DNA from: Thermosipho africanus Ob7 | Lineage (GTDB): Bacteria; Thermotogota; Thermotogae; Thermotogales; Fervidobacteriaceae | Direction of reading: 5' to 3' | DNA: 64,000 nt | Assembly: GCF_003351105.1 (NCBI RefSeq) | Contig: NZ_NKRG01000008.1 | Coordinates: 1 to 64,000 of the forward strand | Part shown: positions 1 to 64,000 of the stretch, piece after piece | Position numbering within the stretch: the first letter of the stretch is position 1 | Layout of the letters: the number at the start of each line of letters is the position of its first letter | The notes under the pieces: generated by a model | Told to the model about the DNA's origin: nothing | The model's input: the letters and a program-made list of their open reading frames with translations, nothing else | The model's database searches: none | Made by a program: the position numbers and the translations under genes

Positions 1-82
1 AAGAAGATATTGTTACACTAGTAACAGTTGCAAGAATTGAAACAAGAACAAGTGCAAGAACTAATTTTACTTGTAATTTCAT
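1..82 (-). CDS. N-terminus of a membrane protein, partial
   Basis: Only the first 27 codons lie in the window; the gene runs off the left edge. The start ATG (80-82 on the minus strand) follows a GGAGGTG ribosome-binding site at 90-96. The visible residues form a short basic start (MKLQVK) and a long hydrophobic stretch rich in L, V and A that ends in T/S residues. This looks like an uncleaved signal anchor. Methyl-accepting chemotaxis proteins often begin this way, but 27 residues cannot establish the family, so no function is assigned. Confidence 0.6.
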   Translation of the reverse strand, partial: MKLQVKLVLALVLVSILATVTSVTISS

Positions 83-116
83 TTTAAACACCTCCAATAG
101 GTTCATTTTACTCTAT

Positions 117-125
117 ATTATATCA
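117..125 (-). promoter_or_regulatory. Extended -10 promoter candidate
   Basis: The minus strand reads TGATATAAT, a perfect -10 hexamer with the upstream TGn of an extended -10 element. It lies about 35 bases before the start codon of the leftmost gene. No good -35 hexamer is seen. Confidence 0.4.
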
Positions 126-264
126 TATACTATTTTATCAGTTTTTTAATTATTTAAAAGTTTTTTTCTTTAAAAAATATATGTTTGATGTACAAATAAA
201 TTTATTTTTCTTTTCTTTTTATAACTATTTTAATTCTTTTATTTTTAATGTTTGATTTGAAATT

Positions 265-292
265 AATCCCCTCAATCTATTTTGAGGGGATT
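265..292 (-). terminator. Terminator after the opp operon
   Basis: A perfect 11-base-pair stem (AATCCCCTCAA with its complement) encloses a six-base loop, 40 bases past the stop of oppF. T-rich sequence lies on both sides, so it may work in either direction. The next gene on the left is also on the minus strand and has its own promoter. Confidence 0.75.
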
Positions 293-331
293 ATTTTTGT
301 TTAATATAAATGGCAGGCAACAATGTGATTT

Positions 332-1273
332 TTAACTTTTTTTTAGAGGAGGTTCTGCTTCTTTGCAAATATCCAATGCATATGGACATCTTGGGTGAAA
401 TTTGCAACCTTTTGGAGGATTAATGGGATTTGGAACTTCACCTTCTGGGATAATTTTTTCCTTTTTTCTTTTTGGATCAGGTTCAGGAACAGCTGAAATT
501 AATGCTTTGGTATATGGATGCAATGGTTCAGTATAAATTTCTTTAAAATCGCCTATTTCTACGATTTTTCCAAGATACATTACACCAATTTTGTTACATA
601 TGTATTTTGTTGTTGCAAGATCGTGAGTAATAAATAGAAAAGTTAAATCAAATTCATTTTTCAGATCTATTAATAATTTTAAGAGCTGAGATCTGACAGA
701 AACATCGAGCATTGCAATTGCCTCATCGGCAACTACAAACTTTGGTCTTAAAATCAAAGCACGTGCTATAACTATTCTTTGTCTTTGCCCACCAGATAAT
801 TCGTGTGGATATCTATAGTAAAAATCTTCAGGAGGTGACAGATTTACTCTTTCAAGCATTTTCATTACAAGCATTTTTCTCTCCTGATTGCTACCACCTA
901 TATTATGAATTTCAAGACCATGCTTGATTGCATCGCCAACTTTCATATATGGATTTAAAGCAGCCATAGGATCTTGAAATATTATTTGCATGTTTTTTCT
1001 AAATTTTCTTAATTCTTCTTTGGAAAGTTTTGTAATATCGGTATCTTCAAAAAATATTTTCCCAGAAGTTGGTTCAATTAATCTTAGAATTAATCGTCCT
1101 GTGGTAGTTTTACCACTTCCTGACTCTCCAACCAGTCCGAAGGTTTCTCCTTTTGAAATGCTAAAACTAACTCCATCAACAGCCTTTACAAATCGCTGAG
1201 GAACCCTCAAAAGAACTTCTCCAACGGTTCGTTTAACTGGGAAATATTTTTTTAGATTTTCGACTTTAATCAT
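332..1273 (-). CDS. oppF: Oligopeptide/dipeptide ABC transporter ATPase, OppF/DppF type
   Basis: This is the second nucleotide-binding subunit of a family-5 peptide or oligosaccharide importer, acting at the inner face of the membrane. Walker A (GESGSGKTT, near residue 50), the signature LSGGQRQR (near 160) and Walker B (VVADEA, near 180) are all present. The C-terminus has the oligopeptide-transporter tail with [10 protein letters not shown]. The Walker B glutamate is followed by Ala where Pro is usual (DEP). At 313 residues it has the normal length. Its ATG overlaps the oppD stop by four bases (ATGA), so translation is probably coupled. In Thermotogales this transporter class often imports oligosaccharides, so the substrate is open. 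Confidence 0.93.
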
Positions 1274-2229
1274 TGTTTCACCTCACTATATAACCAGCAT
1301 TTAACTTTTGATTCATCAACCTCAACTACTGGTGGTTCCTTTAGTTTACAAATTTCTTTTTTGTATGGGCATCTATCTACAAATCTACATCCAATTGGTG
1401 GATTTGAAAGATCGGGTGGAGAGCCATATATATATTTTAAGTCTAAGTCGTTTATGTTTGTGTTTGGAATACTTTGCAGTAGTAATTTTGTATAAGGATG
1501 CTTTGGCTTATAATACAAATCTTCACTTTTAGCTTCTTCTACAATGTGTCCGCCGTACATAACACAGATTTTATCGGCCATTTCGGCGACAACACCTAAA
1601 TCATGCGTAATTAATATCATTGACATATCGTATTCTTTTCTTAGTTCATTTAGTAATTTCATAATTTGTGCTTGAACAATAACATCTAATGATGTTGTTG
1701 GCTCATCGGCTATTACAAGAATTGGATTTAAAACCAGTGTAAGGGCTATCATAACTCTTTGTCTCATTCCGCCACTGAATTGAAATGAATATTCTTTCAT
1801 CCTTTCTGGTTCAATTCCAACCTTTTCAAGAACTTTGGCAGTTCTCTTTCGTGCTTCTTCTTTAGTTATTTCTGGTTCATGTGTTTTTAAAGTTTCGTAG
1901 AATAATTTTTCTATTTTCATTACTGGGTTAAGCGAAGTCATTGGATCTTGAAAAATCATTCCTATTTTCTTACCCCTTATCTTTCTCATTTTATCTTCAG
2001 TAAGATTTATAAGTTCCTGATTTTCTATTTTTACACTACCGTCGTAATATGTTGTGGGAGGAAGAATTTTTAATAATCCTTGTCCAAATGTAGATTTCCC
2101 ACATCCTGATTCTCCGACAAGGCCAACGGTTTGGCCTTTTTCTATATTTAAACTAATATTGTCTACAGCTTTAACAAATCCTTTTTTTGTTTTGTAGTAG
2201 ATTTTCAAGTTTTTTGCTTCAAAAAACAC
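1270..2229 (-). CDS. oppD: Oligopeptide/dipeptide ABC transporter ATPase, OppD/DppD type
   Basis: This is the first ATP-binding subunit of the importer. It has Walker A GESGCGKST (near residue 40), the signature FSGGMRQRV (near 152), Walker B VIADEPTTSLD and the family-5 C-terminal extension with CRFVDRCPYKKEIC, a four-cysteine pattern that in related proteins can hold an iron-sulfur cluster. The length of 319 residues is typical. It lies four bases after oppC and overlaps oppF by four bases, so all five opp genes form one minus-strand operon. Confidence 0.93.
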   Translation of the reverse strand: MFFEAKNLKIYYKTKKGFVKAVDNISLNIEKGQTVGLVGESGCGKSTFGQGLLKILPPTTYYDGSVKIENQELINLTEDKMRKIRGKKIGMIFQDPMTSLNPVMKIEKLFYETLKTHEPEITKEEARKRTAKVLEKVGIEPERMKEYSFQFSGGMRQRVMIALTLVLNPILVIADEPTTSLDVIVQAQIMKLLNELRKEYDMSMILITHDLGVVAEMADKICVMYGGHIVEEAKSEDLYYKPKHPYTKLLLQSIPNTNINDLDLKYIYGSPPDLSNPPIGCRFVDRCPYKKEICKLKEPPVVEVDESKVKCWLYSEVKQ

Positions 2230-2233
2230 AAGA

Positions 2234-3106
2234 TCACCTTCTTTCCCTTATAGTAGGATTTAATAATTCATTTAATCCTTCACTAAACATTGAAAAGCCA
2301 AGAACAACTGTTATAATAGCTATTCCGGGGAATAGAAGGCCCCACCAAGCCCTACTTAAAACAAATCTTTGTCCATTACTTAAATCAAATCCCCAATCTG
2401 GAGTAGGGGGTGCTATACCTAAACCTAAGAAAGAAAGCCCTGCTTCAGTCATTATTGCATCTGCAAGGTTCATTGATAACACAACCACTATAGATGGTAA
2501 GACATTTGGAAAGATATATTTTAAAAGTATTTCACTATTTTTTGCACCTAAAGCCCTTGCAGCTTCTACATATAGTTCATTCTTCACTGAGGACACCTGG
2601 TTTCTTATCACCCTAAAATATGTAGGAGTATAAACAACTGCAATTGAAATTGAGATATTTATTATTCCAGGTCCCAGTACTGCAGCTATTGCTATTGCAA
2701 GTATCAATCCTGGAAATGAATAAATTGCATCCATTATTAATGTTAATGTTCTATCTAAAGGTCCACCTATAAAACCGGAAATTAATCCAAGCGGAACACC
2801 TATTCCGGCTGCAATTGCAACAGCAATAAAGGCAATCATGAGGGCAATTCTTGCCCCGTATATTACCCTACTTAGAACATCTCTTCCTAAATTGTCTGTT
2901 CCAAAAACGAATTGGTCATTAGGTGGAGTAAGAGATCTTCCAACCCTTTGTGTTGGATCATATGGTGCAATTTGAGGAGAAAATATTGCAAGTATAATGA
3001 AAAATATTAAGATCATCGCACCGATAAATGTTAACCAACCTGTTCCTGTTCCAAACAAGTCGCTTATAAATTCTCCTATTCTTTCGCTAACAAATTTTTT
3101 TCTCAC
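2234..3106 (-). CDS. oppC: Oligopeptide ABC transporter permease, OppC/DppC type
   Basis: This is an inner-membrane permease of about six segments with the N-terminal OppC pattern: a cytoplasmic start, one transmembrane helix near residues 25-45, then FSPQIAPYDPT. The EAA loop that docks the ATPases is visible as EAARALGAKNSEILLKYIFPN (near residue 180), and the LSFLGLG motif follows. At 290 residues it is full length. It sits between oppB and oppD with gaps of 11 and 4 bases. Confidence 0.93.
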   Translation of the reverse strand: MRKKFVSERIGEFISDLFGTGTGWLTFIGAMILIFFIILAIFSPQIAPYDPTQRVGRSLTPPNDQFVFGTDNLGRDVLSRVIYGARIALMIAFIAVAIAAGIGVPLGLISGFIGGPLDRTLTLIMDAIYSFPGLILAIAIAAVLGPGIINISISIAVVYTPTYFRVIRNQVSSVKNELYVEAARALGAKNSEILLKYIFPNVLPSIVVVLSMNLADAIMTEAGLSFLGLGIAPPTPDWGFDLSNGQRFVLSRAWWGLLFPGIAIITVVLGFSMFSEGLNELLNPTIRERR

Positions 3107-3117
3107 ATTATCACCTC

Positions 3118-4125
3118 TTAATACCTTACTCTAGGATCAACTAAAGCGTTGACAATGTCTATAATAATGCTTATAATCACAACAAAAATAGCAAAAAAGA
3201 TTATTGTTCCCTGAATAGCCGGAAAATCTCTGTACTTTATTTTTAACACTAGATAACTTCCAATTCCAGGCCACGAAAAAGTTGTTTCAGTTAATACTGC
3301 TCCTGCAAGTAGCAAAGCAAATTGCATACCCATAATTGTAAAGATAGGAACAAATGCGTTTCTTACAGCGTGTCCGTATAAAATAACTTTTGGTTTTAAT
3401 CCTCTTGCTTTTGCTGCTTTAACAAAATCTTTTGATAGCATTAAAACAGTGTTGTTACGTACCATTCTTAAGAAAATACTTGAGATAACAAGGCCCAAGG
3501 TAATACCTGGGAGAAGAAGGTGTTTTAAAACATCCCAAAAAGCTTCCCAGTTCCAATTAAGGATACTGTCCAGTAACAATAAACCGGTTTTTATATCCAA
3601 ACTTACACGTGGAGATAATCTACCACCTACTGGAAGCCATCTTAGATAAATTCCAAATAGCAGTTGAAGCATTAATCCTAGCCAGAAAACTGGTACAGCG
3701 TATATGAATATTGAATAAACTCTTGCAGAAATATCCAGGGATTTATCTTTTCGCCACGCCGCCTCAGCTCCCCAGAAAATTCCTATAATTAATGCAAAAA
3801 TAAATGAAAATATCGTTAATTCTAAAGTGGCTGGAAATCTATCTTTTATTTCGCTCCATACAGGTCTATTAGTCAAAGTTGAAACTCCAAGATCTCCTTT
3901 TGCAACATCTTTTAAATAATCAAGAAATTGAACTACTATAGGTTTATCAAGTCCAAGTTCATGTCTTTTCGCCTCTATTACTTCAATTGGAGCTTTACCA
4001 CCGAGAATTGCCAAAACAGGATCACCAGGAATTATTCTAAGTATAAAAAATATCATTATTAGAAGAATTAGGATCATTGGAAGTGCTAATATTATTCTCG
4101 TTATTATGTAGCTTTTTAGAGACAC
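3118..4125 (-). CDS. oppB: Oligopeptide ABC transporter permease, OppB/DppB type
   Basis: This is the partner permease of oppC, with an N-terminal helix (IITRIILALPMILILL), the GDP motif after it, and an EAA-type loop (KAARARGLKPKVILYGHAVRNA region, near 230). I place the start at the GTG at 4123-4125, seven bases after GGAGG (part of AAAGGAGG, 4133-4140), which gives 335 residues. An upstream ATG at 4158 would read through the ribosome-binding site and the preceding stem-loop, so it is less likely. The gene ends 11 bases before oppC. Confidence 0.92.
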   Translation of the reverse strand: MSLKSYIITRIILALPMILILLIMIFFILRIIPGDPVLAILGGKAPIEVIEAKRHELGLDKPIVVQFLDYLKDVAKGDLGVSTLTNRPVWSEIKDRFPATLELTIFSFIFALIIGIFWGAEAAWRKDKSLDISARVYSIFIYAVPVFWLGLMLQLLFGIYLRWLPVGGRLSPRVSLDIKTGLLLLDSILNWNWEAFWDVLKHLLLPGITLGLVISSIFLRMVRNNTVLMLSKDFVKAAKARGLKPKVILYGHAVRNAFVPIFTIMGMQFALLLAGAVLTETTFSWPGIGSYLVLKIKYRDFPAIQGTIIFFAIFVVIISIIIDIVNALVDPRVRY

Positions 4126-4144
4126 TTTATCTCCTCCTTTAAAA

Positions 4145-4169
4145 TATCCCGCCCGCAAGGGGCGGGATA
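4145..4169 (-). terminator. Stem-loop between oppA and oppB, partial terminator or mRNA stabiliser
   Basis: A perfect ten-base-pair GC-rich stem (TATCCCGCCC and its complement) with loop GCAAG stands between the binding-protein gene and its permease genes. The T-run after it on the minus strand is short (ATTTT). In many ABC operons such a hairpin keeps binding-protein mRNA in excess over permease mRNA; that role is inferred here. Confidence 0.65.
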
Positions 4170-4188
4170 CTTCATATAACCTATAAGA

Positions 4189-5691
4189 TTATTTTCTTTC
4201 AAGGATGTAGTAACGGAAGATTTGTGTTGGTTCAAGGATAATTCCATCAATGTAATCATGTGCTTCACAATCTGCAGAACCTTGCCAGAGAGGAATGTAA
4301 GGTACTTCTGCTGCATGGAAATTTTGAACAAGTTTATATATCATTTCACGTGAGAATTGATCAGTAGCAGCCCTTGCAGCTACCATTAAATCTTCAACGT
4401 TTTTATTTTCATAGAAAGATCCAAGTGATTTTGCACCATTAATACTTAAGAATGGCCATAGGTAATCGTCTGGGTCGAGGTAATCTGGATACCAACCAAG
4501 TAAGAAGAGTCCCATGGTTCCGTTTAGGAAGTATTCAACGTAAGTTGACCATTCAGCATATTTGATATTTACTTTTATAACACCTGTTTGTTCTAAGGAT
4601 TCTTTTAATACCTGTGCAACGTCTGCCTCTGTTGTTCCATAGTGAGATGGAGTATACCAGAGATCTATTACAAGAGGATTGTCTTTTGTATAACCTGCAA
4701 CCTTTAGAATTTCCACGGCTGCTTTAAGATCCCTTTTTGGGAATACATCTTCATGACTCCACATTCCAGCAGGAACCATTGAGTATAATGGTTTTGCAAG
4801 GTCTACAAATATATCGTTAACTATTGTTTCTCTATCAACAGCAAGTGCAATGGCCTGTCTTACAAGAGGATTATCAAATGGTTTTTGTTTTACATTTACT
4901 ACAAGATACCTTATTTGTGGGCTTGCACCAAGGTAAACTTTTATACCAGGTACATTTTTAAGGTCTAATATGTCTCTTGGATCTAAGTGTCTGTATGCTA
5001 TGTCCACTTCTCCAGTTTCAAGTGCCAATCTTAATTGTTGAGCATTTTCATAGAATTGGATAATAATTTTTGGTGTTTTTGGTTTTGGACCAAAATATTT
5101 TGGATTTTCTTCTAAAACAATTCTTACATCCCTTATCCATTCGGTAATTTTGTAAGGACCAGAGGCAGATGGAGCTCCCTCAAAGAATTTATCTTCAGGA
5201 AATACTTTTGGATTTACTGGAAATGCAACTGTATAACCCAATACTGAAACAAATGCTGAAAATTTACTTTTTAATGTTACTCTAAAAGTAAATTTGTCAA
5301 CAACTTCTGTTTTTTCAACTACGTCAGTTAATAAGAATGCAGGATCACCATTAAGTTTCATTACCCTATCAAATGAATATTTGAAAACATTTGCATCAAT
5401 TTGCGTTCCATCTTCAAAATATGCATCTTTTCTTATATGGAAAGTATATACGAGTCCATCATCAGAAACGTCCCAACTTTCAAATAGCCATGGTTTAATG
5501 TTTGCTGTTCCAATTTCATAGTCTACAGGTCCAGATAAGACATTTTGAAGGATGTTACTTGAAAAATAATCATAGCAGTTTGCGGGATCTAGTGTTCTTA
5601 TTTTATCAGTTGTTCCAACTACAATAACGTCTTTCGATGCAAAAGAAAATACAACAAGCAGCAACCCGATGATAATCATGAATTTTTTCAT
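4189..5691 (-). CDS. oppA: Extracellular solute-binding protein, family 5 (OppA/DppA type)
   Basis: This exported receptor captures peptides or oligosaccharides for the OppBCDF importer. The first 18 or so residues are a signal peptide (MKKFMIIIGLLLVVFSFA) without a lipobox cysteine, so signal peptidase I cleavage is likely. The mature part opens with the family-5 pattern GTTDKIRTLDPANCYDYFS and carries YTFHIRKDAYFEDG near residue 80. The length of 500 residues is normal. The ribosome-binding site is GAGGGGGG just upstream. It is the first gene of the operon and is followed by a stem-loop. Confidence 0.92.
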   Translation of the reverse strand: MKKFMIIIGLLLVVFSFASKDVIVVGTTDKIRTLDPANCYDYFSSNILQNVLSGPVDYEIGTANIKPWLFESWDVSDDGLVYTFHIRKDAYFEDGTQIDANVFKYSFDRVMKLNGDPAFLLTDVVEKTEVVDKFTFRVTLKSKFSAFVSVLGYTVAFPVNPKVFPEDKFFEGAPSASGPYKITEWIRDVRIVLEENPKYFGPKPKTPKIIIQFYENAQQLRLALETGEVDIAYRHLDPRDILDLKNVPGIKVYLGASPQIRYLVVNVKQKPFDNPLVRQAIALAVDRETIVNDIFVDLAKPLYSMVPAGMWSHEDVFPKRDLKAAVEILKVAGYTKDNPLVIDLWYTPSHYGTTEADVAQVLKESLEQTGVIKVNIKYAEWSTYVEYFLNGTMGLFLLGWYPDYLDPDDYLWPFLSINGAKSLGSFYENKNVEDLMVAARAATDQFSREMIYKLVQNFHAAEVPYIPLWQGSADCEAHDYIDGIILEPTQIFRYYILERK

Positions 5692-5723
5692 GAAAATCCC
5701 CCCTCTTCAAGTTTAGTAATCTT

Positions 5724-5753
5724 ATTTTATCATAAAGTAATATTTAAAATCAA
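5724..5753 (-). promoter_or_regulatory. Promoter candidate for the opp operon
   Basis: On the minus strand TTGATT (5748-5753) and TAAAAT (5724-5729) are separated by 18 bases, close to the sigma-A consensus. They lie about 35-60 bases upstream of the oppA start. Confidence 0.5.
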
Positions 5754-5976
5754 ATATTAACAAATGAAAATTTTTATTAAACTAGTGAAAAACAAAATTT
5801 TGTTAATATACAAAAATTTATTTATTTTCATTTTTTATAGTCGTTTTTTATCTTTTTATCTTTTTTTAATAACATTTTGTACTTTTAAAAGTTATAATAA
5901 CTGTTTATTTTAAATTAAATTATGTTTTAATTTAATAAAAATGTAATATATTTGATTAGGTTGGAGGAATTAAGAA
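5754..5976. other. Divergent A+T-rich intergenic region between opp and cas
   Basis: This gap separates the divergent opp and cas operons. It is almost pure A/T. A TATAAT hexamer at 5893-5898 could serve the cas operon but lacks a convincing -35. The cas6 start is set by GGAGG nine bases upstream. There is a short palindrome ACTTTTAAAAGT at 5881-5892. Nothing gene-like is seen. Confidence 0.5.
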
Positions 5977-6711
5977 ATGAGGATAAAGTTGGAATTTGTT
6001 TCGGATGATGACATAATCTTGCCGGTTGGTTTTAACAAGTACATACAGGCATTGATTTATAACTTATTTAGCACAAAATTAAGAAAGTTTGTGCATGAAG
6101 AAGGATTTAGAGGAAAGAAAAAATTTTCGCTCTTTTGTTTTTCGTCTATTTTAGAAAGAGGAAAATTTTTTAAAAATATGAAAGTCTTTAATTTTGGAAA
6201 AAAGATAAGTTTTTTTATTTCGTCTCCTGTTGATATACTAATGGAAGATTTGGTTACAAATTTATTCAAAGGTGATGAATTTATGTTAGGTGAAAATAAA
6301 ATATATTTATCATCAGCTATGGCTGTGATAAAGAACGTTTCTGGAGATAGTATTAAAGTAAAAGCTTTAACACCAATTGAGGTTCATAGAACTTATAAAG
6401 ACAGTGGAAAGAATAAGACTAGGTATTTTACACCATTTGAAAATGAGTTTGCAGAGTTAATAAACCTTAATATAAAAAATAAGTGGGAAGCTTTTTATAA
6501 AGAAAAGTTGGATAAAGATATCGAAATAGTCCCACTTTTTGATGATGAAAGATACAAAAGTGTTGTTTATTATGGGTTTGGTGAAAAAAGGTTTGTTATA
6601 GAAGGTTGGAAGGGAAGCTATCTATTAAAAGGAGATAAAGATATTCTTTCTTTTGTATACGATACAGGGCTTGGTAGTAAAAATTCACAAGGATTTGGAT
6701 TTATAGAGTAA
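5977..6711 (+). CDS. cas6: CRISPR pre-crRNA endoribonuclease Cas6
   Basis: Cas6 cuts the repeat in the primary CRISPR transcript and produces mature guide RNAs. The 244-residue protein has the expected size for a tandem RAMP fold and ends with a glycine-rich loop, GLGSKNSQGFGF, which is the diagnostic C-terminal Cas6 motif. It is the first gene of the cas operon, with cas8b beginning 11 bases later, the usual place in Thermotogales type I-B loci. No frame disruption is visible, so crRNA processing could still operate even if interference is lost. Confidence 0.9.
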   Translation: MRIKLEFVSDDDIILPVGFNKYIQALIYNLFSTKLRKFVHEEGFRGKKKFSLFCFSSILERGKFFKNMKVFNFGKKISFFISSPVDILMEDLVTNLFKGDEFMLGENKIYLSSAMAVIKNVSGDSIKVKALTPIEVHRTYKDSGKNKTRYFTPFENEFAELINLNIKNKWEAFYKEKLDKDIEIVPLFDDERYKSVVYYGFGEKRFVIEGWKGSYLLKGDKDILSFVYDTGLGSKNSQGFGFIE

Positions 6712-6722
6712 GGGGGGATTTA

Positions 6723-8408
6723 ATGTTAAAGCAGATGATAGATTTTTCAAAGAAATTAAGAAGAGAAAATTTCTATTCTCAAAATGAAGAGGTAGATGAA
6801 GATATAGTTTTTTTGGTTATACCATTAGAAGATAAAAAAAGTTTCTACTATGTATTGAAAGATAGGTATTACGATAAGCTAGATTTACTGGAAAATGCAA
6901 AAAAATACGAAGATATTGACGATGAGTTAAAAAAAGTTTTGAAAAATGTTAAATTATTAACGAAAAAACTTCCTGGAGATGAGAAGGGAAATAAAAGTAT
7001 TGGATCAAATAAGGGTACAAATTCTTACAACTTATTTATATTTCAGGGAGTTAAGGGTGATTTAGCTTCAAAAATAATGAAAATTTATAACGAAAAGGTT
7101 TTAAAAAATTTTAAAAATGAAGTTGGAGAATCTTTGCTGGAGAAACTTATTTTTACAAAAGAAGAGGCTGATTTACTCTTTGAAAGTGTAAAAGAAGCAT
7201 CGATAAAGTTATTTGAAAAAAATTATCAAAATGTGTACGGAAAGTTTTATTTTGTATTTGAACTGGAAAATAAAAAGCTCTATGAAGAATTTTATGTGAA
7301 TTATTTAAAGCAAAAGGTTTTTGTTGGCAAAAATGTCGAAAAAAAAGAAGGAAAATGTCCAACATGTGGTAAGGAAGGTATTATTTCAATACCTGATGCG
7401 TTTAACACATTGAATGATAAAAAGCCGTTTTTACTTCACCTTGGAAGACCTGTTGGCTATAACGTAATGATTTGCCAAGATTGTGCACTTGAGCTTATAG
7501 ACTTTATTGGAAAGTTTTTAAATCGCTTTACAATATTTCCTTTGTTTATGAATGAAAATATTCAACAGATGGAGATAAAACTTTTGAAAAGTGATGATGA
7601 GAAAATGGGGTTTAGGAAAATTTTAGAACAAATACATGAAGAAATTAATAAAGAAAATTTACTTCTTGATTTTTATCTAATAATACACAAAGATGATTTT
7701 GTGTATGTAGATTATGTGTTTAATTTTAAGTATGACTTTAATGGAAAGAGTATTTTTGAGTTAGAAGATGTATTGGATAATCTATTCGATAAACGGTTAA
7801 AGAGTAATTATTTTAATCAAGTAAATATTAAGGAAAGTTTACTTGCGAAAAATATTCTCAAATATCGAGAAATTATTTTTGATTTTGTATATAGAGCAAA
7901 GTATGATTCGTTGAATAAAAAAGTAATTGATGATATTTTCTATGATTTACTGAGTTGTTATTTGAAAGGTTTACATAATGAAGAAAAAAAGTCTTTAAAG
8001 CAAATTGAAAATGCTTTTAAAAGTTATAAAAGTTTAAATAAAATATTTGGGGGTGATTTCATGGAGAACTTAGAAAATATCGAGATGGAAAATTTGGAAA
8101 AGATAGAGAATAACTATCAATATTATTATCTTATTGGAAAATTGACAAGGTATCTTCTAGAACAATCAAAGATGTCTGATAAAACTCATGCACTGGTGGA
8201 ACCATTTATTAATGTTAACAATTCAAAGGTTTTGCTTGAAAGAGTTTTTAACAAATACAAACATGCTATCGGTTTTAAAGATGAAAAGTTTGATAAGATT
8301 TTCAGCATAATTTTGAACTATTTTAACAGCGGAAAATTGCCAGATCAGGTAACGAAAAATGATAAGTTTTATTTCTTTGAAGGTTATTTTTCAGGGAAAA
8401 ATTTATAG
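6723..8408 (+). CDS. cas8b: Type I-B Cascade large subunit Cas8b (TM1802 family)
   Basis: This is the large subunit of the type I-B effector, expected to help recognise the PAM and recruit Cas3. The 561-residue protein is lysine-rich and has little recognisable motif content except a zinc-finger-like pair, CPTCGKEG near residue 214 and CQDC near residue 252, typical of the TM1802/Csh1 family. Its position between cas6 and cas7 agrees. The reading frame is intact. The family call rests on these cysteines, the length and the gene order. Confidence 0.85.
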   Translation: MLKQMIDFSKKLRRENFYSQNEEVDEDIVFLVIPLEDKKSFYYVLKDRYYDKLDLLENAKKYEDIDDELKKVLKNVKLLTKKLPGDEKGNKSIGSNKGTNSYNLFIFQGVKGDLASKIMKIYNEKVLKNFKNEVGESLLEKLIFTKEEADLLFESVKEASIKLFEKNYQNVYGKFYFVFELENKKLYEEFYVNYLKQKVFVGKNVEKKEGKCPTCGKEGIISIPDAFNTLNDKKPFLLHLGRPVGYNVMICQDCALELIDFIGKFLNRFTIFPLFMNENIQQMEIKLLKSDDEKMGFRKILEQIHEEINKENLLLDFYLIIHKDDFVYVDYVFNFKYDFNGKSIFELEDVLDNLFDKRLKSNYFNQVNIKESLLAKNILKYREIIFDFVYRAKYDSLNKKVIDDIFYDLLSCYLKGLHNEEKKSLKQIENAFKSYKSLNKIFGGDFMENLENIEMENLEKIENNYQYYYLIGKLTRYLLEQSKMSDKTHALVEPFINVNNSKVLLERVFNKYKHAIGFKDEKFDKIFSIILNYFNSGKLPDQVTKNDKFYFFEGYFSGKNL

Positions 8409-8421
8409 AGGAGGGATCTGA

Positions 8422-9329
8422 ATGTTTTTAAAAAGATGTTATGGAATATTTGTTTTAAAGAGTGAAAATAGCAATTGGAATGCTGATTTTACCAAATATC
8501 CAAGAAGACTTCCAGATGAAAATGCAACGATATTTGCAACTGATAAATCTGCAAAATATGCGATAAGGAAATATTTTGTTGATTTAGGAGAAAGGGTTTT
8601 TGTGTGGAGAACCTTTAAAGAAAACGGCCAACCAAAATCTCTTGAGGAGACATATAAATATTGGGAAGAAGTTTTGAAAAGTGAAGTAAAGAAGATAAAG
8701 ATAAAAATAAAAAATGAATACAAAGAGGTTGTGGATAAATATGACTTTTTTAATAAATTTATAGATGTAAAATTATTTGGAATAACTTTTGCTGTTGGTG
8801 ATGAGCAAATGTCGATTACTGGTCCTCTTCAAATAAGCTATGGAGTAAATAGATACAACGTTAATGTTCCCTATGTTGTGGATATAGCATCGCCGTTTAG
8901 AAACAAAGAAAATGACAAGCAAACAACACTTGGAAATGAGATAAAGAACTTAAAATCTTATTATGTTTACGATTTTGTATTAAATCCAAAGAATCTACCA
9001 GAAGGATGGAGATTAGTGATGAAGAAATTGTTAAATTAAAAGATGCATTGAAAAAATTTGCAACTAATTTAAATACAACCTCTAAAATTGGCACGGAAAA
9101 TGCCTTGCTTTTATTTGTAACTTTAAAAGAGGATTCAAAGTTAGTTCTTCCAACAATGAAGAATTTAGTTAATGTAGATGAAAATGAAGTTTTGGATCTT
9201 TCAAAAATTTCAGAGTTATTGAATAAATATAAAGGTGAAATAGAAAAAGTTGAGGTTTATTACAATGATAATATTTGCAAGGTTAATGGAATAGATGAAA
9301 GCTGGAGAAAGGGTGATATTTTACTTTGA
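8422..9329 (+). pseudogene. cas7: cas7 (TM1801/Csh2-type backbone subunit) with a one-base frameshift
   Basis: Cas7 forms the crRNA-bound backbone of Cascade. Residues 1 to about 195 (start MFLKRCYGIFVLKSE, ATG at 8422) read well up to VLNPKNLPEG. The frame then runs into KKLLN and a stop at 9037-9039. The missing C-terminal part continues in the -1 frame from 9006 as MEISDEEIVKLKDALKKF and includes NTTSKIGTE, ending at 9329. Adding one A at the GGATGG at 9004-9009 would restore about 302 residues, the usual length. There is no classical slippery heptamer, so mutation or sequencing error is more likely than programmed shifting. Reinitiation at ATG 9006 is possible but has a poor ribosome-binding site. 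Confidence 0.85.
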
Positions 9330-9341
9330 GGAGGGCTATTC

Positions 9342-10115
9342 ATGAAAGCCTTTTGTTTTGATATAAAAGCCGATATGGGTTTTTTTAAAAAGAACGATTC
9401 AAATGCTAGGGTATTTACCACTTACAATTTTATTCATAAACCTGCAGTTTTGGGAATTTTCGGTGCAATTTTAGGATATGAAGGCTACAATAGAGATAAA
9501 AAAAATAGTAGTATTGAATACTATGAAAAGCTTAAAAACTTTAAGATTGCAATAAAGCCTTTGTATAAAAAGCCTTTGAAAAAAACGGTGGTTATATTTA
9601 ACAATTCGACTGGTCTTGCTTCACAAGAGTTAGGAGGTGTACTTCAGTCAAAAGAACAAGTTATTGTTGAAAGTTTAGGATATACAATTTTTGTACCATT
9701 TTTTGAAACATTCAGTGAGGATGAAAGGAAAATTTATGAAAAATTAGAGTATATGGTTAAAAACAAATATGCAGAATATCCTATATATTTTGGAAAAAAT
9801 GAGTTTTTGGCATATTTTGAAAATTATAGATCACTTAACGTTGAAGAATTAGAAAGAAAAGAAGCAGTTGTTGATTCTCTTGTTAAAATGAAAGATGTTG
9901 ATTTTTTTGTAAAAACCGATGAGGAAGAATTTGGATTGTTTGAAGAGCATAAAAAAGACCAGAAAATAACATTAATTGATGAATTGCCATATGATTTTGA
10001 TGAAAATTATATGTATATCAAAGATTTATTCATCTTTACAGATAAAGAGTTGAAAATAAAAAACAACGAAAGTTTTTGGAGGACAAGTGATAATGAAGTT
10101 ATTTACGTTTTCTAA
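9342..10115 (+). CDS. cas5: Type I-B Cascade subunit Cas5 (TM1800 family)
   Basis: Cas5 caps the 5' handle of the crRNA in the effector complex. The 257-residue protein begins MKAFCFDIKADMGFFKK and continues with PAVLGIFGAILGYEGY, the glycine-rich segment typical of Cas5 near residues 33-50. A GAGGAGGG ribosome-binding site precedes it. The frame is open throughout. Its end overlaps the start of cas3 by 23 bases when ATG 10093 is used. Confidence 0.87.
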   Translation: MKAFCFDIKADMGFFKKNDSNARVFTTYNFIHKPAVLGIFGAILGYEGYNRDKKNSSIEYYEKLKNFKIAIKPLYKKPLKKTVVIFNNSTGLASQELGGVLQSKEQVIVESLGYTIFVPFFETFSEDERKIYEKLEYMVKNKYAEYPIYFGKNEFLAYFENYRSLNVEELERKEAVVDSLVKMKDVDFFVKTDEEEFGLFEEHKKDQKITLIDELPYDFDENYMYIKDLFIFTDKELKIKNNESFWRTSDNEVIYVF

Positions 10116-12497
10116 GTCCATAGATGATAAGATGGCTCATAAAAAGGATGAAAAATTTGAACCTTTTATAGAACATGTTAGGAAAACAGAAAATTACTTA
10201 AAAGAATTAATAGAAAAGTATTGTATTGAAGAAATATTAAAAAATTTATTTTATGAGTTTAAAATCAGAGATTCTTATGTTGAAACTGTGTATGAAATTA
10301 TTAAATACCATGACATAGGAAAATTAACGGAAGAATTTCAGGATGGTTTAAAACTTGGAAATATTTCAATTACTCACAGTGATATAGGATTTTATACGAT
10401 TTCTTCGCTTTTAACAGATAAAGCGTTGTCAGGAAAGTTAAAAGAAAAGGAGTTTGTATTTTTACTTCTTATTGCAACTGTGGTGTCAAGACACCACAGT
10501 TTTTTATTAGATATTAACGAGATTCTTTTTTGGAATGAAGAAAAGGAAAAATATGTGAGGTATATCCTTGAGTTTTTAGAAACGGAGAATGATAAGGATA
10601 CAATAATTAAAATGACAAAAAGTGCTTTTGGTAATTTAAATATGAGAAAGATAAAAAAGGTTATTAATATAGAATTTTACTTGTTGTATAAACTATTAAA
10701 TTCTTTACTTATTACTTGTGATTATCTTGCAACCATGGAATTTATGAAAGGTGTTAAGTTTATTCCAAAAATAATAGATAATGGTTTGAAGAATGAGATC
10801 TTCGAGAATATATCCTCGAGAAAAATTAATGGAAATTTTAATCCAGATATAGATAAAGAAATTGAAAAGCTTAGGTTGATGAAAAAAGAGGAAATTTTTG
10901 ATTTGAATACTTTAAGAAGTGTTATAACTGCAAAAATTGAGGAAAAATTTGAGAAAAGCAAGAAAAATGTATTTTTTATTGAAGTTCCAACGGGTGGCGG
11001 AAAAACAAATATTTCACTGAGATTGATTAGAAAGCTGTTGGGAAAAAAGAAGAAAGTATTTTACGTAATACCTTACGTAAATATAATAGAACAAAGTTTC
11101 GATTACTTTCGCAAATTTATTCCTGGTGAATATATAACAAGATATGATCATAAATATATTGATATATCTGATGATGAAAACAAAGAAAAAAGCTATACTC
11201 AAACATTATTCTTAAATTTTCCTTTTGTTTTTACAACTCATGTTGGGTTTTTTGATATGTTCTTTAGAAATGGAAAATCTGATAATTTTAATTTTTATCA
11301 AATAGCAAACAGTGCAATTATTTTTGATGAAGTACAGGCATACAATCCGAAATTCTGGAATACACTTTCAAATATTTTTTATTATCTTAGCAAGTATTTA
11401 AACACTACAATAATTATAATGAGTGCAACGCTTCCTGATTTTACAAAGTTTATTGAAAAAGAAGACTTTGTTGAAAATTTAACACCAGATGTTGTAGATC
11501 ATAAATTGTTTGAAAGAGCAAATTATGTATTTTTAGATAAAGATGTTGAGAAAAAATTTTAGAAGAAGTAAATAAATCAAAAAAAACTTTGGTAGTTGTA
11601 AATACGGTTAAGGAATCATATAGGATGTATGAAAGATTAAAAAGCATAATAGATGGAGAGGTATATATATTAAATTCGACTTTACTTGATCTAAGAAAAA
11701 GAGAGTTAATTGATTATATAAAAAAGTATGATAAGGAAAAACCACTTGTGCTTGTTTCTACACAATCAATTGAAGCAGGTGTAGATCTTGACTTTGATGT
11801 GGGGTTTAGAGCATTTTCACTTCTTGATTCGATTATTCAAACTATGGGGCGTGTTAATCGAAATGCAAGATTAAAAAGTGCTAAATTGTTCTTGTTTGAT
11901 GATGGAAATTGGAAAAGAATTTACAAAAGTGATGAAAGAGAAAAAATTTTGGAAGAGAATTTTTCAAAGTTTAAATCAGGAAAATTAAGCTTAAATGAAT
12001 TTTATTCACTTACAATAGAAAAGTTAAAGAAAAAGCTAAATGTTTTTACATTAGACTATTTAGATTATTTTAAAGATTTGAAATTTAAAAATATAGATAA
12101 AGAATTAAAACTGATTGATGGTGATACTTTTTCACTTTTTATACCTCTTGAAATTCCTTTGAGTAAGTTGAATAACATAAAAAAATTATTATTAGAATAC
12201 AATTTAATATCTGATAAAGATAAAGTTTTGCAAGGAAAAAAAGTTTGGAAAGTTTACATAGATAATGATTTTAGTTATGTTGAAAATAGATTGTTTTCAA
12301 AAATATTTTCATTGTTTGTTGTGTCACTTTATAACTATAGGACTGATGGAAAAAGTATAAAAGAAATATTGAAAGATGAAATGAATGGAGAATTTTATTT
12401 TGCAGAAGATTTTGAAAAATATTATAGCTATAAAGATGGTTTAAATGTTGAAAAATTTTTGGAATTAAAATCTTCTAGGGAGTATGATTTTCTATGA
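10093..12497 (+). pseudogene. cas3: cas3 nuclease-helicase with a one-base frameshift
   Basis: Cas3 degrades target DNA recruited by Cascade. The N-terminal HD nuclease is recognisable (YHDIGKL near residue 76, SRHHSF near 135), followed by the helicase with Walker A PTGGGKTN, FDEVQAYNP and MSATLP. The frame stops with TAG at 11560-11562 after a six-A, four-T run (11551-11560). In the -1 frame the protein goes on without a break as EKILEEVNKSKKTLVVVN and includes motif VI, QTMGRVNRNA, to 12497. One extra A in the run would restore a protein of about 800 residues. I chose ATG 10093, ten bases from GGAGG; GTG 10087 is an alternative. As read, the helicase is split between its RecA domains and cannot work. 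Confidence 0.87.
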
Positions 12498-12970
12498 TTA
12501 CTGGAAGTTTAATTCAAGCATACTTTGTTTGTAAAAGACAAGCTTGGCTTCTTTCGAGGCAATTAATAGGTGATCAAGATAGTGATTTTCTTGCGATAGG
12601 TAGGCTTATTTCTCAAGAGTCATATAGCAGTGATAAAAAAGAGATAACTATAGATGGTGGAAAAGTTGATATTGTAAAGCTAGAAAATGGTGAGATTAAA
12701 TTAGTCGAAGTTAAAAAATCATCGAGAATGATTAAAAGCGCTAAATTTCAGCTTTTGTATTATATGTGGAAAATGAATGTATATCATGGAGAAATTAGAA
12801 TTCCAAAAGAAAAGAAGGTTATAGAAGTTCATATGACGGACGATGCTAGAGAAGAATTATTAAATTTAATAAATGAGATAGAAGATGTTTTAAATGGAAA
12901 TAAAGTGCCAAAAGCAGAAAGAAAAAAGTATTGTAAAACGTGTTCTTTTGAATATTTTTGCTGGAGTTGA
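12494..12970 (+). CDS. cas4: CRISPR adaptation exonuclease Cas4
   Basis: Cas4 is a RecB-like nuclease with an iron-sulfur cluster that trims prespacers and selects PAM ends. An N-terminal cysteine lies in FVCKRQAW (near residue 12), the nuclease core shows GGKVDIV and LVEVKKSS (near 55-75), and the C-terminal cysteines are CKTCSFEYFC. At 158 residues it is a normal short Cas4. Its ATG overlaps the cas3 stop (ATGA). The frame is intact although its functional partner cas1 is damaged. Confidence 0.9.
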   Translation: MITGSLIQAYFVCKRQAWLLSRQLIGDQDSDFLAIGRLISQESYSSDKKEITIDGGKVDIVKLENGEIKLVEVKKSSRMIKSAKFQLLYYMWKMNVYHGEIRIPKEKKVIEVHMTDDAREELLNLINEIEDVLNGNKVPKAERKKYCKTCSFEYFCWS

Positions 12971-12975
12971 TATCT

Positions 12976-13708
12976 GTGAAGGAAACAATATATATTTTTT
13001 CTTCAGGAACGTTAAAAAGAGAAGATAATTCTTTGATATTCATAAATGAAGAGAATCAAAAAAAGCATATTCCAGTTGAAAATTTAAAGAGGAAGAAAAT
13101 TAGATAATCATATATCAGAAATAGAAAGAAATATGGAAAAGATATTAAAAATAGATGAAATACCTAAATTGATGCAAGTTGAAGGAAAGATAAAGAAAAT
13201 TTATTATAAATCTTTTAATGAAATAATAAATTCTAGTGATTTTAAATTTACAAAGAGGGGGAAAAGGCCACCTATTGATAGGTTAAATTCGTTGATTAGC
13301 TTTTCAAATTCTTTGATTTATAGCATAGTTTTAAGAGAAATTTATGCAACACACCTTGATCCTAGAATAGGTTATTTACATTCAACAAATTTTAGAAGAT
13401 TTTCATTAAATTTGGATATTGCAGAGATTTTTAAGCCTATTATTGGCGATAGAACAATTTTTAGTGTTATTAATAAAAATATAATTGGAGTTAAGGACTT
13501 TGAAAAAAGCTTAAATAGAATATTTTTGAATGATAAAGGTAAAAGAAAATTTATTGAATTTTTGGAAAACAGATTGAATGAGACTGTGAAACTGAGAAAG
13601 ATAGGAAGAAATGTGAGTTATAGGACGTTGATAAGAATGGAACTTTATAAATTGGAAAAACATTTTTTAGAAGATGAAGTATATGAACCTTTAATAATGG
13701 AGTGGTGA
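12976..13708 (+). pseudogene. cas1: cas1 integrase with a large internal deletion
   Basis: Cas1 integrates new spacers. A GTG at 12976 starts a normal Cas1 N-terminus (KETIYIFSSGTLKRED) that runs only to KHIPVENL, then out-of-frame residues and a stop at 13105-13107. From about 13088 a second frame reads RGRKLDNHISEIERNMEK and continues as a normal Cas1 C-terminal domain to 13708. It keeps the conserved Glu (MQVEGKI), His (GYLHSTNF) and Asp (LDIAEIFKP). Family members have about 320-340 residues; the remnants cover about 245, so roughly 85-100 residues of the N-terminal domain and linker are gone and the frame is shifted. The catalytic fragment could start at ATG 13133, but a functional integrase is unlikely. 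Confidence 0.88.
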
Positions 13709-13709
13709 T

Positions 13710-13970
13710 ATGTTTGTTATTTTATATTACGATGTTAATGTAAAGAGAGTTTCAAAGATGCTTAAAGTGTGTAGAAAATATTTGACGTGGGTTCAGAATT
13801 CTGTCTTTGAAGGAGAAATAAGTTATTCAAATCTTGAACGTTTAAAAAGCGAAATAAGGAAGATTGTAAAAGATGAGGATTCAGTAGTATTATATGTTTT
13901 TAATCAAATGCTGTACAGTGAAAGAGAAGTTTTAGGAAAAGATAAAAAAGAAGAAACAAAATTTTTATAG
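13710..13970 (+). CDS. cas2: CRISPR adaptation protein Cas2
   Basis: Cas2 bridges two Cas1 dimers in the spacer-integration complex. The 86-residue protein has the standard ferredoxin-like start (MFVILYYDVNVKRVSKMLK) with the conserved Asp after the first strand, and the pattern TWVQNSVFEGEIS seen in Cas2. It begins two bases after cas1 ends and is the last cas gene before the leader. It is intact, but it cannot integrate spacers without Cas1. Confidence 0.92.
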   Translation: MFVILYYDVNVKRVSKMLKVCRKYLTWVQNSVFEGEISYSNLERLKSEIRKIVKDEDSVVLYVFNQMLYSEREVLGKDKKEETKFL

Positions 13971-13975
13971 TTAAA

Positions 13976-14021
13976 TTCAGTCGATGTGCAGTAGTGTAAA
14001 AAGTCCTGGAGATCGACTGAA
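13976..14021 (+). repeat. Ten-base inverted repeat at the cas2/leader junction
   Basis: TTCAGTCGAT (13976-13985) and its exact complement ATCGACTGAA (14012-14021) flank 26 bases containing GTGCAGTAGTGTAAAAAGTC. A run of six A follows. It starts six bases after the cas2 stop. It could be a weak terminator for the cas operon, a structured RNA, or a protein-binding site in the leader. Confidence 0.7.
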
Positions 14022-14099
14022 AAAAATAAGAAAATTATGTAAATTCAAAGTATTTTACGTTAATATTATTTAATATTTATTATGATTTTTTCAAAAAGG

Positions 14100-14128
14100 T
14101 TGCAAAAAGTGATAATATGTAATATAAT
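14100..14128 (+). promoter_or_regulatory. CRISPR leader promoter candidate
   Basis: TTGCAA (14100-14105) and TATAAT (14123-14128) are 17 bases apart, so transcription would begin near 14135, ten bases before the first repeat. The A+T-rich leader thus still appears able to transcribe the array. Confidence 0.65.
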
Positions 14129-14144
14129 TGTAACGTAATATATG

Positions 14145-14241
14145 GTTTGTACCTTACCTTGTAGGAATTGAAACTGATTTCTTTTTTAGAAAGAAATTCA
14201 ATTAGCCTTTTGTTTGTACCTTACCTTATAGGAATTGAAAT
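14145..14241 (+). CRISPR. CRISPR array of two repeats and one spacer
   Basis: Repeat 1 is 14145-14174 (30 bases, starts GTTTGTACCTTACC, ends GGAATTGAAAC). The spacer is 14175-14211 (37 bases). Repeat 2 is 14212-14241 and differs at two places: G to A at repeat position 17 and the final C to T. A degenerate terminal repeat is normal at the trailer end, so this looks like an array worn down to its last unit. The spacer is A+T-rich; I saw no match to it elsewhere in the window. Confidence 0.9.
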
Positions 14242-14252
14242 AAGAAAAGTAA

Positions 14253-14290
14253 TAAAAAATAATGGCTCCTTGTGGAGCCATTATTTTTTT
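14253..14290. terminator. Bidirectional terminator between CRISPR array and phzF-like gene
   Basis: The core stem AATGGCTCC pairs with GGAGCCATT across the loop TTGT (14261-14282), flanked by six A on the left and seven T on the right. It can end both the array transcript (plus) and the phzF-like operon (minus). Confidence 0.85.
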
Positions 14291-14310
14291 GTTTTATTAT
14301 TTGATTTTCG

Positions 14311-15150
14311 TTAAATTTTCAAGTTTCCTTCTATTATAATCTTTGCTTTCCCACCTATGAAGATTTTTTCATTTTCAATTTTTCCAAATATTTCCGATTC
14401 CCTGTTCATTGATTCACCTTGAATAATTTTGTATACTTTCTTTTCATCAATTATATTATTTTTGTATAGGTAATATAACAATGCACCATTTGCTGTGCCG
14501 GTTGCTGCTTCTTCATTTATTCCATATAACGGTGCAAAATCTCTTGTGTTTGCAAGCGCTTCTTTTTCATCTAAAGTAAATAAGTGAAAACTTACAATGT
14601 TGTTTTCTTTTGTAAACTCTTTTATTTTTTCAAGATTTGGTTCTAATTTAAGTAATGTTTCTTTCTTTTTTATTGGAATAAGTAGATCCCATAGTCCAGT
14701 ATATGAAGCTTGCAGTTTAAAACGTTCATCTAATTCTTCAAAGTTTATACCTAATATTTCTGCTATTGTTTCTTTATCATAAACTTTTCCAAGCTCAGGT
14801 TTTGCTTGTTCCATCAAAACTAAGTCATTTTCTATTAAAATAGTTAATTTTCCAACGTTTGTATGTAGATTGTATTTATTGTTTGGAAAAACTAAGTTTT
14901 TTTCTTTTAGTACACAAAAAGTGGCGATCGTTGCATGACCACAAAGGTCAATTTCTGAAACTGGTGTAAAATATTCTATTTTAAAGTCATTTTCAGATAT
15001 CTTTTTAATAAAAGCTGTTTCAGAAAATTTAACTTCACTTGCAATAAGTTGCTTTATACTTTTTGGAATATCTTCTTTTAAAATAACAACACCAGCAGGA
15101 TTGCCTTTGAAAGGATCATTAGCAAAAGCATCTACTACATAAAAATTCAT
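14311..15150 (-). CDS. PhzF family isomerase-like protein
   Basis: PhzF-fold proteins are epimerase-like enzymes; most bacterial members, like this one, are not involved in phenazine synthesis and their substrates are unknown. The 279-residue protein opens with VVDAFANDPFKGNPAGVV, the family hallmark, and has the catalytic Glu in KFSETAFI (near residue 45) and the GHATIAT motif near 70. EEAATGTANGALLYYL marks the second half-barrel. Its ATG overlaps the upstream peroxiredoxin stop by four bases, so the two are co-translated. Confidence 0.9.
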   Translation of the reverse strand: MNFYVVDAFANDPFKGNPAGVVILKEDIPKSIKQLIASEVKFSETAFIKKISENDFKIEYFTPVSEIDLCGHATIATFCVLKEKNLVFPNNKYNLHTNVGKLTILIENDLVLMEQAKPELGKVYDKETIAEILGINFEELDERFKLQASYTGLWDLLIPIKKKETLLKLEPNLEKIKEFTKENNIVSFHLFTLDEKEALANTRDFAPLYGINEEAATGTANGALLYYLYKNNIIDEKKVYKIIQGESMNRESEIFGKIENEKIFIGGKAKIIIEGNLKI

Positions 15151-15611
15151 TTTGCAATTACCTCTTCTACCTCATTGTATGGAGGTTCTTTGCCAGGATC
15201 ATCTGAAACCCAAGAATATATTATCTTGCCTTTTTCATCAATTACATAAACTGCTCTCTTTGAAACAGTGTAGTTTTCTATTCCTACAAAGTTTTCGTGT
15301 ACTCCTCCATATTTTCTTGAAACTATGCCACCAAAATCAGAAAGTAGATCAAAATTTAGTCTGTTTTTTTCAGCAAATGCTTTGTTTGCAAAAGGTGAAT
15401 CTACGCTAATACCAAAAACTTTTGCATTTAAATTGTTAAATTTTGCCATCATATCTCTAAAAGAACATAGTTCTTTTTCACATACACTTGTAAATGCTCC
15501 AGGATAGAAAACTAAGACTATTTTTTGCCCTATTAGTGAAGAAAGTTTAACCTTCTCAAGTTTTGTGTTTACAATTTCAAAATCAATATACATACTGCCT
15601 TTTTCTAACAT
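15147..15611 (-). CDS. Peroxiredoxin, AhpC/TSA or BCP type
   Basis: This is a thiol peroxidase that reduces hydrogen peroxide and organic peroxides in the cytoplasm. The active-site segment is VLVFYPGAFTSVCEKELCSF, with the peroxidatic Cys near residue 45 in PGAFTSVC and a possible resolving Cys five residues later (CEKELC). At 154 residues it matches the BCP/Prx size. It is the first gene of a two-gene operon with the PhzF-like gene and has its own promoter. Peroxide defence is common in anaerobes of this group. Confidence 0.9.
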   Translation of the reverse strand: MLEKGSMYIDFEIVNTKLEKVKLSSLIGQKIVLVFYPGAFTSVCEKELCSFRDMMAKFNNLNAKVFGISVDSPFANKAFAEKNRLNFDLLSDFGGIVSRKYGGVHENFVGIENYTVSKRAVYVIDEKGKIIYSWVSDDPGKEPPYNEVEEVIAK

Positions 15612-15628
15612 AATCTCACCCCTTAATT

Positions 15629-15680
15629 AGTTATACCTAACTGAACAATTAAATTATAACATATTTTAAAAAAATAACAA
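15629..15680 (-). promoter_or_regulatory. Peroxiredoxin promoter with a palindrome near +1
   Basis: On the minus strand TTGTTA (15675-15680) and TATAAT (15653-15658) are 16 bases apart. The palindrome AGTTATACCTAACT (15629-15642) lies just downstream, where an operator would block transcription. It does not match the usual PerR or Fur box well. On the opposite strand TGATATACT (15698-15706) may be an extended -10 for the divergent gene at 15745. Confidence 0.55.
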
Positions 15681-15744
15681 AATCTTAAAATTATTTATGA
15701 TATACTCGAATGATATAATATATTCAAGAAAGGAGAGTGAAAAT

Positions 15745-16119
15745 ATGGATTTGACAAATGTAAAAAAGATAGCCCTTGTTGGTGCAACAACCAACAGAGA
15801 AAAATTTGGAAATATAATTTTGAGGGATTTAACAAAAAAGGGTTTTGAAATTGTTCCTGTTACTCCAAGATATGATGAAATAGAGGGAATAAAGACTGTA
15901 AAGTCAGTTAAAGAACTTTCTAAAGATATTGATTTGATAGTTTTTGTTGTTCCACCGTCAGTTGGAATAGAAGTTACGAAAGAGGCGGTAAGTGAAGGGT
16001 TTAAAAACCTATGGTATCAGCCAGGTGCTTATTCTCAAGAAATTGATGAGTATTTAAAAAGTGTTGGTATTGAAGCTGTGCATGATATATGTATTATGGT
16101 AGAAACAAATAGGAGGTGA
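15745..16119 (+). CDS. CoA-binding domain protein (YccU-like)
   Basis: This is a small Rossmann-fold protein of the CoA-binding family. It begins MDLTNVKKIALVGATTNREK, where VGA and TTNREKFGN form the nucleotide-binding loop, and includes VPPSVGIEVTKEA and LWYQPGA near residue 90. I place the start at ATG 15745, seven bases after AAAGGAGAG, giving 124 residues; an ATG at 15697 would add a non-conserved stretch. The cellular role of the family is not settled; some members contribute to CoA or acyl-CoA metabolism. Confidence 0.87.
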   Translation: MDLTNVKKIALVGATTNREKFGNIILRDLTKKGFEIVPVTPRYDEIEGIKTVKSVKELSKDIDLIVFVVPPSVGIEVTKEAVSEGFKNLWYQPGAYSQEIDEYLKSVGIEAVHDICIMVETNRR

Positions 16120-16123
16120 TTAT

Positions 16124-17842
16124 ATGAATTATATGGAAGAATACAAAGCTTGGCTTGAAAGTCCTTATATTGATGAAGAAACAAAAAAAGAACTTTTATC
16201 TATTAAAGATAATGATGAAGAAATCAAGGAGAGATTCTTTAAATATCTTGAATTTGGTACCGCCGGTCTTCGTGGGAAGATAGGAGCAGGTACAAATAGA
16301 ATGAATAAGTACATTGTTGCAAAAGCAACTCAAGGTCTTGCACAATTTATTCTCGAAAAAAGCGATCCGAAAATGGGAGTAGTAATTGCATACGATGTTA
16401 GACACTTTTCTAAAGAATTTGCAAAGATTGCCAGTGAAGTTTTAGCTGGCAATGGAATTAATGTGTATATTTTCGATGATATAAGACCCACACCTATGCT
16501 TTCTTTTGCAGTAAGGCATTTAAAAGCTACAGCAGGTATTGTGATAACAGCAAGTCACAATCCACCAGAATATAATGGATACAAGGTTTATTGGAAAGAA
16601 GGTTCCCAAATTTTAGATGATGTTGCAATTCCTGTACAAGAAAACATCAAGAAAATAAAGGATTTTGGAGAAATTAAGTATCTTGACTTTGATGAAGGTG
16701 TAAAAAGAGGAATCATTAAGGTAATTGGAAAAGAAGTTGATGAAGTATACTATGAAAAAGTCCTATCTCTTGGTTTGAATGATGATATTGATAAAAATAT
16801 AAACATTGTATACACTCCTTTGAATGGAACGGGAAATATTCATGTTAGACATGTATTAAAAGAAAGAGGTTTTAATAATGTTTATGTAGTTAAAGAGCAA
16901 GAACTTCCAGACCCAGATTTTAAGACAGTAGGTTATCCAAATCCAGAAGATATAAAGGCGTTTAAGCTTGCACTTGAACTTGCAAGAGAAAAAGATGCTG
17001 ACATTGTTCTTGCAACCGATCCTGATTGTGATAGACTTGCCGTTATGGTAAAGCACAACGATGAATATATTGCATTAAATGGAAATCAAACAGGTGCAGT
17101 TTTGATTAATTATTTGCTTTCTCAAAGGAGCAAGAAAGGATTACTAAAGGAAAAGAGTATGATTATAAAGTCTATAGTTACTGGAAATTTGGGCAAGAAT
17201 GTTGCAGAGAAATATGGTGTTTTAACCTTTGAAACTTTGACTGGTTTTAAAAATATTTGTGGACTTGAAAACAAACTTGAAAAAGAAGGATATCAATTTG
17301 AATTCGGATATGAAGAAAGTATAGGATTTGTTACTGGAAATTTTGTAAGGGATAAAGATGGAGTTATCTCTGCTATGATGCTTTCAGAAGCTGCTGGTTA
17401 TTACAAAAAACAAGGAAAAACCCTCGTGGACGTCTTAAATGATTTATATAAAGAATACGGTTATTATCTTGAAAACAACTTTTCTCTAATATATGAAGGA
17501 ATAGAAGGTATGGAAAAGATAAAAAGGATTATGAAATATTATAGAAACAACTTCCCAAAAAAGATAGGAAATTTAAATTTAGAAAAGTATATTGACTATC
17601 TTGACGGAAATGTTTACAACGTAGATGGAGAAAAAATCGGAGAAGTAAATAAGGATCATATTCCATCATCCAATGTTTTAAGATTTTTCTTTGAAGATGG
17701 AAGCTGGTATGCAGTAAGACCATCGGGAACTGAACCAAAATTAAAGGTGTATATTTATTCTTTTGCAACTGATAGAGAAGAATCAGAGAGAAAGTTAAAA
17801 CTAATAGAGGAAACATTTAGAAATATTGTTGATAAGATATAG
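16124..17842 (+). CDS. Phosphoglucomutase/phosphomannomutase
   Basis: This enzyme interconverts hexose 1- and 6-phosphates through a phosphoserine. The active-site loop TASHNPPEYNGYKVYW lies near residue 140, the metal-binding loop TDPDCDRLAV near 300, the sugar-binding GYEES near 400, and the phosphate-binding RPSGTEPKLKVY near 530. The length of 572 residues fits the PGM/PMM type that includes Bacillus PgcA. The ribosome-binding site is AGGAGGTGAT, four bases after the CoA-binding gene, so they share a transcript ending at a strong terminator. Confidence 0.93.
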   Translation: MNYMEEYKAWLESPYIDEETKKELLSIKDNDEEIKERFFKYLEFGTAGLRGKIGAGTNRMNKYIVAKATQGLAQFILEKSDPKMGVVIAYDVRHFSKEFAKIASEVLAGNGINVYIFDDIRPTPMLSFAVRHLKATAGIVITASHNPPEYNGYKVYWKEGSQILDDVAIPVQENIKKIKDFGEIKYLDFDEGVKRGIIKVIGKEVDEVYYEKVLSLGLNDDIDKNINIVYTPLNGTGNIHVRHVLKERGFNNVYVVKEQELPDPDFKTVGYPNPEDIKAFKLALELAREKDADIVLATDPDCDRLAVMVKHNDEYIALNGNQTGAVLINYLLSQRSKKGLLKEKSMIIKSIVTGNLGKNVAEKYGVLTFETLTGFKNICGLENKLEKEGYQFEFGYEESIGFVTGNFVRDKDGVISAMMLSEAAGYYKKQGKTLVDVLNDLYKEYGYYLENNFSLIYEGIEGMEKIKRIMKYYRNNFPKKIGNLNLEKYIDYLDGNVYNVDGEKIGEVNKDHIPSSNVLRFFFEDGSWYAVRPSGTEPKLKVYIYSFATDREESERKLKLIEETFRNIVDKI

Positions 17843-17861
17843 TGAAAAAATTTTAAAGAGA

Positions 17862-17884
17862 AACCCCCAAATTGGGGGTTTTTT
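17862..17884 (+). terminator. Terminator after the phosphohexomutase gene
   Basis: AACCCCC pairs with GGGGGTT across the loop AAATT and is followed by a run of six T, 20 bases past the stop codon. Confidence 0.88.
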
Positions 17885-17934
17885 AAATTATATATGTTTT
17901 TAATCATTAAAGCTAAAAGTTTTGCTTATTGATA

Positions 17935-19191
17935 TTATTCTTTGTCATCATATATTCTTTTTTCTCCGGTGATTTTCTGGATAGGTGCGATATCTTGTGT
18001 AACTTCCAAGGTTCCAAGATACTTTCCATTTTCATCTCTAACTGCAAAGTATTGAATATAGACATATTTTTCGCCAAGTTTAAGCCAAAAATCTGCTTTA
18101 TCTCTCTTTCCGGATTTAAAATCGGAAAGGATTTTGTTTACTATTTCTATACTTTTTTCTGGATGACAATTTTGAACTTTTCTTCCAATTATTGTTCTAC
18201 TTCTAACAAATATTCTATCTTTTGTTTCACTAAAATATTTTACTTCATCGTTTTCATCTACAAATGTTATATCAACTGGTAAGGTATTTAATATCCAGAG
18301 AAGTTGTTTTTTTGTCAAAACACCACTTGGAAATTCAATTTTATCACTTGAAGATTTTTCAAGATATTTTTTTATCATAGAATTAATCTTGTCAATTGTT
18401 ATATCTTCGTCATTAATATTGTCATCTTCTTTTGAATATTCTTCAGGCTTGTAGCAACAATATCCTATTTTGTCAAATTCTTCCCTAATCGTTTTCCATT
18501 CTTCATCTGTTATTGTTTCAAGAGATGATGGAAATAGCACGAAGTGTTCTTTGTATATATGGTTTAATATTAGATCAACCATTGCAGTGCTAATATTCCA
18601 CAATTTCTCTTTTAGATCTTCAAAATTAATCTGCCTATTCTCTTTTAATTGTTTAAGCTCTTTTCTTAAAGTTCTAAAAACGTCATGTTCTTTCCACATT
18701 ACCATAGGTGGTTTTTCAATTCCGTGTTTTTCAATGACCGGGAATAAAACATTTTCTTCTTTTTGAAAATAAAGTTCAAGATTTTCAAATTCATCGATAA
18801 ATTCTTGGATTTTTATAATTAGTGGCATAGCTTCAGAAAAATTATCTTTTTGATTTATTTGATCAACTAGTTTTTTAAATTCGACAACCTTTTCTTGAAA
18901 ATGCTCATGTTCCTTTACAAGTATATAAATAGGATGCCACTTTGGGACATCAAGGGTTGGGCCTTTTGTTTTGCTTTCTAAAACATCAATGTGAATGTTA
19001 CATACTTTTCTAACTTCATCAACGCTTATTCCTTCTTCGTTCATAAGCTCTTGCTCGACAATTGCTATTTCAAGTGGTGAAATTTCAGAGAGAATTTGTT
19101 GAATTTCTTTCTTTAGCTTTTCACTATCTTCTGTTTTGGTTCTTTTAATAAGATTTTTTAAATATTCTCTTTTGTTGAATACCTCGCTCAT
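17935..19191 (-). CDS. DUF438-hemerythrin-PAS sensor-like protein
   Basis: This is a soluble protein of three parts: a DUF438 domain (residues 1-90), a hemerythrin HHE four-helix domain (about 95-240) and a C-terminal PAS domain (about 285-405). Likely iron ligands lie in KWHPIYILVKEHEHF, FPVIEKHG, MWKEHDVFR and NHIYKEHFVLFP. A CC pair stands near residue 243. Homologues in anaerobes are thought to sense oxygen or nitric oxide or to store iron, but no output domain is present here. At 418 residues it is the usual size. It is transcribed alone; TGATATAAT upstream may be its -10. Confidence 0.88.
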   Translation of the reverse strand: MSEVFNKREYLKNLIKRTKTEDSEKLKKEIQQILSEISPLEIAIVEQELMNEEGISVDEVRKVCNIHIDVLESKTKGPTLDVPKWHPIYILVKEHEHFQEKVVEFKKLVDQINQKDNFSEAMPLIIKIQEFIDEFENLELYFQKEENVLFPVIEKHGIEKPPMVMWKEHDVFRTLRKELKQLKENRQINFEDLKEKLWNISTAMVDLILNHIYKEHFVLFPSSLETITDEEWKTIREEFDKIGYCCYKPEEYSKEDDNINDEDITIDKINSMIKKYLEKSSSDKIEFPSGVLTKKQLLWILNTLPVDITFVDENDEVKYFSETKDRIFVRSRTIIGRKVQNCHPEKSIEIVNKILSDFKSGKRDKADFWLKLGEKYVYIQYFAVRDENGKYLGTLEVTQDIAPIQKITGEKRIYDDKE

Positions 19192-19345
19192 ATTAACACC
19201 TCCAAAGTGACTTAGTCTTTACTAATTACATTATATCATTAATTTATTTTGTTGTGTGTAATGTAGATTACGGTTTAAAAATTTTTTGGGTTCATGATAA
19301 AATATTCGAGAGAATAATCTAATTAAGAATTGGGAGGAAAGATTT

Positions 19346-20572
19346 ATGTTTAAGTTTATCTTTCTATTTATTGTTGTATTTGAAGTTTTATGGGAAGAAA
19401 TATTATTATTTTTGAATCTTAAATATTCTACTTCTAAAGATGCAAGCGTTCCTGAAGTTTTGAAAGATAAAATTTCTGATGAAGATTTTGAAAGATCTAA
19501 AAGATATTTGAGGGATAAAACTTTGCTTGAATCTTTTTCTCAGCTTATTAAGCTTGGTGTCACTTTAATACTTTTACTTTACGGTTTTCCATTTCTTGAA
19601 AATGTAGTTTTGTCATTTTCAAATTCAATAATCATTCAAGGGTTATTATTTTTTGCACTGTATGGACTTATAACTTTTCTTGTAAATCTACCTTTTAATA
19701 TTTATTCAACATTTGTTATTGAAGAAAAATATGGTTTTAACAAAATGAATGCTAAGACTTTTGTTGTTGATATAATTAAAAGTTTTGTTGTATCAATAAT
19801 ATTATTTGTCCCTTTAATTTCTCTTCTATTGTGGATATTAAGTGTAGATCAGAATTGGTGGTGGAAGGTTTCTATAGGATATATACTATTTCAGGTAATT
19901 TTAACTTTAATATATCCAATATTTATTGCACCAATTTTTAACAAATTTACTCCTTTAGAGGATGAAAAACTAAAAGAAGAGATAAATAAATTACTTAAAA
20001 AGGCTGGCTTTAACATATTAAGTATTTACGTAATGGATGCATCAAAGAGGACAAAAAAACAAAATGCAGCACTTACTGGAATTGGAAAATCAAAGAGAAT
20101 TGTATTATACGATACAATTTTAGATTATTCAACAGAAGAGATTTTAGCAATTATAGCTCACGAGCTTGGACACAGTAAAAGAAAGCATATTCCAAAGCTT
20201 TTGACAATTATATCAGTGCTGTACACAGTTATATTTTACCTTGTAAATGTTGTTTATAACTATATATTAAGTAGCAACTTATTTGGAATAAATATGAGTT
20301 ATACAGCATTTACATATTCATTTATATTTATTAGCTCAGTTGTATATTTTGCAATACCGATTATTAATTTCTTGCAAAGAAAGTTTGAGTTTGAGGCAGA
20401 TAGGTACTCAGCAGAGCTTTTGGAAACACCAGAATATCTAATTTCATCTTTAAAAAGTCTAGTAAAAGAAAATCTTTCAAATGTAAATCCGCTTCCTTTA
20501 TACAAAGTTTGGCACTACAACCATCCTTCGCCAGAGGAAAGAATAAAGAATTTACTAAAGTTAAAAAAATGA
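19346..20572 (+). CDS. M48 family zinc metalloprotease, Ste24/CAAX type
   Basis: This is an integral-membrane zinc protease like Ste24. The N-terminal half holds several hydrophobic helices. The active site is IIAHELGHSKRKH (near residue 272), with the third zinc ligand in EFEADRYSAELL (near 345). The length of 408 residues matches Ste24 proteins. In bacteria, which lack prenylated proteins, these proteases probably clear misfolded membrane proteins. The ribosome-binding site is GGGAGG. It is a single-gene unit closed by a strong terminator. Confidence 0.92.
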   Translation: MFKFIFLFIVVFEVLWEEILLFLNLKYSTSKDASVPEVLKDKISDEDFERSKRYLRDKTLLESFSQLIKLGVTLILLLYGFPFLENVVLSFSNSIIIQGLLFFALYGLITFLVNLPFNIYSTFVIEEKYGFNKMNAKTFVVDIIKSFVVSIILFVPLISLLLWILSVDQNWWWKVSIGYILFQVILTLIYPIFIAPIFNKFTPLEDEKLKEEINKLLKKAGFNILSIYVMDASKRTKKQNAALTGIGKSKRIVLYDTILDYSTEEILAIIAHELGHSKRKHIPKLLTIISVLYTVIFYLVNVVYNYILSSNLFGINMSYTAFTYSFIFISSVVYFAIPIINFLQRKFEFEADRYSAELLETPEYLISSLKSLVKENLSNVNPLPLYKVWHYNHPSPEERIKNLLKLKK

Positions 20573-20603
20573 TTACACAATAATAGATCTAAGTAAAATA
20601 AAT

Positions 20604-20642
20604 AAAAAAGCTACACTTTTTCATTAAAAGTGTAGCTTTTTT
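20604..20642 (+). terminator. Terminator after the Ste24-like gene
   Basis: A 17-base-pair stem built from AAAAAAGCTACACTTTT and its complement, with the five-base loop TCATT, ends in a T-run. It is symmetrical and could act in both directions. Confidence 0.88.
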
Positions 20643-20775
20643 TATGTATTTGCCTAAATTTTCCAATTATCGCAAAAATTAATGAAATTTGTAAGGTATC
20701 TTTTAAGGAATTAATAATTTGTTAACTTTTTTGTTTCTATTATTACATTTTGATTTTTATTTTGATAAACAAATT

Positions 20776-20805
20776 ACTTGACATTTAATGATACAATAAC
20801 TTGAC
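20776..20805 (+). promoter_or_regulatory. Direct repeats and -10 candidate upstream of the regulator pair
   Basis: ACTTGAC occurs at 20776-20782 and again at 20799-20805, a 23-base period. Between them TGATACAAT (20789-20797) could be an extended -10. Activators of the SARP class are known to bind direct repeats near the -35 region, so these may be the sites of the regulators encoded just downstream. Confidence 0.35.
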
Positions 20806-20857
20806 GTAGAAGTTTTCATTTCTAATTTATTCTTTTTTCACATAGGGGGGATTAAAA

Positions 20858-21415
20858 CTGATCAAACTTTTTGGAGACTTTTTCATTCCTGAAATAGAAG
20901 AATTTTGCTTTACCAAACCCGAAGTTTTACTATTCTCATTTTTAGTTTCAAAAAAAAGCATAGTAAACTTTCTAGATGTAAAGCAGCTATTTGCAGATTT
21001 AAAAGAAATTGATGATAGATACATAAGAAGGTTAGTATCGAGGCTCAATGGAAAAATTGAACGTATTGGAAAAGTAGAGCTGCTGAATAACAAACGAATT
21101 GAGCTTGTAATGTATAGTGACGTTAAAGTAGATCTATGGGAAATGGAAAAGATATTAAGCAATTTTGATAGATCAGAGAAATTATTAGAAAAAATTTTAG
21201 ATTTATACACAGGGCCATTTCTTGCTGGTATAGAATGTTTGTGGGCAAAGCAAATGAGAAGGTATTACAACGTTCTTTTAAAGAGCATTGTAGATGATTA
21301 TTTAGAAAATATAGGATTTGAAAGTAGATTAGCTGTAAAATTAATGAAAGTTTTTCCAGATTTGTCTATTTTTGACGAAGAACTTGAGAGTGAATATTTA
21401 TATGATTTATTTTAA
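20858..21415 (+). CDS. SARP/BTAD-type transcriptional regulator, first of two
   Basis: The reading frame gives about 185 residues beginning IKLFGDFFIPEIEEF. It pairs an N-terminal winged-helix-like part with a C-terminal BTAD-like helical part (LYTGPFLAGIECLW, near residue 110), a short version of Streptomyces antibiotic regulatory proteins. The start appears to be CTG at 20858, seven bases after AGGGGGG; no ATG, GTG or TTG is available in frame before the internal ATG at 21110, which would discard the DNA-binding part. It overlaps the next gene by 14 bases. It probably controls the envelope genes downstream; that is inferred from position. Confidence 0.72.
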   Translation: MIKLFGDFFIPEIEEFCFTKPEVLLFSFLVSKKSIVNFLDVKQLFADLKEIDDRYIRRLVSRLNGKIERIGKVELLNNKRIELVMYSDVKVDLWEMEKILSNFDRSEKLLEKILDLYTGPFLAGIECLWAKQMRRYYNVLLKSIVDDYLENIGFESRLAVKLMKVFPDLSIFDEELESEYLYDLF

Positions 21416-22157
21416 AATGTTTGGTGATTTTAAGGTATTTGTTGATGGCAAAGAAGTAGAAACGAAGAATAATAAAAATTTAAAATTGCTTTTTTATATT
21501 ATCTCTTCTAGAAAAAGTTATATTCCAAAAGAAGAGATATACGATGTATTTTGGAATAATTTTACAAGAGATTATGCAAGAAAAAACTTAAATGTTCAAA
21601 TGTATAATTTAAAGAAGACATATCTATTTTTAGAAGATGTTATAAAAAACTATAGGGAAAACATATACATAGATAGAGATAAAATTAGTTCTGATTATGA
21701 ATTTTTTATGGATAATATAGGCTCGAATAGTTTAAAAGCACTTAAGGTATATTCCGGTGATTTTTTAGAGGGGTATGACGACGATTGGATTGTTGAAAAA
21801 AGAAAGCAATGTAGAAAATTAGCAAACCTTGCTTTATATTTTTACAACGAAGAAGCAAAAAAAGTTGAGATTTTATTAGAAATTCAAAAAGATATGAGAG
21901 AAAAACCGTACGTAATACTATTTTTAAATGAAATAAAAAACTTAAGAATGAGAAAAGGAGACTTTCTTTTAAATCTTGAAAATGGATCACTTGTTTTATT
22001 AGAAAAAGGTAATAAGACAGTTTCTCAAGCTGTTGATGGATTTTTAAAAAGGTCAGGTATAGAACGTGCAAAGATGTTAAATGAAGATGAAGCATTGAAT
22101 TTGATAAACTTTAAAAATTCTGATAAGGAGGAAAAAATTTATGAGGAAAATCTTTAG
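21402..22157 (+). CDS. SARP/BTAD-type transcriptional regulator, second of two
   Basis: This is a paralogue of the preceding gene. It starts MIYFKMFGDFKVFVDGKEV, has a winged-helix region with EEIYDVFWNNFTRDYARKNL (near residue 50), and a BTAD segment LKVYSGDFLEGYDDDWIVEK (near 115). I place the start at ATG 21402, inside the end of the upstream gene; an ATG at 21372 would add ten unconserved residues. The protein is 251 residues and lacks the ATPase or TPR extensions of large SARPs. It overlaps the following exported-protein gene by 17 bases, so regulators and envelope genes form one transcript. Confidence 0.75.
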   Translation: MIYFKMFGDFKVFVDGKEVETKNNKNLKLLFYIISSRKSYIPKEEIYDVFWNNFTRDYARKNLNVQMYNLKKTYLFLEDVIKNYRENIYIDRDKISSDYEFFMDNIGSNSLKALKVYSGDFLEGYDDDWIVEKRKQCRKLANLALYFYNEEAKKVEILLEIQKDMREKPYVILFLNEIKNLRMRKGDFLLNLENGSLVLLEKGNKTVSQAVDGFLKRSGIERAKMLNEDEALNLINFKNSDKEEKIYEENL

Positions 22158-23505
22158 TTTGGTTTTAATACTTGTTTCATTGTTTGCCTTCTCTTTAAAG
22201 ATATATCCAAATCTCATTTGTAATATTGAAGTTAAAGACTTGATCTTTGAATATAGCTTTTTTGTCAGGAATGATCTTAATTATGATGCAATAATAAGAA
22301 TTGAAAAGATAGATTTTGTAACGGATGGTAAAAAGTATGAATTTGACCTTCCAGATTATAAGTATAGTGTAAAAAATTACGTTGATTTAGATAGCTATGA
22401 ATTTGAACTTAAACCGGATGAAGAAAAGAGGATAACGTTAAAGTTTAATATTCCTTCTGATTTTGATGGAGCAAGTGGAGTATTTGCCTTAAAGATTTCT
22501 CAGGAAAGTAAAAGAGGTGGACAGATCCAAATAAGGTTAAATTACATTGTTCCATTCTTTTTGAGGTTCAAAAATATAAATCCTATTCAAAAGGTTGATA
22601 TTACGGATGTTGATATAAGAAATCTAAATCTCTATCCTGATGAACGTTACGGAAATTTTGGAACTTTGATAACCATGAAATTGAAGAACAATGGAAATGT
22701 AGTTTTTCTACCTTATGGCACTATTAAAATTACTTCAGTAGATTTAAGGACAACAATTTCTGAAAAAGAAATAAATAGTTTTGATTTAGTTGTATTTCCG
22801 GAAAATGAGGCTTTTTATAAGTTTAAAATTCCAGAGATTTTACCAACTGGGAAGGTAAGATTTTCAGTTGAAGGTGAATCGTACGGCATGAGATTTTCTA
22901 TAAGCAAGGATGCAACAATCAATGAAACCTATGAAAATTTAATTGTTGAAGCATCACCAAATGTTATCATTTTTGATGATAAGACAATAAATACTCTTAA
23001 ATCAATCTTGATAAAGAATTTAACAAGTTTTAAATCGAATATTTCTTGGGAAATTGTTGATCAAAAAGGTTTAAAAAGTGATATTTTCAAGTTGTATCCA
23101 AGTGTTTTAAGAATATATCCATATAGAGCAACCTCTATAAAGATTAGATCAAATGAAAGAGAAATTACCAACGTTGGAGATAGAATTTTTTATTTGCATC
23201 TTTTATACGATGGCAAAAAAATTTCTGTAAAATCTCCTTTGATTGTTGTAAGAGGCCAAAAACTTTCTCCAGAGTTGAAAGCAAAATACTTGCCAGAAGA
23301 AAATTCTATAGAGCTAACAAATACTGGAAATTGTTTGTTAGCTATAGATATTAACTATTCTAGTTTTTCTCTTTACAATGATATTGTTTTAATACCTGGA
23401 CAATCTAAAAAAATAAAATTAGAAGATAATATCAGCATTTCAAGGATCATTTTAAAGTATGGGATTTTTGGAGAGAATAAAGAGTATGAAGAGTATATAA
23501 GGTGA
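22141..23505 (+). CDS. Exported multi-domain beta-sandwich protein, chaperone-like, function unknown
   Basis: The first 18 residues are a signal peptide (MRKIFSLVLILVSLFAFS) without a lipobox. The rest is almost entirely predicted beta structure. Residues 20-140 resemble a periplasmic pilus-chaperone or WxL-associated immunoglobulin-like domain: alternating hydrophobics, then FELKPDEEKRITLKFNIP and SGVFALKIS. At least two further sandwich-like units follow, for example TLITMKLKNNGNVVFLPYG near residue 180. No catalytic motif is seen. AAGGAGG stands before its start within the regulator gene, and the secretin-like gene starts five bases later. I do not recognise a named family. Confidence 0.6.
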   Translation: MRKIFSLVLILVSLFAFSLKIYPNLICNIEVKDLIFEYSFFVRNDLNYDAIIRIEKIDFVTDGKKYEFDLPDYKYSVKNYVDLDSYEFELKPDEEKRITLKFNIPSDFDGASGVFALKISQESKRGGQIQIRLNYIVPFFLRFKNINPIQKVDITDVDIRNLNLYPDERYGNFGTLITMKLKNNGNVVFLPYGTIKITSVDLRTTISEKEINSFDLVVFPENEAFYKFKIPEILPTGKVRFSVEGESYGMRFSISKDATINETYENLIVEASPNVIIFDDKTINTLKSILIKNLTSFKSNISWEIVDQKGLKSDIFKLYPSVLRIYPYRATSIKIRSNEREITNVGDRIFYLHLLYDGKKISVKSPLIVVRGQKLSPELKAKYLPEENSIELTNTGNCLLAIDINYSSFSLYNDIVLIPGQSKKIKLEDNISISRIILKYGIFGENKEYEEYIR

Positions 23506-23509
23506 TACC

Positions 23510-24592
23510 ATGAAAAAAATAACTTTTTTGTTTTTGTTAATATGGGGGATTGTTTTTTCTTTAACTGTATCATTCTATGAACAGGATATAAAAGAAGCTT
23601 TAAATATTTTATCTTTGGAATCTGGGAAAAAGATAGTGTATGAGCCAAATCTCAGTGGTATTGTAAGTATTGAGATAGACGAGGATTTATCATTGGAAGA
23701 AATCCTTGACATTATTCTTTTACCGTATAACTACTATTGGGTAAAGTATGATGAAATCTACTTTGTTGGAGTTTCAAATCCTGAATCGCCCGGTTTTTTT
23801 AAAAATGCAAAAATATTTAATATTCCATTGAGGTATAAAACCGCTTCAGAATTGAGCAAAGTTTTACCTAAAGAGTTGAAAGAGTATATTTTATACAGCT
23901 CAAGTGAAGATAGTATTACAGTATTTGCGCCAATTCCAGTGGCATCTCAAATTGCAAATATTGTTTCTATCTTAGATGTAAAGGAAAAAAGTTATACCGC
24001 AAATATAAAAATAATAGATGTTTCTGAAAGTTATCTGAAATCATTTTTGTTAAAAATAAATTATTCCCAGGAAAGATTAAATGATTTGTTGAGTGGTGCA
24101 ATATTCTCTATACCATTGTACGGAAATTATTTAAATCTCTTGTTTTCATCGACTACAGAAAATAAAGATTTTGATCTCATATACGATGGAAATATTAAAA
24201 TGTTAAGTGGAGTAAAATCTTCCTTAAGAACATCTAAAAAAGTATTAGTTGATGAGATAGTGGATAATAAGATTTCTAAAAAAGCAGTTGAATCCAATAT
24301 TTCCTTTGAGCTTACTCCATATTTTTTAAAATCTTCTGCATTGATAGATTTGAATATTAACTTGGAAAATATAGGGACAGACAGATTAGGTTCACAAGTT
24401 TCAACAAAGGTCCCCATTGATTTTAGTGTTCCAAAAGTTATTGGGGCATATTCATATTTAAAATCAGAAAGAGCTGATGGTGGATTGTCTTTTTTAATGG
24501 ATTTGCCAATAATAGGTAATTTGTTCAAGCAAAATTTTGAAAAGCATGAAAAAAGATATATTTTGTTTGTCTTGAGAATAGAGGAGGAGTAG
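23510..24592 (+). CDS. Short secretin-like outer-membrane protein
   Basis: After a signal peptide (to about residue 19) comes an STN/N0 domain (residues 20-75, with VSFYEQDIKEALNILSLESG) and an N1-like domain (about 95-160, FNIPLRYKTASELSKVLP). The C-terminus ends with the secretin signature FLMDLPIIGNLF (near residue 338) and RYILFVLRI. True secretins such as PilQ or GspD have more N-domains and 500 or more residues; this one has 360, a minimal form. It could make a pore or collar in the outer toga membrane. It lies in one operon with the chaperone-like and STN-barrel proteins. Confidence 0.78.
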   Translation: MKKITFLFLLIWGIVFSLTVSFYEQDIKEALNILSLESGKKIVYEPNLSGIVSIEIDEDLSLEEILDIILLPYNYYWVKYDEIYFVGVSNPESPGFFKNAKIFNIPLRYKTASELSKVLPKELKEYILYSSSEDSITVFAPIPVASQIANIVSILDVKEKSYTANIKIIDVSESYLKSFLLKINYSQERLNDLLSGAIFSIPLYGNYLNLLFSSTTENKDFDLIYDGNIKMLSGVKSSLRTSKKVLVDEIVDNKISKKAVESNISFELTPYFLKSSALIDLNINLENIGTDRLGSQVSTKVPIDFSVPKVIGAYSYLKSERADGGLSFLMDLPIIGNLFKQNFEKHEKRYILFVLRIEEE

Positions 24593-24595
24593 ACA

Positions 24596-25930
24596 ATGCA
24601 GAGAAATTTTCTAATATTTTTGTCTTTGATTGTATCTATAATAAGCTTTGCTATTAATTTGGACTTTAATAACAAACCATTGATAGATGTTCTGAATGCT
24701 ATAGAAGATGAAACAGGAGTTAAGTTTATAATATTGGCAGACGACATTGATAGATTTATAACACTTTCTCTTAAGGATGTTAGTTTAGATGTTGCATTGA
24801 GAAGTCTCTTATTACCTTATGGTCTTGATTATGAACGTATTTCAAATGATACTTTTTTAATATACTCTACAACTCAGAAAAAAACTGTTAAATTGATGCC
24901 AAAAATCTATACTTTAAAACATACATCTCCAGAATTAATTTCAAATTATCTTTCATTAAACGGTATAGAAAATTACGTAATTGATGAAAAGCTTGTGTTT
25001 TATGTAGATTCAGAAGAAGAATATAAAAGAATTATATCTGACATTGAGAAACTTGATGAAAAGATAAATGGAAAAATTTTGATTTTTTCCGTATTTAAAT
25101 TGAATAAATACAAAGAAGTCTCTACATTAGATGACAGAGTACTTATTAATTTATACAATTTTTCTCAGAGTTATAAATTATTTTCTTTTGTAGAAGGTGG
25201 ATACTTAAGTTATATGGATGTTAAAATGCCTGCTACAGCAACTTCTCAGGTCATAAAAATTGCGGAATTTACATCGAATGAATTTATTCTAAGGATAAAT
25301 TCTGAAAAGGAAAATAAAAAACTTGAGCTTTCAATTGGAAGTGATGTTTTTAGCACCAGCTTGAAAGAGAATAACCAAGAACAAAATATTGTTTTAAGAG
25401 GAAAGAAAGAAATTTATATTTTAAGATACAAAATTTTAAGTGATGTATTAGCAGAAAAAGTTAAAGATATAGAGCCTTTTGATCTAGATAATAAACAAAC
25501 GGAAATAACTACTGAGTATTTTAAAGGTAGGACTGATCTTAAAATACAGGATAATAAGTATCTTTTAAAATTGTCCTTTGAATCTATTGAAATTTTAGGT
25601 TTTGAGTTTTACACAAATGTGATTGATAATTTTAGTGTAGGGATTGGATTTGAATCAAATTTGTTCTTTTTGACATTGAACGATTTAATTAAGATAAATG
25701 ATTTATCGCTGCAAATGAATTTAAGATACGATCTTGAAAATTTTTATTTAAGAAATTTGGTAATTTATAAATTTAATTTTGATAGGTTCAAAATTGGGGT
25801 AGGCATTGAATTTTCAAATGATAGTACAGAAGTAGTTTTTCATACAAATGTTGATTTTTCAAGGTATGAGTTTGGATTTAAAATTTCAAATGATAAATCC
25901 TTTGGAGTCTTATTGGGAGTAATATATTAA
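24596..25930 (+). CDS. STN-domain protein with barrel-like C-terminal half
   Basis: A signal peptide (MQRNFLIFLSLIVSIISFA) is followed by an STN/N0 domain (residues 20-75, NLDFNNKPLIDVLNAIEDE) and an N1-like domain (about 100-155). Unlike its neighbour it has no secretin signature. The last 150 residues alternate polar and hydrophobic positions and end in an aromatic residue (LLGVIY), as outer-membrane beta-barrel proteins do. This suggests a barrel that docks on the secretin-like partner through STN domains, as in TonB-dependent receptors. The gene ends by overlapping a converging gene by three bases. Confidence 0.65.
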   Translation: MQRNFLIFLSLIVSIISFAINLDFNNKPLIDVLNAIEDETGVKFIILADDIDRFITLSLKDVSLDVALRSLLLPYGLDYERISNDTFLIYSTTQKKTVKLMPKIYTLKHTSPELISNYLSLNGIENYVIDEKLVFYVDSEEEYKRIISDIEKLDEKINGKILIFSVFKLNKYKEVSTLDDRVLINLYNFSQSYKLFSFVEGGYLSYMDVKMPATATSQVIKIAEFTSNEFILRINSEKENKKLELSIGSDVFSTSLKENNQEQNIVLRGKKEIYILRYKILSDVLAEKVKDIEPFDLDNKQTEITTEYFKGRTDLKIQDNKYLLKLSFESIEILGFEFYTNVIDNFSVGIGFESNLFFLTLNDLIKINDLSLQMNLRYDLENFYLRNLVIYKFNFDRFKIGVGIEFSNDSTEVVFHTNVDFSRYEFGFKISNDKSFGVLLGVIY

Positions 25931-26346
25931 AAATCAATGAGAGAAAGCATGGGGATAAAATTAAAGTCTAGGGTAACATTTATTGTGTTTAATGATAGAT
26001 CGAAATCTGGATAGTTAAATTGAAGAATTAAATCTCCTGATACCATTCCATATCCCCATCTAAAAATTTTGTATCCAATTTTTGTTGGATAGTTTGGGTT
26101 CATTGAAATTGATTTTTTTCCTATCCAAACATTGGTAACAGTTACTTTTGAATTGTTTGTAGTTGGTAAAATGTACATGTAAAAACCAGGCGATGAACTT
26201 ATTTCCATGTAACCAACTATAGCTTTTTTTGTTAGATCGTCAATTACAAAGACTGAATTTTCGTTATATGACCATAAAATGTTTATAGTTTGAGGTATTA
26301 TTATAATATTTAAAAGAAGAATTGCTAATAAAAAAAATTTTTTCAA
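25927..26346 (-). CDS. Small exported beta-rich protein, paralogue of the 26426-26884 product
   Basis: This encodes 139 residues with a signal peptide (MKKFFLLAILLLNIIII). The mature part aligns with the product of 26426-26884: NILWSYNENSVFVIDD against KVTWDYDETQVFAVDD, and the ends LDFNFIP against FDFTFLP. I chose TTG at 26344-26346 as start, eight bases after GGAG; a GTG at 26355 overlaps the ribosome-binding site. It converges on the STN-barrel gene and shares its stop region. It could be a minor subunit or tip of a surface structure, with the paralogue as the major one. That role is speculation. Confidence 0.65.
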   Translation of the reverse strand: MKKFFLLAILLLNIIIIPQTINILWSYNENSVFVIDDLTKKAIVGYMEISSSPGFYMYILPTTNNSKVTVTNVWIGKKSISMNPNYPTKIGYKIFRWGYGMVSGDLILQFNYPDFDLSLNTINVTLDFNFIPMLSLIDF

Positions 26347-26379
26347 AAAAATCACTCCTTTTTATACTATTATAATATA

Positions 26380-26404
26380 AAAGCCACCCAAATTGGGTGG
26401 CTTT
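26380..26404 (-). terminator. Terminator between the two small exported-protein genes
   Basis: AAAGCCACCCAA pairs with its complement across a very short AT loop, and T-rich sequence follows on the minus strand. It ends the transcript of the 26426-26884 gene, so its paralogue downstream probably has its own promoter (TATAAT-like sequence at about 26367-26375). Confidence 0.8.
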
Positions 26405-26425
26405 ATTGCAATTTCACAAAATTTT

Positions 26426-26884
26426 TTATAATGGTAAGAAGGTAAAGTCAAATTTTACTGTAAAATCATCTGATGCGTTTGTATAATCTCCACCAAATGT
26501 AATTGCAAGGTTACCTTCTAAAATTTTTGTTGAAACACTTGTTGGATTTGTGTTATCGTTGCTCAATATAGTGCTTCCTACTTTAACTTCGTTAACTGCT
26601 AAATCACTTACTCCACCGTCTGCAACAATAGTTGTTTGATAGTACATCTTGAATGTCTTGTTTGATTCAAATCTGATGTTACCAACGTTTGCAATTCCTG
26701 TGGTATCATCAACTGCAAAAACTTGTGTTTCATCGTAGTCCCAAGTAACTTTTACCCATTGAGAAACACTAAAAGTTAATGTTTGTGTCCAGTTTCCGTT
26801 TGGGTTTAATTTAATGTTTGCAGTACCAGCGGCAAAAGCAGCCAAGCTTAAAAGTGCAATAAGAAGAATAACTACCTTTTTCAT
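26426..26884 (-). CDS. Small exported beta-rich protein, likely abundant surface or periplasmic subunit
   Basis: This encodes 152 residues with a clear signal peptide (MKKVVILLIALLSLAAFAAG) and a mature beta-rich domain of about 130 residues rich in T, N, D and V, with no cysteine and no catalytic motif. A strong AGGAGGG ribosome-binding site, a near-consensus promoter and its own terminator suggest high expression as a single gene. It has a paralogue at 25927-26346. The composition resembles pilus, S-layer or coat subunits. It faces the secretin/chaperone-like operon, so export through that apparatus is plausible but unproven. Confidence 0.7.
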   Translation of the reverse strand: MKKVVILLIALLSLAAFAAGTANIKLNPNGNWTQTLTFSVSQWVKVTWDYDETQVFAVDDTTGIANVGNIRFESNKTFKMYYQTTIVADGGVSDLAVNEVKVGSTILSNDNTNPTSVSTKILEGNLAITFGGDYTNASDDFTVKFDFTFLPL

Positions 26885-26925
26885 ACTTTCCCTCCTTTAA
26901 ATTGTGATTTAAATTTTCATTTTTA

Positions 26926-26953
26926 ATTTTATCTATATTTTGAGCATTATCAA
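26926..26953 (-). promoter_or_regulatory. Promoter of the small exported-protein gene
   Basis: On the minus strand TTGATA (26948-26953) and TAAAAT (26926-26931) are 16 bases apart, with the start codon about 40 bases downstream. A longer A+T-rich element at 26964-27000 resembles one upstream of the subtilisin gene (28870-28908). Confidence 0.55.
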
Positions 26954-27040
26954 AACCATATCAATAAATTATTGGTAAATAATAAATCAAAATTTATTTT
27001 TTTTGAGCGTAAAGTAGATTTTTTTACTTTTTAGATTAAA

Positions 27041-27075
27041 AAAAAAACGGGACTTCTATTTAGAAGCCCCGTTTT
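27041..27075 (-). terminator. Terminator after the subtilisin-like gene
   Basis: AAAACGGG and CTTCT pair with AGAAG and CCCGTTTT (one A-C mismatch) across a four-base loop. On the minus strand a run of about ten T follows. Confidence 0.88.
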
Positions 27076-27091
27076 ATATAATTTGTATTTT

Positions 27092-28774
27092 TTAATTTTC
27101 TACTTGCATTGTAATATCGATTGGTCCATAGGTTCTACCAGAGCTAAATGTGTAACTTCCTTTGTATCCAAAGTAATCTCCTGTATCTATAACACCGTTG
27201 TTATTGTAGTCTCTCCATGCACATACATATGAATAGTAACCTGGAATTACGGATTTTAATGTGTAATTTCCGTTGCTGACTTTTCCGTATTCACTAACCA
27301 CTTCATAGCTTCCAGTCCAGAAATTGTATCTTAATACGAAAACTTTTGTTTCTACATCACTTGGTTGTGGTTCTGGATTTGGTGGATTTGTACTTCCGCC
27401 ATTGTAGTTAATAGCTGCGTATGCATCTATTAAACCTGCACCGTAGTAGTCATCTTCACCAGTTGGTCCCAAATCTTTTGCAGTATTTTTCAAAGCAGCT
27501 CTAATTTCTTCTGGTTGAGTTTTTCCAGAAGCATACAATAATGCAGCAACGCCAGCTACGTGTGGTGCGGCCATTGATGTACCTTGTAAGAACATATAAG
27601 TATCTCCGTTGCTTGGAGTCCATGCTGTACTTAAAACACCATCTGCATAACCATCGCCATTTTGATCAACACTGGTGTCTCCACCTGGTGCTGCAACATC
27701 AACTTCTGGTCCATAGTTCGAGTAAGGTGCTCTTTGAAGATCGTATCTTACAGCTGCAACAGCAATTGTTTCAGGGTATTTGGCTGGATATGAAACAGGT
27801 CCATTTTCGTTACCTGCTGCACAGACAATTGTAACACCTTTATTATATGCATATTGGATTGCATCTCTTAAAATTTGAGAATTGCCACCGCCACCAAGGC
27901 TCATATTTATTATTTTGGCTCCATGGTCTGCAGCGTATCTTACACCTTGGGCAACTGCGTCAAGCGTTCCAGAACCATCTGCTCCAAGTACTCTTATAGG
28001 CATTATCTTTATACCGTATCCACCCCAATTAACTCCTGCAACACCTTTTCCGTTGTTACTTAATGCGGCAATTGTACCTGTTACGTGTGTTCCATGGCTC
28101 ACGTCTTTTGCAGGATCTGTTGGATCATTATCATTGTCAACAAAGTCGTAACCTTGTACAAAGATACCTTGCAAGTCTGGGTGTGTAAAGCTTACTCCCG
28201 TGTCAACAACTGCAACAACCACGTTTGCACTTTTTATAACATCCCATACTTTTGGCAAATTGATTGCTTCATAATGCCATTGATAGCTGTAGTAAGAATC
28301 ATTTGGAACAGCAAAAGCTCTGTAAATGTAGTTAGGTTCTATGTATTTTACTCCTCCAAGTTTTTTTAAAACATCTAATTTTTTGTCATCTGCTTTGACT
28401 TTGAATATGTAAGCTTTTTTTCCATCAAGGCTGTTAGTTGAATATGCATTTTCGACAGAAATTCCCAATTTTGAAATGTTTTGAATATCTCCTTCGTAGT
28501 AAACAACATATTCGCCTTTTACAAATTCTACATTTTGATTTTCTACACTGTATGGGGCATATGTTCCATCGGGAAGTTTTACTGTACCGTAAACTGTTGT
28601 ATAACTTGTTGCTTTTGAGCTAACAAGTGTAAGATCTGATAAACTTTTTCCTTTAAGAAATTCTAGTGGATTTGTAGGAACAGCTTCATCAGTATTTTTT
28701 GTAACATTTGAATCCATACACCCAAATAAAACAAAAGTAACTACCGCCAATACAATCAATAAAACTTTCTTCAT
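27092..28774 (-). CDS. Subtilisin-like serine protease, lipoprotein (S8 family)
   Basis: This is an exported protease. The signal peptide ends in a lipobox (VLFGCMDS, Cys near 19), so it is probably lipid-anchored outside the cytoplasm. Residues 60-150 look like an inhibitor I9-type propeptide. The catalytic triad is Asp in VVDTGVSFTHPDL, His in SHGTHVTGTIAA and Ser in GTSMAAPHVAGVAALL. After the protease domain come a proline linker (about 455-475) and a C-terminal beta domain with DYNNNGVIDTGDYFG, which looks like a calcium-binding loop. The 560 residues and layout are like fervidolysin-type keratinases. It stands alone next to the envelope locus and could process or degrade surface proteins. 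Confidence 0.93.
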   Translation of the reverse strand: MKKVLLIVLAVVTFVLFGCMDSNVTKNTDEAVPTNPLEFLKGKSLSDLTLVSSKATSYTTVYGTVKLPDGTYAPYSVENQNVEFVKGEYVVYYEGDIQNISKLGISVENAYSTNSLDGKKAYIFKVKADDKKLDVLKKLGGVKYIEPNYIYRAFAVPNDSYYSYQWHYEAINLPKVWDVIKSANVVVAVVDTGVSFTHPDLQGIFVQGYDFVDNDNDPTDPAKDVSHGTHVTGTIAALSNNGKGVAGVNWGGYGIKIMPIRVLGADGSGTLDAVAQGVRYAADHGAKIINMSLGGGGNSQILRDAIQYAYNKGVTIVCAAGNENGPVSYPAKYPETIAVAAVRYDLQRAPYSNYGPEVDVAAPGGDTSVDQNGDGYADGVLSTAWTPSNGDTYMFLQGTSMAAPHVAGVAALLYASGKTQPEEIRAALKNTAKDLGPTGEDDYYGAGLIDAYAAINYNGGSTNPPNPEPQPSDVETKVFVLRYNFWTGSYEVVSEYGKVSNGNYTLKSVIPGYYSYVCAWRDYNNNGVIDTGDYFGYKGSYTFSSGRTYGPIDITMQVEN

Positions 28775-28906
28775 ATCCCTCTATCCCCCCTACTAAAATG
28801 TGGTAAAGTAATTTATAGAGACATGGAGTATTTTATCTATTTTTATATTCATTTTTTAAACCAAAACGACAAATTATTGATAAATTTTTAATCAAAATTT
28901 GATTTT

Positions 28907-29416
28907 TTAAAATTCTATTCCCTTTCTTGCCTTGACACCTTTTTTGTAATAGTGCTTAATTTCTTTCATTTCAGTTACGAGGTCTGCAATTTCTATAAAT
29001 TTTTCTGGAGCATATCTTCCAGTTAAAATAATTTCTACATTTTCATCTCTACTATTCAGTACTTCTAAGACATCTTCAACAGAAAATAGCTTGTAGTAAA
29101 TTGCAACGTTTACTTCATCGAGGATTACCACATCATATTTTTTACTTTTTAAAACTTCTTCAATTCTTTTTAAACCTTTTTTTGCTGCGTCAATATCTTC
29201 TTGAGTTGGTTTGTTAAAGATGAAACAATTTCTTCCAAATTGTTCTATTTCTATGTTCTTTATAAATTCCGGAACTCTTAGCTCGCTATAATCCATTCCT
29301 TTTATAAATTGGCCAATAAACACCTTTTTATCAGCACAGGCTGCCCTAAGTGCAAGTCCAAAAGCCGCAGTTGTTTTTCCTTTGCCGTTACCCGTGTAAA
29401 CATGGATATATCCCAT
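28907..29416 (-). CDS. cobO: Cob(I)alamin adenosyltransferase, CobO/BtuR type
   Basis: This transfers the adenosyl group from ATP to Co(I) corrinoids, for both de novo synthesis and salvage. The P-loop is YTGNGKGKTTAAFGLALRAA near the N-terminus, VVILDEVNVAIYY is the Walker B region, and the C-terminus ends KHYYKKGVKARKGIEF as in this family. The length of 169 residues is normal. It is the last gene of the minus-strand cobalamin operon, two bases after cobD. No strong terminator follows; only a weak A+T palindrome (ATCAAAATTTGAT, 28891-28903) lies past its end. Confidence 0.93.
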   Translation of the reverse strand: MGYIHVYTGNGKGKTTAAFGLALRAACADKKVFIGQFIKGMDYSELRVPEFIKNIEIEQFGRNCFIFNKPTQEDIDAAKKGLKRIEEVLKSKKYDVVILDEVNVAIYYKLFSVEDVLEVLNSRDENVEIILTGRYAPEKFIEIADLVTEMKEIKHYYKKGVKARKGIEF

Positions 29417-29417
29417 T

Positions 29418-30398
29418 TTATCCCCTCCATTTTCTAAGTGTATTAAGTAATTGTTCGTTACTTTTTTTATCTTTAAGACCGATTCTTACAAGGTTTAATC
29501 CAAAATTTCTTGCATCTCTAACATGAATTTTTCTACTGTGGCAAAAATTTAAAAAGTTATCTATATCTGAGACATCTACTAGAAAGTAGTTGGTATCACT
29601 TTTTGTGTAGATAAATTCTTTAAATCTTTCTTTTTGCTCCTTTAAAAATGAAATGGTTATTTCTTTAAAACTATTAACTGTCTCGATGTTTTTTAAAAGG
29701 GTATTTAAAAATGTGTAGCCCATTCCACCGATAGCCCATGACATTCTATATTTTTTAAATATTTCTTTGTATTTTTTTGTTTTCACATATCCGACCCTTA
29801 TTCCGGGGATTCCAAAAAATTTTGTAAAGGTTCTAATTAGTAATACATTGTCAAATTTTTCATAATCTTTTGGATTTTCTACAAAATCTATGAAGGCTTC
29901 ATCTAGAACAATTTCTATATTTTGATTTAATTTAAAAAATTCTTCTAAGTCTTTATAAATCCCTGTTGGATTATTTGGATTTCCAAGTATTAACACTATC
30001 TTTTTAAATTTTTTACTAGCAAGTTTTATTTCGTGCTCAATAACATTTAAGTCAAGGTCCTTATTTACAAAATACCACGGAGTTTTAATTTCTTTTGCTG
30101 AAAATTGTGCAACTTTAAAGTATTCTGAATAATTGGGTCTGGGTATAATAACACAGGCATCGTTTAAAATGTGATATCCTATTATGTGAAATGCTTCGGT
30201 TGCACCAGCAACTATTACACTTTTTCCAAAAATTTTTTGAAATTTATCTTCTATCCATTCGACGTAGGTGTATCTAAAAATATCATCTTTTCTTATAACA
30301 TCCTCAATCCAGTCAATTTTTATTGGATTTACAGATATTGAAAAATCTAAAAAATTTTCGTCTTTAATACCACCGTGAACAAAACTATTGCTATCCAC
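29418..30398 (-). CDS. cobD: Threonine-phosphate decarboxylase, CobD (HisC-like)
   Basis: This PLP enzyme makes (R)-1-amino-2-propanol phosphate, the linker of the nucleotide loop. It begins with the conserved HGG (SNSFVHGG) and DFSISVNP, has NPNNPTG near residue 175, DEAFIDF near 205, and the PLP lysine in RTFTKFFGIPGIRVGY near 230. The length of 326 residues is typical. The start is a GTG at 30396-30398 with AAGGTGG upstream. It lies 52 bases inside cbiB; the conserved HGG so close to the start means the overlap must be real. Confidence 0.9.
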   Translation of the reverse strand: MDSNSFVHGGIKDENFLDFSISVNPIKIDWIEDVIRKDDIFRYTYVEWIEDKFQKIFGKSVIVAGATEAFHIIGYHILNDACVIIPRPNYSEYFKVAQFSAKEIKTPWYFVNKDLDLNVIEHEIKLASKKFKKIVLILGNPNNPTGIYKDLEEFFKLNQNIEIVLDEAFIDFVENPKDYEKFDNVLLIRTFTKFFGIPGIRVGYVKTKKYKEIFKKYRMSWAIGGMGYTFLNTLLKNIETVNSFKEITISFLKEQKERFKEFIYTKSDTNYFLVDVSDIDNFLNFCHSRKIHVRDARNFGLNLVRIGLKDKKSNEQLLNTLRKWRG

Positions 30399-31198
30399 AC
30401 AAACACCACCTTTGTATATAAAGATAGTCCCTTTAAAATATCCTCTTTTTCAACACGTTTTCCTTCAAGTTTATAAACTCCAACTTTTTCAAATCCAAGG
30501 TTTAATGCGCCAGCAAACGCACTCATTGGATACATGGAGTTTATTTTTAGTCTTCTGTATTTTTTTAGATAAGAAAAGGCACCTTTAAAATTAAAAAGGG
30601 CAATTAATAAAGCAGTAATTCTTGCGGGGATAAAGTTTAATACATCATCAAATCTTGCAGGGAATTTTCCAAACCATTCATACCTTTCATTTCTATATCC
30701 AAATAGCGCATCGCAAGTGTTAACTACTCTATATATAAGCGCACCGTATATTCCAAAAATTAAGTAGTAAAATAGAGGACCAACTATACCATCTGATATG
30801 TTTTCAGATAAGCTTTCAAGGGCTGCAGAATAAAGTTTATCTTTGCTTAATTTTGAAACATCCCTACTTACAATGCATGATACGTTTTTTCTAAGTTTTT
30901 CCACGTCATCTTCGTAGCACCTTTTTACATGAGAATATAATGACTTTATAGAAAAAGTGGATGTTAAAAAATAAATTTCAAACCATTTTGAGATTGATAA
31001 TAAAGTTTTATACAAAAAAAGCCAAAACAAAATTTCTAAAATTAATGAAAACATGCCTAAAAGAAAACGTGCATGTTTTGACTTTTCAAAAAACTTTCCA
31101 ATAAATCCCATATATACAACAGGATGAATAAAAGCAGGAAGCTCACCAATAGTTATGTCCATTAGAAGACTAATTAGAAGAATAAACAATTTTCTCAA
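30347..31198 (-). CDS. cbiB: Adenosylcobinamide-phosphate synthase CbiB
   Basis: This membrane protein joins the aminopropanol phosphate made by CobD to adenosylcobyric acid. It starts with the family pattern MDITIGELPAFIHPVVYMG, and carries SRDVSKLSKDKLYSAALESLSENISDG (split here: SRDVSKL near residue 108, ESLSENISDGIVGPLFYY near 128), NTCDALFGYRN near 162 and PARFDDVLNFIPARI near 180. At 283 residues it is slightly short but complete. It overlaps cbiP by 29 bases and cobD by 52, so the operon is very compact. Confidence 0.93.
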   Translation of the reverse strand: MRKLFILLISLLMDITIGELPAFIHPVVYMGFIGKFFEKSKHARFLLGMFSLILEILFWLFLYKTLLSISKWFEIYFLTSTFSIKSLYSHVKRCYEDDVEKLRKNVSCIVSRDVSKLSKDKLYSAALESLSENISDGIVGPLFYYLIFGIYGALIYRVVNTCDALFGYRNERYEWFGKFPARFDDVLNFIPARITALLIALFNFKGAFSYLKKYRRLKINSMYPMSAFAGALNLGFEKVGVYKLEGKRVEKEDILKGLSLYTKVVFVWIAIVLFTVVLKTKIF

Positions 31199-32573
31199 TC
31201 TCCTTCATATTAAGACTAGATGTTATGATTTCAGTAACTCTATCTATTTCATCTTCCAGAGTTCTAATGACTATATCTCTTTTTGAATAACCCCTTTGTA
31301 TTCTTAAAAAGTTTAAGAATTTTTCTAGAAAATCATTGTTGTGGAATATGTTATGAATGTATGTTGCAAAGATATTATCTTTAATGGCACCATCTTTTAT
31401 GACTTTCTTATTAAAATATATTTTTGAAAAAGGTTTTTCAAATGATTTTGTAATTCCATGGTGAATTTCAAAACCTTTTACGGTTGTATTAAATAATTTT
31501 TCCTTTGCAAATACATTTCTTACAGTTTTTTTGTCTATAAAGTAAGTATATGAATTGAGATATCCAAGTCCCTCATATTCTTTTTCTTCTTCTACAAGTT
31601 TTTTGCCAAGCATTTGATAACCACCACATATGCCAAATAAAAATGCACCTTTTGAAAGGGCCTTTTTGATTTGTGTATTTTTTTCTTTTAGCCATAGCAA
31701 ATCGTGGATTGTTGATTTTGTACCAGGAATTATAATTAGGTCAACATCTTCCCTTATATTCTCTACATACCTTGCATTTGTGTTTAAAAAGAGAGGTTCA
31801 AAGTCAAAGGTATTTGATATATGTGGAAGTTTTAGTATATCTACTTTTAGATCACCTTTTCCTTCTTTAAATGGAGTAATATCTTCTTCAAAGAGGTTAT
31901 GATTAAAGTATTCTATAGTCCCAAGAAACTTTATATTAAATCTTTTTCCAAACTTTTCAGGAAAATCCAAAAGAAGCTTTTTGTCTCCTTTGAATTTGTT
32001 GAATATATACCCTTTTACTAATTTTCTTTCTTTTTTATTGAATAAAACCATAGTTCCTGCAATCTGTGCAAAAGCACCGCCCCTGTCAATATCTGCAACC
32101 AATATTACACTTGCGTTAGCCTTTTTTGCAATTGCCATATTTGAAATATCTTTTATATTTATCTCGGCAGCAGATCCCGAACCTTCTACAATGACAAGTT
32201 CATGCTTTTTTTCTAAATTTTTAAGACATTCATATGCGATATTTAAAAGTTCTTCTTTGGATGAATACATGTATTTTTTGTTTTTAATCTTTTCTACTGG
32301 TTTTCCTTTTACAATAAGTTGGGAGCCAGTGATATCAGGTTTTAAAAGTATGGGATTCATAATATAACTTGGTTTTTTGTTGCAGGCAATTGCCTGTATA
32401 TACTGTGCAATTGCCATTTCTCCACCGTCATCGCTTACTATGCTGTTTAGAGAAATATTCTGAGCTTTGAACGGTACTACGTCTATTCCTTTTTTTGCAA
32501 AATATCTGCAAAGAGCTGTTGCAATAGTGGTTTTACCAACATTTGAGGCTGTTCCTTGTATCATTAACACCAT
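31170..32573 (-). CDS. cbiP: Cobyric acid synthase CbiP/CobQ
   Basis: This glutamine-dependent enzyme amidates four corrin side chains. The N-terminal dethiobiotin-synthetase-like ATPase begins MIQGTASNVGKTTIATALCR; the C-terminal glutamine amidotransferase has the nucleophile Cys in FGICGGYQMLG (near residue 330) and the His in FEIHHGIT (near 400). The length of 467 residues is normal for this family. It starts one base after cobS ends. The related a,c-diamide synthase CbiA, needed earlier in the pathway, is not in this window. Confidence 0.93.
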   Translation of the reverse strand: MVLMIQGTASNVGKTTIATALCRYFAKKGIDVVPFKAQNISLNSIVSDDGGEMAIAQYIQAIACNKKPSYIMNPILLKPDITGSQLIVKGKPVEKIKNKKYMYSSKEELLNIAYECLKNLEKKHELVIVEGSGSAAEINIKDISNMAIAKKANASVILVADIDRGGAFAQIAGTMVLFNKKERKLVKGYIFNKFKGDKKLLLDFPEKFGKRFNIKFLGTIEYFNHNLFEEDITPFKEGKGDLKVDILKLPHISNTFDFEPLFLNTNARYVENIREDVDLIIIPGTKSTIHDLLWLKEKNTQIKKALSKGAFLFGICGGYQMLGKKLVEEEKEYEGLGYLNSYTYFIDKKTVRNVFAKEKLFNTTVKGFEIHHGITKSFEKPFSKIYFNKKVIKDGAIKDNIFATYIHNIFHNNDFLEKFLNFLRIQRGYSKRDIVIRTLEDEIDRVTEIITSSLNMKEIEKIVYSSN

Positions 32574-33272
32574 CTATACCACCTCAAGTATGAGTAAAAT
32601 AAGTCCATTTACGAAAAGACAAGTTCCACCAAGAACATCTCCTGTTACACCACCAATTTTGCTAGTAGCGATTTTTGATATTAAATAAGTAGTTATCAAT
32701 GTTACAGTCAATGAAATGATATATTGTTTAAAGAATATAATAAGGAAAAATGTAAAGATTGTTGAAATTAATAAATTCTTTTTTTCAAAAGGAAAAAATA
32801 ATGCACCAAGACCTTCTTTTTTTGCAGGCTTTGAAAATGCCATTAAAAGGACCATAGAATATCTTCCAAATGTTGATGATACAAAGAAGTGAAATGGGTT
32901 TGCATTTAGATAAAGGTTCCAGAAAATTACTACAAACAGCGTTCCAAAGAAAACAGCAAAAGGACCCACATCTCCTTTGCTCATGATTTCTAATCTTTTT
33001 TCTTTGGTTGATTGGTTTAAAAAACCATCAAGTGTGTCTAAAAATCCATCGAAATGGAAAAGATCGAAAAAGTAAAATGCTAAGACAAGAAAAAAGACTT
33101 TAAGTGCCAGGTTATTTGATAAGGCTCCAAAATAATATATGCTACCAACTATGTAACCTACGAGTGGAAAAAAGCTTGGAAGTTTTTTAACCCTTCTATC
33201 AAAGTCATTTACTTTAATATTTAATGGAAGTCTTGAGATAAAGGAAAGTGAAAGAAGAAAATTTTTTATCAT
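32574..33272 (-). CDS. cobS: Cobalamin synthase CobS (adenosylcobinamide-GDP ribazoletransferase)
   Basis: This polytopic membrane enzyme joins adenosylcobinamide-GDP to alpha-ribazole (phosphate), the last step of the pathway. It has the start LLSLSFISRLPLNI, the metal-binding YFFDLFHFDGFLDTLDGF (near residues 70-85), and a series of hydrophobic helices including GGVTGDVLGGTCLF near 205. The length of 232 residues is typical. It overlaps the next upstream gene (33269-33880) by four bases. Confidence 0.93.
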   Translation of the reverse strand: MIKNFLLSLSFISRLPLNIKVNDFDRRVKKLPSFFPLVGYIVGSIYYFGALSNNLALKVFFLVLAFYFFDLFHFDGFLDTLDGFLNQSTKEKRLEIMSKGDVGPFAVFFGTLFVVIFWNLYLNANPFHFFVSSTFGRYSMVLLMAFSKPAKKEGLGALFFPFEKKNLLISTIFTFFLIIFFKQYIISLTVTLITTYLISKIATSKIGGVTGDVLGGTCLFVNGLILLILEVV

Positions 33273-33880
33273 AAATTTTCCCTCCAGAGGTTGTAGGAAT
33301 CTAAAAAGTCGTTTAGATCGAAGACTTCAAAACATATATATTTAAGATTTGGCATTAATTTCATGTATTCTTTTGAAAGCAAAAGTGTTTCTTTGTCTAG
33401 TTTTAGATGATCTTGATCTCCTTTTACCCCCATTAAATGAAATTCTACGGTATTTTCGAAAAATTCTTTTGTTACTTTCATACCTAAGATGTGATGACCT
33501 ATATCAAATACCGTTCTATTGTGTATTAAAATGTCTTTTTTTAGATTTTCCACGGAAATTTTGTCTGATTTTTTCAATAAAGGTTCTATACAATCTATTG
33601 GGTGGGCAACATAGTTTAATATTGGTAAATTACTTTCTTCAAAAAAATTAAATGCATCTTCGACGTTGTTTATACAGTCTGTTGGAAGGTGTACGGTGTA
33701 TTCTAGTCCGTATTTTTTTGAGATTTTATAAAGTTCTGGAAGTTCATTTTTTAGCATATGTCTTGTTTCCATGTCAAATGAAAAAACAAGAAGTTCTACA
33801 AAATCGACTATTTCAGCAACTAATTTAACATTTTCAAGATAACCTCCTGGAATAAGCCAAGAAGTGGCTCCTATTTTCAT
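33269..33880 (-). CDS. cbiR: TIM-barrel (xylose isomerase/AP endonuclease-like) protein, probable CbiR-type cobamide-remodelling hydrolase
   Basis: The 203-residue protein begins MKIGATSWLIPGGYLENVK and has TIM-barrel features of the AP-endonuclease 2 superfamily: TVHLPTDC, HNRTVFDIGHHILG and EFHLMGVKGDQDH supply His, Asp and Glu residues likely to bind metal. It sits between cobS and cobU in a cobalamin assembly operon and overlaps both by four bases. CbiR, described in Akkermansia as an enzyme that opens the nucleotide loop of imported cobamides for remodelling, is of this superfamily and is found with such genes. I infer CbiR from fold type and context; the exact activity is unproven. Confidence 0.7.
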   Translation of the reverse strand: MKIGATSWLIPGGYLENVKLVAEIVDFVELLVFSFDMETRHMLKNELPELYKISKKYGLEYTVHLPTDCINNVEDAFNFFEESNLPILNYVAHPIDCIEPLLKKSDKISVENLKKDILIHNRTVFDIGHHILGMKVTKEFFENTVEFHLMGVKGDQDHLKLDKETLLLSKEYMKLMPNLKYICFEVFDLNDFLDSYNLWRENL

Positions 33881-34374
33881 TTTATTTTCACCCCTATCCC
33901 CGATACCATTAAATAAACATTATCTGAAAGTGAAGCAACTTTTTTGTTGAGCAGTCCCAAGTTGTCTACATATTTTCTTGAAAGTTTATTTTCTGGTATT
34001 ATTCCCCATCCTACTTCGTTTGTGACAATAATTAAGTTGTAATTAACTCTTTTTAGTGAATCAATAAGTTTTTTTGTATAATATTCTATATCTTTTTCAT
34101 AATAATATAGATTTCCAAGATAGGTTGTGAGACAGTCAAGTATTGCAACTTCATATTTTTGATTTAGACTTTCAATGATTTTATAGACCTCTATTGGTTC
34201 TTCAAAAGTGTCAAAACCTATTCTTTCTTGTTTATGTTTTTCTATTCTTTTTTTCATCTCTTCATCAAAAGCAACACCAGTTGCAATAAATGCCTTTTTT
34301 TTAAAGTTTTCTGATAACTTTAAAGCAAAACTACTTTTTCCTGATTTTACACCACCAGTTATAAGGGTTATCAT
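33877..34374 (-). CDS. cobU: Adenosylcobinamide kinase / GTP:AdoCbi-phosphate guanylyltransferase CobU
   Basis: This is a bifunctional kinase and guanylyltransferase that activates (adenosyl)cobinamide for nucleotide-loop assembly. The P-loop is ITGGVKSGKSSFAL at the N-terminus; the guanylylated His lies in RIEKHKQERIGFDTFEEP (near residue 48), and VAILDCLTTYLGN is the Walker B region. Its 165 residues are slightly fewer than in Salmonella CobU. It overlaps cobT and the CbiR-like gene by four bases each. Confidence 0.92.
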   Translation of the reverse strand: MITLITGGVKSGKSSFALKLSENFKKKAFIATGVAFDEEMKKRIEKHKQERIGFDTFEEPIEVYKIIESLNQKYEVAILDCLTTYLGNLYYYEKDIEYYTKKLIDSLKRVNYNLIIVTNEVGWGIIPENKLSRKYVDNLGLLNKKVASLSDNVYLMVSGIGVKIK

Positions 34375-35312
34375 GATATCACCTTTTCATTTTTAAAGTT
34401 AAAGTATTTTATAGCGGCTTCTATTAAATAAACGGATAATGCCGCACCTGTTCCTTCACCAAGCCTCATATCAAGATCTAAGATAGGCCTTACACCTAGG
34501 CTATCCAAAATGACTTTATGCCCTTTTACTTTTGATAAATGTCCGAAAAAGGCGTAATCTAAAACTCTTTCATTTATCTTATACGCTAGGTAAAATCCGG
34601 CGGTTGTTGGAAATCCGTCTATAACCACGGGGACTTTATTTTTAAAAGCTTCTAAGATGAAACCTGCCATTTGACCTATGCAGTATCCACCAACCTTAGA
34701 GAGAACATCAATTGGATCATTTGGATTTGGCCTATTTATTTTCAAAGCTTTCTTTACAATATTTCTTTTCTTTATTACAGAAGAAGGAGGAATAGGTGTT
34801 CCAATATCGGTTATTTTATTCACATCAAAGCCAAATGAGGCAAATATTGCGGTTGCCGTTGTTGTATTTCCAATACCTTTGTCACCTATTACAAGTAAAT
34901 CTGCTCCTTGGCTTATAGCTTTTTTTGCAACTTTCATTCCATATTCAATACATGTAATTGCTTCTTCTCTTGTCATTGCAGGCCCCATTGAAAAATCTTT
35001 TGTGCCATATCCTACTTTCATTTTTATCAATGAAGGATTATCTTCAAAATCATAATCTACGCCACTATCTACTACAAAAAATTTAAGCCCCATATGTCTT
35101 GCAAAGACGTTTATACCTGCACCACCTTTAAAATAATTTAAAACCATTTGATAGGTCACGTTTTTAGGATACGCAGAAACTCCGTTTTGTACTACTCCAT
35201 GATCTGCTGCAAATACATAAACTCTTTTGTCCTTGAACATTGGCAATGGAATTTGCTTTTTTATTTTAAAAAGTTTACTGGCAAGTTCTTCAAGATATCC
35301 TGCCTCGTTCAT
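34371..35312 (-). CDS. cobT: Nicotinate-nucleotide:base phosphoribosyltransferase CobT, copy 1
   Basis: CobT activates the lower-ligand base (for example dimethylbenzimidazole) as alpha-ribotide. Conserved parts are VFAADHGVVQNGVSAYPK (near residue 32), GAGINVFARH, GDKGIGNTTTATAI (near 147), GGYCIGQMAGFILEA and the catalytic Glu in MRLGEGTGAALSV near the C-terminus. At 313 residues it is about 30 shorter than the second copy (52450-53484), mainly at the N-terminus. The two copies are clear paralogues but differ at many positions, so they may prefer different bases. It overlaps the DUF123 gene by four bases. Confidence 0.92.
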   Translation of the reverse strand: MNEAGYLEELASKLFKIKKQIPLPMFKDKRVYVFAADHGVVQNGVSAYPKNVTYQMVLNYFKGGAGINVFARHMGLKFFVVDSGVDYDFEDNPSLIKMKVGYGTKDFSMGPAMTREEAITCIEYGMKVAKKAISQGADLLVIGDKGIGNTTTATAIFASFGFDVNKITDIGTPIPPSSVIKKRNIVKKALKINRPNPNDPIDVLSKVGGYCIGQMAGFILEAFKNKVPVVIDGFPTTAGFYLAYKINERVLDYAFFGHLSKVKGHKVILDSLGVRPILDLDMRLGEGTGAALSVYLIEAAIKYFNFKNEKVIS

Positions 35313-35692
35313 TTTAATTCCCCCTTGAGTATGTTTGAAAGTATTTTTGAAAAATTATCGAAATTATCTATATAATATAGATTGGTCTGTACTTTTAAAT
35401 CTGAACTGCCAAACCCTTTTGGACCTGTAAAAAATTGAGACATGTAGAGTGAAATCTTTTCCTCGCATTTTGTTTCTGAAGAAACCATTACAACTGATTT
35501 TACGTTTGATTTATCGAGAAGATAGTCAATATGCCAGTGCAACTTTTTATTTTTGGACAGGTGCCTAGATACTCTTTTTTCAATATTGTTCATAGCAGAG
35601 CCTACATATACGTAAGTACCTTTTTTTAGATTCCATTTTTTTATTTTGGTATCTATTGGCAATTCAATTAATAGTAAGTAGCATCCTTTCAT
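35309..35692 (-). CDS. DUF123 family protein (GIY-YIG-like)
   Basis: This encodes a 127-residue protein of the DUF123 family, often linked to DNA repair and sometimes fused to endonuclease III. It begins MKGCYLLLIELPIDTKI and has the GIY-YIG-like GTYVYVGSAMNNIEKRVSRHL (here Tyr-Val-Gly-Ser), then HWHIDYLL and a conserved Cys/Glu in SSETKCEEKIS; GFGSSD is also typical. It is the first gene behind the cobalamin riboswitch and its stop overlaps the cobT start. A DNA-related protein in this position is odd; no cobalamin role is known to me. Confidence 0.82.
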   Translation of the reverse strand: MKGCYLLLIELPIDTKIKKWNLKKGTYVYVGSAMNNIEKRVSRHLSKNKKLHWHIDYLLDKSNVKSVVMVSSETKCEEKISLYMSQFFTGPKGFGSSDLKVQTNLYYIDNFDNFSKILSNILKGELK

Positions 35693-35704
35693 ATTTTCAC
35701 CTTA

Positions 35705-35745
35705 ATAAAAACAAAAATTTCCCCGAAATGCCCTAGCATTCGGGA
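35705..35745 (-). terminator. Riboswitch terminator of the minus-strand cobalamin operon
   Basis: On the minus strand TTCCCGAATGC pairs with GCATTTCGGGGAA (one bulged T) across the loop TAGG, then ATTTTTGTTTTT follows. It lies ten bases beyond the aptamer and 13 bases before the first gene, so it is the expression platform: cobalamin binding should favour termination. Confidence 0.85.
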
Positions 35746-35754
35746 AGTGACTTT

Positions 35755-35902
35755 CATCATAGGCAGGTCTCCCGGCTCCCGGATCAACCTACTCTCCACG
35801 CCTTCCCAGGAAATACTCCCAGTGGCATCCTGTGGATTTCGTCCCCGGTTACGGTTGCTGGGCAGCCCCGGCCTTTCACCGGTGTTCCCTTAACCTATGA
35901 TG
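35755..35902 (-). promoter_or_regulatory. Cobalamin riboswitch aptamer (minus-strand operon)
   Basis: This is an adenosylcobalamin-type aptamer. The closing stem P1 pairs CATCATAGG with CCTATGATG. The core contains GCCGGGGCTGCCCAGCAACC, the B12-box sequence GATGCCACTGGG and CCGGGAGACCTGCC. It precedes DUF123-cobT-cobU and the rest. Its 132-base core (35760-35891) matches the plus-strand riboswitch (52243-52374) at all but two positions. A TATAAT at 35912-35917 might be its own -10, but the -35 position is occupied by the tRNA terminator stem. Confidence 0.95.
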
Positions 35903-35923
35903 GTTTTCTATATTATATACTAT

Positions 35924-35948
35924 AAAAGGCCGGTTAGCCCGGCCTTTT
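35924..35948 (-). terminator. Terminator-like hairpin directly after tRNA-Pro
   Basis: AAAAGGCCGG pairs with CCGGCCTTTT across a five-base loop, directly abutting the encoded CCA. On the minus strand only TTTT-A-T follows the stem, so termination may be partial and leave read-through into the riboswitch. Confidence 0.75.
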
Positions 35949-36024
35949 GGTCGGGGTGACTGGACTTGAACCAGCGACCTCTTGCGCCCCATGCAAGCGC
36001 GCTAGCCAACTGCGCTACACCCCG
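35948..36024 (-). tRNA. tRNA-Pro (anticodon GGG)
   Basis: The minus strand folds as a full cloverleaf. The acceptor stem is CGGGGTG/CACCCCG with discriminator A73; the anticodon stem CTTGC/GCAAG holds the loop ATGGGGC, so the anticodon is GGG followed by G37, as in proline tRNAs. The T-arm loop GTTCAAGTC is standard. CCA is encoded. C1-G72 is the proline-type first pair. Confidence 0.95.
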
Positions 36025-36034
36025 ATACACTAAA

Positions 36035-36063
36035 ATTATATTCTATCTTTCTTTTTATGTCAA
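36035..36063 (-). promoter_or_regulatory. Consensus promoter of tRNA-Pro
   Basis: On the minus strand a perfect TTGACA (36058-36063) and a perfect TATAAT (36035-36040) are 17 bases apart. Transcription should start a few bases before the tRNA. Confidence 0.9.
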
Positions 36064-36157
36064 ACTATATCAGTCTTTTTTAAGTTTGTAAAAAGTTGAA
36101 TTTTGATAAAAATCCTGCTTTTTTGTGTTAAAATAAAACGTGGGAGGCGTTTTTTTG

Positions 36158-37630
36158 ATGTTTAGATTTTATTTAAAATACTTTTTGATAGCTTTTATCA
36201 TATTTGCATTTTTTCCCATATCCTTTTATTATTTATCATATCCTAAAGGAGTAAAAATAGTAAAGGCGGAGAATGGAATTTCTCTTCCGATTTCTTCAAC
36301 TCTAAATTCAAGAAGGACATTCCATTTGAAATTTCAAATTCCAAATGGATATAGTTATGTATATTTCCCATATGTTGATTGTTCATATATTAAAGTCTAT
36401 TCTTCAGGGAAATTAATTGGAAAATATGGATTTAACGATAGAAATGCGCATTCTTGGTTTGTGCCGATGTTGTTTGAGATTCCAAATAATATAAATAGCT
36501 TGGAAGTTGAAATTAGCGGAGTTTATTCAATAGGGCTTGATAGTTTTTATTTGATAAAAGAGGGTGAAAGAAAAAAATATGTCTTTTTAAGATTTTTAAC
36601 GGATAATTTAATAAATATATCGATAGGTCTTGTGTTAACTCTTGGTATACTGCTTTTAATGCTTTCGAAAAACGCAAATTTTTTGCGAAAAAATGCATAT
36701 GTTTATTTTGGGCTCTCGAGTATTTTTGCAACGGTCTGGCTTTTTGATTTGTTGTCATTTGAAAGTTTTTGGTTTCCATTAAGGAAAATATTTGTATCAA
36801 CTGCATATTTTTCGCTTTTATTAATAATAGTTGGATTTGAGGTTTATAATTTTTCAAAGGTAAGTAAAATTGCAAAAATTGTGTCAATTTTGAATTTTGC
36901 TGCGGGAGTTTCTGTGTTGCTAACATTTTCCGATTATCAGCTAAAGTTAGTTTCAACATATGTATCTCCTCTTTTAATACTTGATTCTTTGTATTTAGTA
37001 TATATAACTTTTAGAGCGTATATACCTCTTGATATGATTTTTTCATCATTTTTTGCAATAACTGTATCTCACGATGCTCTAGTTATGATTTTAAATGTGC
37101 CGGCTAGATTTTTTTCTCCATACGGTGTAATAGCTATATATTTAAGTTTTGTGTTTAACATTCTTTTTGAATATAAAGAAAAATCTACGGAGGTAAATAT
37201 ATTATACGCACAGAGTATTATAGACAAATTAACTGGTGCATACAACCGGGGAGTTTTAAATAGTAACTTTTTGAAAAAAGGAGATGTATTGGTTTTTGTT
37301 GATCTAAATAAATTTAAGCAAATCAATGACACGCTGGGGCATGATGTTGGAGATAAGGTATTACAAAAACTTTCAAGTATAATTAAGTCATATATTAGCT
37401 CTTCAGATCTTCTTGTTAGAATGGGTGGAGATGAGTTTTTAGTTGTTTTGAAAAACAAAGATGAGAGTATAGCAAAAGATTTAATGAAAAAAATTCTTGA
37501 AGAGTTTAAAAAATCCTTTGAGTTTTCACCAACATTTTCATGGGGTATTTCAAAGATTGAAGATAATAATATAGACAACGCTATTAGAAAAGCAGATGAT
37601 TTAATGTATAAAATGAAAAGGGGAAAATAG
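36158..37630 (+). CDS. Membrane-bound diguanylate cyclase (GGDEF) with 7TM-type sensor
   Basis: This makes the second messenger cyclic di-GMP. A first membrane segment (residues 5-25), an extracytoplasmic beta-rich sensor domain of about 120 residues, and seven or so further helices (about 145-320) precede a C-terminal GGDEF domain. That domain has IDKLTGAYNRGVLN, FVDLNKFKQINDTLGHDVGD (key residues D, N and K) and the intact active site RMGGDEFLV. The RxxD inhibitory site is absent (SSSD is found). The layout matches 7TM-DISM cyclases. I place the start at ATG 36158, ten bases after GGAGG; TTG 36155 is possible. Confidence 0.88.
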   Translation: MFRFYLKYFLIAFIIFAFFPISFYYLSYPKGVKIVKAENGISLPISSTLNSRRTFHLKFQIPNGYSYVYFPYVDCSYIKVYSSGKLIGKYGFNDRNAHSWFVPMLFEIPNNINSLEVEISGVYSIGLDSFYLIKEGERKKYVFLRFLTDNLINISIGLVLTLGILLLMLSKNANFLRKNAYVYFGLSSIFATVWLFDLLSFESFWFPLRKIFVSTAYFSLLLIIVGFEVYNFSKVSKIAKIVSILNFAAGVSVLLTFSDYQLKLVSTYVSPLLILDSLYLVYITFRAYIPLDMIFSSFFAITVSHDALVMILNVPARFFSPYGVIAIYLSFVFNILFEYKEKSTEVNILYAQSIIDKLTGAYNRGVLNSNFLKKGDVLVFVDLNKFKQINDTLGHDVGDKVLQKLSSIIKSYISSSDLLVRMGGDEFLVVLKNKDESIAKDLMKKILEEFKKSFEFSPTFSWGISKIEDNNIDNAIRKADDLMYKMKRGK

Positions 37631-38203
37631 TTATGCGGTAATACTTTTTTGATATATATTCCAAAGATGCAGAGCAGGATCGTAGCTTTTTACAAAAAGA
37701 TTTACTCTATTTTCTTTTAATACTTTTCTTGTTCGGTTATTATAACTAATAACGATATTTCTTTTTTCATCGTATATAATGAATTTTTCATTTTTTAGTC
37801 TTTCAAGAAAGTATAAAAATAAAAGATCTATTATATTCGAGTTAGAGGAAAATGAAGATATAAATACTCCGTTGTGTTCTAAAAAGTAGAGCTTTCTTTT
37901 AATTTTTTCAAATTCAGTCAATACATCTTTAGAAATTTTTCTAAGAGTTTTTTCTAAAAAGGTATTTTTTGTAATAACATATTTTATAATTAGCGATTCA
38001 ATATTTTTTATTTCAGAAAGAAATGGTAGAAAAATATAACTGTCGTGTATGAATTTTTTAGTAAATTCTATTTCAGAAAGATCGATAAGAATTGATATTT
38101 TCCTTTCTTTTTTTAAGACAAAATCTGGTATTATGTTGTTTTTATAGCAAAATTGAATTAGTTTAAGCAGTCCATTAAAGGTTCCATCATATGATACCAT
38201 CAT
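37631..38203 (-). CDS. TIGR03915/DUF4130-like partner of a radical SAM protein
   Basis: This encodes 190 residues of mixed alpha/beta character beginning MMVSYDGTFNGLLKLIQFCYK; the YDGTFNGLL start is typical of the family that accompanies TIGR03916 radical SAM proteins. It continues with FLPFLSEI, a central basic region, and ends YDPALHLWNIYQ. Its function is unknown; the pair has been annotated as putative DNA modification or repair. It starts directly at the stop of the radical SAM gene, with no gap, so the two are surely co-expressed. It converges on the diguanylate cyclase gene with no gap. Confidence 0.8.
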   Translation of the reverse strand: MMVSYDGTFNGLLKLIQFCYKNNIIPDFVLKKERKISILIDLSEIEFTKKFIHDSYIFLPFLSEIKNIESLIIKYVITKNTFLEKTLRKISKDVLTEFEKIKRKLYFLEHNGVFISSFSSNSNIIDLLFLYFLERLKNEKFIIYDEKRNIVISYNNRTRKVLKENRVNLFVKSYDPALHLWNIYQKSITA

Positions 38204-39364
38204 TTACAAATCCCACCCATTTTTAGAAAATTCAAATAAGGGCATATAAGTCTTTGAAGTTTTAAAGTTTTTTCCTTTAATAGAGATGAAGTCCTTTGCT
38301 TTTTTTAGAGAAATTCCTGCCTTTTTTAGAGTGTCAAAGTTAAGTATTCCATGTTTTCTGAGCATGATTATTTTTTGAGCAGATTTAAGGCCAATCCCGG
38401 GGATCCTTATTAATTCGTCAAATGTTGCTTTGGATATATCTATTGGAAAGAATTCTGGATGTTTTAGGGCCCACAAAGATTTTGGATCGATATTTAAATC
38501 AAGATTTTCAGAATTATCAAAAATTTCTTCTATAGAGTAATTGTAGAACCTTATGAGAAAATCTGTTTGGTACAATCTGTGCTCTCTTAAAGAATTTTCA
38601 CTCCTTTGTGGAAGCCTTTTATCTTTGTTTATGGCTATATACCCTGAATAATACACCCTTTTAAGTTTATATATTTTATAGAGTTTGCTTGAAAATTCTA
38701 TAATTTTTTTATCTGATTCGTTAGTTGCCCCAACTATTATCTGTGTTGTTTGTCCCAAAGGAGAATAAGGCTTTACATGTGAATATTTCTTTTTTTCTTC
38801 GATGTATTGAAGATATTTAATTGCGGAAGTTTGTAATGGTTTTTGTATTGCTTCTGGCTTTTTTTCAGGTGTAAGATTAAAAAATGCATCTTTTTTTAAA
38901 AATTCTACATTTATACTTACCCTGTCTGCGTACATTCCAGCCTTTTCAACTAATGTATCGTCTGCTCCTGGAACTATTTTTAAGTGAATGTAACCAGGAA
39001 ATTTTTCTTCTTCTCTTAGTTTCTTTGCAACATTTACCAATTGCTCCATAGTATAGTTTGGATCCTTTATTATAGCCGAACTTAAAAAAAGACCTTCTAT
39101 GTAATTTCTTTTGTAAAAATCCACAGTTAGTTTTACAACTTCATCCACCGTAAAACTTGCACGTTTTATGTTATTTGATTTTCGGTTTATACAATATGCA
39201 CAATCGTATATGCATGCATTTGAAAATAGTATTTTTAATATAGGAACATACCTGCCATTTGCTACGCTGTAGTACACAAAATCTTTTTTTCTCTTCCCAA
39301 AAGAGCATGAAACATCGTATTTTGCAGCAGCAGAAAGAATACTTAGTTTTTCCTCAAGTGTCAT
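38204..39364 (-). CDS. Radical SAM protein with helix-hairpin-helix domain (TIGR03916 type)
   Basis: This is a putative DNA modification or repair enzyme. The radical SAM cluster is bound by CIYDCAYC (CxxxCxxC, near residue 52), preceded by VPILKILFSNAC. The SAM barrel continues with YIHLKIVPGA and YADRVSINVEF. The C-terminus carries a DNA-binding helix-hairpin-helix, RIPGIGLKSAQKIIMLRK (near 325). At 386 residues the size fits the family. It has a good promoter (39395-39423) and a GGAGGGG ribosome-binding site, and is followed without a gap by its TIGR03915-like partner. Confidence 0.88.
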   Translation of the reverse strand: MTLEEKLSILSAAAKYDVSCSFGKRKKDFVYYSVANGRYVPILKILFSNACIYDCAYCINRKSNNIKRASFTVDEVVKLTVDFYKRNYIEGLFLSSAIIKDPNYTMEQLVNVAKKLREEEKFPGYIHLKIVPGADDTLVEKAGMYADRVSINVEFLKKDAFFNLTPEKKPEAIQKPLQTSAIKYLQYIEEKKKYSHVKPYSPLGQTTQIIVGATNESDKKIIEFSSKLYKIYKLKRVYYSGYIAINKDKRLPQRSENSLREHRLYQTDFLIRFYNYSIEEIFDNSENLDLNIDPKSLWALKHPEFFPIDISKATFDELIRIPGIGLKSAQKIIMLRKHGILNFDTLKKAGISLKKAKDFISIKGKNFKTSKTYMPLFEFSKNGWDL

Positions 39365-39394
39365 ATCAACCCCTCCAAGTATACGTTTGTATAT

Positions 39395-39423
39395 ATTATA
39401 TCATGAAAAAATGTATTTTTCAA
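39395..39423 (-). promoter_or_regulatory. Promoter of the radical SAM gene pair
   Basis: On the minus strand TTGAAA (39418-39423) and TATAAT (39395-39400) are 17 bases apart, and the -10 carries an upstream TGn. The start codon is about 30 bases on. Confidence 0.75.
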
Positions 39424-39565
39424 AATTTTGAGTAATCTTGAGGTATAAAGTTATATAAAATTTTGTTTTTTTATATAAAAATATATAAAAATTGTATAAG
39501 AATTGAATTTTATGTATTTTTCCCTTAGAGTTAAATAGTCAAAAATGACTATGGGAGGGATTTTT

Positions 39566-40654
39566 ATGAAAAAGATTTTGTTATTCCTTTTGTATTTCAA
39601 TTTTTTGTTAACTTACGCTGAAGGGATTTACAAATTTCCAGCAGAATATTTTAAACATGAAACTACATGGCTTGTTTGGCCTCATGAACACACATATGGA
39701 GAAAAGTATAGAGATGAACTTGAGCCAATATGGATTGAGATGGCAAAGCATTTAAGTTTTTCAGAGAAAGTATGCATTATTGTATACGATAGAAATGAAA
39801 AGTATAGAGTGTCAAAGATTTTAGAAAGGTCTAAAGCAAATATGGAAAATGTAAGGTTTTTTGTATATAAAACAGATGATGTGTGGATAAGGGATACTGG
39901 GCCTTTTTTTGTATACGATGAAAATAAAAATTTAGTGGTATTAAATTTTGGATTTAATGGCTGGGGAGGGAAAGTACCATATAATAGAGATAAAAACTTA
40001 AAAAAATTTATAGGAAAATTATTAAATTTGGAAATAATTAATCTTAAAGATATTGTTCTTGAAGGAGGTGCTGTGGAATTGGGAGACGATGGTACATGTT
40101 TATTAACCAAAAGTGCTATTTTAAATAAAAATAGAAACCCGAATTTGTCAGTTGAAGAGTTAAAGTTCTATTTAAATAAATATCTTGGAGCAAGTAAGTT
40201 TGTAGTTTTAGAAGGAGTTAAAGGAATTGACATCACTGATTTTCACATTGATGGTTTTGCAAAAGTTTATAAGGATAAGATAATAACGATGAAAAGAGAA
40301 GAACTAATAGAATGGGGACTTTCAGAAAGTGATATAGAAATTTTATATTCTGCGAAAAATAACAAAGGAAAGAAATTTGATTTTGTTTTTTTACCACTTA
40401 CAAAAAATAATGTGACTTTGAAAAATGGAAAAAACTTGAGGTATAAAGGTTCATATGTAAATTTTTATATTGCAAATAAAGTTGTTTTAGTACCAGTATA
40501 TAATGATCCAAATGATAGCGTTGCTTTAAGAATACTTGAAAATATTTTTCCTAAAAGAAAAGTTGTAGGTATCGATGTTAGAGAATTATATAAATATGGA
40601 GGTATGATACATTGTGTTACAATTCAACAGCCAAAAATGGTAGAATATAATTAA
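39566..40654 (+). CDS. Agmatine deiminase / peptidylarginine deiminase family enzyme with signal peptide
   Basis: The family hydrolyses guanidino groups (agmatine to N-carbamoylputrescine in AguA). Visible active-site elements are WLVWPHEHT, DDVWIRDTGPFFV, LEGGAVELGDDGTC, FHIDGFAKV and the nucleophile Cys in GGMIHCVTIQ at the C-terminus. Cytoplasmic agmatine deiminases lack the hydrophobic N-terminus seen here (MKKILLFLLYFNFLLTYAEG), so this one is probably exported. I place the start at ATG 39566 after GGGAGGG, giving 362 residues. A small hairpin (ATAGTC/GACTAT, 39535-39552) lies just before the ribosome-binding site. It may be co-transcribed with the GH36 gene 20 bases downstream. Confidence 0.88.
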   Translation: MKKILLFLLYFNFLLTYAEGIYKFPAEYFKHETTWLVWPHEHTYGEKYRDELEPIWIEMAKHLSFSEKVCIIVYDRNEKYRVSKILERSKANMENVRFFVYKTDDVWIRDTGPFFVYDENKNLVVLNFGFNGWGGKVPYNRDKNLKKFIGKLLNLEIINLKDIVLEGGAVELGDDGTCLLTKSAILNKNRNPNLSVEELKFYLNKYLGASKFVVLEGVKGIDITDFHIDGFAKVYKDKIITMKREELIEWGLSESDIEILYSAKNNKGKKFDFVFLPLTKNNVTLKNGKNLRYKGSYVNFYIANKVVLVPVYNDPNDSVALRILENIFPKRKVVGIDVRELYKYGGMIHCVTIQQPKMVEYN

Positions 40655-40674
40655 ACTATATTTGGAGGGATTGT

Positions 40675-42201
40675 ATGGAAATAATTAAAGAACTTAAAAA
40701 TGGAAAGATACTATCAAAGAAAATCAAAGGAAAGCCTGGAAAAGTTAAAGTATTTGAGGAAGAATTAAATGATAATTATATTTTGATCAATAACTGGCAA
40801 AGTTGGGGACCAACAAAGGTTATACCTAAGGATTTTAAACTTAATATTTCAAAAGATTTTCTTGAAAAAGCAAGGTTTTCACCTAATCCAAATCCTGAGT
40901 TATTACTAGATTATATTGTTAGTGACTATTTTATTGCTACGAAAGATAAATTATACGGTTTTTTGTCATCAAAGATCGGCCATCCTTATTTTTTGATAAA
41001 GGATGGAAAAATAGAAGGGTATATCGATTATTTTGAAGAAGAATTTGAAGATTATACTGAAACAGAACCACTAGTTGTTTTGAGTGGAAATATTGATATG
41101 CTTTTGAGAGAGTATGGAGAACTCCTTAGAGATTATAACAAACCACAATTTAAGGAATGGAATCCTGTAGGTTGGTCAAGTTGGTATTATTATTTTGAAA
41201 AACTTACTTGGAATGATGTTTTGAAAAATCTTGAACTTGCTAAAAATTATCCATTTGAAGTTTTTCAAATAGATGATTCTTGGCAAAAAGACATAGGAGA
41301 TTGGCAGCCAAAAGAAAGTTTCCCATCGTTAAAAGAAATGGCAGAGACTATAAAGAAATTTGGATTTGTTCCTGGAATATGGCTTGCTCCATTTAGTGTA
41401 TCTGAAACTTCAAGCATTTTTAAAGAGCACAAAGATTGGCTTGTAAAAGATGATGATGGAAATCCAAAGGTAGCGTATCAAAATTGGGGAAAAAATATCT
41501 ACGCACTTGATCTGAGTAATCCAGAAGTTTTAGATTTTGTTGAAACTCTTTTTAAAGTTCTAAAAGATTCAAGATTTGAATATTTTAAAATAGATTTCTT
41601 ATTTGCAGGTGCAATTCCTGGAAAAAGATATCAAAATATATCCCCCATTCGTGCATATAGGCTTGGAATGGAAAAAATAAGGAAAACGGTAAATGACAAT
41701 TTCATCCTTGGGTGTGGAGCTCCTCTTCTTCCGTCAATCGGTTATGTTGATGGAATGAGAATTGGTCCTGATACAGCACCTTATTATGATCCAAAAATTC
41801 CGGATAATTTAGGACCAAATGCATATAGCGCGCTTCGCAATACAATAACAAGGTATTTTATGAACAAAAAACTTTGGTGGAATGATCCAGATTGTTTGCT
41901 TCTTAGAAAAACGGAGACGAATCTTACAACAAATCAAAAAAAGATGTTTGCAATAACAGCGGGAATGCTTGATAACATGATACTTGTAAGTGATGATCTA
42001 GAACTTGAACTAGATGATTTTCTCATTCCGACAGCTTTAAAATTAAAAGATGGAGAATATTTTGTAGAAGGCATTATGGACAAGGCATTTACTATTTATA
42101 CAAAAAATGAAAAAGTTGGAGAAGTTAAATTTAGAATTTGTCTTGAAACAGAAAAATCTGAGTATTATCCAGATAAAGATTTCTTAAAGGGTAAAAAATA
42201 A
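40675..42201 (+). CDS. Alpha-galactosidase, glycoside hydrolase family 36
   Basis: This cleaves alpha-galactosides such as melibiose or raffinose in the cytoplasm (no signal peptide). It resembles Thermotoga GalA: INNWQSWGPT near residue 38, FQIDDSWQKDIGDW near 203, GFVPGIWLAPF near 235, the nucleophile Asp in YFKIDFLFAGA (near 308), GCGAPLLPSIGYVDGMRI near 345 and the acid/base Asp in RIGPDTAPYY. The length of 508 residues is a little below GalA. It is isolated from other galactoside genes in this window. The ribosome-binding site is GGAGGG, and a bidirectional terminator follows. Confidence 0.92.
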   Translation: MEIIKELKNGKILSKKIKGKPGKVKVFEEELNDNYILINNWQSWGPTKVIPKDFKLNISKDFLEKARFSPNPNPELLLDYIVSDYFIATKDKLYGFLSSKIGHPYFLIKDGKIEGYIDYFEEEFEDYTETEPLVVLSGNIDMLLREYGELLRDYNKPQFKEWNPVGWSSWYYYFEKLTWNDVLKNLELAKNYPFEVFQIDDSWQKDIGDWQPKESFPSLKEMAETIKKFGFVPGIWLAPFSVSETSSIFKEHKDWLVKDDDGNPKVAYQNWGKNIYALDLSNPEVLDFVETLFKVLKDSRFEYFKIDFLFAGAIPGKRYQNISPIRAYRLGMEKIRKTVNDNFILGCGAPLLPSIGYVDGMRIGPDTAPYYDPKIPDNLGPNAYSALRNTITRYFMNKKLWWNDPDCLLLRKTETNLTTNQKKMFAITAGMLDNMILVSDDLELELDDFLIPTALKLKDGEYFVEGIMDKAFTIYTKNEKVGEVKFRICLETEKSEYYPDKDFLKGKK

Positions 42202-42203
42202 GA

Positions 42204-42225
42204 ATGCGTCCCAGCTGGGACGCAT
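42204..42225. terminator. Bidirectional terminator between GH36 gene and glyA
   Basis: ATGCGTCCC and GGGACGCAT form a perfect stem with an AGCT loop between two converging genes, three bases past the GH36 stop and eight before the glyA stop. Confidence 0.8.
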
Positions 42226-42232
42226 CTATTTA

Positions 42233-43507
42233 TTATAACTTAATTTTTCCTTCATAAAGTGGGAATCTAGTGCAGAGATCTTTTACCTTCTTTTGTGTTT
42301 TTTCAATGATTTCTTCATCTACATTTCCTTCTTCGTCTTTTACATGTTTTAGTACATCTACAATAAGTTCTGCTATTTCTTCCATTTCAGATTCCTTCAT
42401 TCCTCTTGTTGTAAGTGCTGGTGTTCCAAGTCTTATACCACTTGCAATAAATGGAGATCTTGTTTCATTTGGAATGGTGTTTTTGTTTACTGTAATGTGG
42501 CATTTTCCAAGTGCAATTTCTGCAGCTTTTCCAGTAACATTTAGTGGGTTAAGATCAACGAGCATTAAGTGAGTGTCTGTTCCACCTGAAACAATCCTCA
42601 AGCCTCTTTTTTCAAGTTCTGCTGCAAGTGTTTTCGCGTTCTTTACAACTTGTTTTTGATATTCTTTAAATTCGTCTGTTAATGCTTCTTTGAAACAAAC
42701 AGCTTTTGCAGCAATTACATGCATTAATGGTCCACCCTGAATTCCAGGGAATATTGATTTATTTATTGCTTTGTACAATTCTTTATCATTGGTTAATATC
42801 ATACCACCTCTTGGACCTCTCAATGTTTTGTGAGTAGTACTTGTTACTATGTGAGCATATTCTGCAGGATTTGGATAAATTCCTGCTGCAACAAGACCAG
42901 CAAAATGTGCCATATCTACGATGAGATATGCTCCAACTTCATCTGCTATTTCTCTAAATTTTTTAAAGTCAATTATTCTTGAGTAGGCACTTCCTCCGGC
43001 AACTATAATCTTTGGTTTGTGTTTTAAGGCAAGATCTCTAACCTCATCATAGTCGATTACTTCGGTTTCAGGATTTACACCGTATGGAACGACGTTATAT
43101 ATTCTTCCAGAAAAGTTTACAGAAGCACCATGGGTGAGGTGACCTCCATGACTTAACGACATTCCCATTATAGTATCTCCTGGTTCGGAAACGGCAAAGT
43201 ATGCTCCCATATTTGCTTGTGAGCCTGAATGTGGTTGAACATTTGCGTACTTTACGTTAAACAATTCTTTTGCTCTATCTCTTGCAAGCTTTTCAGCAAC
43301 ATCTACCCATTCACAGCCACCGTAGTATCTTCTTCCAGGATATCCTTCTGCATATTTATTAGTTAAAACGCTTCCCATTGCTTCAATTACAGCAAGTGAT
43401 GCAAAATTTTCTGAAGCAATAAGTTCAAGTCCGTATTCTTGTCTTTCCCATTCTTTTAATATAACATCATATATTTCAGGGTCAGTCTTTTTAACGTTTT
43501 CCCACAT
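42233..43507 (-). CDS. glyA: Serine hydroxymethyltransferase
   Basis: This PLP enzyme interconverts serine and glycine with tetrahydrofolate and supplies one-carbon units. It begins [19 protein letters not shown], has [31 protein letters not shown], the PLP lysine in [16 protein letters not shown] (near residue 228) and [15 protein letters not shown] near 355. The length of 424 residues is normal. It is transcribed alone. Confidence 0.96.
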
Positions 43508-43824
43508 GAAATATCCCTCCTGTTTATTTTGTATTAGTCATTAATATTCTAACATTAACAATATACTTTAAAAACTATAAAAAACATTGATTAAAAACAA
43601 AGAACACAAAAAATCATTTTAAGACAACTTTTATTTTGGTTTTAAAAAGATTTATGATAAAATCTAAATATAAATTTCAATCAAAATTTTAATTTGTCGG
43701 TCGATAATATAATAAACAGATAATAAACATCTATTTTTAGCTGTTTAGTATATATAAGGTTTTAAAGAAGATGAAAATGTATGTTTTAAACAAAGTGAAA
43801 AACAACATCAATCTTTTATTAAAT
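43508..43824. other. Divergent intergenic region between glyA and pilin gene
   Basis: This A+T-rich stretch holds the upstream region of glyA on the minus strand and a long leader on the pilin side. I see no gene, RNA structure or strong palindrome in it, apart from A/T runs and TTGTCGGTCGATAATATAAT near 43695, which might be a promoter. Confidence 0.4.
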
Positions 43825-43853
43825 TTGATGATAATAAAGTTTTTTGGTAAAAT
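43825..43853 (+). promoter_or_regulatory. Promoter candidate of the type IV pilin gene
   Basis: TTGATG (43825-43830) and TAAAAT (43848-43853) are 17 bases apart, about 45 bases before the pilin start. Confidence 0.6.
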
Positions 43854-43896
43854 ATCTTCAGAAAGTTATTTACTAAATTTAAAGGGAGGGGAACAT

Positions 43897-44316
43897 ATGA
43901 AAATGAAAAAAGGTTTTACTTTAGTTGAGCTTTTGATCGTTTTGGCAGTTATTGCCGCATTACTTTCAGTTGCAACACCACTTGCATTAAACGCAGTAAA
44001 GAAGGCAAAAGCAAGTCAGGTAGCACAAAACTTTAGGGCGATAAAGTCTGCGGTAGAAAATTGGTTTAATACTAATAATCCTGATGACCCAACAAGTTTG
44101 AATGTAGATAATGATTTAAAAGGAAAATATCTTAACTCAATTCCAGATGGATTTACAGTATCTGTAGCTGATAGTGGAAGTGGAGTGTACACAGTAACTA
44201 TTGAATATACAAAAAATGATATTGCACTTGCAGATGTTCAAAAAAGTGGAATGCCTGAAGTTACACAAGATGGAAATAATCTTAAATTAACATTTGATCT
44301 TCAAAAGTGGTGGTAA
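43897..44316 (+). CDS. Type IV pilin-like protein (prepilin)
   Basis: The 139-residue prepilin has the prepilin-peptidase motif: short basic leader MKMKKG then FTLVELLIVLAVIAALLSVA, with Phe+1 and Glu+5 in the hydrophobic helix. The C-terminal globular part is short and polar (GKYLNSIPDGF, SGVYTVTIEY) and lacks the disulfide pair. It is likely a major pilin or pseudopilin for adhesion, motility or DNA uptake. The start at ATG 43897 follows GGGAGGGG; an upstream ATG at 43771 would put a long extra segment before the leader. It is transcribed alone, with no assembly genes nearby. Confidence 0.88.
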   Translation: MKMKKGFTLVELLIVLAVIAALLSVATPLALNAVKKAKASQVAQNFRAIKSAVENWFNTNNPDDPTSLNVDNDLKGKYLNSIPDGFTVSVADSGSGVYTVTIEYTKNDIALADVQKSGMPEVTQDGNNLKLTFDLQKWW

Positions 44317-44334
44317 TAAGAAGTTGTTTTTGAC

Positions 44335-44362
44335 AAAAGCCCTCTTAAATGAGGGCTTTTTT
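44335..44362 (+). terminator. Terminator after the pilin gene
   Basis: AAAAGCCCTC pairs with GAGGGCTTTT across a six-base loop and runs into T-rich sequence. Confidence 0.88.
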
Positions 44363-44437
44363 CTTTGAATATGAAAGAAAATAAGAGAATTTTCTTTTTA
44401 ATTAGTTTAGAAAGAATTTTTTGGACTAAAATAAGAC

Positions 44438-44468
44438 TTTACAGATATGGGGATCTTTTTTGTATAAT
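44438..44468 (+). promoter_or_regulatory. Promoter of the amino-sugar operon
   Basis: TATAAT (44463-44468) is a perfect -10. The best -35 is TTTACA (44438-44443), 19 bases upstream, a long spacing that would fit a regulated promoter. The operator palindrome starts at the last base of the -10. Confidence 0.55.
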
Positions 44469-44502
44469 TATGTTAGTTGATTGAAACAACCAACTAACAT
44501 AA
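44468..44502 (+). promoter_or_regulatory. Operator palindrome of the ROK regulator
   Basis: A 35-base inverted repeat: TTATGTTAGTTG and CAACTAACATAA, with inner TTG/CAA and one mismatch, around the centre AAA. It covers the transcription start and lies 13 bases before the ROK gene, so it is most likely the autoregulatory operator. Confidence 0.75.
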
Positions 44503-44515
44503 AGGGGTAGGTAGA

Positions 44516-45544
44516 ATGATAACAGATTCTTTGAAAAAAATAATAAGCTATAGCTGGAAAAATAAAGTTGTTACTGCAAAGAGTATTTCTCTGGATTTAG
44601 GTTTAGAAAAATCTACTGTGTCGAGAAATATTTCAAAGCTTAGAGAAAAAAATATTTTGATTAAAACAGATGAGTTATCTCCTTCAAATTTGGGAGGAAG
44701 AAAAACAATTGTTTATTCATTTAACGAAAAATTAGGACACATATTGGGAATTTCTGTAGAGCAAGATGGTATTGAATGTGTAAAAACTGATTTGTTTTCT
44801 AATGTTTTAGATAAAAAAAAGATTGTGCAAAAGATTAATGAAAAAAATATAGCTTTCATTTTAAGAGAAATTGTTAAAGAAAACGAAGATATTCTTGGTG
44901 TTGGAATTTCTATTCCAGGTATCATTGAAAATAATACGGTAGTTTTTTCTGAAGCCCTTTCTTTAAAAAATTTTAATCTTGAAAATACTCTTTTATTGGA
45001 CATACCAATTTTTGTAGAGAAAGATTCTATTTGTGGTGCAACAAGATATAGTCTTGAAAGTAAAAATATAGTTTATTTCCAATTGTCTGTTCCATATTAT
45101 GTAAATGAACCAGTTGGTTTTGGCGTTGGAATTGTTATTGATGGAAAACCATATTATGGTCACAGCAATTTTTCTGGTGAATACAAGCTTAATAAAAGTA
45201 TTTATAATAAAAAGATTTCATATGAAGAATTTTTGAAAAAATCGGTTTCTTTAGATGAATTTTTTGTGGATATTTCAAAAAAGATAGGACAAATTTCTAG
45301 TATTTTAGATCCAGAAATTGTGGTTATAGGTGGTAATATTACTTTAATTTCAGGTATTGAAAATTTAAGAGATTTTATAGTAGAGCAAGTATATATGTAT
45401 GAACATAGAAAGATGGAAATAGTTATTGAAGATGCTAGGGAATTTGTGAATGCAGAGGGTGCGGCAATAAATGTGTTAAAAAATATGTTTTTAAAAGAAG
45501 AAGGAATTGAGTATTTCTGTAAGAAGGTGATTTTAAATGAATGA
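44516..45544 (+). CDS. ROK family transcriptional regulator (NagC/XylR-like)
   Basis: This is a probable repressor of the amino-sugar operon it heads. The N-terminal winged helix includes AKSISLDLGLEKSTVSRNISKLREK (recognition helix STVSRNISKL near residue 37). The ROK domain follows, with GRKTIVYSFN, ILGVGISIPGII, GFGVGIVIDGKPYYGHSNFSGE and DPEIVVIGGN. The typical ROK zinc-binding CxCGxxGC cluster is not seen, so it is a divergent regulator without sugar-kinase function. At 342 residues it is a little short. It overlaps the GH3 gene by eight bases. Confidence 0.88.
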   Translation: MITDSLKKIISYSWKNKVVTAKSISLDLGLEKSTVSRNISKLREKNILIKTDELSPSNLGGRKTIVYSFNEKLGHILGISVEQDGIECVKTDLFSNVLDKKKIVQKINEKNIAFILREIVKENEDILGVGISIPGIIENNTVVFSEALSLKNFNLENTLLLDIPIFVEKDSICGATRYSLESKNIVYFQLSVPYYVNEPVGFGVGIVIDGKPYYGHSNFSGEYKLNKSIYNKKISYEEFLKKSVSLDEFFVDISKKIGQISSILDPEIVVIGGNITLISGIENLRDFIVEQVYMYEHRKMEIVIEDAREFVNAEGAAINVLKNMFLKEEGIEYFCKKVILNE

Positions 45545-46871
45545 TTTTGGTAATTTATTCTTTATAGGTTTTCAAAATCAGTTTGATAAAGATTTGCTTG
45601 AAAGAATTAATCCATGTGGAATAATTTTGTATCCTGAGAATATGAATGATGTGTTTAAATTACAGATTAACATGGAAAGAATATATTCACTGTTTGATAA
45701 AGGATATCACTTTTTTATATCAAGTGACCATGAAGGAGGGCAACTTGAGACTGTTCCAAATATATTTCCATCACCTGGAAATATGGCAATTGGAAAGGTG
45801 GGGGGAGCATCCGAATTTGGAAGCTACCTTGCTCATATGTTGAAGCTACATGGGTTTAATATGGTCTTTGCACCTGTTGTTGATGTAAAACATGAAAATT
45901 CGAGCCATGTTACAGGGTTTAGAGCATATTCCGATGATCATGAGATTGTAATGGCGCGTGCGCTGGAGTTTATTAGATCGCTTTTAGATGAAAATATTGC
46001 CCCTACTTTAAAACATTTTCCAGGACATGGAAAAGCAAAAGAGGATTCCCACTTCACTCTTCCAGTAGTTTTTGATTTTGATGAAAATGATGAAGATATG
46101 ATGATATTTAAAGAACTATCAAAGCATGTTGATTTTATAATGACTGCACATGTTATGTACCCAAAATTAGATGAAGTAGTTGCCACTCTTTCAAAGAAGA
46201 TTTTAAAGGGTATATTAAGGGAAAAATTTGGATATAAAGGTTTAATAATTTCTGATGCGTTTGAAATGAAAGCTCTCTACAAAAATTATTCACCAAAAGA
46301 AGTTATAAAAAGATTCTTTGAAGCAGATGGAGACATAATCCTTATTGGAGATGTTGAAAATCATTATTATCTGATAGAAACCTTTAATTCCATGGTTAAA
46401 AGTGGAGAATTGGATATTGAACTTTTAAAAGAAAAGGTTGAAAAAATAAAGAAGATAAAAGAAAAATATGTATCAGACACTTATCCTACAAGGTTTTTAT
46501 CTAAAATTGCAAAGCAAGCAATTGATTTTAAATTAGATTCTCCTGTTGAAAATCCATCGTTTTTAATCCCCCAAGCAAAAAATCTCAGCCTTGCAGATAC
46601 TTCCCAGAAGGATCTTAAATACCTAAGAAATTTAATAAAAGAAGAGTTTAAAGACGCAAAAATTTATACAAGTAGCTCAGAAATTAGTAATGAGGATACA
46701 GTTATATATTTTGTTTTAGACAAAGTTGAAAATGTTAATGCAAAGCGTGTTATTTATATTTTTTTAAGAGATGTATTGAAAAAAGATGTTGAATATGTAA
46801 ATCCGTATTCTTCAAAGCTTATTTCAATATATCATGTTTTACAACTTTTTAAAGGGGAGGGGTTACTATGA
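45537..46871 (+). CDS. Beta-N-acetylhexosaminidase, glycoside hydrolase family 3 (NagZ-like)
   Basis: This cleaves terminal GlcNAc from chito-oligosaccharides or muropeptides in the cytoplasm (no signal peptide). It has SSDHEGGQLETVP near residue 62, FAPVVDVKHENSSH near 110, the family-3 hexosaminidase motif KHFPGHGKAKEDSH (near 158) and the nucleophile Asp in GLIISDAFEM (near 238). The conserved His of KHFPGHG is the unusual catalytic residue of NagZ enzymes. It is 444 residues, a catalytic barrel plus about 130 extra residues. It overlaps the ABC binding-protein gene by four bases. Confidence 0.9.
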   Translation: MNDFGNLFFIGFQNQFDKDLLERINPCGIILYPENMNDVFKLQINMERIYSLFDKGYHFFISSDHEGGQLETVPNIFPSPGNMAIGKVGGASEFGSYLAHMLKLHGFNMVFAPVVDVKHENSSHVTGFRAYSDDHEIVMARALEFIRSLLDENIAPTLKHFPGHGKAKEDSHFTLPVVFDFDENDEDMMIFKELSKHVDFIMTAHVMYPKLDEVVATLSKKILKGILREKFGYKGLIISDAFEMKALYKNYSPKEVIKRFFEADGDIILIGDVENHYYLIETFNSMVKSGELDIELLKEKVEKIKKIKEKYVSDTYPTRFLSKIAKQAIDFKLDSPVENPSFLIPQAKNLSLADTSQKDLKYLRNLIKEEFKDAKIYTSSSEISNEDTVIYFVLDKVENVNAKRVIYIFLRDVLKKDVEYVNPYSSKLISIYHVLQLFKGEGLL

Positions 46872-48079
46872 AGCGTATTTTGGTAGTTTTATTGGTTGTA
46901 GTTGCACTACTTAGTTTTTCAAAGACGAAGTTAACATTCTGGGGATTTATGATGAACGATGAACATGCAAAAAAGGTTCTTGAAAAATTCATGGCAGAAA
47001 ATCCAGATATTGAAGTAGAATACGTACAACTTTCATGGGCTAATGGCTTTGACAAGATAGTGACTGCAATTGCTGGAGGAGAAGATCTAGATGTTGTAGA
47101 GTTAGGAAACACATGGGTTGCAAATTTTGCAGAAAGAAACGCACTTGAGAGTATGGATATCTTTTACAAAAATTATGGTAAAGACTATGTTGGATGGAAC
47201 ACGGTATACTATCAAGGAAGCTATTGGGCAGTTCCATGGCTTCTTGGAACAAGGGCTCTCTTTTACAATTTAGAACTTTTTGAAAAAGCTGGTCTTGATC
47301 CTGACAATCCTCCAAAGACTTGGGAAGAACTTTATGTAGCAGCAAAAAAGATAAATGAATTATCAGACGATATCTACGGTTTTGGAATGCCAGCTGGAGA
47401 AAATTATAGCCCATGGCAACAATGGTTCTTACCGGCAGTTTGGGGAACAGGTGGAGATATTATTACGGAAGATGGAAAGAGAGCACTTCTTACTTCTTGT
47501 AAGGTAAAAGAAACAGCAGAATTTTATAAGGCGTTATCTAAGGTTTCATTGAAGACAAAACAAGCAGACCTTGCAAAGGCATTTGGCGAAGGAAAGATAG
47601 GGCTATATGTCAGTGGTGCATGGGATATTGACTACCTTGAAACAAATTATCCAGAAACACCATTTAACGTTGTATTTATACCAAAGCCAGCAGCATGGTA
47701 TGGTACACATGCATCATTTGCAGGAGCAGAAGTTCTTGCAATAATGAAGCATTCTAAGCATAAAAAAGAAGCACAAAAACTTGTAGAATTTCTTATAAGA
47801 CCAGATATTGCAATGGAAGTTGCAATGATTTGGCCTGCAATATTCCCATCACATGTAGATGCAGGAAACGACCCATGGTTTGAAGACCATCCATTGCACA
47901 AGGTATTCTATGAACAAAATAAATATGCAAAACCTGTTCCATCTATTCCTGCATGGCCAAAAGTTCAGGCAGTATTAACCGAAGCAATTGAAAAAATAAT
48001 ACTCCAAGATGCAGATATTGATACCACACTCTTTGAGTACAACATGAAAATTCAAAAGATTTTAGACGGAGAAGAATAA
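46868..48079 (+). CDS. Sugar ABC transporter substrate-binding protein, family 1
   Basis: This exported receptor of the operon probably binds chitobiose or another amino-sugar oligosaccharide. A signal peptide (MKRILVVLLVVVALLSFS) is followed by KLTFWGFMMNDEHAKKV, the standard start of family-1 binding proteins, then DLDVVELGNTWVANFAE near residue 75 and PKTWEELYVAAKKI near 143. There is no lipobox cysteine. The length of 403 residues is normal. A hairpin follows before the permease genes. No dedicated ATPase gene is in this operon; such importers usually share a common MsmK-type ATPase encoded elsewhere. Confidence 0.92.
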   Translation: MKRILVVLLVVVALLSFSKTKLTFWGFMMNDEHAKKVLEKFMAENPDIEVEYVQLSWANGFDKIVTAIAGGEDLDVVELGNTWVANFAERNALESMDIFYKNYGKDYVGWNTVYYQGSYWAVPWLLGTRALFYNLELFEKAGLDPDNPPKTWEELYVAAKKINELSDDIYGFGMPAGENYSPWQQWFLPAVWGTGGDIITEDGKRALLTSCKVKETAEFYKALSKVSLKTKQADLAKAFGEGKIGLYVSGAWDIDYLETNYPETPFNVVFIPKPAAWYGTHASFAGAEVLAIMKHSKHKKEAQKLVEFLIRPDIAMEVAMIWPAIFPSHVDAGNDPWFEDHPLHKVFYEQNKYAKPVPSIPAWPKVQAVLTEAIEKIILQDADIDTTLFEYNMKIQKILDGEE

Positions 48080-48084
48080 AAATT

Positions 48085-48111
48085 TCCCCTGCCCAAAAGG
48101 CAGGGGATTTT
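48085..48111 (+). terminator. Stem-loop between binding-protein and permease genes, partial terminator
   Basis: TCCCCTGCC pairs with GGCAGGGGA across five bases, followed by only four T and then the next ribosome-binding site. As in the opp operon, it probably lowers permease expression relative to the binding protein. Confidence 0.7.
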
Positions 48112-48123
48112 GGGGTGGTTATT

Positions 48124-49002
48124 TTGAAGAGAAAAACACGATACAATGTTGAAACGTTTTTGCTTCTGCTACCTTTTTTGATACTATTTGCAGCTTTTGG
48201 AGTTTTTCCTATTGCCTACTCGTTTTTCATGAGTTTTACTGACTACTCAGCTTTAAGTCCAGATTTTAATTTTGTAGGCTTAAAAAATTATATACGCATG
48301 TTTCATGATGAAGTATTTTTAACAGCGCTTAAGAATACGGTTATATTTGTTGTTGGAACTATTCCCTTTACAACGGTGATTTCTTTATTACTTGCCGTTT
48401 TAATAAACAGTAAGTTTCTACCATTAAAGGATTTATTTAAAGCTGGCTTTTTTCTTCCAACAGTTGTTTCTATGGTGGTTATTTCAACCACATGGATGTA
48501 TCTTTACAGCGCAGATGGATTTTTTAATAAAATGTTGGAGTTTTTTGGAATGAATCCCATTCCTACAAGCTGGCTTGCTCATACAAAAACTGCACTTTTG
48601 TCCATAATGATAATGGACGTATGGGCAGCTATTGGTTATTATACCATACTTTTTCTTGCAGGTCTTCAGAGTATACCGCAGCAATTATATGAAGCTGCAG
48701 CAATAGATGGTGCAAGTAAATCAAAGATCTTTTTTAAAATAACACTACCACTTTTAAAGCCAACTTTGTATTTTGTTATTGCGTTAAATACGATCAGATC
48801 ATTTCAAATCTTTTCTGAGATCTTTACCATGACAGGTGGAGGACCTATGAATTCAACTCAAACTATTGTACATTACTTGTACATTGTTGGGTTTAGAAAC
48901 TTTGAAATGGGGTATGCTTCTGCAATTGCATACGTTCTAGTGTTAATTATTTTCCTTGTAACACTGGTACAGGGAAAATTACTTAGGAGTGAAAGTATAT
49001 GA
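48124..49002 (+). CDS. Sugar ABC transporter permease, MalF/UgpA type
   Basis: This is an inner-membrane permease of six helices. It starts with a basic segment and LLLPFLILFAAFGVFPIAYSFF, has DYSALSPDFNFVGLKNY in the first loop, and the EAA motif EAAAIDGASKSKIFFKITLP near residue 195. I use the TTG at 48124, five bases after GGGGTGG; the GTG at 48115 overlaps the ribosome-binding site. It encodes 292 residues, a normal length, and overlaps the second permease by four bases. Confidence 0.9.
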   Translation: MKRKTRYNVETFLLLLPFLILFAAFGVFPIAYSFFMSFTDYSALSPDFNFVGLKNYIRMFHDEVFLTALKNTVIFVVGTIPFTTVISLLLAVLINSKFLPLKDLFKAGFFLPTVVSMVVISTTWMYLYSADGFFNKMLEFFGMNPIPTSWLAHTKTALLSIMIMDVWAAIGYYTILFLAGLQSIPQQLYEAAAIDGASKSKIFFKITLPLLKPTLYFVIALNTIRSFQIFSEIFTMTGGGPMNSTQTIVHYLYIVGFRNFEMGYASAIAYVLVLIIFLVTLVQGKLLRSESI

Positions 49003-50183
49003 AGAAGGCGATTTTGCTAACAATAATGTTTATTTTGCTTATAATCTCTCTTTTTCCAATGTTCTCCATGTTTTATACGGCAGTTATTCCAAGTGGTAAT
49101 CTTACAAAAGTTATAAAAGAAAGGTATATAAATGACTTTGAAATTAAATATATGAGTTATTTGAGGCGTAAAGTAAAATCAAAAGGAAAAATTTCAATTG
49201 TAAATGAATCGCCACAAAGTACTAGATCAATTTTGGCAAGTGGTCCAGTAGAGCTTCTTGTTGATAAATTGGATTTACGTGTTGCAAAGTATATAGAATT
49301 CTGGGTAAAAGGTGAAGGAGATTTTTCAGTCGAAATAAGGGATGCTTTTTCAAAGAGCGTTTCAAAAAACTTTAAGGCAACTGGTGAGTGGAAAAAATAT
49401 ATTATTGATTATAAAGACCTGAAGGAGATAAATTTAAAATATGTATCAAAATTGGTCTTTAATTTTGATGGTCAGTATTACCTTGATGATGTAAAGGTAA
49501 AATACAAATTTCCAACATTGCTTAATTTTATCAATGTGTTAAAAGAAGATATGTTTTCAAGGTATATCCTTAACAGTTTGATAGTTTCTACGATAGTAGT
49601 TATCGGAAATATCATATTTTCTACTATGGTTGCATATGCGTTTGCAAGAAGAAAGTTCTTTGGAAAAAATGTGCTTTTTTCAATAGTTCTTGCAACGATG
49701 ATGATACCGCCTCAAGTTACGATTATACCAATATTTATCATAATGAAAAATATAGGTTGGATAGATACATATTTTGCCTTAACGGTTCCTATGCTTGTGA
49801 CACCGTTTAGTATATTTTTATTAAAGCAGTATATAGAGCAACTTCCTATAGAATTGGAGCAGGCAGCTTATGTGGATGGTGCAAATACATTCCAAATTCT
49901 TTTTAAAATAATTTTCCCGCTTTCAAAACCGGCAATAGCGGTGATGGCTATAAATACATTTATTGCCACGTGGAATGATCTTTTCTATCCACTTGTTATG
50001 ACAAATTCAAGAGAAATGAGGACGGTACAGGTTGGACTTGCCCTGTATCAGAAGCTAAATCAGATAGATTGGCCAAGACTTATGGCGGCATCGTCTATAA
50101 TAGGGTTGCCGGTTATAATAATCTTTCTTGCATTCCAAAAACATATAATTTCAGGAATTACAAAGGGGGCTTTAAAAGGATGA
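48999..50183 (+). CDS. Sugar ABC transporter permease, MalG type, with an inserted beta domain
   Basis: The partner permease has its first helix at residues 4-28 and the remaining five from about 190 on, with the EAA motif EQAAYVDGANTFQILFKIIF near 288. It has 394 residues instead of about 280. The extra 110-140 residues lie between helix 1 and helix 2, on the outer side of the membrane. They look like a galactose-binding or CBM11-like jelly roll: AKYIEFWVKGEGDFSVEI, then WKKYIIDYKDL and YYLDDVKV. Such a domain might help hold the sugar or the binding protein. It overlaps the SIS gene by four bases. Confidence 0.88.
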   Translation: MKKAILLTIMFILLIISLFPMFSMFYTAVIPSGNLTKVIKERYINDFEIKYMSYLRRKVKSKGKISIVNESPQSTRSILASGPVELLVDKLDLRVAKYIEFWVKGEGDFSVEIRDAFSKSVSKNFKATGEWKKYIIDYKDLKEINLKYVSKLVFNFDGQYYLDDVKVKYKFPTLLNFINVLKEDMFSRYILNSLIVSTIVVIGNIIFSTMVAYAFARRKFFGKNVLFSIVLATMMIPPQVTIIPIFIIMKNIGWIDTYFALTVPMLVTPFSIFLLKQYIEQLPIELEQAAYVDGANTFQILFKIIFPLSKPAIAVMAINTFIATWNDLFYPLVMTNSREMRTVQVGLALYQKLNQIDWPRLMAASSIIGLPVIIIFLAFQKHIISGITKGALKG

Positions 50184-51088
50184 ACTATACATATTCTGAA
50201 ATAAAACGAATTCCAGAACTTTTGAAAAGAATTGAAAATTACTCTTTTGAGTTTAACAAAGAAAAAAGATATATTTTTGTTGGTTGTGGTTCATCATTTA
50301 ACCTTTCTTTGACTGCTTCATACATCCTTGAAAAATTTGGGATCAAATCCAAAGTTTTAACTGGTGGAAAGGTTATAACTTTTAACTATGTTCCAGATGC
50401 CGATGTAGGTATATTTATTTCGCGCACTGGAGAATCAACTGAAACTGTAAAAGCAGCAGAGATTTTTAAAGAAAAGGGAGTACATACAATTGGTATTACA
50501 TGCGAAAAAGGAACAACTCTTGAAAAGATTTGTGATGAAACGTTTGTGTTTGACTTTTTACACGAAGAAAGCATAGTTATGACTGGTTCCTTTGTTTCTA
50601 TTTTGCATTTTCTAGTGAAAAGGTATAGTATTGTTGAAAAGGCAAGTAAAGTACTGGAGGAATCTGAGAAATTTATAGAAAATCTTGATTTAAAAAAATA
50701 TAATCACTTTATCTTTTTGGGGTTTGATGAGGAATATGGTATTTCAAAAGAAGGAGCATTAAAGATGCAAGAGATGGCAAAGCAATTTGTAGAATATCAT
50801 GAACCTCTTGAGTATAGACATGGACCTGTTTCAAGAATTTCTGAACATTCCCTTGTTGTTATAAACTCAAAAGATACGGAAAATGAGTATAATCTAAAGA
50901 AAGATCTCGAAAAATATACTAAAGTAATACTTCTAGGTAGAAATGGTGATATTGATATAGAATACGATAATGGACTTGAGACACCTTTAAAAATGATATT
51001 TTCTCAAGTTCTGTCATTTAAAAAGGCCGTAGTTGAAGGTTTAAACCCAGACAAACCAGAAAAACTTTCAAAAAGTGTGATAATCTGA
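50180..51088 (+). CDS. SIS-domain sugar-phosphate isomerase/deaminase (AgaS or GlmS-C-like)
   Basis: This probably converts glucosamine 6-phosphate (or a related amino-sugar phosphate) to a hexose phosphate after NagA. Two SIS domains are seen: FVGCGSSFNLSLTASYILE near residue 30, VGIFISRTGESTETVKA near 75 (the SRTGES phosphate-binding loop), and a second domain with KEGALKMQEMAKQ near 192 and EYRHGPVSRI near 214. This is the isomerase half of GlmS-type enzymes without the glutaminase domain. I use ATG 50180, overlapping the permease stop (ATGA), giving 302 residues. No classical NagB gene is nearby, so it likely takes that role. Confidence 0.85.
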   Translation: MNYTYSEIKRIPELLKRIENYSFEFNKEKRYIFVGCGSSFNLSLTASYILEKFGIKSKVLTGGKVITFNYVPDADVGIFISRTGESTETVKAAEIFKEKGVHTIGITCEKGTTLEKICDETFVFDFLHEESIVMTGSFVSILHFLVKRYSIVEKASKVLEESEKFIENLDLKKYNHFIFLGFDEEYGISKEGALKMQEMAKQFVEYHEPLEYRHGPVSRISEHSLVVINSKDTENEYNLKKDLEKYTKVILLGRNGDIDIEYDNGLETPLKMIFSQVLSFKKAVVEGLNPDKPEKLSKSVII

Positions 51089-51098
51089 AGGTGAAAAT

Positions 51099-52151
51099 AT
51101 GTTAATTGAAAATGTCCTTATTGTGGATCCTATTGATGGAGAATTTACAGGAAGCATTGAGTTTGAAGATAAAATATTGAGTATAAGAAAATATGATTGT
51201 ACTCCCAAATACGTTTTAATGCCAGGGTTTGCTGATACACATACACACGGATTCATGGGAATAGATTGTATGCAGAGTACAAAAGAAGAATTTAAACAAT
51301 GGGCAGATCTTGTTGAAAAAGAAGGCGTTACTTATCTTTTTCCAACAACAGTTTCTGCGGATTTTAAAATGTTAGAAAAGGTTATTAAAAAATTTTCTTC
51401 AGCAAAGCATTCTTCACTATTTTATTTACATCTTGAAGGGCCCTTTATAAACAAAGAAAGGGCTGGAGCTCAAAACAAGAAGTATATAACTGATTTTGAT
51501 GGAAAAATTATAGACCTTGAAAGAATAAAAATTATGACAATTGCACCAGAAATTAAAGGTTTTTTTGAACTTTTGAAAATACTAAAAGAAAATAAAGTAG
51601 CAGCATCTATAGGGCATTCAAATGCTACATTTGATATTTTCAAAAAAGCATATGAGGCTGGAGTAAATAGGATAACGCATTTTCCAAATGCTCTACCACA
51701 ACTTCACCACAGAGAAATAGGGATTGTTGGTGGCGTATTTCTTTATAAACCATTTGTTGAGATTATTCCAGATTTAATACATCTTTCGCAAGATTTTTTA
51801 AGACTTGTATATAAATTACTTGGACCTGATAGGATAATTCTTGTAACAGATAGTATTTCTGCAGCAGGTTTAAAGGATGGGATATATGACCTTGGAGGGT
51901 TACTGGTTAAAGTCAAAGATGGTATAGCAAGGCTAGAAAATGGTGCGCTTGCTGGGAGTACTCTGAAATTTAGTGATGGACTGAGAAACTTTAAAAAGGT
52001 TACTAATTGCTCATTAAAGGATTTATCAAAGGTATCTTCTTATAACGCTCTAAAGAGCGTAGGTATAGATGGGGGAAGAATAAAGGAAGGATATCCTGCA
52101 AAATTTGTGCTTTTAAATCAAGATTTGCAAATAATCAAAGTTTATAACTAA
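51099..52151 (+). CDS. nagA: N-acetylglucosamine-6-phosphate deacetylase
   Basis: This amidohydrolase removes the acetyl group from GlcNAc 6-phosphate. It has the metal-binding PGFADTHTHGFMGID (near residue 48), FYLHLEGPFINKERAGA near 110, IGHSNATFD near 172, THFPNALPQLHHRE near 198 and the catalytic Asp in LVTDSISAAG near 252. At 350 residues it is slightly short but complete. It is the last gene of the operon, 10 bases after the SIS gene; no clear terminator stem follows before the next promoter. Confidence 0.93.
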   Translation: MLIENVLIVDPIDGEFTGSIEFEDKILSIRKYDCTPKYVLMPGFADTHTHGFMGIDCMQSTKEEFKQWADLVEKEGVTYLFPTTVSADFKMLEKVIKKFSSAKHSSLFYLHLEGPFINKERAGAQNKKYITDFDGKIIDLERIKIMTIAPEIKGFFELLKILKENKVAASIGHSNATFDIFKKAYEAGVNRITHFPNALPQLHHREIGIVGGVFLYKPFVEIIPDLIHLSQDFLRLVYKLLGPDRIILVTDSISAAGLKDGIYDLGGLLVKVKDGIARLENGALAGSTLKFSDGLRNFKKVTNCSLKDLSKVSSYNALKSVGIDGGRIKEGYPAKFVLLNQDLQIIKVYN

Positions 52152-52160
52152 AAGTCTAAG

Positions 52161-52189
52161 TTGATAAAGGTAAAAATTGGTGGTATAAT
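52161..52189 (+). promoter_or_regulatory. Promoter of the corrin-ring operon
   Basis: TTGATA (52161-52166) and TATAAT (52184-52189) are 17 bases apart with TGG before the -10, giving an extended -10. The start point near 52196 precedes the riboswitch by about 20 bases. Confidence 0.8.
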
Positions 52190-52216
52190 GCATACAGAAA
52201 ATTGAATATAATGTTA

Positions 52217-52380
52217 ACACCTTGGGTACCAAAGCGGTTTAAAAGGGAACGCCGGTGAAAGGCCGGGGCTGCCCAGCAACCGTAACCGGGGACGAAATCC
52301 ACAGAATGCCACTGGGAGTATTTCCTGGGAAGGCGTGGAGAGTAGGTTGATCCGGGAGCCGGGAGACCTGCCTAAGGTGT
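52217..52380 (+). promoter_or_regulatory. Cobalamin riboswitch aptamer (plus-strand operon)
   Basis: P1 pairs ACACCTTGGG with CCTAAGGTGT. The core includes GCCGGGGCTGCCCAGCAACC, the B12-box GAATGCCACTGGG and GGGAGACCTGCC. Bases 52243-52374 match the minus-strand riboswitch (35760-35891) at 130 of 132 positions; the flanks and P1 differ. The segment TACCAAAGCGGTTT at the 5' side is extra compared with the other copy. Confidence 0.95.
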
Positions 52381-52385
52381 AGCAA

Positions 52386-52424
52386 TTCCACAAAAGCTAG
52401 GGGCTTTTTGTGGAAATTTTTGTT
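52386..52424 (+). terminator. Riboswitch terminator of the corrin-ring operon
   Basis: TTCCACAAAAGC pairs with GCTTTTTGTGGAA (one bulged T) across TAGGG and is followed by ATTTTTGTTT. The loop and tail match the other riboswitch's terminator while both stem arms have changed together. It is the expression platform ahead of cobT copy 2. Confidence 0.87.
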
Positions 52425-52449
52425 TAGATATATTCAAAGGGGGGATTTT

Positions 52450-53484
52450 GTGGATTTAAAACAAAAGGTTATTGATAGGCTAAATAACTTAACAAAACCG
52501 GTTAGAAGTCTTGGATATCTAGAAGACATCGCACTAAAGATGGCACTTATTCAAAACAAAGAAATTCCAGAATTGTTTAACGACAAGAGAGTATACGTCT
52601 TTGCATCAGATCATGGTGTTGTAGAAAATGGAGTTTCTGCATATCCTAAGGATGTTACTTATCAAATGGTTTTTAACTTTTTAAATGGTGGTGCTGCAAT
52701 AAATGTCTTTTCAAGACATGTTGGTGCAAAGGTTTATGTGGTTGATGCAGGCGTTGATTATGATTTTCAAGATAATCATTCATTGATAAAAATGAAGGTC
52801 GGTTATGGTACAAAAGATTTTACAAAAGGTCCTGCAATGAGTAGAGAGGAAGCAGAAAAGTGCATTGAGCTTGGTAAAAAAATAGCAAGAGAGGCAATAG
52901 AGGAAGGAGCAGATCTTCTTGCTGTGGGGGATATGGGGATAGGGAACACCACAACCGCTTCTGCGATTGCTGTTGCATTTGGATACAACATTGATGATAT
53001 TATCGACATTGGAACACCGCTTGATAGCGAAGGAATTAAAAGGAAAAGAGAGGCAATATTAAGAGCAATTGAAGTTAACAGGCCTGATCCAAATGACCCA
53101 ATAGATGTTCTTTCAAAGGTTGGAGGATACTGCATAGGTGAAATGGCAGGATTTATACTTGAAGCTGCACACTCTAAAGTTCCTGTCGTAATTGATGGTT
53201 TTCCCACCACTTCGGCATTTTTAATTTCCTACTATTTAGACAAAGATGTTATAAATTACGTATTTAGTGGACACAAATCTTACGTAAAAGGTCACAAAGT
53301 TATATTGGATTCTTTAAATTTGCGTCCTATTCTCGATCTTGATATGAGACTTGGTGAGGGAACAGGAGCAGTTCTTTCTATGCCACTTATAGAAGCAGCT
53401 ATAAAGATGATAAGGGAGATGGCTACCTTTGACTCAGCCAATGTTTCAAAGGGAATTGACCAGAATTTGGAGGATGTAAAATGA
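52450..53484 (+). CDS. cobT: Nicotinate-nucleotide:base phosphoribosyltransferase CobT, copy 2
   Basis: This is the second CobT paralogue. It has VFASDHGVVENGVSAYPK, GAAINVFSRH, GDMGIGNTTTASAI, GGYCIGEMAGFILEAAH and the catalytic Glu in MRLGEGTGAVLSM. I place the start at GTG 52450, five bases after AAAGGGGGG; an ATG at 52408 lies inside the terminator region. It encodes 344 residues and so has the N-terminal helices (KVIDRLNNLTKPVRSLGYLE) that copy 1 lacks. It leads the corrin-ring operon although the reaction belongs to the late pathway. It overlaps cbiX by four bases. Confidence 0.93.
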   Translation: MDLKQKVIDRLNNLTKPVRSLGYLEDIALKMALIQNKEIPELFNDKRVYVFASDHGVVENGVSAYPKDVTYQMVFNFLNGGAAINVFSRHVGAKVYVVDAGVDYDFQDNHSLIKMKVGYGTKDFTKGPAMSREEAEKCIELGKKIAREAIEEGADLLAVGDMGIGNTTTASAIAVAFGYNIDDIIDIGTPLDSEGIKRKREAILRAIEVNRPDPNDPIDVLSKVGGYCIGEMAGFILEAAHSKVPVVIDGFPTTSAFLISYYLDKDVINYVFSGHKSYVKGHKVILDSLNLRPILDLDMRLGEGTGAVLSMPLIEAAIKMIREMATFDSANVSKGIDQNLEDVK

Positions 53485-53828
53485 AGGGTATATTATTGGT
53501 TGCTCATGGTAGTAGAGTTCAAGAAACAAAAGAGATTGTATACAGATATTTTGAAGACTTACAAAGAAAATACAAAAATTGCAAATTGGGCTTTATGGAA
53601 TTTAACGAGCCAAGTATTGAAGATGCTGTAAAGGAATTTTTGAAAGAAAAGGTCGAGGAAATAGTTGTTCTTCCACTTTTCTTATTTGAAGGAATGCATA
53701 TAAAAAAAGATATTCCAGAAATTTTAGAAAAATATCCAATAAAGTTCAAGATATTAAAACCTATTTTGTACGACAAAAAGGTTTCAGATATTCTTTTTGA
53801 AAGGATTGAAAAAAGTGAAGTATACTGA
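53481..53828 (+). CDS. cbiX: Sirohydrochlorin cobaltochelatase, short CbiX (CbiXS)
   Basis: This inserts cobalt into sirohydrochlorin, the first committed step of the anaerobic route. It has the start MKGILLVAHGSRVQETKE, with the metal-binding His in VAHGSR, and the second His in LPLFLFEGMHIKKDIP (near residue 75). At 115 residues it is the half-size, dimer-forming form known from archaea. It overlaps cobT by four bases and cbiC by 14. Confidence 0.9.
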   Translation: MKGILLVAHGSRVQETKEIVYRYFEDLQRKYKNCKLGFMEFNEPSIEDAVKEFLKEKVEEIVVLPLFLFEGMHIKKDIPEILEKYPIKFKILKPILYDKKVSDILFERIEKSEVY

Positions 53829-54432
53829 TCCTTTTGAAATAGAGAAAAAGAGTTTTTTAATTATAAGAAAAAATTTGAAAAAAGAACACAAACCAGGTTA
53901 CTTGGATATTGTAACAAGGGTAATCCATGCAACTGCCGATTTTGAATTTGAAGAACTCTTAAGATTTAAAAATGATCCTATATCAGTTTTTAAAGAAACT
54001 GTGAAAAACGGTGCCAATATTGTAGTTGATACAAAGATGATTAAGGCTGGAATAAGTAAAAAATTCTTGGAAAAGTATAACGTGAAAGTAAAATGCTACA
54101 TAGATGATGAGGATGTAATAAATCAAGCAAGGATCTCCAATTGTACACGTTCAATTCTTGCTATGAAAAAAGCAGTTGAGGAAAAAAATAACGATATTTT
54201 TGTTATTGGAAATGCACCAACTGCATTATTTACTCTTTGCTCATATATTGAAAATTCATCATTTTTACCAAAACTAGTTATAGGTGTTCCTGTAGGTTTT
54301 GTTGGAGCACAAGAGTCGAAAGAAGTTTTAAATTTGCTTGATGTACCTTCTATTATTACAAAAGGTAGAAAAGGTGGAAGTACAGTAGCAGTTGCAATTG
54401 TTAATGCGCTTTTTAGACTGTTGGAGGAGTAG
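53815..54432 (+). CDS. cbiC: Cobalt-precorrin-8 methylmutase CbiC
   Basis: This moves a methyl group from C-11 to C-12 of the corrin ring. It has VTRVIHATADFEFEE with the catalytic His (near residue 37), NGANIVVDTKMIKAGI near 65, IGNAPTALFTLC near 128 and GVPVGFVGAQESKE near 155. I use GTG 53815, nine bases after AAAGGA; the TTG codons at 53797 and 53806 lie inside or before that site. This gives 205 residues, typical of CbiC. Confidence 0.9.
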   Translation: MKYTDPFEIEKKSFLIIRKNLKKEHKPGYLDIVTRVIHATADFEFEELLRFKNDPISVFKETVKNGANIVVDTKMIKAGISKKFLEKYNVKVKCYIDDEDVINQARISNCTRSILAMKKAVEEKNNDIFVIGNAPTALFTLCSYIENSSFLPKLVIGVPVGFVGAQESKEVLNLLDVPSIITKGRKGGSTVAVAIVNALFRLLEE

Positions 54433-54433
54433 C

Positions 54434-55489
54434 ATGAAAAAGGAATTAAGGTATGGATACACAACTGGTTCTTGCGCAACTGCAGCAGCTAAAGCAGCAA
54501 CTTACATGCTCTTTAACGATGAAATTTTAAAGAGTGTAAAAATAGATCTTCCAATTGGAAAAGAGATAGAGATTGATATTTTTTACATCGAAAGAAAAGA
54601 AGGAGAAGTTATTTGTGGGGTAAGAAAAGATGCAGGTGATGATCCAGACGTTACCCACAACATGATAATATATGCTAAAGCAGAAAAATCGAAAGAGTTT
54701 TTAATAACCGGTGGAGAGGGGATAGGGGTAGTTACAAAAAAAGGTCTTCCACTGCAAGTAGGAGATTATGCAATAAACCCTGTTCCAAGAAAAATGATAG
54801 AAAGTGAAGTAAAGAAGGTTTTACCAGAAGGAGAAAATGTAAAAATTACAATTTTTGCACCGGAAGGAAAATACATTGCTAAAAGAACGCTTAATCCCAA
54901 ACTTGGAATAATCGGAGGTATTTCAATACTTGGTACTACAGGCATAGTAGAGCCTTTGTCAGATGAGGCGTATAAAAAAACAATAGATCTTGAAATTTCA
55001 ATGGCAAGCAGCGAAAGTAATGAAATTTGTCTTGTATTTGGAAATTATGGAAAAAATTTTACAACTCTTTCTTCTAAGATGCCGCTTGTTACTATGGGAA
55101 ATTACGTTGGTTTTGCTCTTGAATCTTCTTGCAAGCATAGAATAAAAAAAGTATATCTTGTGGGTCAAATTGGAAAAATGATAAAAGTAGCGGGTGGAAT
55201 TTTCAATACCTACAGTTACATTGCAGATGCAAGAAATGAGATTTTTACTGCTTACCTTTCATTGTATGGACTTGATAGAGGTATTCTAGAAAAAGTTATG
55301 AATGCAAACACAACTGAAGAAATACTCGATTTAATAGAAGGAAAAGTTGGAAAAGATTTTTTTGAAAATCTTGCACTAAGGATCAAAGAAAAATGCACTC
55401 AATACGTAAAGGGGTGTCTTGAGGTAGAAGTTGAGATATTTTCACTAAAAAAAGGGCATCTTGCAAAGACCTGGAGTGATTTTAAATGA
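54434..55489 (+). CDS. cbiD: Cobalt-precorrin-5B C1-methyltransferase CbiD
   Basis: This methylates C-1 of the ring in the anaerobic pathway. It starts with the CbiD hallmark LRYGYTTGSCATAAAKAA, followed by DAGDDPDVTHN near residue 74 and GGEGIGVVTKKGLPLQVGDY near 95. FNTYSYIADARNEIF appears near 257. The start at ATG 54434 follows GGAGGAG; an ATG at 54392 lies within cbiC. It encodes 351 residues, a normal length, one base after cbiC and overlapping cbiE by four bases. Confidence 0.94.
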   Translation: MKKELRYGYTTGSCATAAAKAATYMLFNDEILKSVKIDLPIGKEIEIDIFYIERKEGEVICGVRKDAGDDPDVTHNMIIYAKAEKSKEFLITGGEGIGVVTKKGLPLQVGDYAINPVPRKMIESEVKKVLPEGENVKITIFAPEGKYIAKRTLNPKLGIIGGISILGTTGIVEPLSDEAYKKTIDLEISMASSESNEICLVFGNYGKNFTTLSSKMPLVTMGNYVGFALESSCKHRIKKVYLVGQIGKMIKVAGGIFNTYSYIADARNEIFTAYLSLYGLDRGILEKVMNANTTEEILDLIEGKVGKDFFENLALRIKEKCTQYVKGCLEVEVEIFSLKKGHLAKTWSDFK

Positions 55490-56085
55490 TAACGGTGGTT
55501 GGAGTTGGACCTGGCAATCCAAAACTTTTAACTTCTTATGCTCTTAAAAAAATTAAAGAAGCTAAAGTGCTGGTAGGAGGCCAAAGATTACTTGAACAAT
55601 TTGATACAAGGGCCAAAAAAATACCGTATGATAGGAATTTTGATCTGAAAAGCATTGATAAATTAGGAGATGGTGTAGTAATTCTTGCCTCTGGTGATCC
55701 ATTGTTATATGGAATAGCCAACACGTTACTTAAAAACTTTGGAAAAGAAAAAATTGAAATTATCCCTGGAATAAGTTGTGTTCAATACATGGCATCTAAA
55801 TTAAAAGTCTCTCTTAATGATGCAAAGATTGTGAGCTTTCATGGAAGAAAAGGAAAGTTAGAAGAAATATTAAACTACAAAAAGATATTCATTTTTACTG
55901 ATAAGGTAAATACGCCGCAAAAGATAGCAAAAGATTTGAGGAAAGCAAGTTGTACTGATTACGTGATCTTTGTAGGAGAAAATCTTTCGTATGAGAATGA
56001 AAAGATTTGTAGATTTACTTTGAAAGAACTTGCAGAGTATGAATATGAATTTGGAATAAATCTTGTTCTTCTTCTCGGGGAGTAG
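55486..56085 (+). CDS. cbiE: Cobalt-precorrin-7 C5-methyltransferase CbiE
   Basis: This is an SAM-dependent tetrapyrrole methylase. It has VVGVGPGNPKLLTSYALKKI at the N-terminus, ILASGDPLLYGIANTLLK near residue 65 and IIPGISCVQYMASKL near 90. It encodes 199 residues and works with CbiT, whose gene follows five bases later; in many bacteria the two are fused as CobL. Confidence 0.92.
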   Translation: MITVVGVGPGNPKLLTSYALKKIKEAKVLVGGQRLLEQFDTRAKKIPYDRNFDLKSIDKLGDGVVILASGDPLLYGIANTLLKNFGKEKIEIIPGISCVQYMASKLKVSLNDAKIVSFHGRKGKLEEILNYKKIFIFTDKVNTPQKIAKDLRKASCTDYVIFVGENLSYENEKICRFTLKELAEYEYEFGINLVLLLGE

Positions 56086-56090
56086 ATCTT

Positions 56091-56636
56091 ATGTATTTTG
56101 ATGATGAATTTTTTTTGCATGAAAATACACCTATTACTAAATCTGAAATAAGGGCAATTGTGTATTCAAAGCTTAATTTGAATAAAAAGGATGTATTTTG
56201 GGACATAGGTGCAGGAAGTGGAGCAGTTTCAATAGAAGCCTCCTTTTTGTGCAAGAAGGTTTTTGCTGTTGAAAAAAAGTTGGAGAGGGTAAAGACAATA
56301 AACGAAAATATAAGGCGGGCAAAAGCAAAAAATATTGATGTGATATTGGGAGAAGCTCCACAGGCTCTTGAAGCTCTTCCTTCTCCGACAAAGGTATTTA
56401 TAGGGGGAAGTGAGGATAAGACTCTTGAATTATTAACGACTGTAGAAAGAAAAATTTTAAATGGTGGAATAATTGTAGCAACATCTATAACGCTTGAAAC
56501 ATTGTATATGATTGATAATTTTTACAAAGAGCAGAAGAAAGAAATAATACAGGTTGGAGTAACAAAATTAAGTTCACATAAAAAAAGAATGTTTATAGCA
56601 AGAAACCCTATATTTATAATTACCGTTTGGAGGTGA
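56091..56636 (+). CDS. cbiT: Cobalt-precorrin-6B C15-methyltransferase (decarboxylating) CbiT
   Basis: This methylates C-15 and removes the acetate carboxyl at C-12. It is a class I methyltransferase, unlike its neighbours: TPITKSEIRAIVYSKL at the start, the SAM loop VFWDIGAGSGAVSIEAS near residue 37, AVEKKLERVKTINEN near 60 and KVFIGGSEDKT near 102. It encodes 181 residues, normal for CbiT. Its stop TGA lies inside the ribosome-binding site of cbiL and is the only stop separating the two genes, which share a reading frame. Confidence 0.92.
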   Translation: MYFDDEFFLHENTPITKSEIRAIVYSKLNLNKKDVFWDIGAGSGAVSIEASFLCKKVFAVEKKLERVKTINENIRRAKAKNIDVILGEAPQALEALPSPTKVFIGGSEDKTLELLTTVERKILNGGIIVATSITLETLYMIDNFYKEQKKEIIQVGVTKLSSHKKRMFIARNPIFIITVWR

Positions 56637-56642
56637 ATCCTT

Positions 56643-57281
56643 ATACTATTTGGTGTTGGAATTTTCCCAGAAGATAATATTACATTGGCGGCTATTGAGG
56701 CACTTAAAAGTTCTAAATATATATTTTGCCCAAGAACGGAAAGCGGGTCAATTGCAGCAGAGCTGGTTAAAAAATATGTTCAAAAAGATATAGAATTTAT
56801 TGATTTTCCAATGGGGAAAGACATAAAGATAGATGTCTCAAGGATTTTAAAATCACTTTTAGAAAATAAAAATGTTTCTTTTGTATCAATCGGGGATCCA
56901 CTTTTTTATAGCACGTTTCTTTACATAATGGATGTTGCAAAAAAATATGAAATAGAGATAAAGGTATTTCCAACGATTACTTCTTTTTCTTTAGCAGCAT
57001 CGAAGATTAATTTGCCAATTGCGTTAAAAGACGAAGGTATTTCAGTTGTTCCAGGAACTAATTTGAAACTGTTAGAAAAAGCAGTTAACATTTTTGACAA
57101 TATAGTGGTTATAAAGCCAAACAGAAATTTTTTGAAAATAGTTGATATTTTAAAAGATAAAGGTTTTAAAATATACATCTTTGAAAACCTTGGTTTTGAA
57201 AATGAAAGGGTATTTGTAGAAGATATTCCTGAAAGTATTGGGTATCTTTCGATAATTATTGCAAAGCGAGGGATAAAATAA
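56643..57281 (+). CDS. cbiL: Cobalt-precorrin-2 C20-methyltransferase CbiL, apparent ATA start
   Basis: This is a tetrapyrrole methylase that adds the C-20 methyl group. It has LFGVGIFPEDNITLAAIEAL at the N-terminus (the GVG SAM loop), YIFCPRTESGS near residue 27, FVSIGDPLFYSTFLYIMD near 80 and FPTITSFSLAASKINLP near 108. GGAGGTG (56629-56635) lies exactly seven bases before an ATA codon at 56643, and no ATG, GTG or TTG is in frame until 56685, which would remove the SAM loop. I therefore annotate ATA as start (212 residues). The family can be slightly longer (220-240). Confidence 0.82.
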   Translation: MLFGVGIFPEDNITLAAIEALKSSKYIFCPRTESGSIAAELVKKYVQKDIEFIDFPMGKDIKIDVSRILKSLLENKNVSFVSIGDPLFYSTFLYIMDVAKKYEIEIKVFPTITSFSLAASKINLPIALKDEGISVVPGTNLKLLEKAVNIFDNIVVIKPNRNFLKIVDILKDKGFKIYIFENLGFENERVFVEDIPESIGYLSIIIAKRGIK

Positions 57282-58040
57282 ATGGTTTATTTTATTGGAG
57301 CAGGTCCAGGGGATCCGGAGCTTTTAACTTTGAAGGGATATAAGATATTGAAAAGTTGTCAAGTTGTTATTTATGCGGGCTCTCTTGTAAATCCAGAGAT
57401 ATTAAACTTTGCAGATAAAAATGCAAAGGTATATGATAGCTCGAAGATGACGTTGGAAGAAATATTAGAAGTAATAAGGCGGTATAAAGATAAAGATATA
57501 GCAAGACTTCATACAGGTGATCCATCGCTGTTTGGAGCAATAAATGAGCAGATAGAGCTTTTAGAAAAAGAAGGTATTCCATACAAGATTATTCCTGGAG
57601 TAAGTTCTATATTTGCTGGTGCTGCAAGTTTGAAAAGAGAACTTACAGTTCCTGAAATTACCCAAACAGTCATTATTACAAGGTATGGAAAAAGAACATA
57701 TGTCCCGGAAGAACTAGAAAAACTTTCAAAACACAATGCAACCTTGGTTTTGTTTTTAAGTGTAAAATACCTGAAAGAGATTGTTGATATTTTAAAGAGA
57801 AATTATCCAAGTAATACACCAATTTCAATTGTGTACAAAGCAAGCTGGAAAGATGAAAATGTCGTAAGTGGTACACTTGAGGATATTGTTGAAAAAGCAG
57901 GAAACATTGAAAGTACAGCGTTGATATATGTGGGACGTTTCTTGGAAGATATTAAGACAAGATCGAAATTGTATGATAAAACATTTTCTCACATGTATAG
58001 AAGGTCAGAATATGAAGATAGCAGTTCTTTCGATAACTAA
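57282..58040 (+). CDS. cbiF: Cobalt-precorrin-4 C11-methyltransferase CbiF
   Basis: This is a tetrapyrrole methylase acting at C-11. It has YFIGAGPGDPELLTLKGYKI at the N-terminus, VVIYAGSLVNPEIL near residue 30, ARLHTGDPSLFGAINEQ near 73 and IPGVSSIFAGAASLKRELTVPE near 105; that last stretch is a CbiF hallmark. It encodes 252 residues, normal length. It starts directly after cbiL and overlaps cbiG by 29 bases. Confidence 0.95.
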   Translation: MVYFIGAGPGDPELLTLKGYKILKSCQVVIYAGSLVNPEILNFADKNAKVYDSSKMTLEEILEVIRRYKDKDIARLHTGDPSLFGAINEQIELLEKEGIPYKIIPGVSSIFAGAASLKRELTVPEITQTVIITRYGKRTYVPEELEKLSKHNATLVLFLSVKYLKEIVDILKRNYPSNTPISIVYKASWKDENVVSGTLEDIVEKAGNIESTALIYVGRFLEDIKTRSKLYDKTFSHMYRRSEYEDSSSFDN

Positions 58041-59004
58041 AAACGGTGCAGAACTTTCAAAAAAACTTTTTAATTCTATTGAATGTGATGTGTATGTAAA
58101 AGAAGATTTTAAATTTAACGGAGCAAAAATTATAAATTTTCCTTTGAAAAGGTTTGTAAAGAAAATTTTTAAAATGTACGATGCTCTTGTCTTTATCATG
58201 GCAACAGGTATCGTTGTAAGGGTGGTAGCAGATTGTTTGAAAGATAAATTTGAGGATCCAGCAGTAGTTGTAATAGATGAAAAAGGAAAATTTGTTATAA
58301 GCCTCCTATCTGGACACGTTGGTGGGGCAAATGAACTTGCAAAGAGGCTTTCAAAAATTTTAGACGCTGTACCTGTTATAACTACTGCATCAGATGTAAA
58401 TGGTATTGAGTCAATTGATATGATAGCCAAAAGGTATGGTTTTGAAATAGAAAGGCGAGAAGATCTATCAAAGGTTAGTGCAGCTATAGTAAACAAGGAA
58501 CATGTCGACTTCATATTAGATTCTGAACTTGATATAGATGTTGAAAGTAAAAGCTACATTGATTCAACAGCACAGGTTTATATTACAAACAAAGTTGTTT
58601 TTTCCAAAAAACCACATGTCATATTAAGGCCAAAAAATCTAGTAGTAGGCATAGGTTGCAAGAAAAATTTAGAATTTAAAAAGCTTTTGCAATTTGTTGA
58701 AAGCTCGCTTGTATTTTTAAATTTGTCAAAAAATAGCATTAGAGCAATTGCAACTATCGAATTAAAAAAGAAAGAAGATGCGCTGCTAAAACTTTCAAAG
58801 TATTTAAATGTACCGCTTAAGATTTATTCGGTTGAGGATATTAAAAAGGTTGAAAGTTTGTTTGAAGGCTCAGAGTTTGTAAAAAAAATAATTGGTGTGG
58901 GGTCAGTTGCAAGACCAGTTGGGTACCTTGAAAGTAACATGGGAAAGGAACTGTTTTATTCAAAAAAAGATGGAATGGTACTTTCAATTTATCAGGATAG
59001 GTGA
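58012..59004 (+). CDS. cbiG: Cobalt-precorrin-5A hydrolase CbiG
   Basis: This opens the ring lactone and expels acetaldehyde in the anaerobic route. It starts MKIAVLSITKNGAELSKKL, has VFIMATGIVVRVVAD near residue 65, ISLLSGHVGGANELAKRL near 98 and VITTASDVNG near 124. The C-terminal domain is visible from VVGIGCKKN near 213 and ends with GVGSVARPVGYL. I use ATG 58012 with AAGG upstream, giving 330 residues; an ATG at 57928 lies far inside cbiF. Confidence 0.93.
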   Translation: MKIAVLSITKNGAELSKKLFNSIECDVYVKEDFKFNGAKIINFPLKRFVKKIFKMYDALVFIMATGIVVRVVADCLKDKFEDPAVVVIDEKGKFVISLLSGHVGGANELAKRLSKILDAVPVITTASDVNGIESIDMIAKRYGFEIERREDLSKVSAAIVNKEHVDFILDSELDIDVESKSYIDSTAQVYITNKVVFSKKPHVILRPKNLVVGIGCKKNLEFKKLLQFVESSLVFLNLSKNSIRAIATIELKKKEDALLKLSKYLNVPLKIYSVEDIKKVESLFEGSEFVKKIIGVGSVARPVGYLESNMGKELFYSKKDGMVLSIYQDR

Positions 59005-59007
59005 TAT

Positions 59008-59721
59008 ATGATGATAAAACTTGTGGGAATTGGACCAGGTGATTTGCAGTATTTAACGTTTAGGGCAAAGGATGCGTTAGAAAAATGTGATGTGGTAATA
59101 GGTTATGAAAAATATGTCGAGCAAATTGCAGAGTTAATAAAATCAAAAGTGATATACAAATACAAAATGGGACAAGAAGAGGAAAGATGTAAAAGAGCAG
59201 TGGAGTTGTCAAATGAAGGAAAAGATGTTTGTCTTGTCTGTGGGGGAGATCCTGGTATTTACAGCCTTTCAAGTATAATTCTAAATTTAACAGATAATGT
59301 TGAAATTATTCCTGGTATTTCTGCTTTAAATGCCTGTGCTAGCATTTTGGGATCACCTATAAGCAATGATTTTGTTGTCTTGAGCTTTTCAGATTATAAC
59401 GTGGACATTTCAGAGATAAAGAAAAGAGTTGAACTTGCTTGCAAGGTAGATTTTGTGATGGTTATTTATAACCCCATAAGCAAGGTTAGATTGGAAAAAA
59501 CTAAAGAAATATTTCAGGTTATTGTGGATAACAAGCCGGCTAAAACAAAAGTAGCATTAGTAAAAAATTGCTACAGAGCAGATTTTAGTATGAGAATAAT
59601 AGAGCTTTCTCAAATATTTGAAAACATCGATTTTATAGACATGAATACAACAGTGATAGTTGGAAACAAATATACATACGAAAATTTTGGAAGATTAATT
59701 ACACCAAGGTGGTACAAATGA
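59008..59721 (+). CDS. cbiH: Cobalt-precorrin-3B C17-methyltransferase CbiH
   Basis: This is a tetrapyrrole methylase that contracts the ring and methylates C-17. It has KLVGIGPGDLQYLTFRAKDA, VVIGYEKYVEQI near residue 30, VCLVCGGDPGIYSLSS near 72 and IIPGISALNACASILGSPI near 97. MVIYNPISKVRL near 150 and TTVIVGNKYTY near 215 are typical of CbiH/CobJ. It encodes 237 residues. It overlaps cbiJ by four bases. Confidence 0.94.
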   Translation: MMIKLVGIGPGDLQYLTFRAKDALEKCDVVIGYEKYVEQIAELIKSKVIYKYKMGQEEERCKRAVELSNEGKDVCLVCGGDPGIYSLSSIILNLTDNVEIIPGISALNACASILGSPISNDFVVLSFSDYNVDISEIKKRVELACKVDFVMVIYNPISKVRLEKTKEIFQVIVDNKPAKTKVALVKNCYRADFSMRIIELSQIFENIDFIDMNTTVIVGNKYTYENFGRLITPRWYK

Positions 59722-60455
59722 TACTTGTTTTATCTGGAACAAGTGTAGGAAGAAAAGTCGCAGATGCGCTTTCAAGAAAATATAAAGTGCTAGTTTCTAC
59801 AAAAACAGAGTATGGAAAAAAATTAATAAATGAAAATAAAAATTTAAAGGCTGTATATGGAGAACTTGATAGAGAAAGTCTAAAGAGTTTAATTTTGGAA
59901 AACAATATCAAAGTTATAGTCGATGCAACTCATCCTTTTGCAACTATTATTAGTAAAATAGCTTTTTCAGTTTCAAAAGAACTAAATGTGGATTATATAA
60001 GGTACTTAGAGGAAGAAGAAAAAGTTTCATATGAAAATGCAATATATGTGGAAGGACACAGTCAGGCAAAAGAAAAATGCTATGATTTTGACAATATTTT
60101 CTTAACCATAGGGACTAAGAATTTGGCAGTGTATAAGGATTTGATTGATTCAAAGAATGTTTTTGTGAGGGTACTTCCAACGGTTGAATCAATAAAGGTT
60201 TGTGAGGATTTGAATATTTTACCCAAAAATATAATAGCCATGCAGGGACCGTTTTCTAAGGAGCTTAATTATATTTTGTTTAAAGAAACAGAGGCCCAGG
60301 TAGTTGTTACAAAGGAGAGTAATCTCTTTGAAAAGGTAGAAGCTGCAAAACGACTTGGAATACATTTGATTATTGTTAAAAGACCTAAAGAAGTTGGTAG
60401 GAAAAAGGTAAGCAGTATAGATGAACTAATGAGGGTGATAAAGGATGCTGAATAA
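59718..60455 (+). CDS. cbiJ: Cobalt-precorrin-6A reductase CbiJ/CobK
   Basis: This reduces cobalt-precorrin-6A with NAD(P)H. It starts MILVLSGTSVGRKVADALS, has IVDATHPFATIISKIAF (near residue 74) and IRYLEEE, and ends with VVTKESNLFEKVEAAKRLGI and IIVKRP, all family features. The ATG at 59718 overlaps the cbiH stop (ATGA); a GTG at 59709 is less likely. It encodes 245 residues and overlaps hemA by 11 bases. Confidence 0.92.
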   Translation: MILVLSGTSVGRKVADALSRKYKVLVSTKTEYGKKLINENKNLKAVYGELDRESLKSLILENNIKVIVDATHPFATIISKIAFSVSKELNVDYIRYLEEEEKVSYENAIYVEGHSQAKEKCYDFDNIFLTIGTKNLAVYKDLIDSKNVFVRVLPTVESIKVCEDLNILPKNIIAMQGPFSKELNYILFKETEAQVVVTKESNLFEKVEAAKRLGIHLIIVKRPKEVGRKKVSSIDELMRVIKDAE

Positions 60456-61563
60456 TCTAAAAATGATAGGCATAGGGAGAAATGCTCCTCTTTATATTTT
60501 GGAAAAGTTTGATTTTGATGAAAAAGAAATTATTGAGCTTTTAAAAAGTAAAGTAGATGAAATCGCCGTGCTTAAAACGTGCCATAGAAGAGAAATATAT
60601 TTTATTGGAGATTTAAAAAAACTACCTTTTGATTTAGATGAAAATGTAGAAGGATATTTGATACAAAGAACAGGGCTTGATGTTGTAAGACATCTATTTA
60701 AAGTTTCATCAGGACTTGATTCCATGGTTCTTGGGGAGCATCAAATTCTTTCACAAGTAAAAAATACATACAAAAATTTTTGTGAAGGAAAATTGTTGAA
60801 GCGAATATTTAATGAAGCAATTTCAGTCGGAAAAGAGGTTAGGGAAAAAACTGGAGTTTCAAAATTTCCACTTTCAATAAGTTATATTGCTGTAAAGTTA
60901 ATTGAGGAATTAAAAGGAAAAATTTCAGAAAAAGACATTTTTGTGATAGGTACAGGCCAAATGGGGCAAAAGGTGGTTAAGTATCTTGTTGATAGAAATG
61001 CAAATGTATATATATCCAACAGAACAAAGTCCAAGGCTTTAGAAATTAAAAATAAATATCCGGGAGTACATTTGGTTGATTTTTCAAAAAAGTATGAGTT
61101 TATTTCAAAGAGTGATGTTGTAATTAGTGCTACTAATGCCCCACACTATGTCGTTGAAAAGAAAAAAGTTAATACAAGAAAAAAAATATTGTTTATTGAT
61201 CTTTCAATGCCAAGAAATATAGATCCAAAGCTTTCAAAGTTACATGATCTATACACACTTGATGATCTACAAAAGATTTCTGAAAAGTATAGCTTATTAA
61301 GAAAAGAAAAGATAGATATGATGCAAAAAATTTTGGAGCAAAGAATAGAAAAATTTTTGAATTGGTATTATTCACGAAATTTGAAAGAAAAGATAGAAGA
61401 TGTAATAAAGATGAGAGACATTGTTGTGGAAGAAGAATTTAAAAGGCTTGTTAATAAAGTTGAGGATAACAAAAATCTTGAAAAGATAAAGGAAAGTCTT
61501 AGAAGATGCGCAAATAGAATGGCAAGTTATCATATCCAATATTTAAAGGGTGAAAGATTATGA
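60445..61563 (+). CDS. hemA: Glutamyl-tRNA reductase
   Basis: This is the first step of C5 tetrapyrrole synthesis: it reduces glutamyl-tRNA to glutamate-1-semialdehyde. The catalytic Cys lies in AVLKTCHRREIYF (near residue 45), GLDSMVLGEHQILSQVK is near 90, the NADPH site VIGTGQMGQKVVKYL near 168, and LFIDLSMPRNIDP near 248. The helical dimerisation part is shorter than usual (372 residues in all). The gene sits inside the cobalamin operon, so heme-pathway precursors are made mainly for corrinoid under riboswitch control. Confidence 0.95.
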   Translation: MLNNLKMIGIGRNAPLYILEKFDFDEKEIIELLKSKVDEIAVLKTCHRREIYFIGDLKKLPFDLDENVEGYLIQRTGLDVVRHLFKVSSGLDSMVLGEHQILSQVKNTYKNFCEGKLLKRIFNEAISVGKEVREKTGVSKFPLSISYIAVKLIEELKGKISEKDIFVIGTGQMGQKVVKYLVDRNANVYISNRTKSKALEIKNKYPGVHLVDFSKKYEFISKSDVVISATNAPHYVVEKKKVNTRKKILFIDLSMPRNIDPKLSKLHDLYTLDDLQKISEKYSLLRKEKIDMMQKILEQRIEKFLNWYYSRNLKEKIEDVIKMRDIVVEEEFKRLVNKVEDNKNLEKIKESLRRCANRMASYHIQYLKGERL

Positions 61564-62402
61564 AGATAAAGGTTGGGACACGTGGAAGCAAACTAGCTTT
61601 AATACAAACTAATATGGTTGTTGAAAGGTTAAAGAGTAAGTTATCGAACGTTTCATTTGAAGTTATACCAATCAAAACAAAGGGAGATATTGTAAAAAAG
61701 CCAGTTGAGAAAATAGGAGGAAAAGGAGTTTTTGTAAGTGATATTGAAAAGCTCCTTTTAAATGGAGAAATTGATATAGCAATTCATAGTATGAAGGATA
61801 TGCCAAGTAAGATTCCAGATGGACTGTATCTAACTTCAGTATTAAAAAGAGAAGATGCAAGGGATGTATTTGTTGGAAAAAATGATTTCTTTTTGCTAGA
61901 AAGTGGTGCAAAAATAGGAACTTCAAGTAAAAGACGTATGTTTCAATTAAGTATGTTAAGACCAGACATTGAAATAGTACCCATTCGTGGAAATGTTGAT
62001 ACAAGGCTAAAAAGAATCGGTGAGCTTGATGGAATTGTCCTTGCTGCGGCAGGATTAAAAAGACTTGGGCTTGAGAAAAAAATTACTAATTATTTTTCGA
62101 TAGAGCAAGTTGTTCCAGCACCATGCCAAGGAATTTTAGCACTCGAATTTACATCTAAATTTTTACCTTTATTTGAAAAGGTAAAAGATGAAATTGTAGA
62201 TCCTGATACAGAATATGTTTCAAAAATAGAAAGAAAAGTTCTTTCTATTTCAGGTTTTGATTGTAACACGCCGTTTGGTTTTTACTGTGAAAAGAATGAT
62301 GATAACTTGGTTTTTCACATATTTAAAAATGAGACAAGAGAAAGGTTGGTAGCTGATAAAGAAAGAGCATATGAAGTGTTAGGAGAGATAAGATGGGAGT
62401 AG
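61560..62402 (+). CDS. hemC: Porphobilinogen deaminase (hydroxymethylbilane synthase)
   Basis: This links four porphobilinogen units. It has VGTRGSKLALIQTNMVVE at the start, DIAIHSMKDMPSKIPDG near residue 75, IGTSSKRRMFQL near 118, RGNVDTRLKRI near 140 and the dipyrromethane-cofactor Cys in SGFDCNTPFGF near 228. At 280 residues it is 20-30 shorter than E. coli HemC, mainly at the C-terminus. It overlaps hemA by four bases and cobA-hemD by ten. Confidence 0.95.
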   Translation: MKIKVGTRGSKLALIQTNMVVERLKSKLSNVSFEVIPIKTKGDIVKKPVEKIGGKGVFVSDIEKLLLNGEIDIAIHSMKDMPSKIPDGLYLTSVLKREDARDVFVGKNDFFLLESGAKIGTSSKRRMFQLSMLRPDIEIVPIRGNVDTRLKRIGELDGIVLAAAGLKRLGLEKKITNYFSIEQVVPAPCQGILALEFTSKFLPLFEKVKDEIVDPDTEYVSKIERKVLSISGFDCNTPFGFYCEKNDDNLVFHIFKNETRERLVADKERAYEVLGEIRWE

Positions 62403-63787
62403 TTTACCTTGTTGGTGCCGGACCTGGAGACTTGAAATTAATAACTTTAAAGGGATTAGAAGTTTTAAAAGAGGCTGATTGTGTGGTTTATGATCATCTG
62501 ATAAATCCTAATCTTTTAAATTTTGCAAAAGATGATGCAAAGCTTATATATGTTGGTAAAGTCGCAGGAAATCATTCCAAAACTCAGGAGCAGATAAACA
62601 AAATTTTAGAAGACGAGGCAAGAAAGGCAAATGTGGTTGTTAGGTTAAAAGGTGGAGATCCGTTTGTATTTGGAAGAGGTGGGGAAGAATTTGACTATTT
62701 AACGCAAAGAGGAATTAAAGTAGAAATAATTCCAGGTATAACTTCAGCAATTGCAGCACCAGCTTATGCAGGAATACCTGTTACACAAAGAGGTATTTCT
62801 TCACACTTTCATGTTTATACAGGACATAGTAAAGACACGAAAATTTATGAAGATAGTGGTACTATAGTGTTTCTAATGGTTTCAAAAAACATAGATTTTG
62901 TAAAAGAAAAACTTCTTGAAAAGTTTTTACCTGACACACCTTGTGCGGTTATAAACAACGGAACGACAAATCTACAAAAAACTTATCTGACATTAGTTAA
63001 GGATCTTAATACCCAGTTATTTGATTCACCTTCGCTTTTGGTTGTAGGGGATGTTGTAAAAAAGAGAATAAATTGGTTTGAAGGCGGAAAGTTATTTGGA
63101 AAGAAAATATTAATTACAACTCAGTATAGCAAGGATTTTGAAATTTTAGAGAAAAGCGGTGCACAACTTTATTTTGTTCCAACCTTTTATATTAAAGAAA
63201 ATGTTGAAAAACTTAAATACCTTGCAAAAAATTTGGATAAATATGAGATATTGATATTTACAAGTAAAAACGGTGTACGGCTATTTTTAAAGTGGTTAAA
63301 GAAATTCAAAATTGACTTAAGAAGCCTAAAAGCAGAGATAGCGGTAATCGGTGAAAAGACAGCAAAAGAATTTGAAAAAGTTGGCGTATTTGCTGATATT
63401 ATACCTGAAAAAGAGCTTTCTGAAAAATTATTTGAAATGATTGATAAAAGAAAAAAGGCAGCATATATAACGTCGACTTTGGGGAAGAATATAAATGAGG
63501 AAAACATAGAAAAGATTGAGATTTATCAAACAATTGAGAACTATAGAATGAAGAGGGTTTTAAATGAAGTATTAAAAAAAGAAATGGATTATGTTATTTT
63601 TACAAGCCCTTCATCATTTTTATTCTTTCTTAGAATGGCAAAACTTAATAAAGAAAAGATATGTGCGATAGGGCCTGTTACTAAAAAATGTATAGAAGAT
63701 CATGGGTACAAAGTTGAAATAATGCCAAAAAAATACACTTATGAAGAACTTTGCAAGGAAATATTGAAAAAGGGGGATAGATCTTGA
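62393..63787 (+). CDS. cobA-hemD: Fused uroporphyrinogen-III C-methyltransferase and uroporphyrinogen-III synthase (CobA-HemD)
   Basis: The N-terminal domain (1-235) methylates uroporphyrinogen III to precorrin-2: VYLVGAGPGDLKLITLKG, VRLKGGDPFVFGRGGEEF near residue 85, IIPGITSAIAAPAYAGIPVT near 113. The C-terminal domain (about 240-464) is HemD-like: IFTSKNGVRLFLKWL near 285 and VIFTSPSSFLFFL near 403. This fusion is common in Firmicutes and in Thermosipho-type clusters. It makes both the substrate and the first corrinoid branch product. It overlaps hemB by four bases. Confidence 0.94.
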   Translation: MGVVYLVGAGPGDLKLITLKGLEVLKEADCVVYDHLINPNLLNFAKDDAKLIYVGKVAGNHSKTQEQINKILEDEARKANVVVRLKGGDPFVFGRGGEEFDYLTQRGIKVEIIPGITSAIAAPAYAGIPVTQRGISSHFHVYTGHSKDTKIYEDSGTIVFLMVSKNIDFVKEKLLEKFLPDTPCAVINNGTTNLQKTYLTLVKDLNTQLFDSPSLLVVGDVVKKRINWFEGGKLFGKKILITTQYSKDFEILEKSGAQLYFVPTFYIKENVEKLKYLAKNLDKYEILIFTSKNGVRLFLKWLKKFKIDLRSLKAEIAVIGEKTAKEFEKVGVFADIIPEKELSEKLFEMIDKRKKAAYITSTLGKNINEENIEKIEIYQTIENYRMKRVLNEVLKKEMDYVIFTSPSSFLFFLRMAKLNKEKICAIGPVTKKCIEDHGYKVEIMPKKYTYEELCKEILKKGDRS

Positions 63788-64000
63788 TAAAGAGGCCTAG
63801 AAGATTGAGAAAAAATGAGATTATACGTAGCCTTGTAAGAGAGTATAAGGTTTGTGTGGATGATCTAGTTTATCCTCTATTTATTAAGGACGGTTACAAA
63901 TTAAAAGAGGAAATAGATTCGATGCCAGGTATTTTTAGATATTCTATTGATACAGCAATTGAAGAGATAAAGGAAGCAAGATCATATGGTATAAAAAGTT
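63784..64000 (+). CDS. hemB: Porphobilinogen synthase (delta-aminolevulinate dehydratase), partial
   Basis: The first 72 codons are in the window and the gene runs off the right edge. It reads IKRPRRLRKNEIIRSLVREY, DDLVYPLFIKDG and IDSMPGIFRYSID, the conserved N-terminus of HemB. The start is a TTG at 63784, shortly after GGGGGAT and overlapping the cobA-hemD stop. Confidence 0.92.
   Translation, partial: MIKRPRRLRKNEIIRSLVREYKVCVDDLVYPLFIKDGYKLKEEIDSMPGIFRYSIDTAIEEIKEARSYGIKS

Follow-up and report, generated by a model that had tools for sequence, protein, structure and literature searches.

A predicted chaperone–secretin operon for surface-fibre assembly in Thermotogota

Fibres built by donor-strand exchange have been described in Pseudomonadota (chaperone–usher fibres), Gram-positive bacteria (TasA) and archaea (threads). 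Assembly of the TasA and archaeal thread-type fibres is not known to involve a PapD-like chaperone or an outer membrane. Thermotogota is a deep-branching diderm phylum, and its surface is, to our knowledge, almost unknown at the protein level. The TasA system has a strand-donating partner, TapA (PMC10151520), and AlphaFold work predicts that WxLIP proteins donate a strand to WxL proteins (PMC10599100). Neither a donor-strand fibre that leaves through a secretin in the outer membrane nor any other precedent for a secretin serving such a fibre was found in the literature searched.

Organization and distribution of the locus

The window, a 64,000-nucleotide stretch of DNA from Thermosipho africanus Ob7, contains a locus at 20858-26884 for which the original prediction had given seven genes, and all seven are present at or very close to the positions proposed. 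The plus strand carries two regulator-like genes, reg1 (20858 to 21415, 185 aa) and reg2 (21399 to 22157, 252 aa), followed by those for a chaperone-like protein, chap (22141 to 23505), a mini-secretin (23510 to 24592, 360 aa) and an STN/barrel protein (24596 to 25930, 444 aa). Facing these five genes on the minus strand are sm1 (25927 to 26355) and sm2 (26426 to 26884), each encoding a small exported beta protein. The seven genes form a genuine unit, in which chap, the mini-secretin, the STN/barrel protein, sm1 and sm2 (22141-26884) make up a predicted chaperone–secretin fibre-assembly operon.

The in-frame start of reg1 is a CTG codon with a G-rich ribosome site. Reg1 is related to winged-helix/BTAD regulators that adjoin other copies of the system, and homologues of reg2 likewise adjoin other loci. 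Apart from a weak Trans_reg_C match of the winged-helix regulator-like reg2 (E 0.02), the window regulators have no domain match; clear BTAD matches (E 1e-8 to 5e-10) occur solely in longer regulators next to relatives' loci. The proposal of two BTAD-type regulators is thus confirmed only in part, and in its strict sense it is not supported for the window proteins.

Conservation in related genomes, on which the original prediction had been staked beforehand, was found: relatives of the chaperone occur in 57 of the 98 Thermotogota genomes. A secretin gene, a barrel gene and genes for small exported proteins adjoin every chaperone locus that was read with its flanks. The triplet of chaperone-like protein, mini-secretin and STN/barrel protein has a paralogous copy elsewhere in the same genome. 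Across Thermotogota families, as far as Mesoaciditogales, it recurs with small signal-peptide proteins encoded next to it. Because the same arrangement recurs across the phylum, it is not due to chance. Across 26 loci, the pairwise distances for these three proteins are correlated (Spearman 0.70-0.80). The sister genome G001 keeps both regulators, including a reg1 copy that is 88% identical; what it lacks is precisely the set of five structural genes (22135-27089), which were therefore gained or lost together. A pattern-limited scan of genome contigs detected relatives in Thermotogota only, a result that does not in itself show absence elsewhere. An usher-based system was rejected because no FimD-type usher (PF00577) exceeded the cut-off in any of the 98 Thermotogota genomes, with a positive E. 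coli control.

The chaperone, the mini-secretin and the STN/barrel protein

Chap is exported and consists of a two-domain chaperone duplicated in tandem: its N-terminal and C-terminal halves are homologous to each other (probability 97.9, E 5e-13). Residues 20-264 are WxLIP-like, and profile comparisons identify this first half as a homologue of Gram-positive WxLIP proteins: hhalign aligns residues 17-264 with WxLIP (probability 96, E 1.5e-9), and WxLIP_PGBD (DUF916) matches 19 of 20 members of the chap family (best E 2.6e-8), the window copy by itself giving an E of 0.054. The N-terminal half is also homologous to a Deinococcus periplasmic protein. In the AF2 model (pLDDT 83), which like that of sm2 was built on a thin alignment (10 rows for chap, 16 for sm2), VIA comparison of residues 21-273 gave Z 14.4/14.1 to the WxLIP structures 9i1y/9i25, and that of residues 268-454 gave Z 12-14 to FimC, CsuC, Caf1M and PapD. 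The model thus supports a PapD-like (FimC/CsuC/Caf1M) fold for residues 265-454. Homology to the PapD family is undetectable by profile comparison, and therefore the fold alone is claimed. An exported multi-sandwich protein resembling pilus or WxL chaperones had been predicted, and both likenesses were confirmed, each in one half of chap. Matches to HYDIN/axoneme Ig repeats were set aside as generic Ig repeats. Residues 126-143 (GGQIQIRLNYIVPFFLRF; 22516 to 22569, plus strand) fall inside the WxLIP-aligned region; by position and sequence pattern they are a candidate G1-type strand through which the first unit may cap subunits.

The WxLIP homology also allows chap to be seen as part of an envelope tether, in which it would bind peptidoglycan and, together with the secretin and the barrel protein, anchor the outer membrane of the toga or build the toga's amorphous layer from the small proteins within the periplasm. 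Peptidoglycan binding has been proposed for the first domain of WxLIP (PMC10599100), and the amorphous layer of the toga is biochemically uncharacterised (PMC5487896). However, chap has no C-terminal transmembrane helix of the WxLIP type, its modelled C-terminus being a beta strand, and a periplasmic layer needs no secretin. The patchy presence of the system, including its loss in the close relative G001, also argues against an essential tether. We regard this explanation as quite improbable.

The mini-secretin belongs to the secretin family, as judged from its domain matches, with N0/STN, N1 and secretin domains. The window protein matches Pfam Secretin (E 7e-6, spanning just positions 56-163 of 169) and STN (E 3e-4), and its family profile matches PilQ/GspD/pIV structures with E 1e-30 to 1e-36; partial matches were also obtained with NCBIfam. 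The secretin signature noted earlier in this 360-residue protein is thus real. Secretin matches on Haliovirga and Pontibacter plasmids were set aside, the former being part of an ordinary T2SS-type locus and the latter being close to a GspE-family gene. The neighbouring STN/barrel protein has STN (Pfam E 6e-10) and N1-like regions, and its family matches the N0 domain of PilQ (E 1e-7). Its C-terminal region is predicted to be outer-membrane barrel-like: all 21 relatives have the aromatic end of a porin-type C-terminus, and 20 of the 21 carry at least 4 of the 5 alternating hydrophobic positions of the BAM signal. The barrel-like end of the original prediction is supported at the level of this C-terminal sequence signature.

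As had been predicted, the window locus contains no ATPase, inner-membrane platform or pilin gene. T2SSE-family ATPases and a further secretin, of 1319 aa, are encoded in the same genome away from the locus, and a standard type II/IV operon was rejected on these grounds. These resident genes would be compatible with an accessory role, in which the ATPases of the type II secretion or type IV pilus machinery drive export through the mini-secretin. However, the genome already has a large secretin at another site, the locus provides no ATPase, platform or pilin gene, and the mini-secretin is conserved together with the chaperone and barrel proteins. Such a role is therefore highly improbable. In the lists of genes flanking relatives' loci, no ATPase, platform or (pseudo)pilin gene was recognised either, except that some Thermotoga copies of the system have pilin-like genes, next to fliD, in their vicinity.

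The small exported proteins and the proposed pathway

The AF2 model of sm2 (pLDDT 82) supports a pilin-like fold with a free extension. Its best structural matches are TasA fibre, Caf1, CfaB, the FimH pilin domain, PapA, CsuA/B, Sulfolobus 0406 and CanA, most of which are donor-strand fibre subunits. The top Foldseek match is the TasA fibre 8aur (E 5e-4, TM 0.45/0.33), and the highest structural Z, 7.1, lies below the level that the tool calls safe. Beta-sandwiches like that of sm2 also occur in non-fibre proteins, and fold by itself does not show function. The N-terminal extension (residues 21-43; 26756 to 26824, minus strand), modelled as a low-confidence unpaired coil, is a candidate donor strand. 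In it, L36, F38 and V40 alternate with polar residues; the corresponding alignment columns are 95-100% hydrophobic, and those between them are mostly polar. The extension columns are empty in sm1-type paralogues, one of which is present in each window-type locus aligned. Orthologues of sm2 in Fervidobacterium-like loci are 47-56% identical. Sm2 is thus a candidate for the main fibre subunit, in line with the role first proposed for it, and sm1, without the extension, is probably the first or tip subunit.

Profile comparison revealed no sequence relation of sm1 or sm2 to FimA-type pilins. Comparison with WxL proteins matched the signal peptide or nothing, Pfam WxL gave no match, and assignment as WxL domains was rejected. 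Sequence-known pilins and enzymes were likewise rejected because there is no Pfam/PDB relative and the best matches are weak and at chance level. One of the two small proteins had been credited with strong expression signals. Sm2 has a strong ribosome site and its own terminator, an intrinsic-terminator-like hairpin separating it from sm1 (26380 to 26404, minus strand), but the promoter-like site upstream (TTGATA-16-TAAAAT, 10/12 match; 26926 to 26953, minus strand) belongs to a class no commoner in the region than in shuffles.

On balance, we lean slightly towards the reading that the five genes at 22141-26884 encode a chaperone–secretin pathway that assembles a surface fibre by donor-strand exchange. 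Sm2 and sm1 would be exported by Sec to the periplasm, where the tandem chaperone would use its own edge strands to cap their incomplete beta-sandwiches. At the outer membrane, each incoming subunit would displace a capping strand with its N-terminal extension, and the growing fibre would exit via the mini-secretin. The STN/barrel protein may act beside the secretin in the outer membrane as a pilot, a gate or a platform for assembly, taking over some of the work that falls to the usher in other systems. We propose that no ATPase is needed because strand exchange itself would power assembly.

The mini-secretin is also pIV-like in size and matches the pIV structure 7ofh (E 1.5e-30). This fits a minimal pIV-like exporter that releases the small beta-sandwich proteins as soluble products or as a surface coat without strand exchange, with chap as a general holdase or adaptor; the lack of an ATPase or platform gene in the locus agrees with it, as does the finding that the small proteins are unrelated to pilins in sequence. 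However, the predominance of donor-strand fibre subunits among the structural matches of sm2, its free alternating extension, missing from sm1-type paralogues, and the fold of chap, which is that of subunit-capping chaperones, make such an exporter unlikely. The original idea of an undescribed envelope assembly or secretion locus is supported, no description having been found of pilin-like subunits together with a duplicated chaperone and, in place of an usher, a small secretin; where it spoke of a surface layer, fibre or coat, the sm2 model and the sequence pattern point more narrowly to donor-strand-exchange fibre subunits with a double chaperone.

Comparison with known systems

We tentatively suggest, at somewhat less than even chance, that the system is a separate class of surface-fibre assembly widespread in Thermotogota, in which donor-strand subunits are capped by a duplicated chaperone of the WxLIP/PapD type and leave through a secretin that, with its STN-barrel partner, replaces the usher. 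If so, Thermotogota would gain a named fibre system, and the Gram-positive WxLIP and PapD-type chaperones would be linked inside one protein.

Chaperone–usher systems (type 1, P, Csu, Caf1 and CFA/I pili) share with the Thermotogota locus the two-domain Ig chaperone fold (by fold, not by sequence), small exported subunits of beta-sandwich type that carry an N-terminal extension, a subunit type without it, and an outer-membrane pore gene alongside in a locus without an ATPase. In contrast, the Thermotogota locus has a secretin and an STN/barrel protein instead of an usher, and its chaperone consists of two units in tandem, with no detectable PapD/FimA sequence relation. The WxL/WxLIP clusters of Bacillota resemble it in the first half of chap, homologous to WxLIP (DUF916-DUF3324), and in having small exported beta proteins as partners. 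However, chap is duplicated and lacks the C-terminal membrane helix, sm1 and sm2 are not WxL proteins by sequence, and the Thermotogota system has an outer membrane with a secretin. The likeness to TasA and archaeal thread-type fibres lies in the matches of the sm2 model to TasA (8aur) and the Sulfolobus 0406 filament; no sequence match was found. Secretin systems (T2SS, T4P, T3SS and filamentous phage pIV) share the N0-N1-secretin pore, pIV being nearest in size and in having no pilus machinery of its own, whereas the mini-secretin has a chaperone, a barrel protein and beta subunits as its partners in place of an ATPase, a platform and (pseudo)pilins.

A Deinococcus plasmid cluster (L097, L098) encodes a two-domain chaperone homologous to the N-terminal half of chap (probability 98.6, E 1e-15), flanked by two small exported proteins, and in L097 a BTAD regulator lies about 2 kb beyond the cluster. 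Its chaperone is single, not duplicated, and its outer partner is an Ig/barrel-like protein of about 1000 aa instead of a secretin. Together with this cousin, the Thermotogota system, if the proposal is true, would suggest that strand-capping chaperones are older than ushers and were joined to various outer-membrane pores, giving a testable explanation of where chaperone-assisted fibre assembly came from and how it gained its different pores.

Gene content and linkage of the locus

The seven genes predicted at this locus are all present as described. The five plus-strand genes (20858-25930) overlap or lie a few bases apart, and two minus-strand genes for small exported beta proteins, sm1 (25927-26355) and sm2 (26426-26884), face them. 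Secretin and STN are the sole Pfam domains above or near cut-off in the window proteins. The first two genes had been described as BTAD-type regulators; the window proteins are winged-helix proteins at best, true BTAD matches being confined to longer regulators adjoining other copies of the system. The first regulator has an apparent CTG start at 20858, 3' of a six-G run, and its copy in the sister genome has a usual start codon (L091, position 2119). Elsewhere in the window, a candidate CRISPR-Cas operon (5977-13708) was recognized by the appearance of its ORFs; its Cas3-like gene is in two pieces (10087-11562 and 11589-12497), and its Cas1-like ORF (13133-13708) is apparently a C-terminal part only.

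Of 98 Thermotogota genomes, 57 carry relatives of the chaperone-like protein; mini-secretin relatives were detected in 35 of 41 nearby genomes, a count that takes in weak matches solely to the large resident secretin. In every locus with enough flank (L035-L042, L044-L049 and L051-L054), the chaperone, secretin and third exported genes are contiguous and one or more genes for small signal-peptide proteins adjoin them; L043, in which the contig ends, and L050, a solitary STN gene, lie outside this count. When 84,980 genomes of bacteria and archaea were scanned, 18 loci were recovered, all Thermotogota by record title, including Mesoaciditoga and Athalassotoga. The sister genome keeps both regulators and carries about 116 bp in place of window positions 22135-27089, which run from the chaperone gene to the terminator of the next gene just beyond sm2; the flanking DNA is 90-95% identical to the window. 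Because the missing piece spans the triplet of chaperone, mini-secretin and STN/barrel genes together with both small-protein genes, the small proteins share in the gain or loss of the triplet, and the regulators can stay behind. These five structural genes thus form a single unit. Pilin-like genes of Thermotoga-like genomes lie beside fliD near the locus (L051:128-2242 and L048:337-2575).

Chaperone and outer-membrane proteins

The Pfam family WxLIP_PGBD is matched by 19 of 20 chaperone family members (best E 2.6e-8), and the family profile matches E. faecium WxLIP structures. Residues 17-264 of the window chaperone (22141-23505) align with four Gram-positive WxLIP proteins in profile-profile comparison (prob 96.3, E 1.5e-9). 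The AlphaFold model is confident (pLDDT 83, 16 sequences). Its N-terminal half aligns best with WxLIP structures 9i1y (Z 14.4) and 9i25 (Z 14.1), and its C-terminal half with FimC, CsuC, Caf1M, PapD and others (Z 12-14). Profile comparison shows homology between the two halves (prob 97.9, E 5e-13), and it links neither of them to E. coli PapD-type chaperones. By these profiles and the model, the protein is a tandem of two strand-capping-type units, related to WxLIP by sequence and to PapD by fold only.

The mini-secretin family (window gene 23510-24592) matches PilQ, GspD and phage pIV structures. The third protein (24596-25930) has a PilQ-like N0 domain except in a more distant set (L048, L049 and L051-L054), which lacks STN and keeps the C-terminal end. 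This end has an aromatic last residue in 21 of 21 sequences and a porin-like alternating pattern in 20 of 21, a pattern found in none of the secretins and chaperones compared. No usher was detected in 98 genomes by a search that recovered its E. coli positive control.

Small subunits and duplicated copies

The small subunits form their own family, for which sequence searches gave no Pfam or PDB relative. An SN motif and the [VI]xQW region recur in both of its main subfamilies, which match by profile (prob 92, signal peptide included). In the sm2 model (pLDDT 82), residues 44-151 form a beta-sandwich and residues 20-43 a low-confidence coil. The best structural matches, with moderate scores (best Z 7.1), are TasA, Caf1, CfaB, the FimH pilin domain, PapA, CsuA/B, Sulfolobus 0406 and CanA, most of which are donor-strand fibre subunits and come from several systems unrelated to one another. 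Within the coil, hydrophobic residues occupy positions 36, 38 and 40 in 95-100% of the sequences having them, with mostly polar residues between, the pattern expected of a donor strand. This stretch is absent in 5 of 26 sequences: sm1 of the window, plus a single sequence from each related locus in the alignment. Because a subunit that lacks the extension could only be the first in a fibre, sm1 is a candidate for the tip.

Searching the window's own genome for secretins gave three places: a 1319-residue secretin, the window gene and a 369-residue mini-secretin on another contig. The last belongs to a complete paralogous triplet (C3:244-4078), beside which a small-subunit gene is interrupted by the break between contigs C2 and C3. 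In a FastTree phylogeny of chaperone and secretin, the window copy groups with Fervidobacterium-like loci and its C3 paralogue with Thermosipho-like ones. The two clades are sisters, a pattern read here as old duplication with differential loss. Two divergent forms of the system coexist in one Thermotoga-like genome (L047 and L048). Identical or 99% identical subunit genes lie on both sides of other subunit genes at L042:4030-4491 and 5683-6144 and at L055:4112-4600 and 7927-8415, and the C2/C3 break falls inside such a duplicated gene. These copies suggest gene conversion or recent subunit duplication.

A proposed fibre-assembly pathway and its relatives

The observed gene set is confirmed. 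Its combination, within one block, of pilin-like subunits with a PapD/WxLIP-type chaperone and an outer-membrane pore is most simply explained by a fibre-assembly pathway; an exporter of coat or secreted proteins and a periplasmic tether are possible alternatives. In the fibre-assembly pathway, a secretin with a barrel partner would take the place of the usher, and strand exchange would provide the energy. Strand exchange, passage through the secretin and the fibre itself are proposed. The original prediction, that the set may build or export a surface layer, fibre or coat, was correct in kind and too general in mechanism. Searches of open-licence papers turned up no case of a secretin paired with donor-strand fibres, nor any protein described in the toga literature that fits this locus.

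The best plasmid matches spanning the first two chaperone domains are from Deinococcus. Its plasmid clusters (L097:4944-10517 and L098:4869-10554) encode a small exported protein, a WxLIP/PapD-like two-domain chaperone, a second small exported protein and then an Ig/barrel-like protein of about 1000 residues with SdrD_B/CarboxypepD domains; a BTAD regulator lies about 2 kb past the cluster in L097. The Deinococcus chaperone is homologous to the N-terminal half of the window chaperone (prob 98.6, E 1e-15). This cluster looks like a cousin of the Thermotogota system with an usher-like partner, which suggests that one ancient chaperone family may have been joined to differing outer-membrane partners. 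On the reading given here, the Thermotogota locus represents at minimum a novel form of chaperone-assisted fibre assembly at the cell surface, and it may even constitute a separate class.
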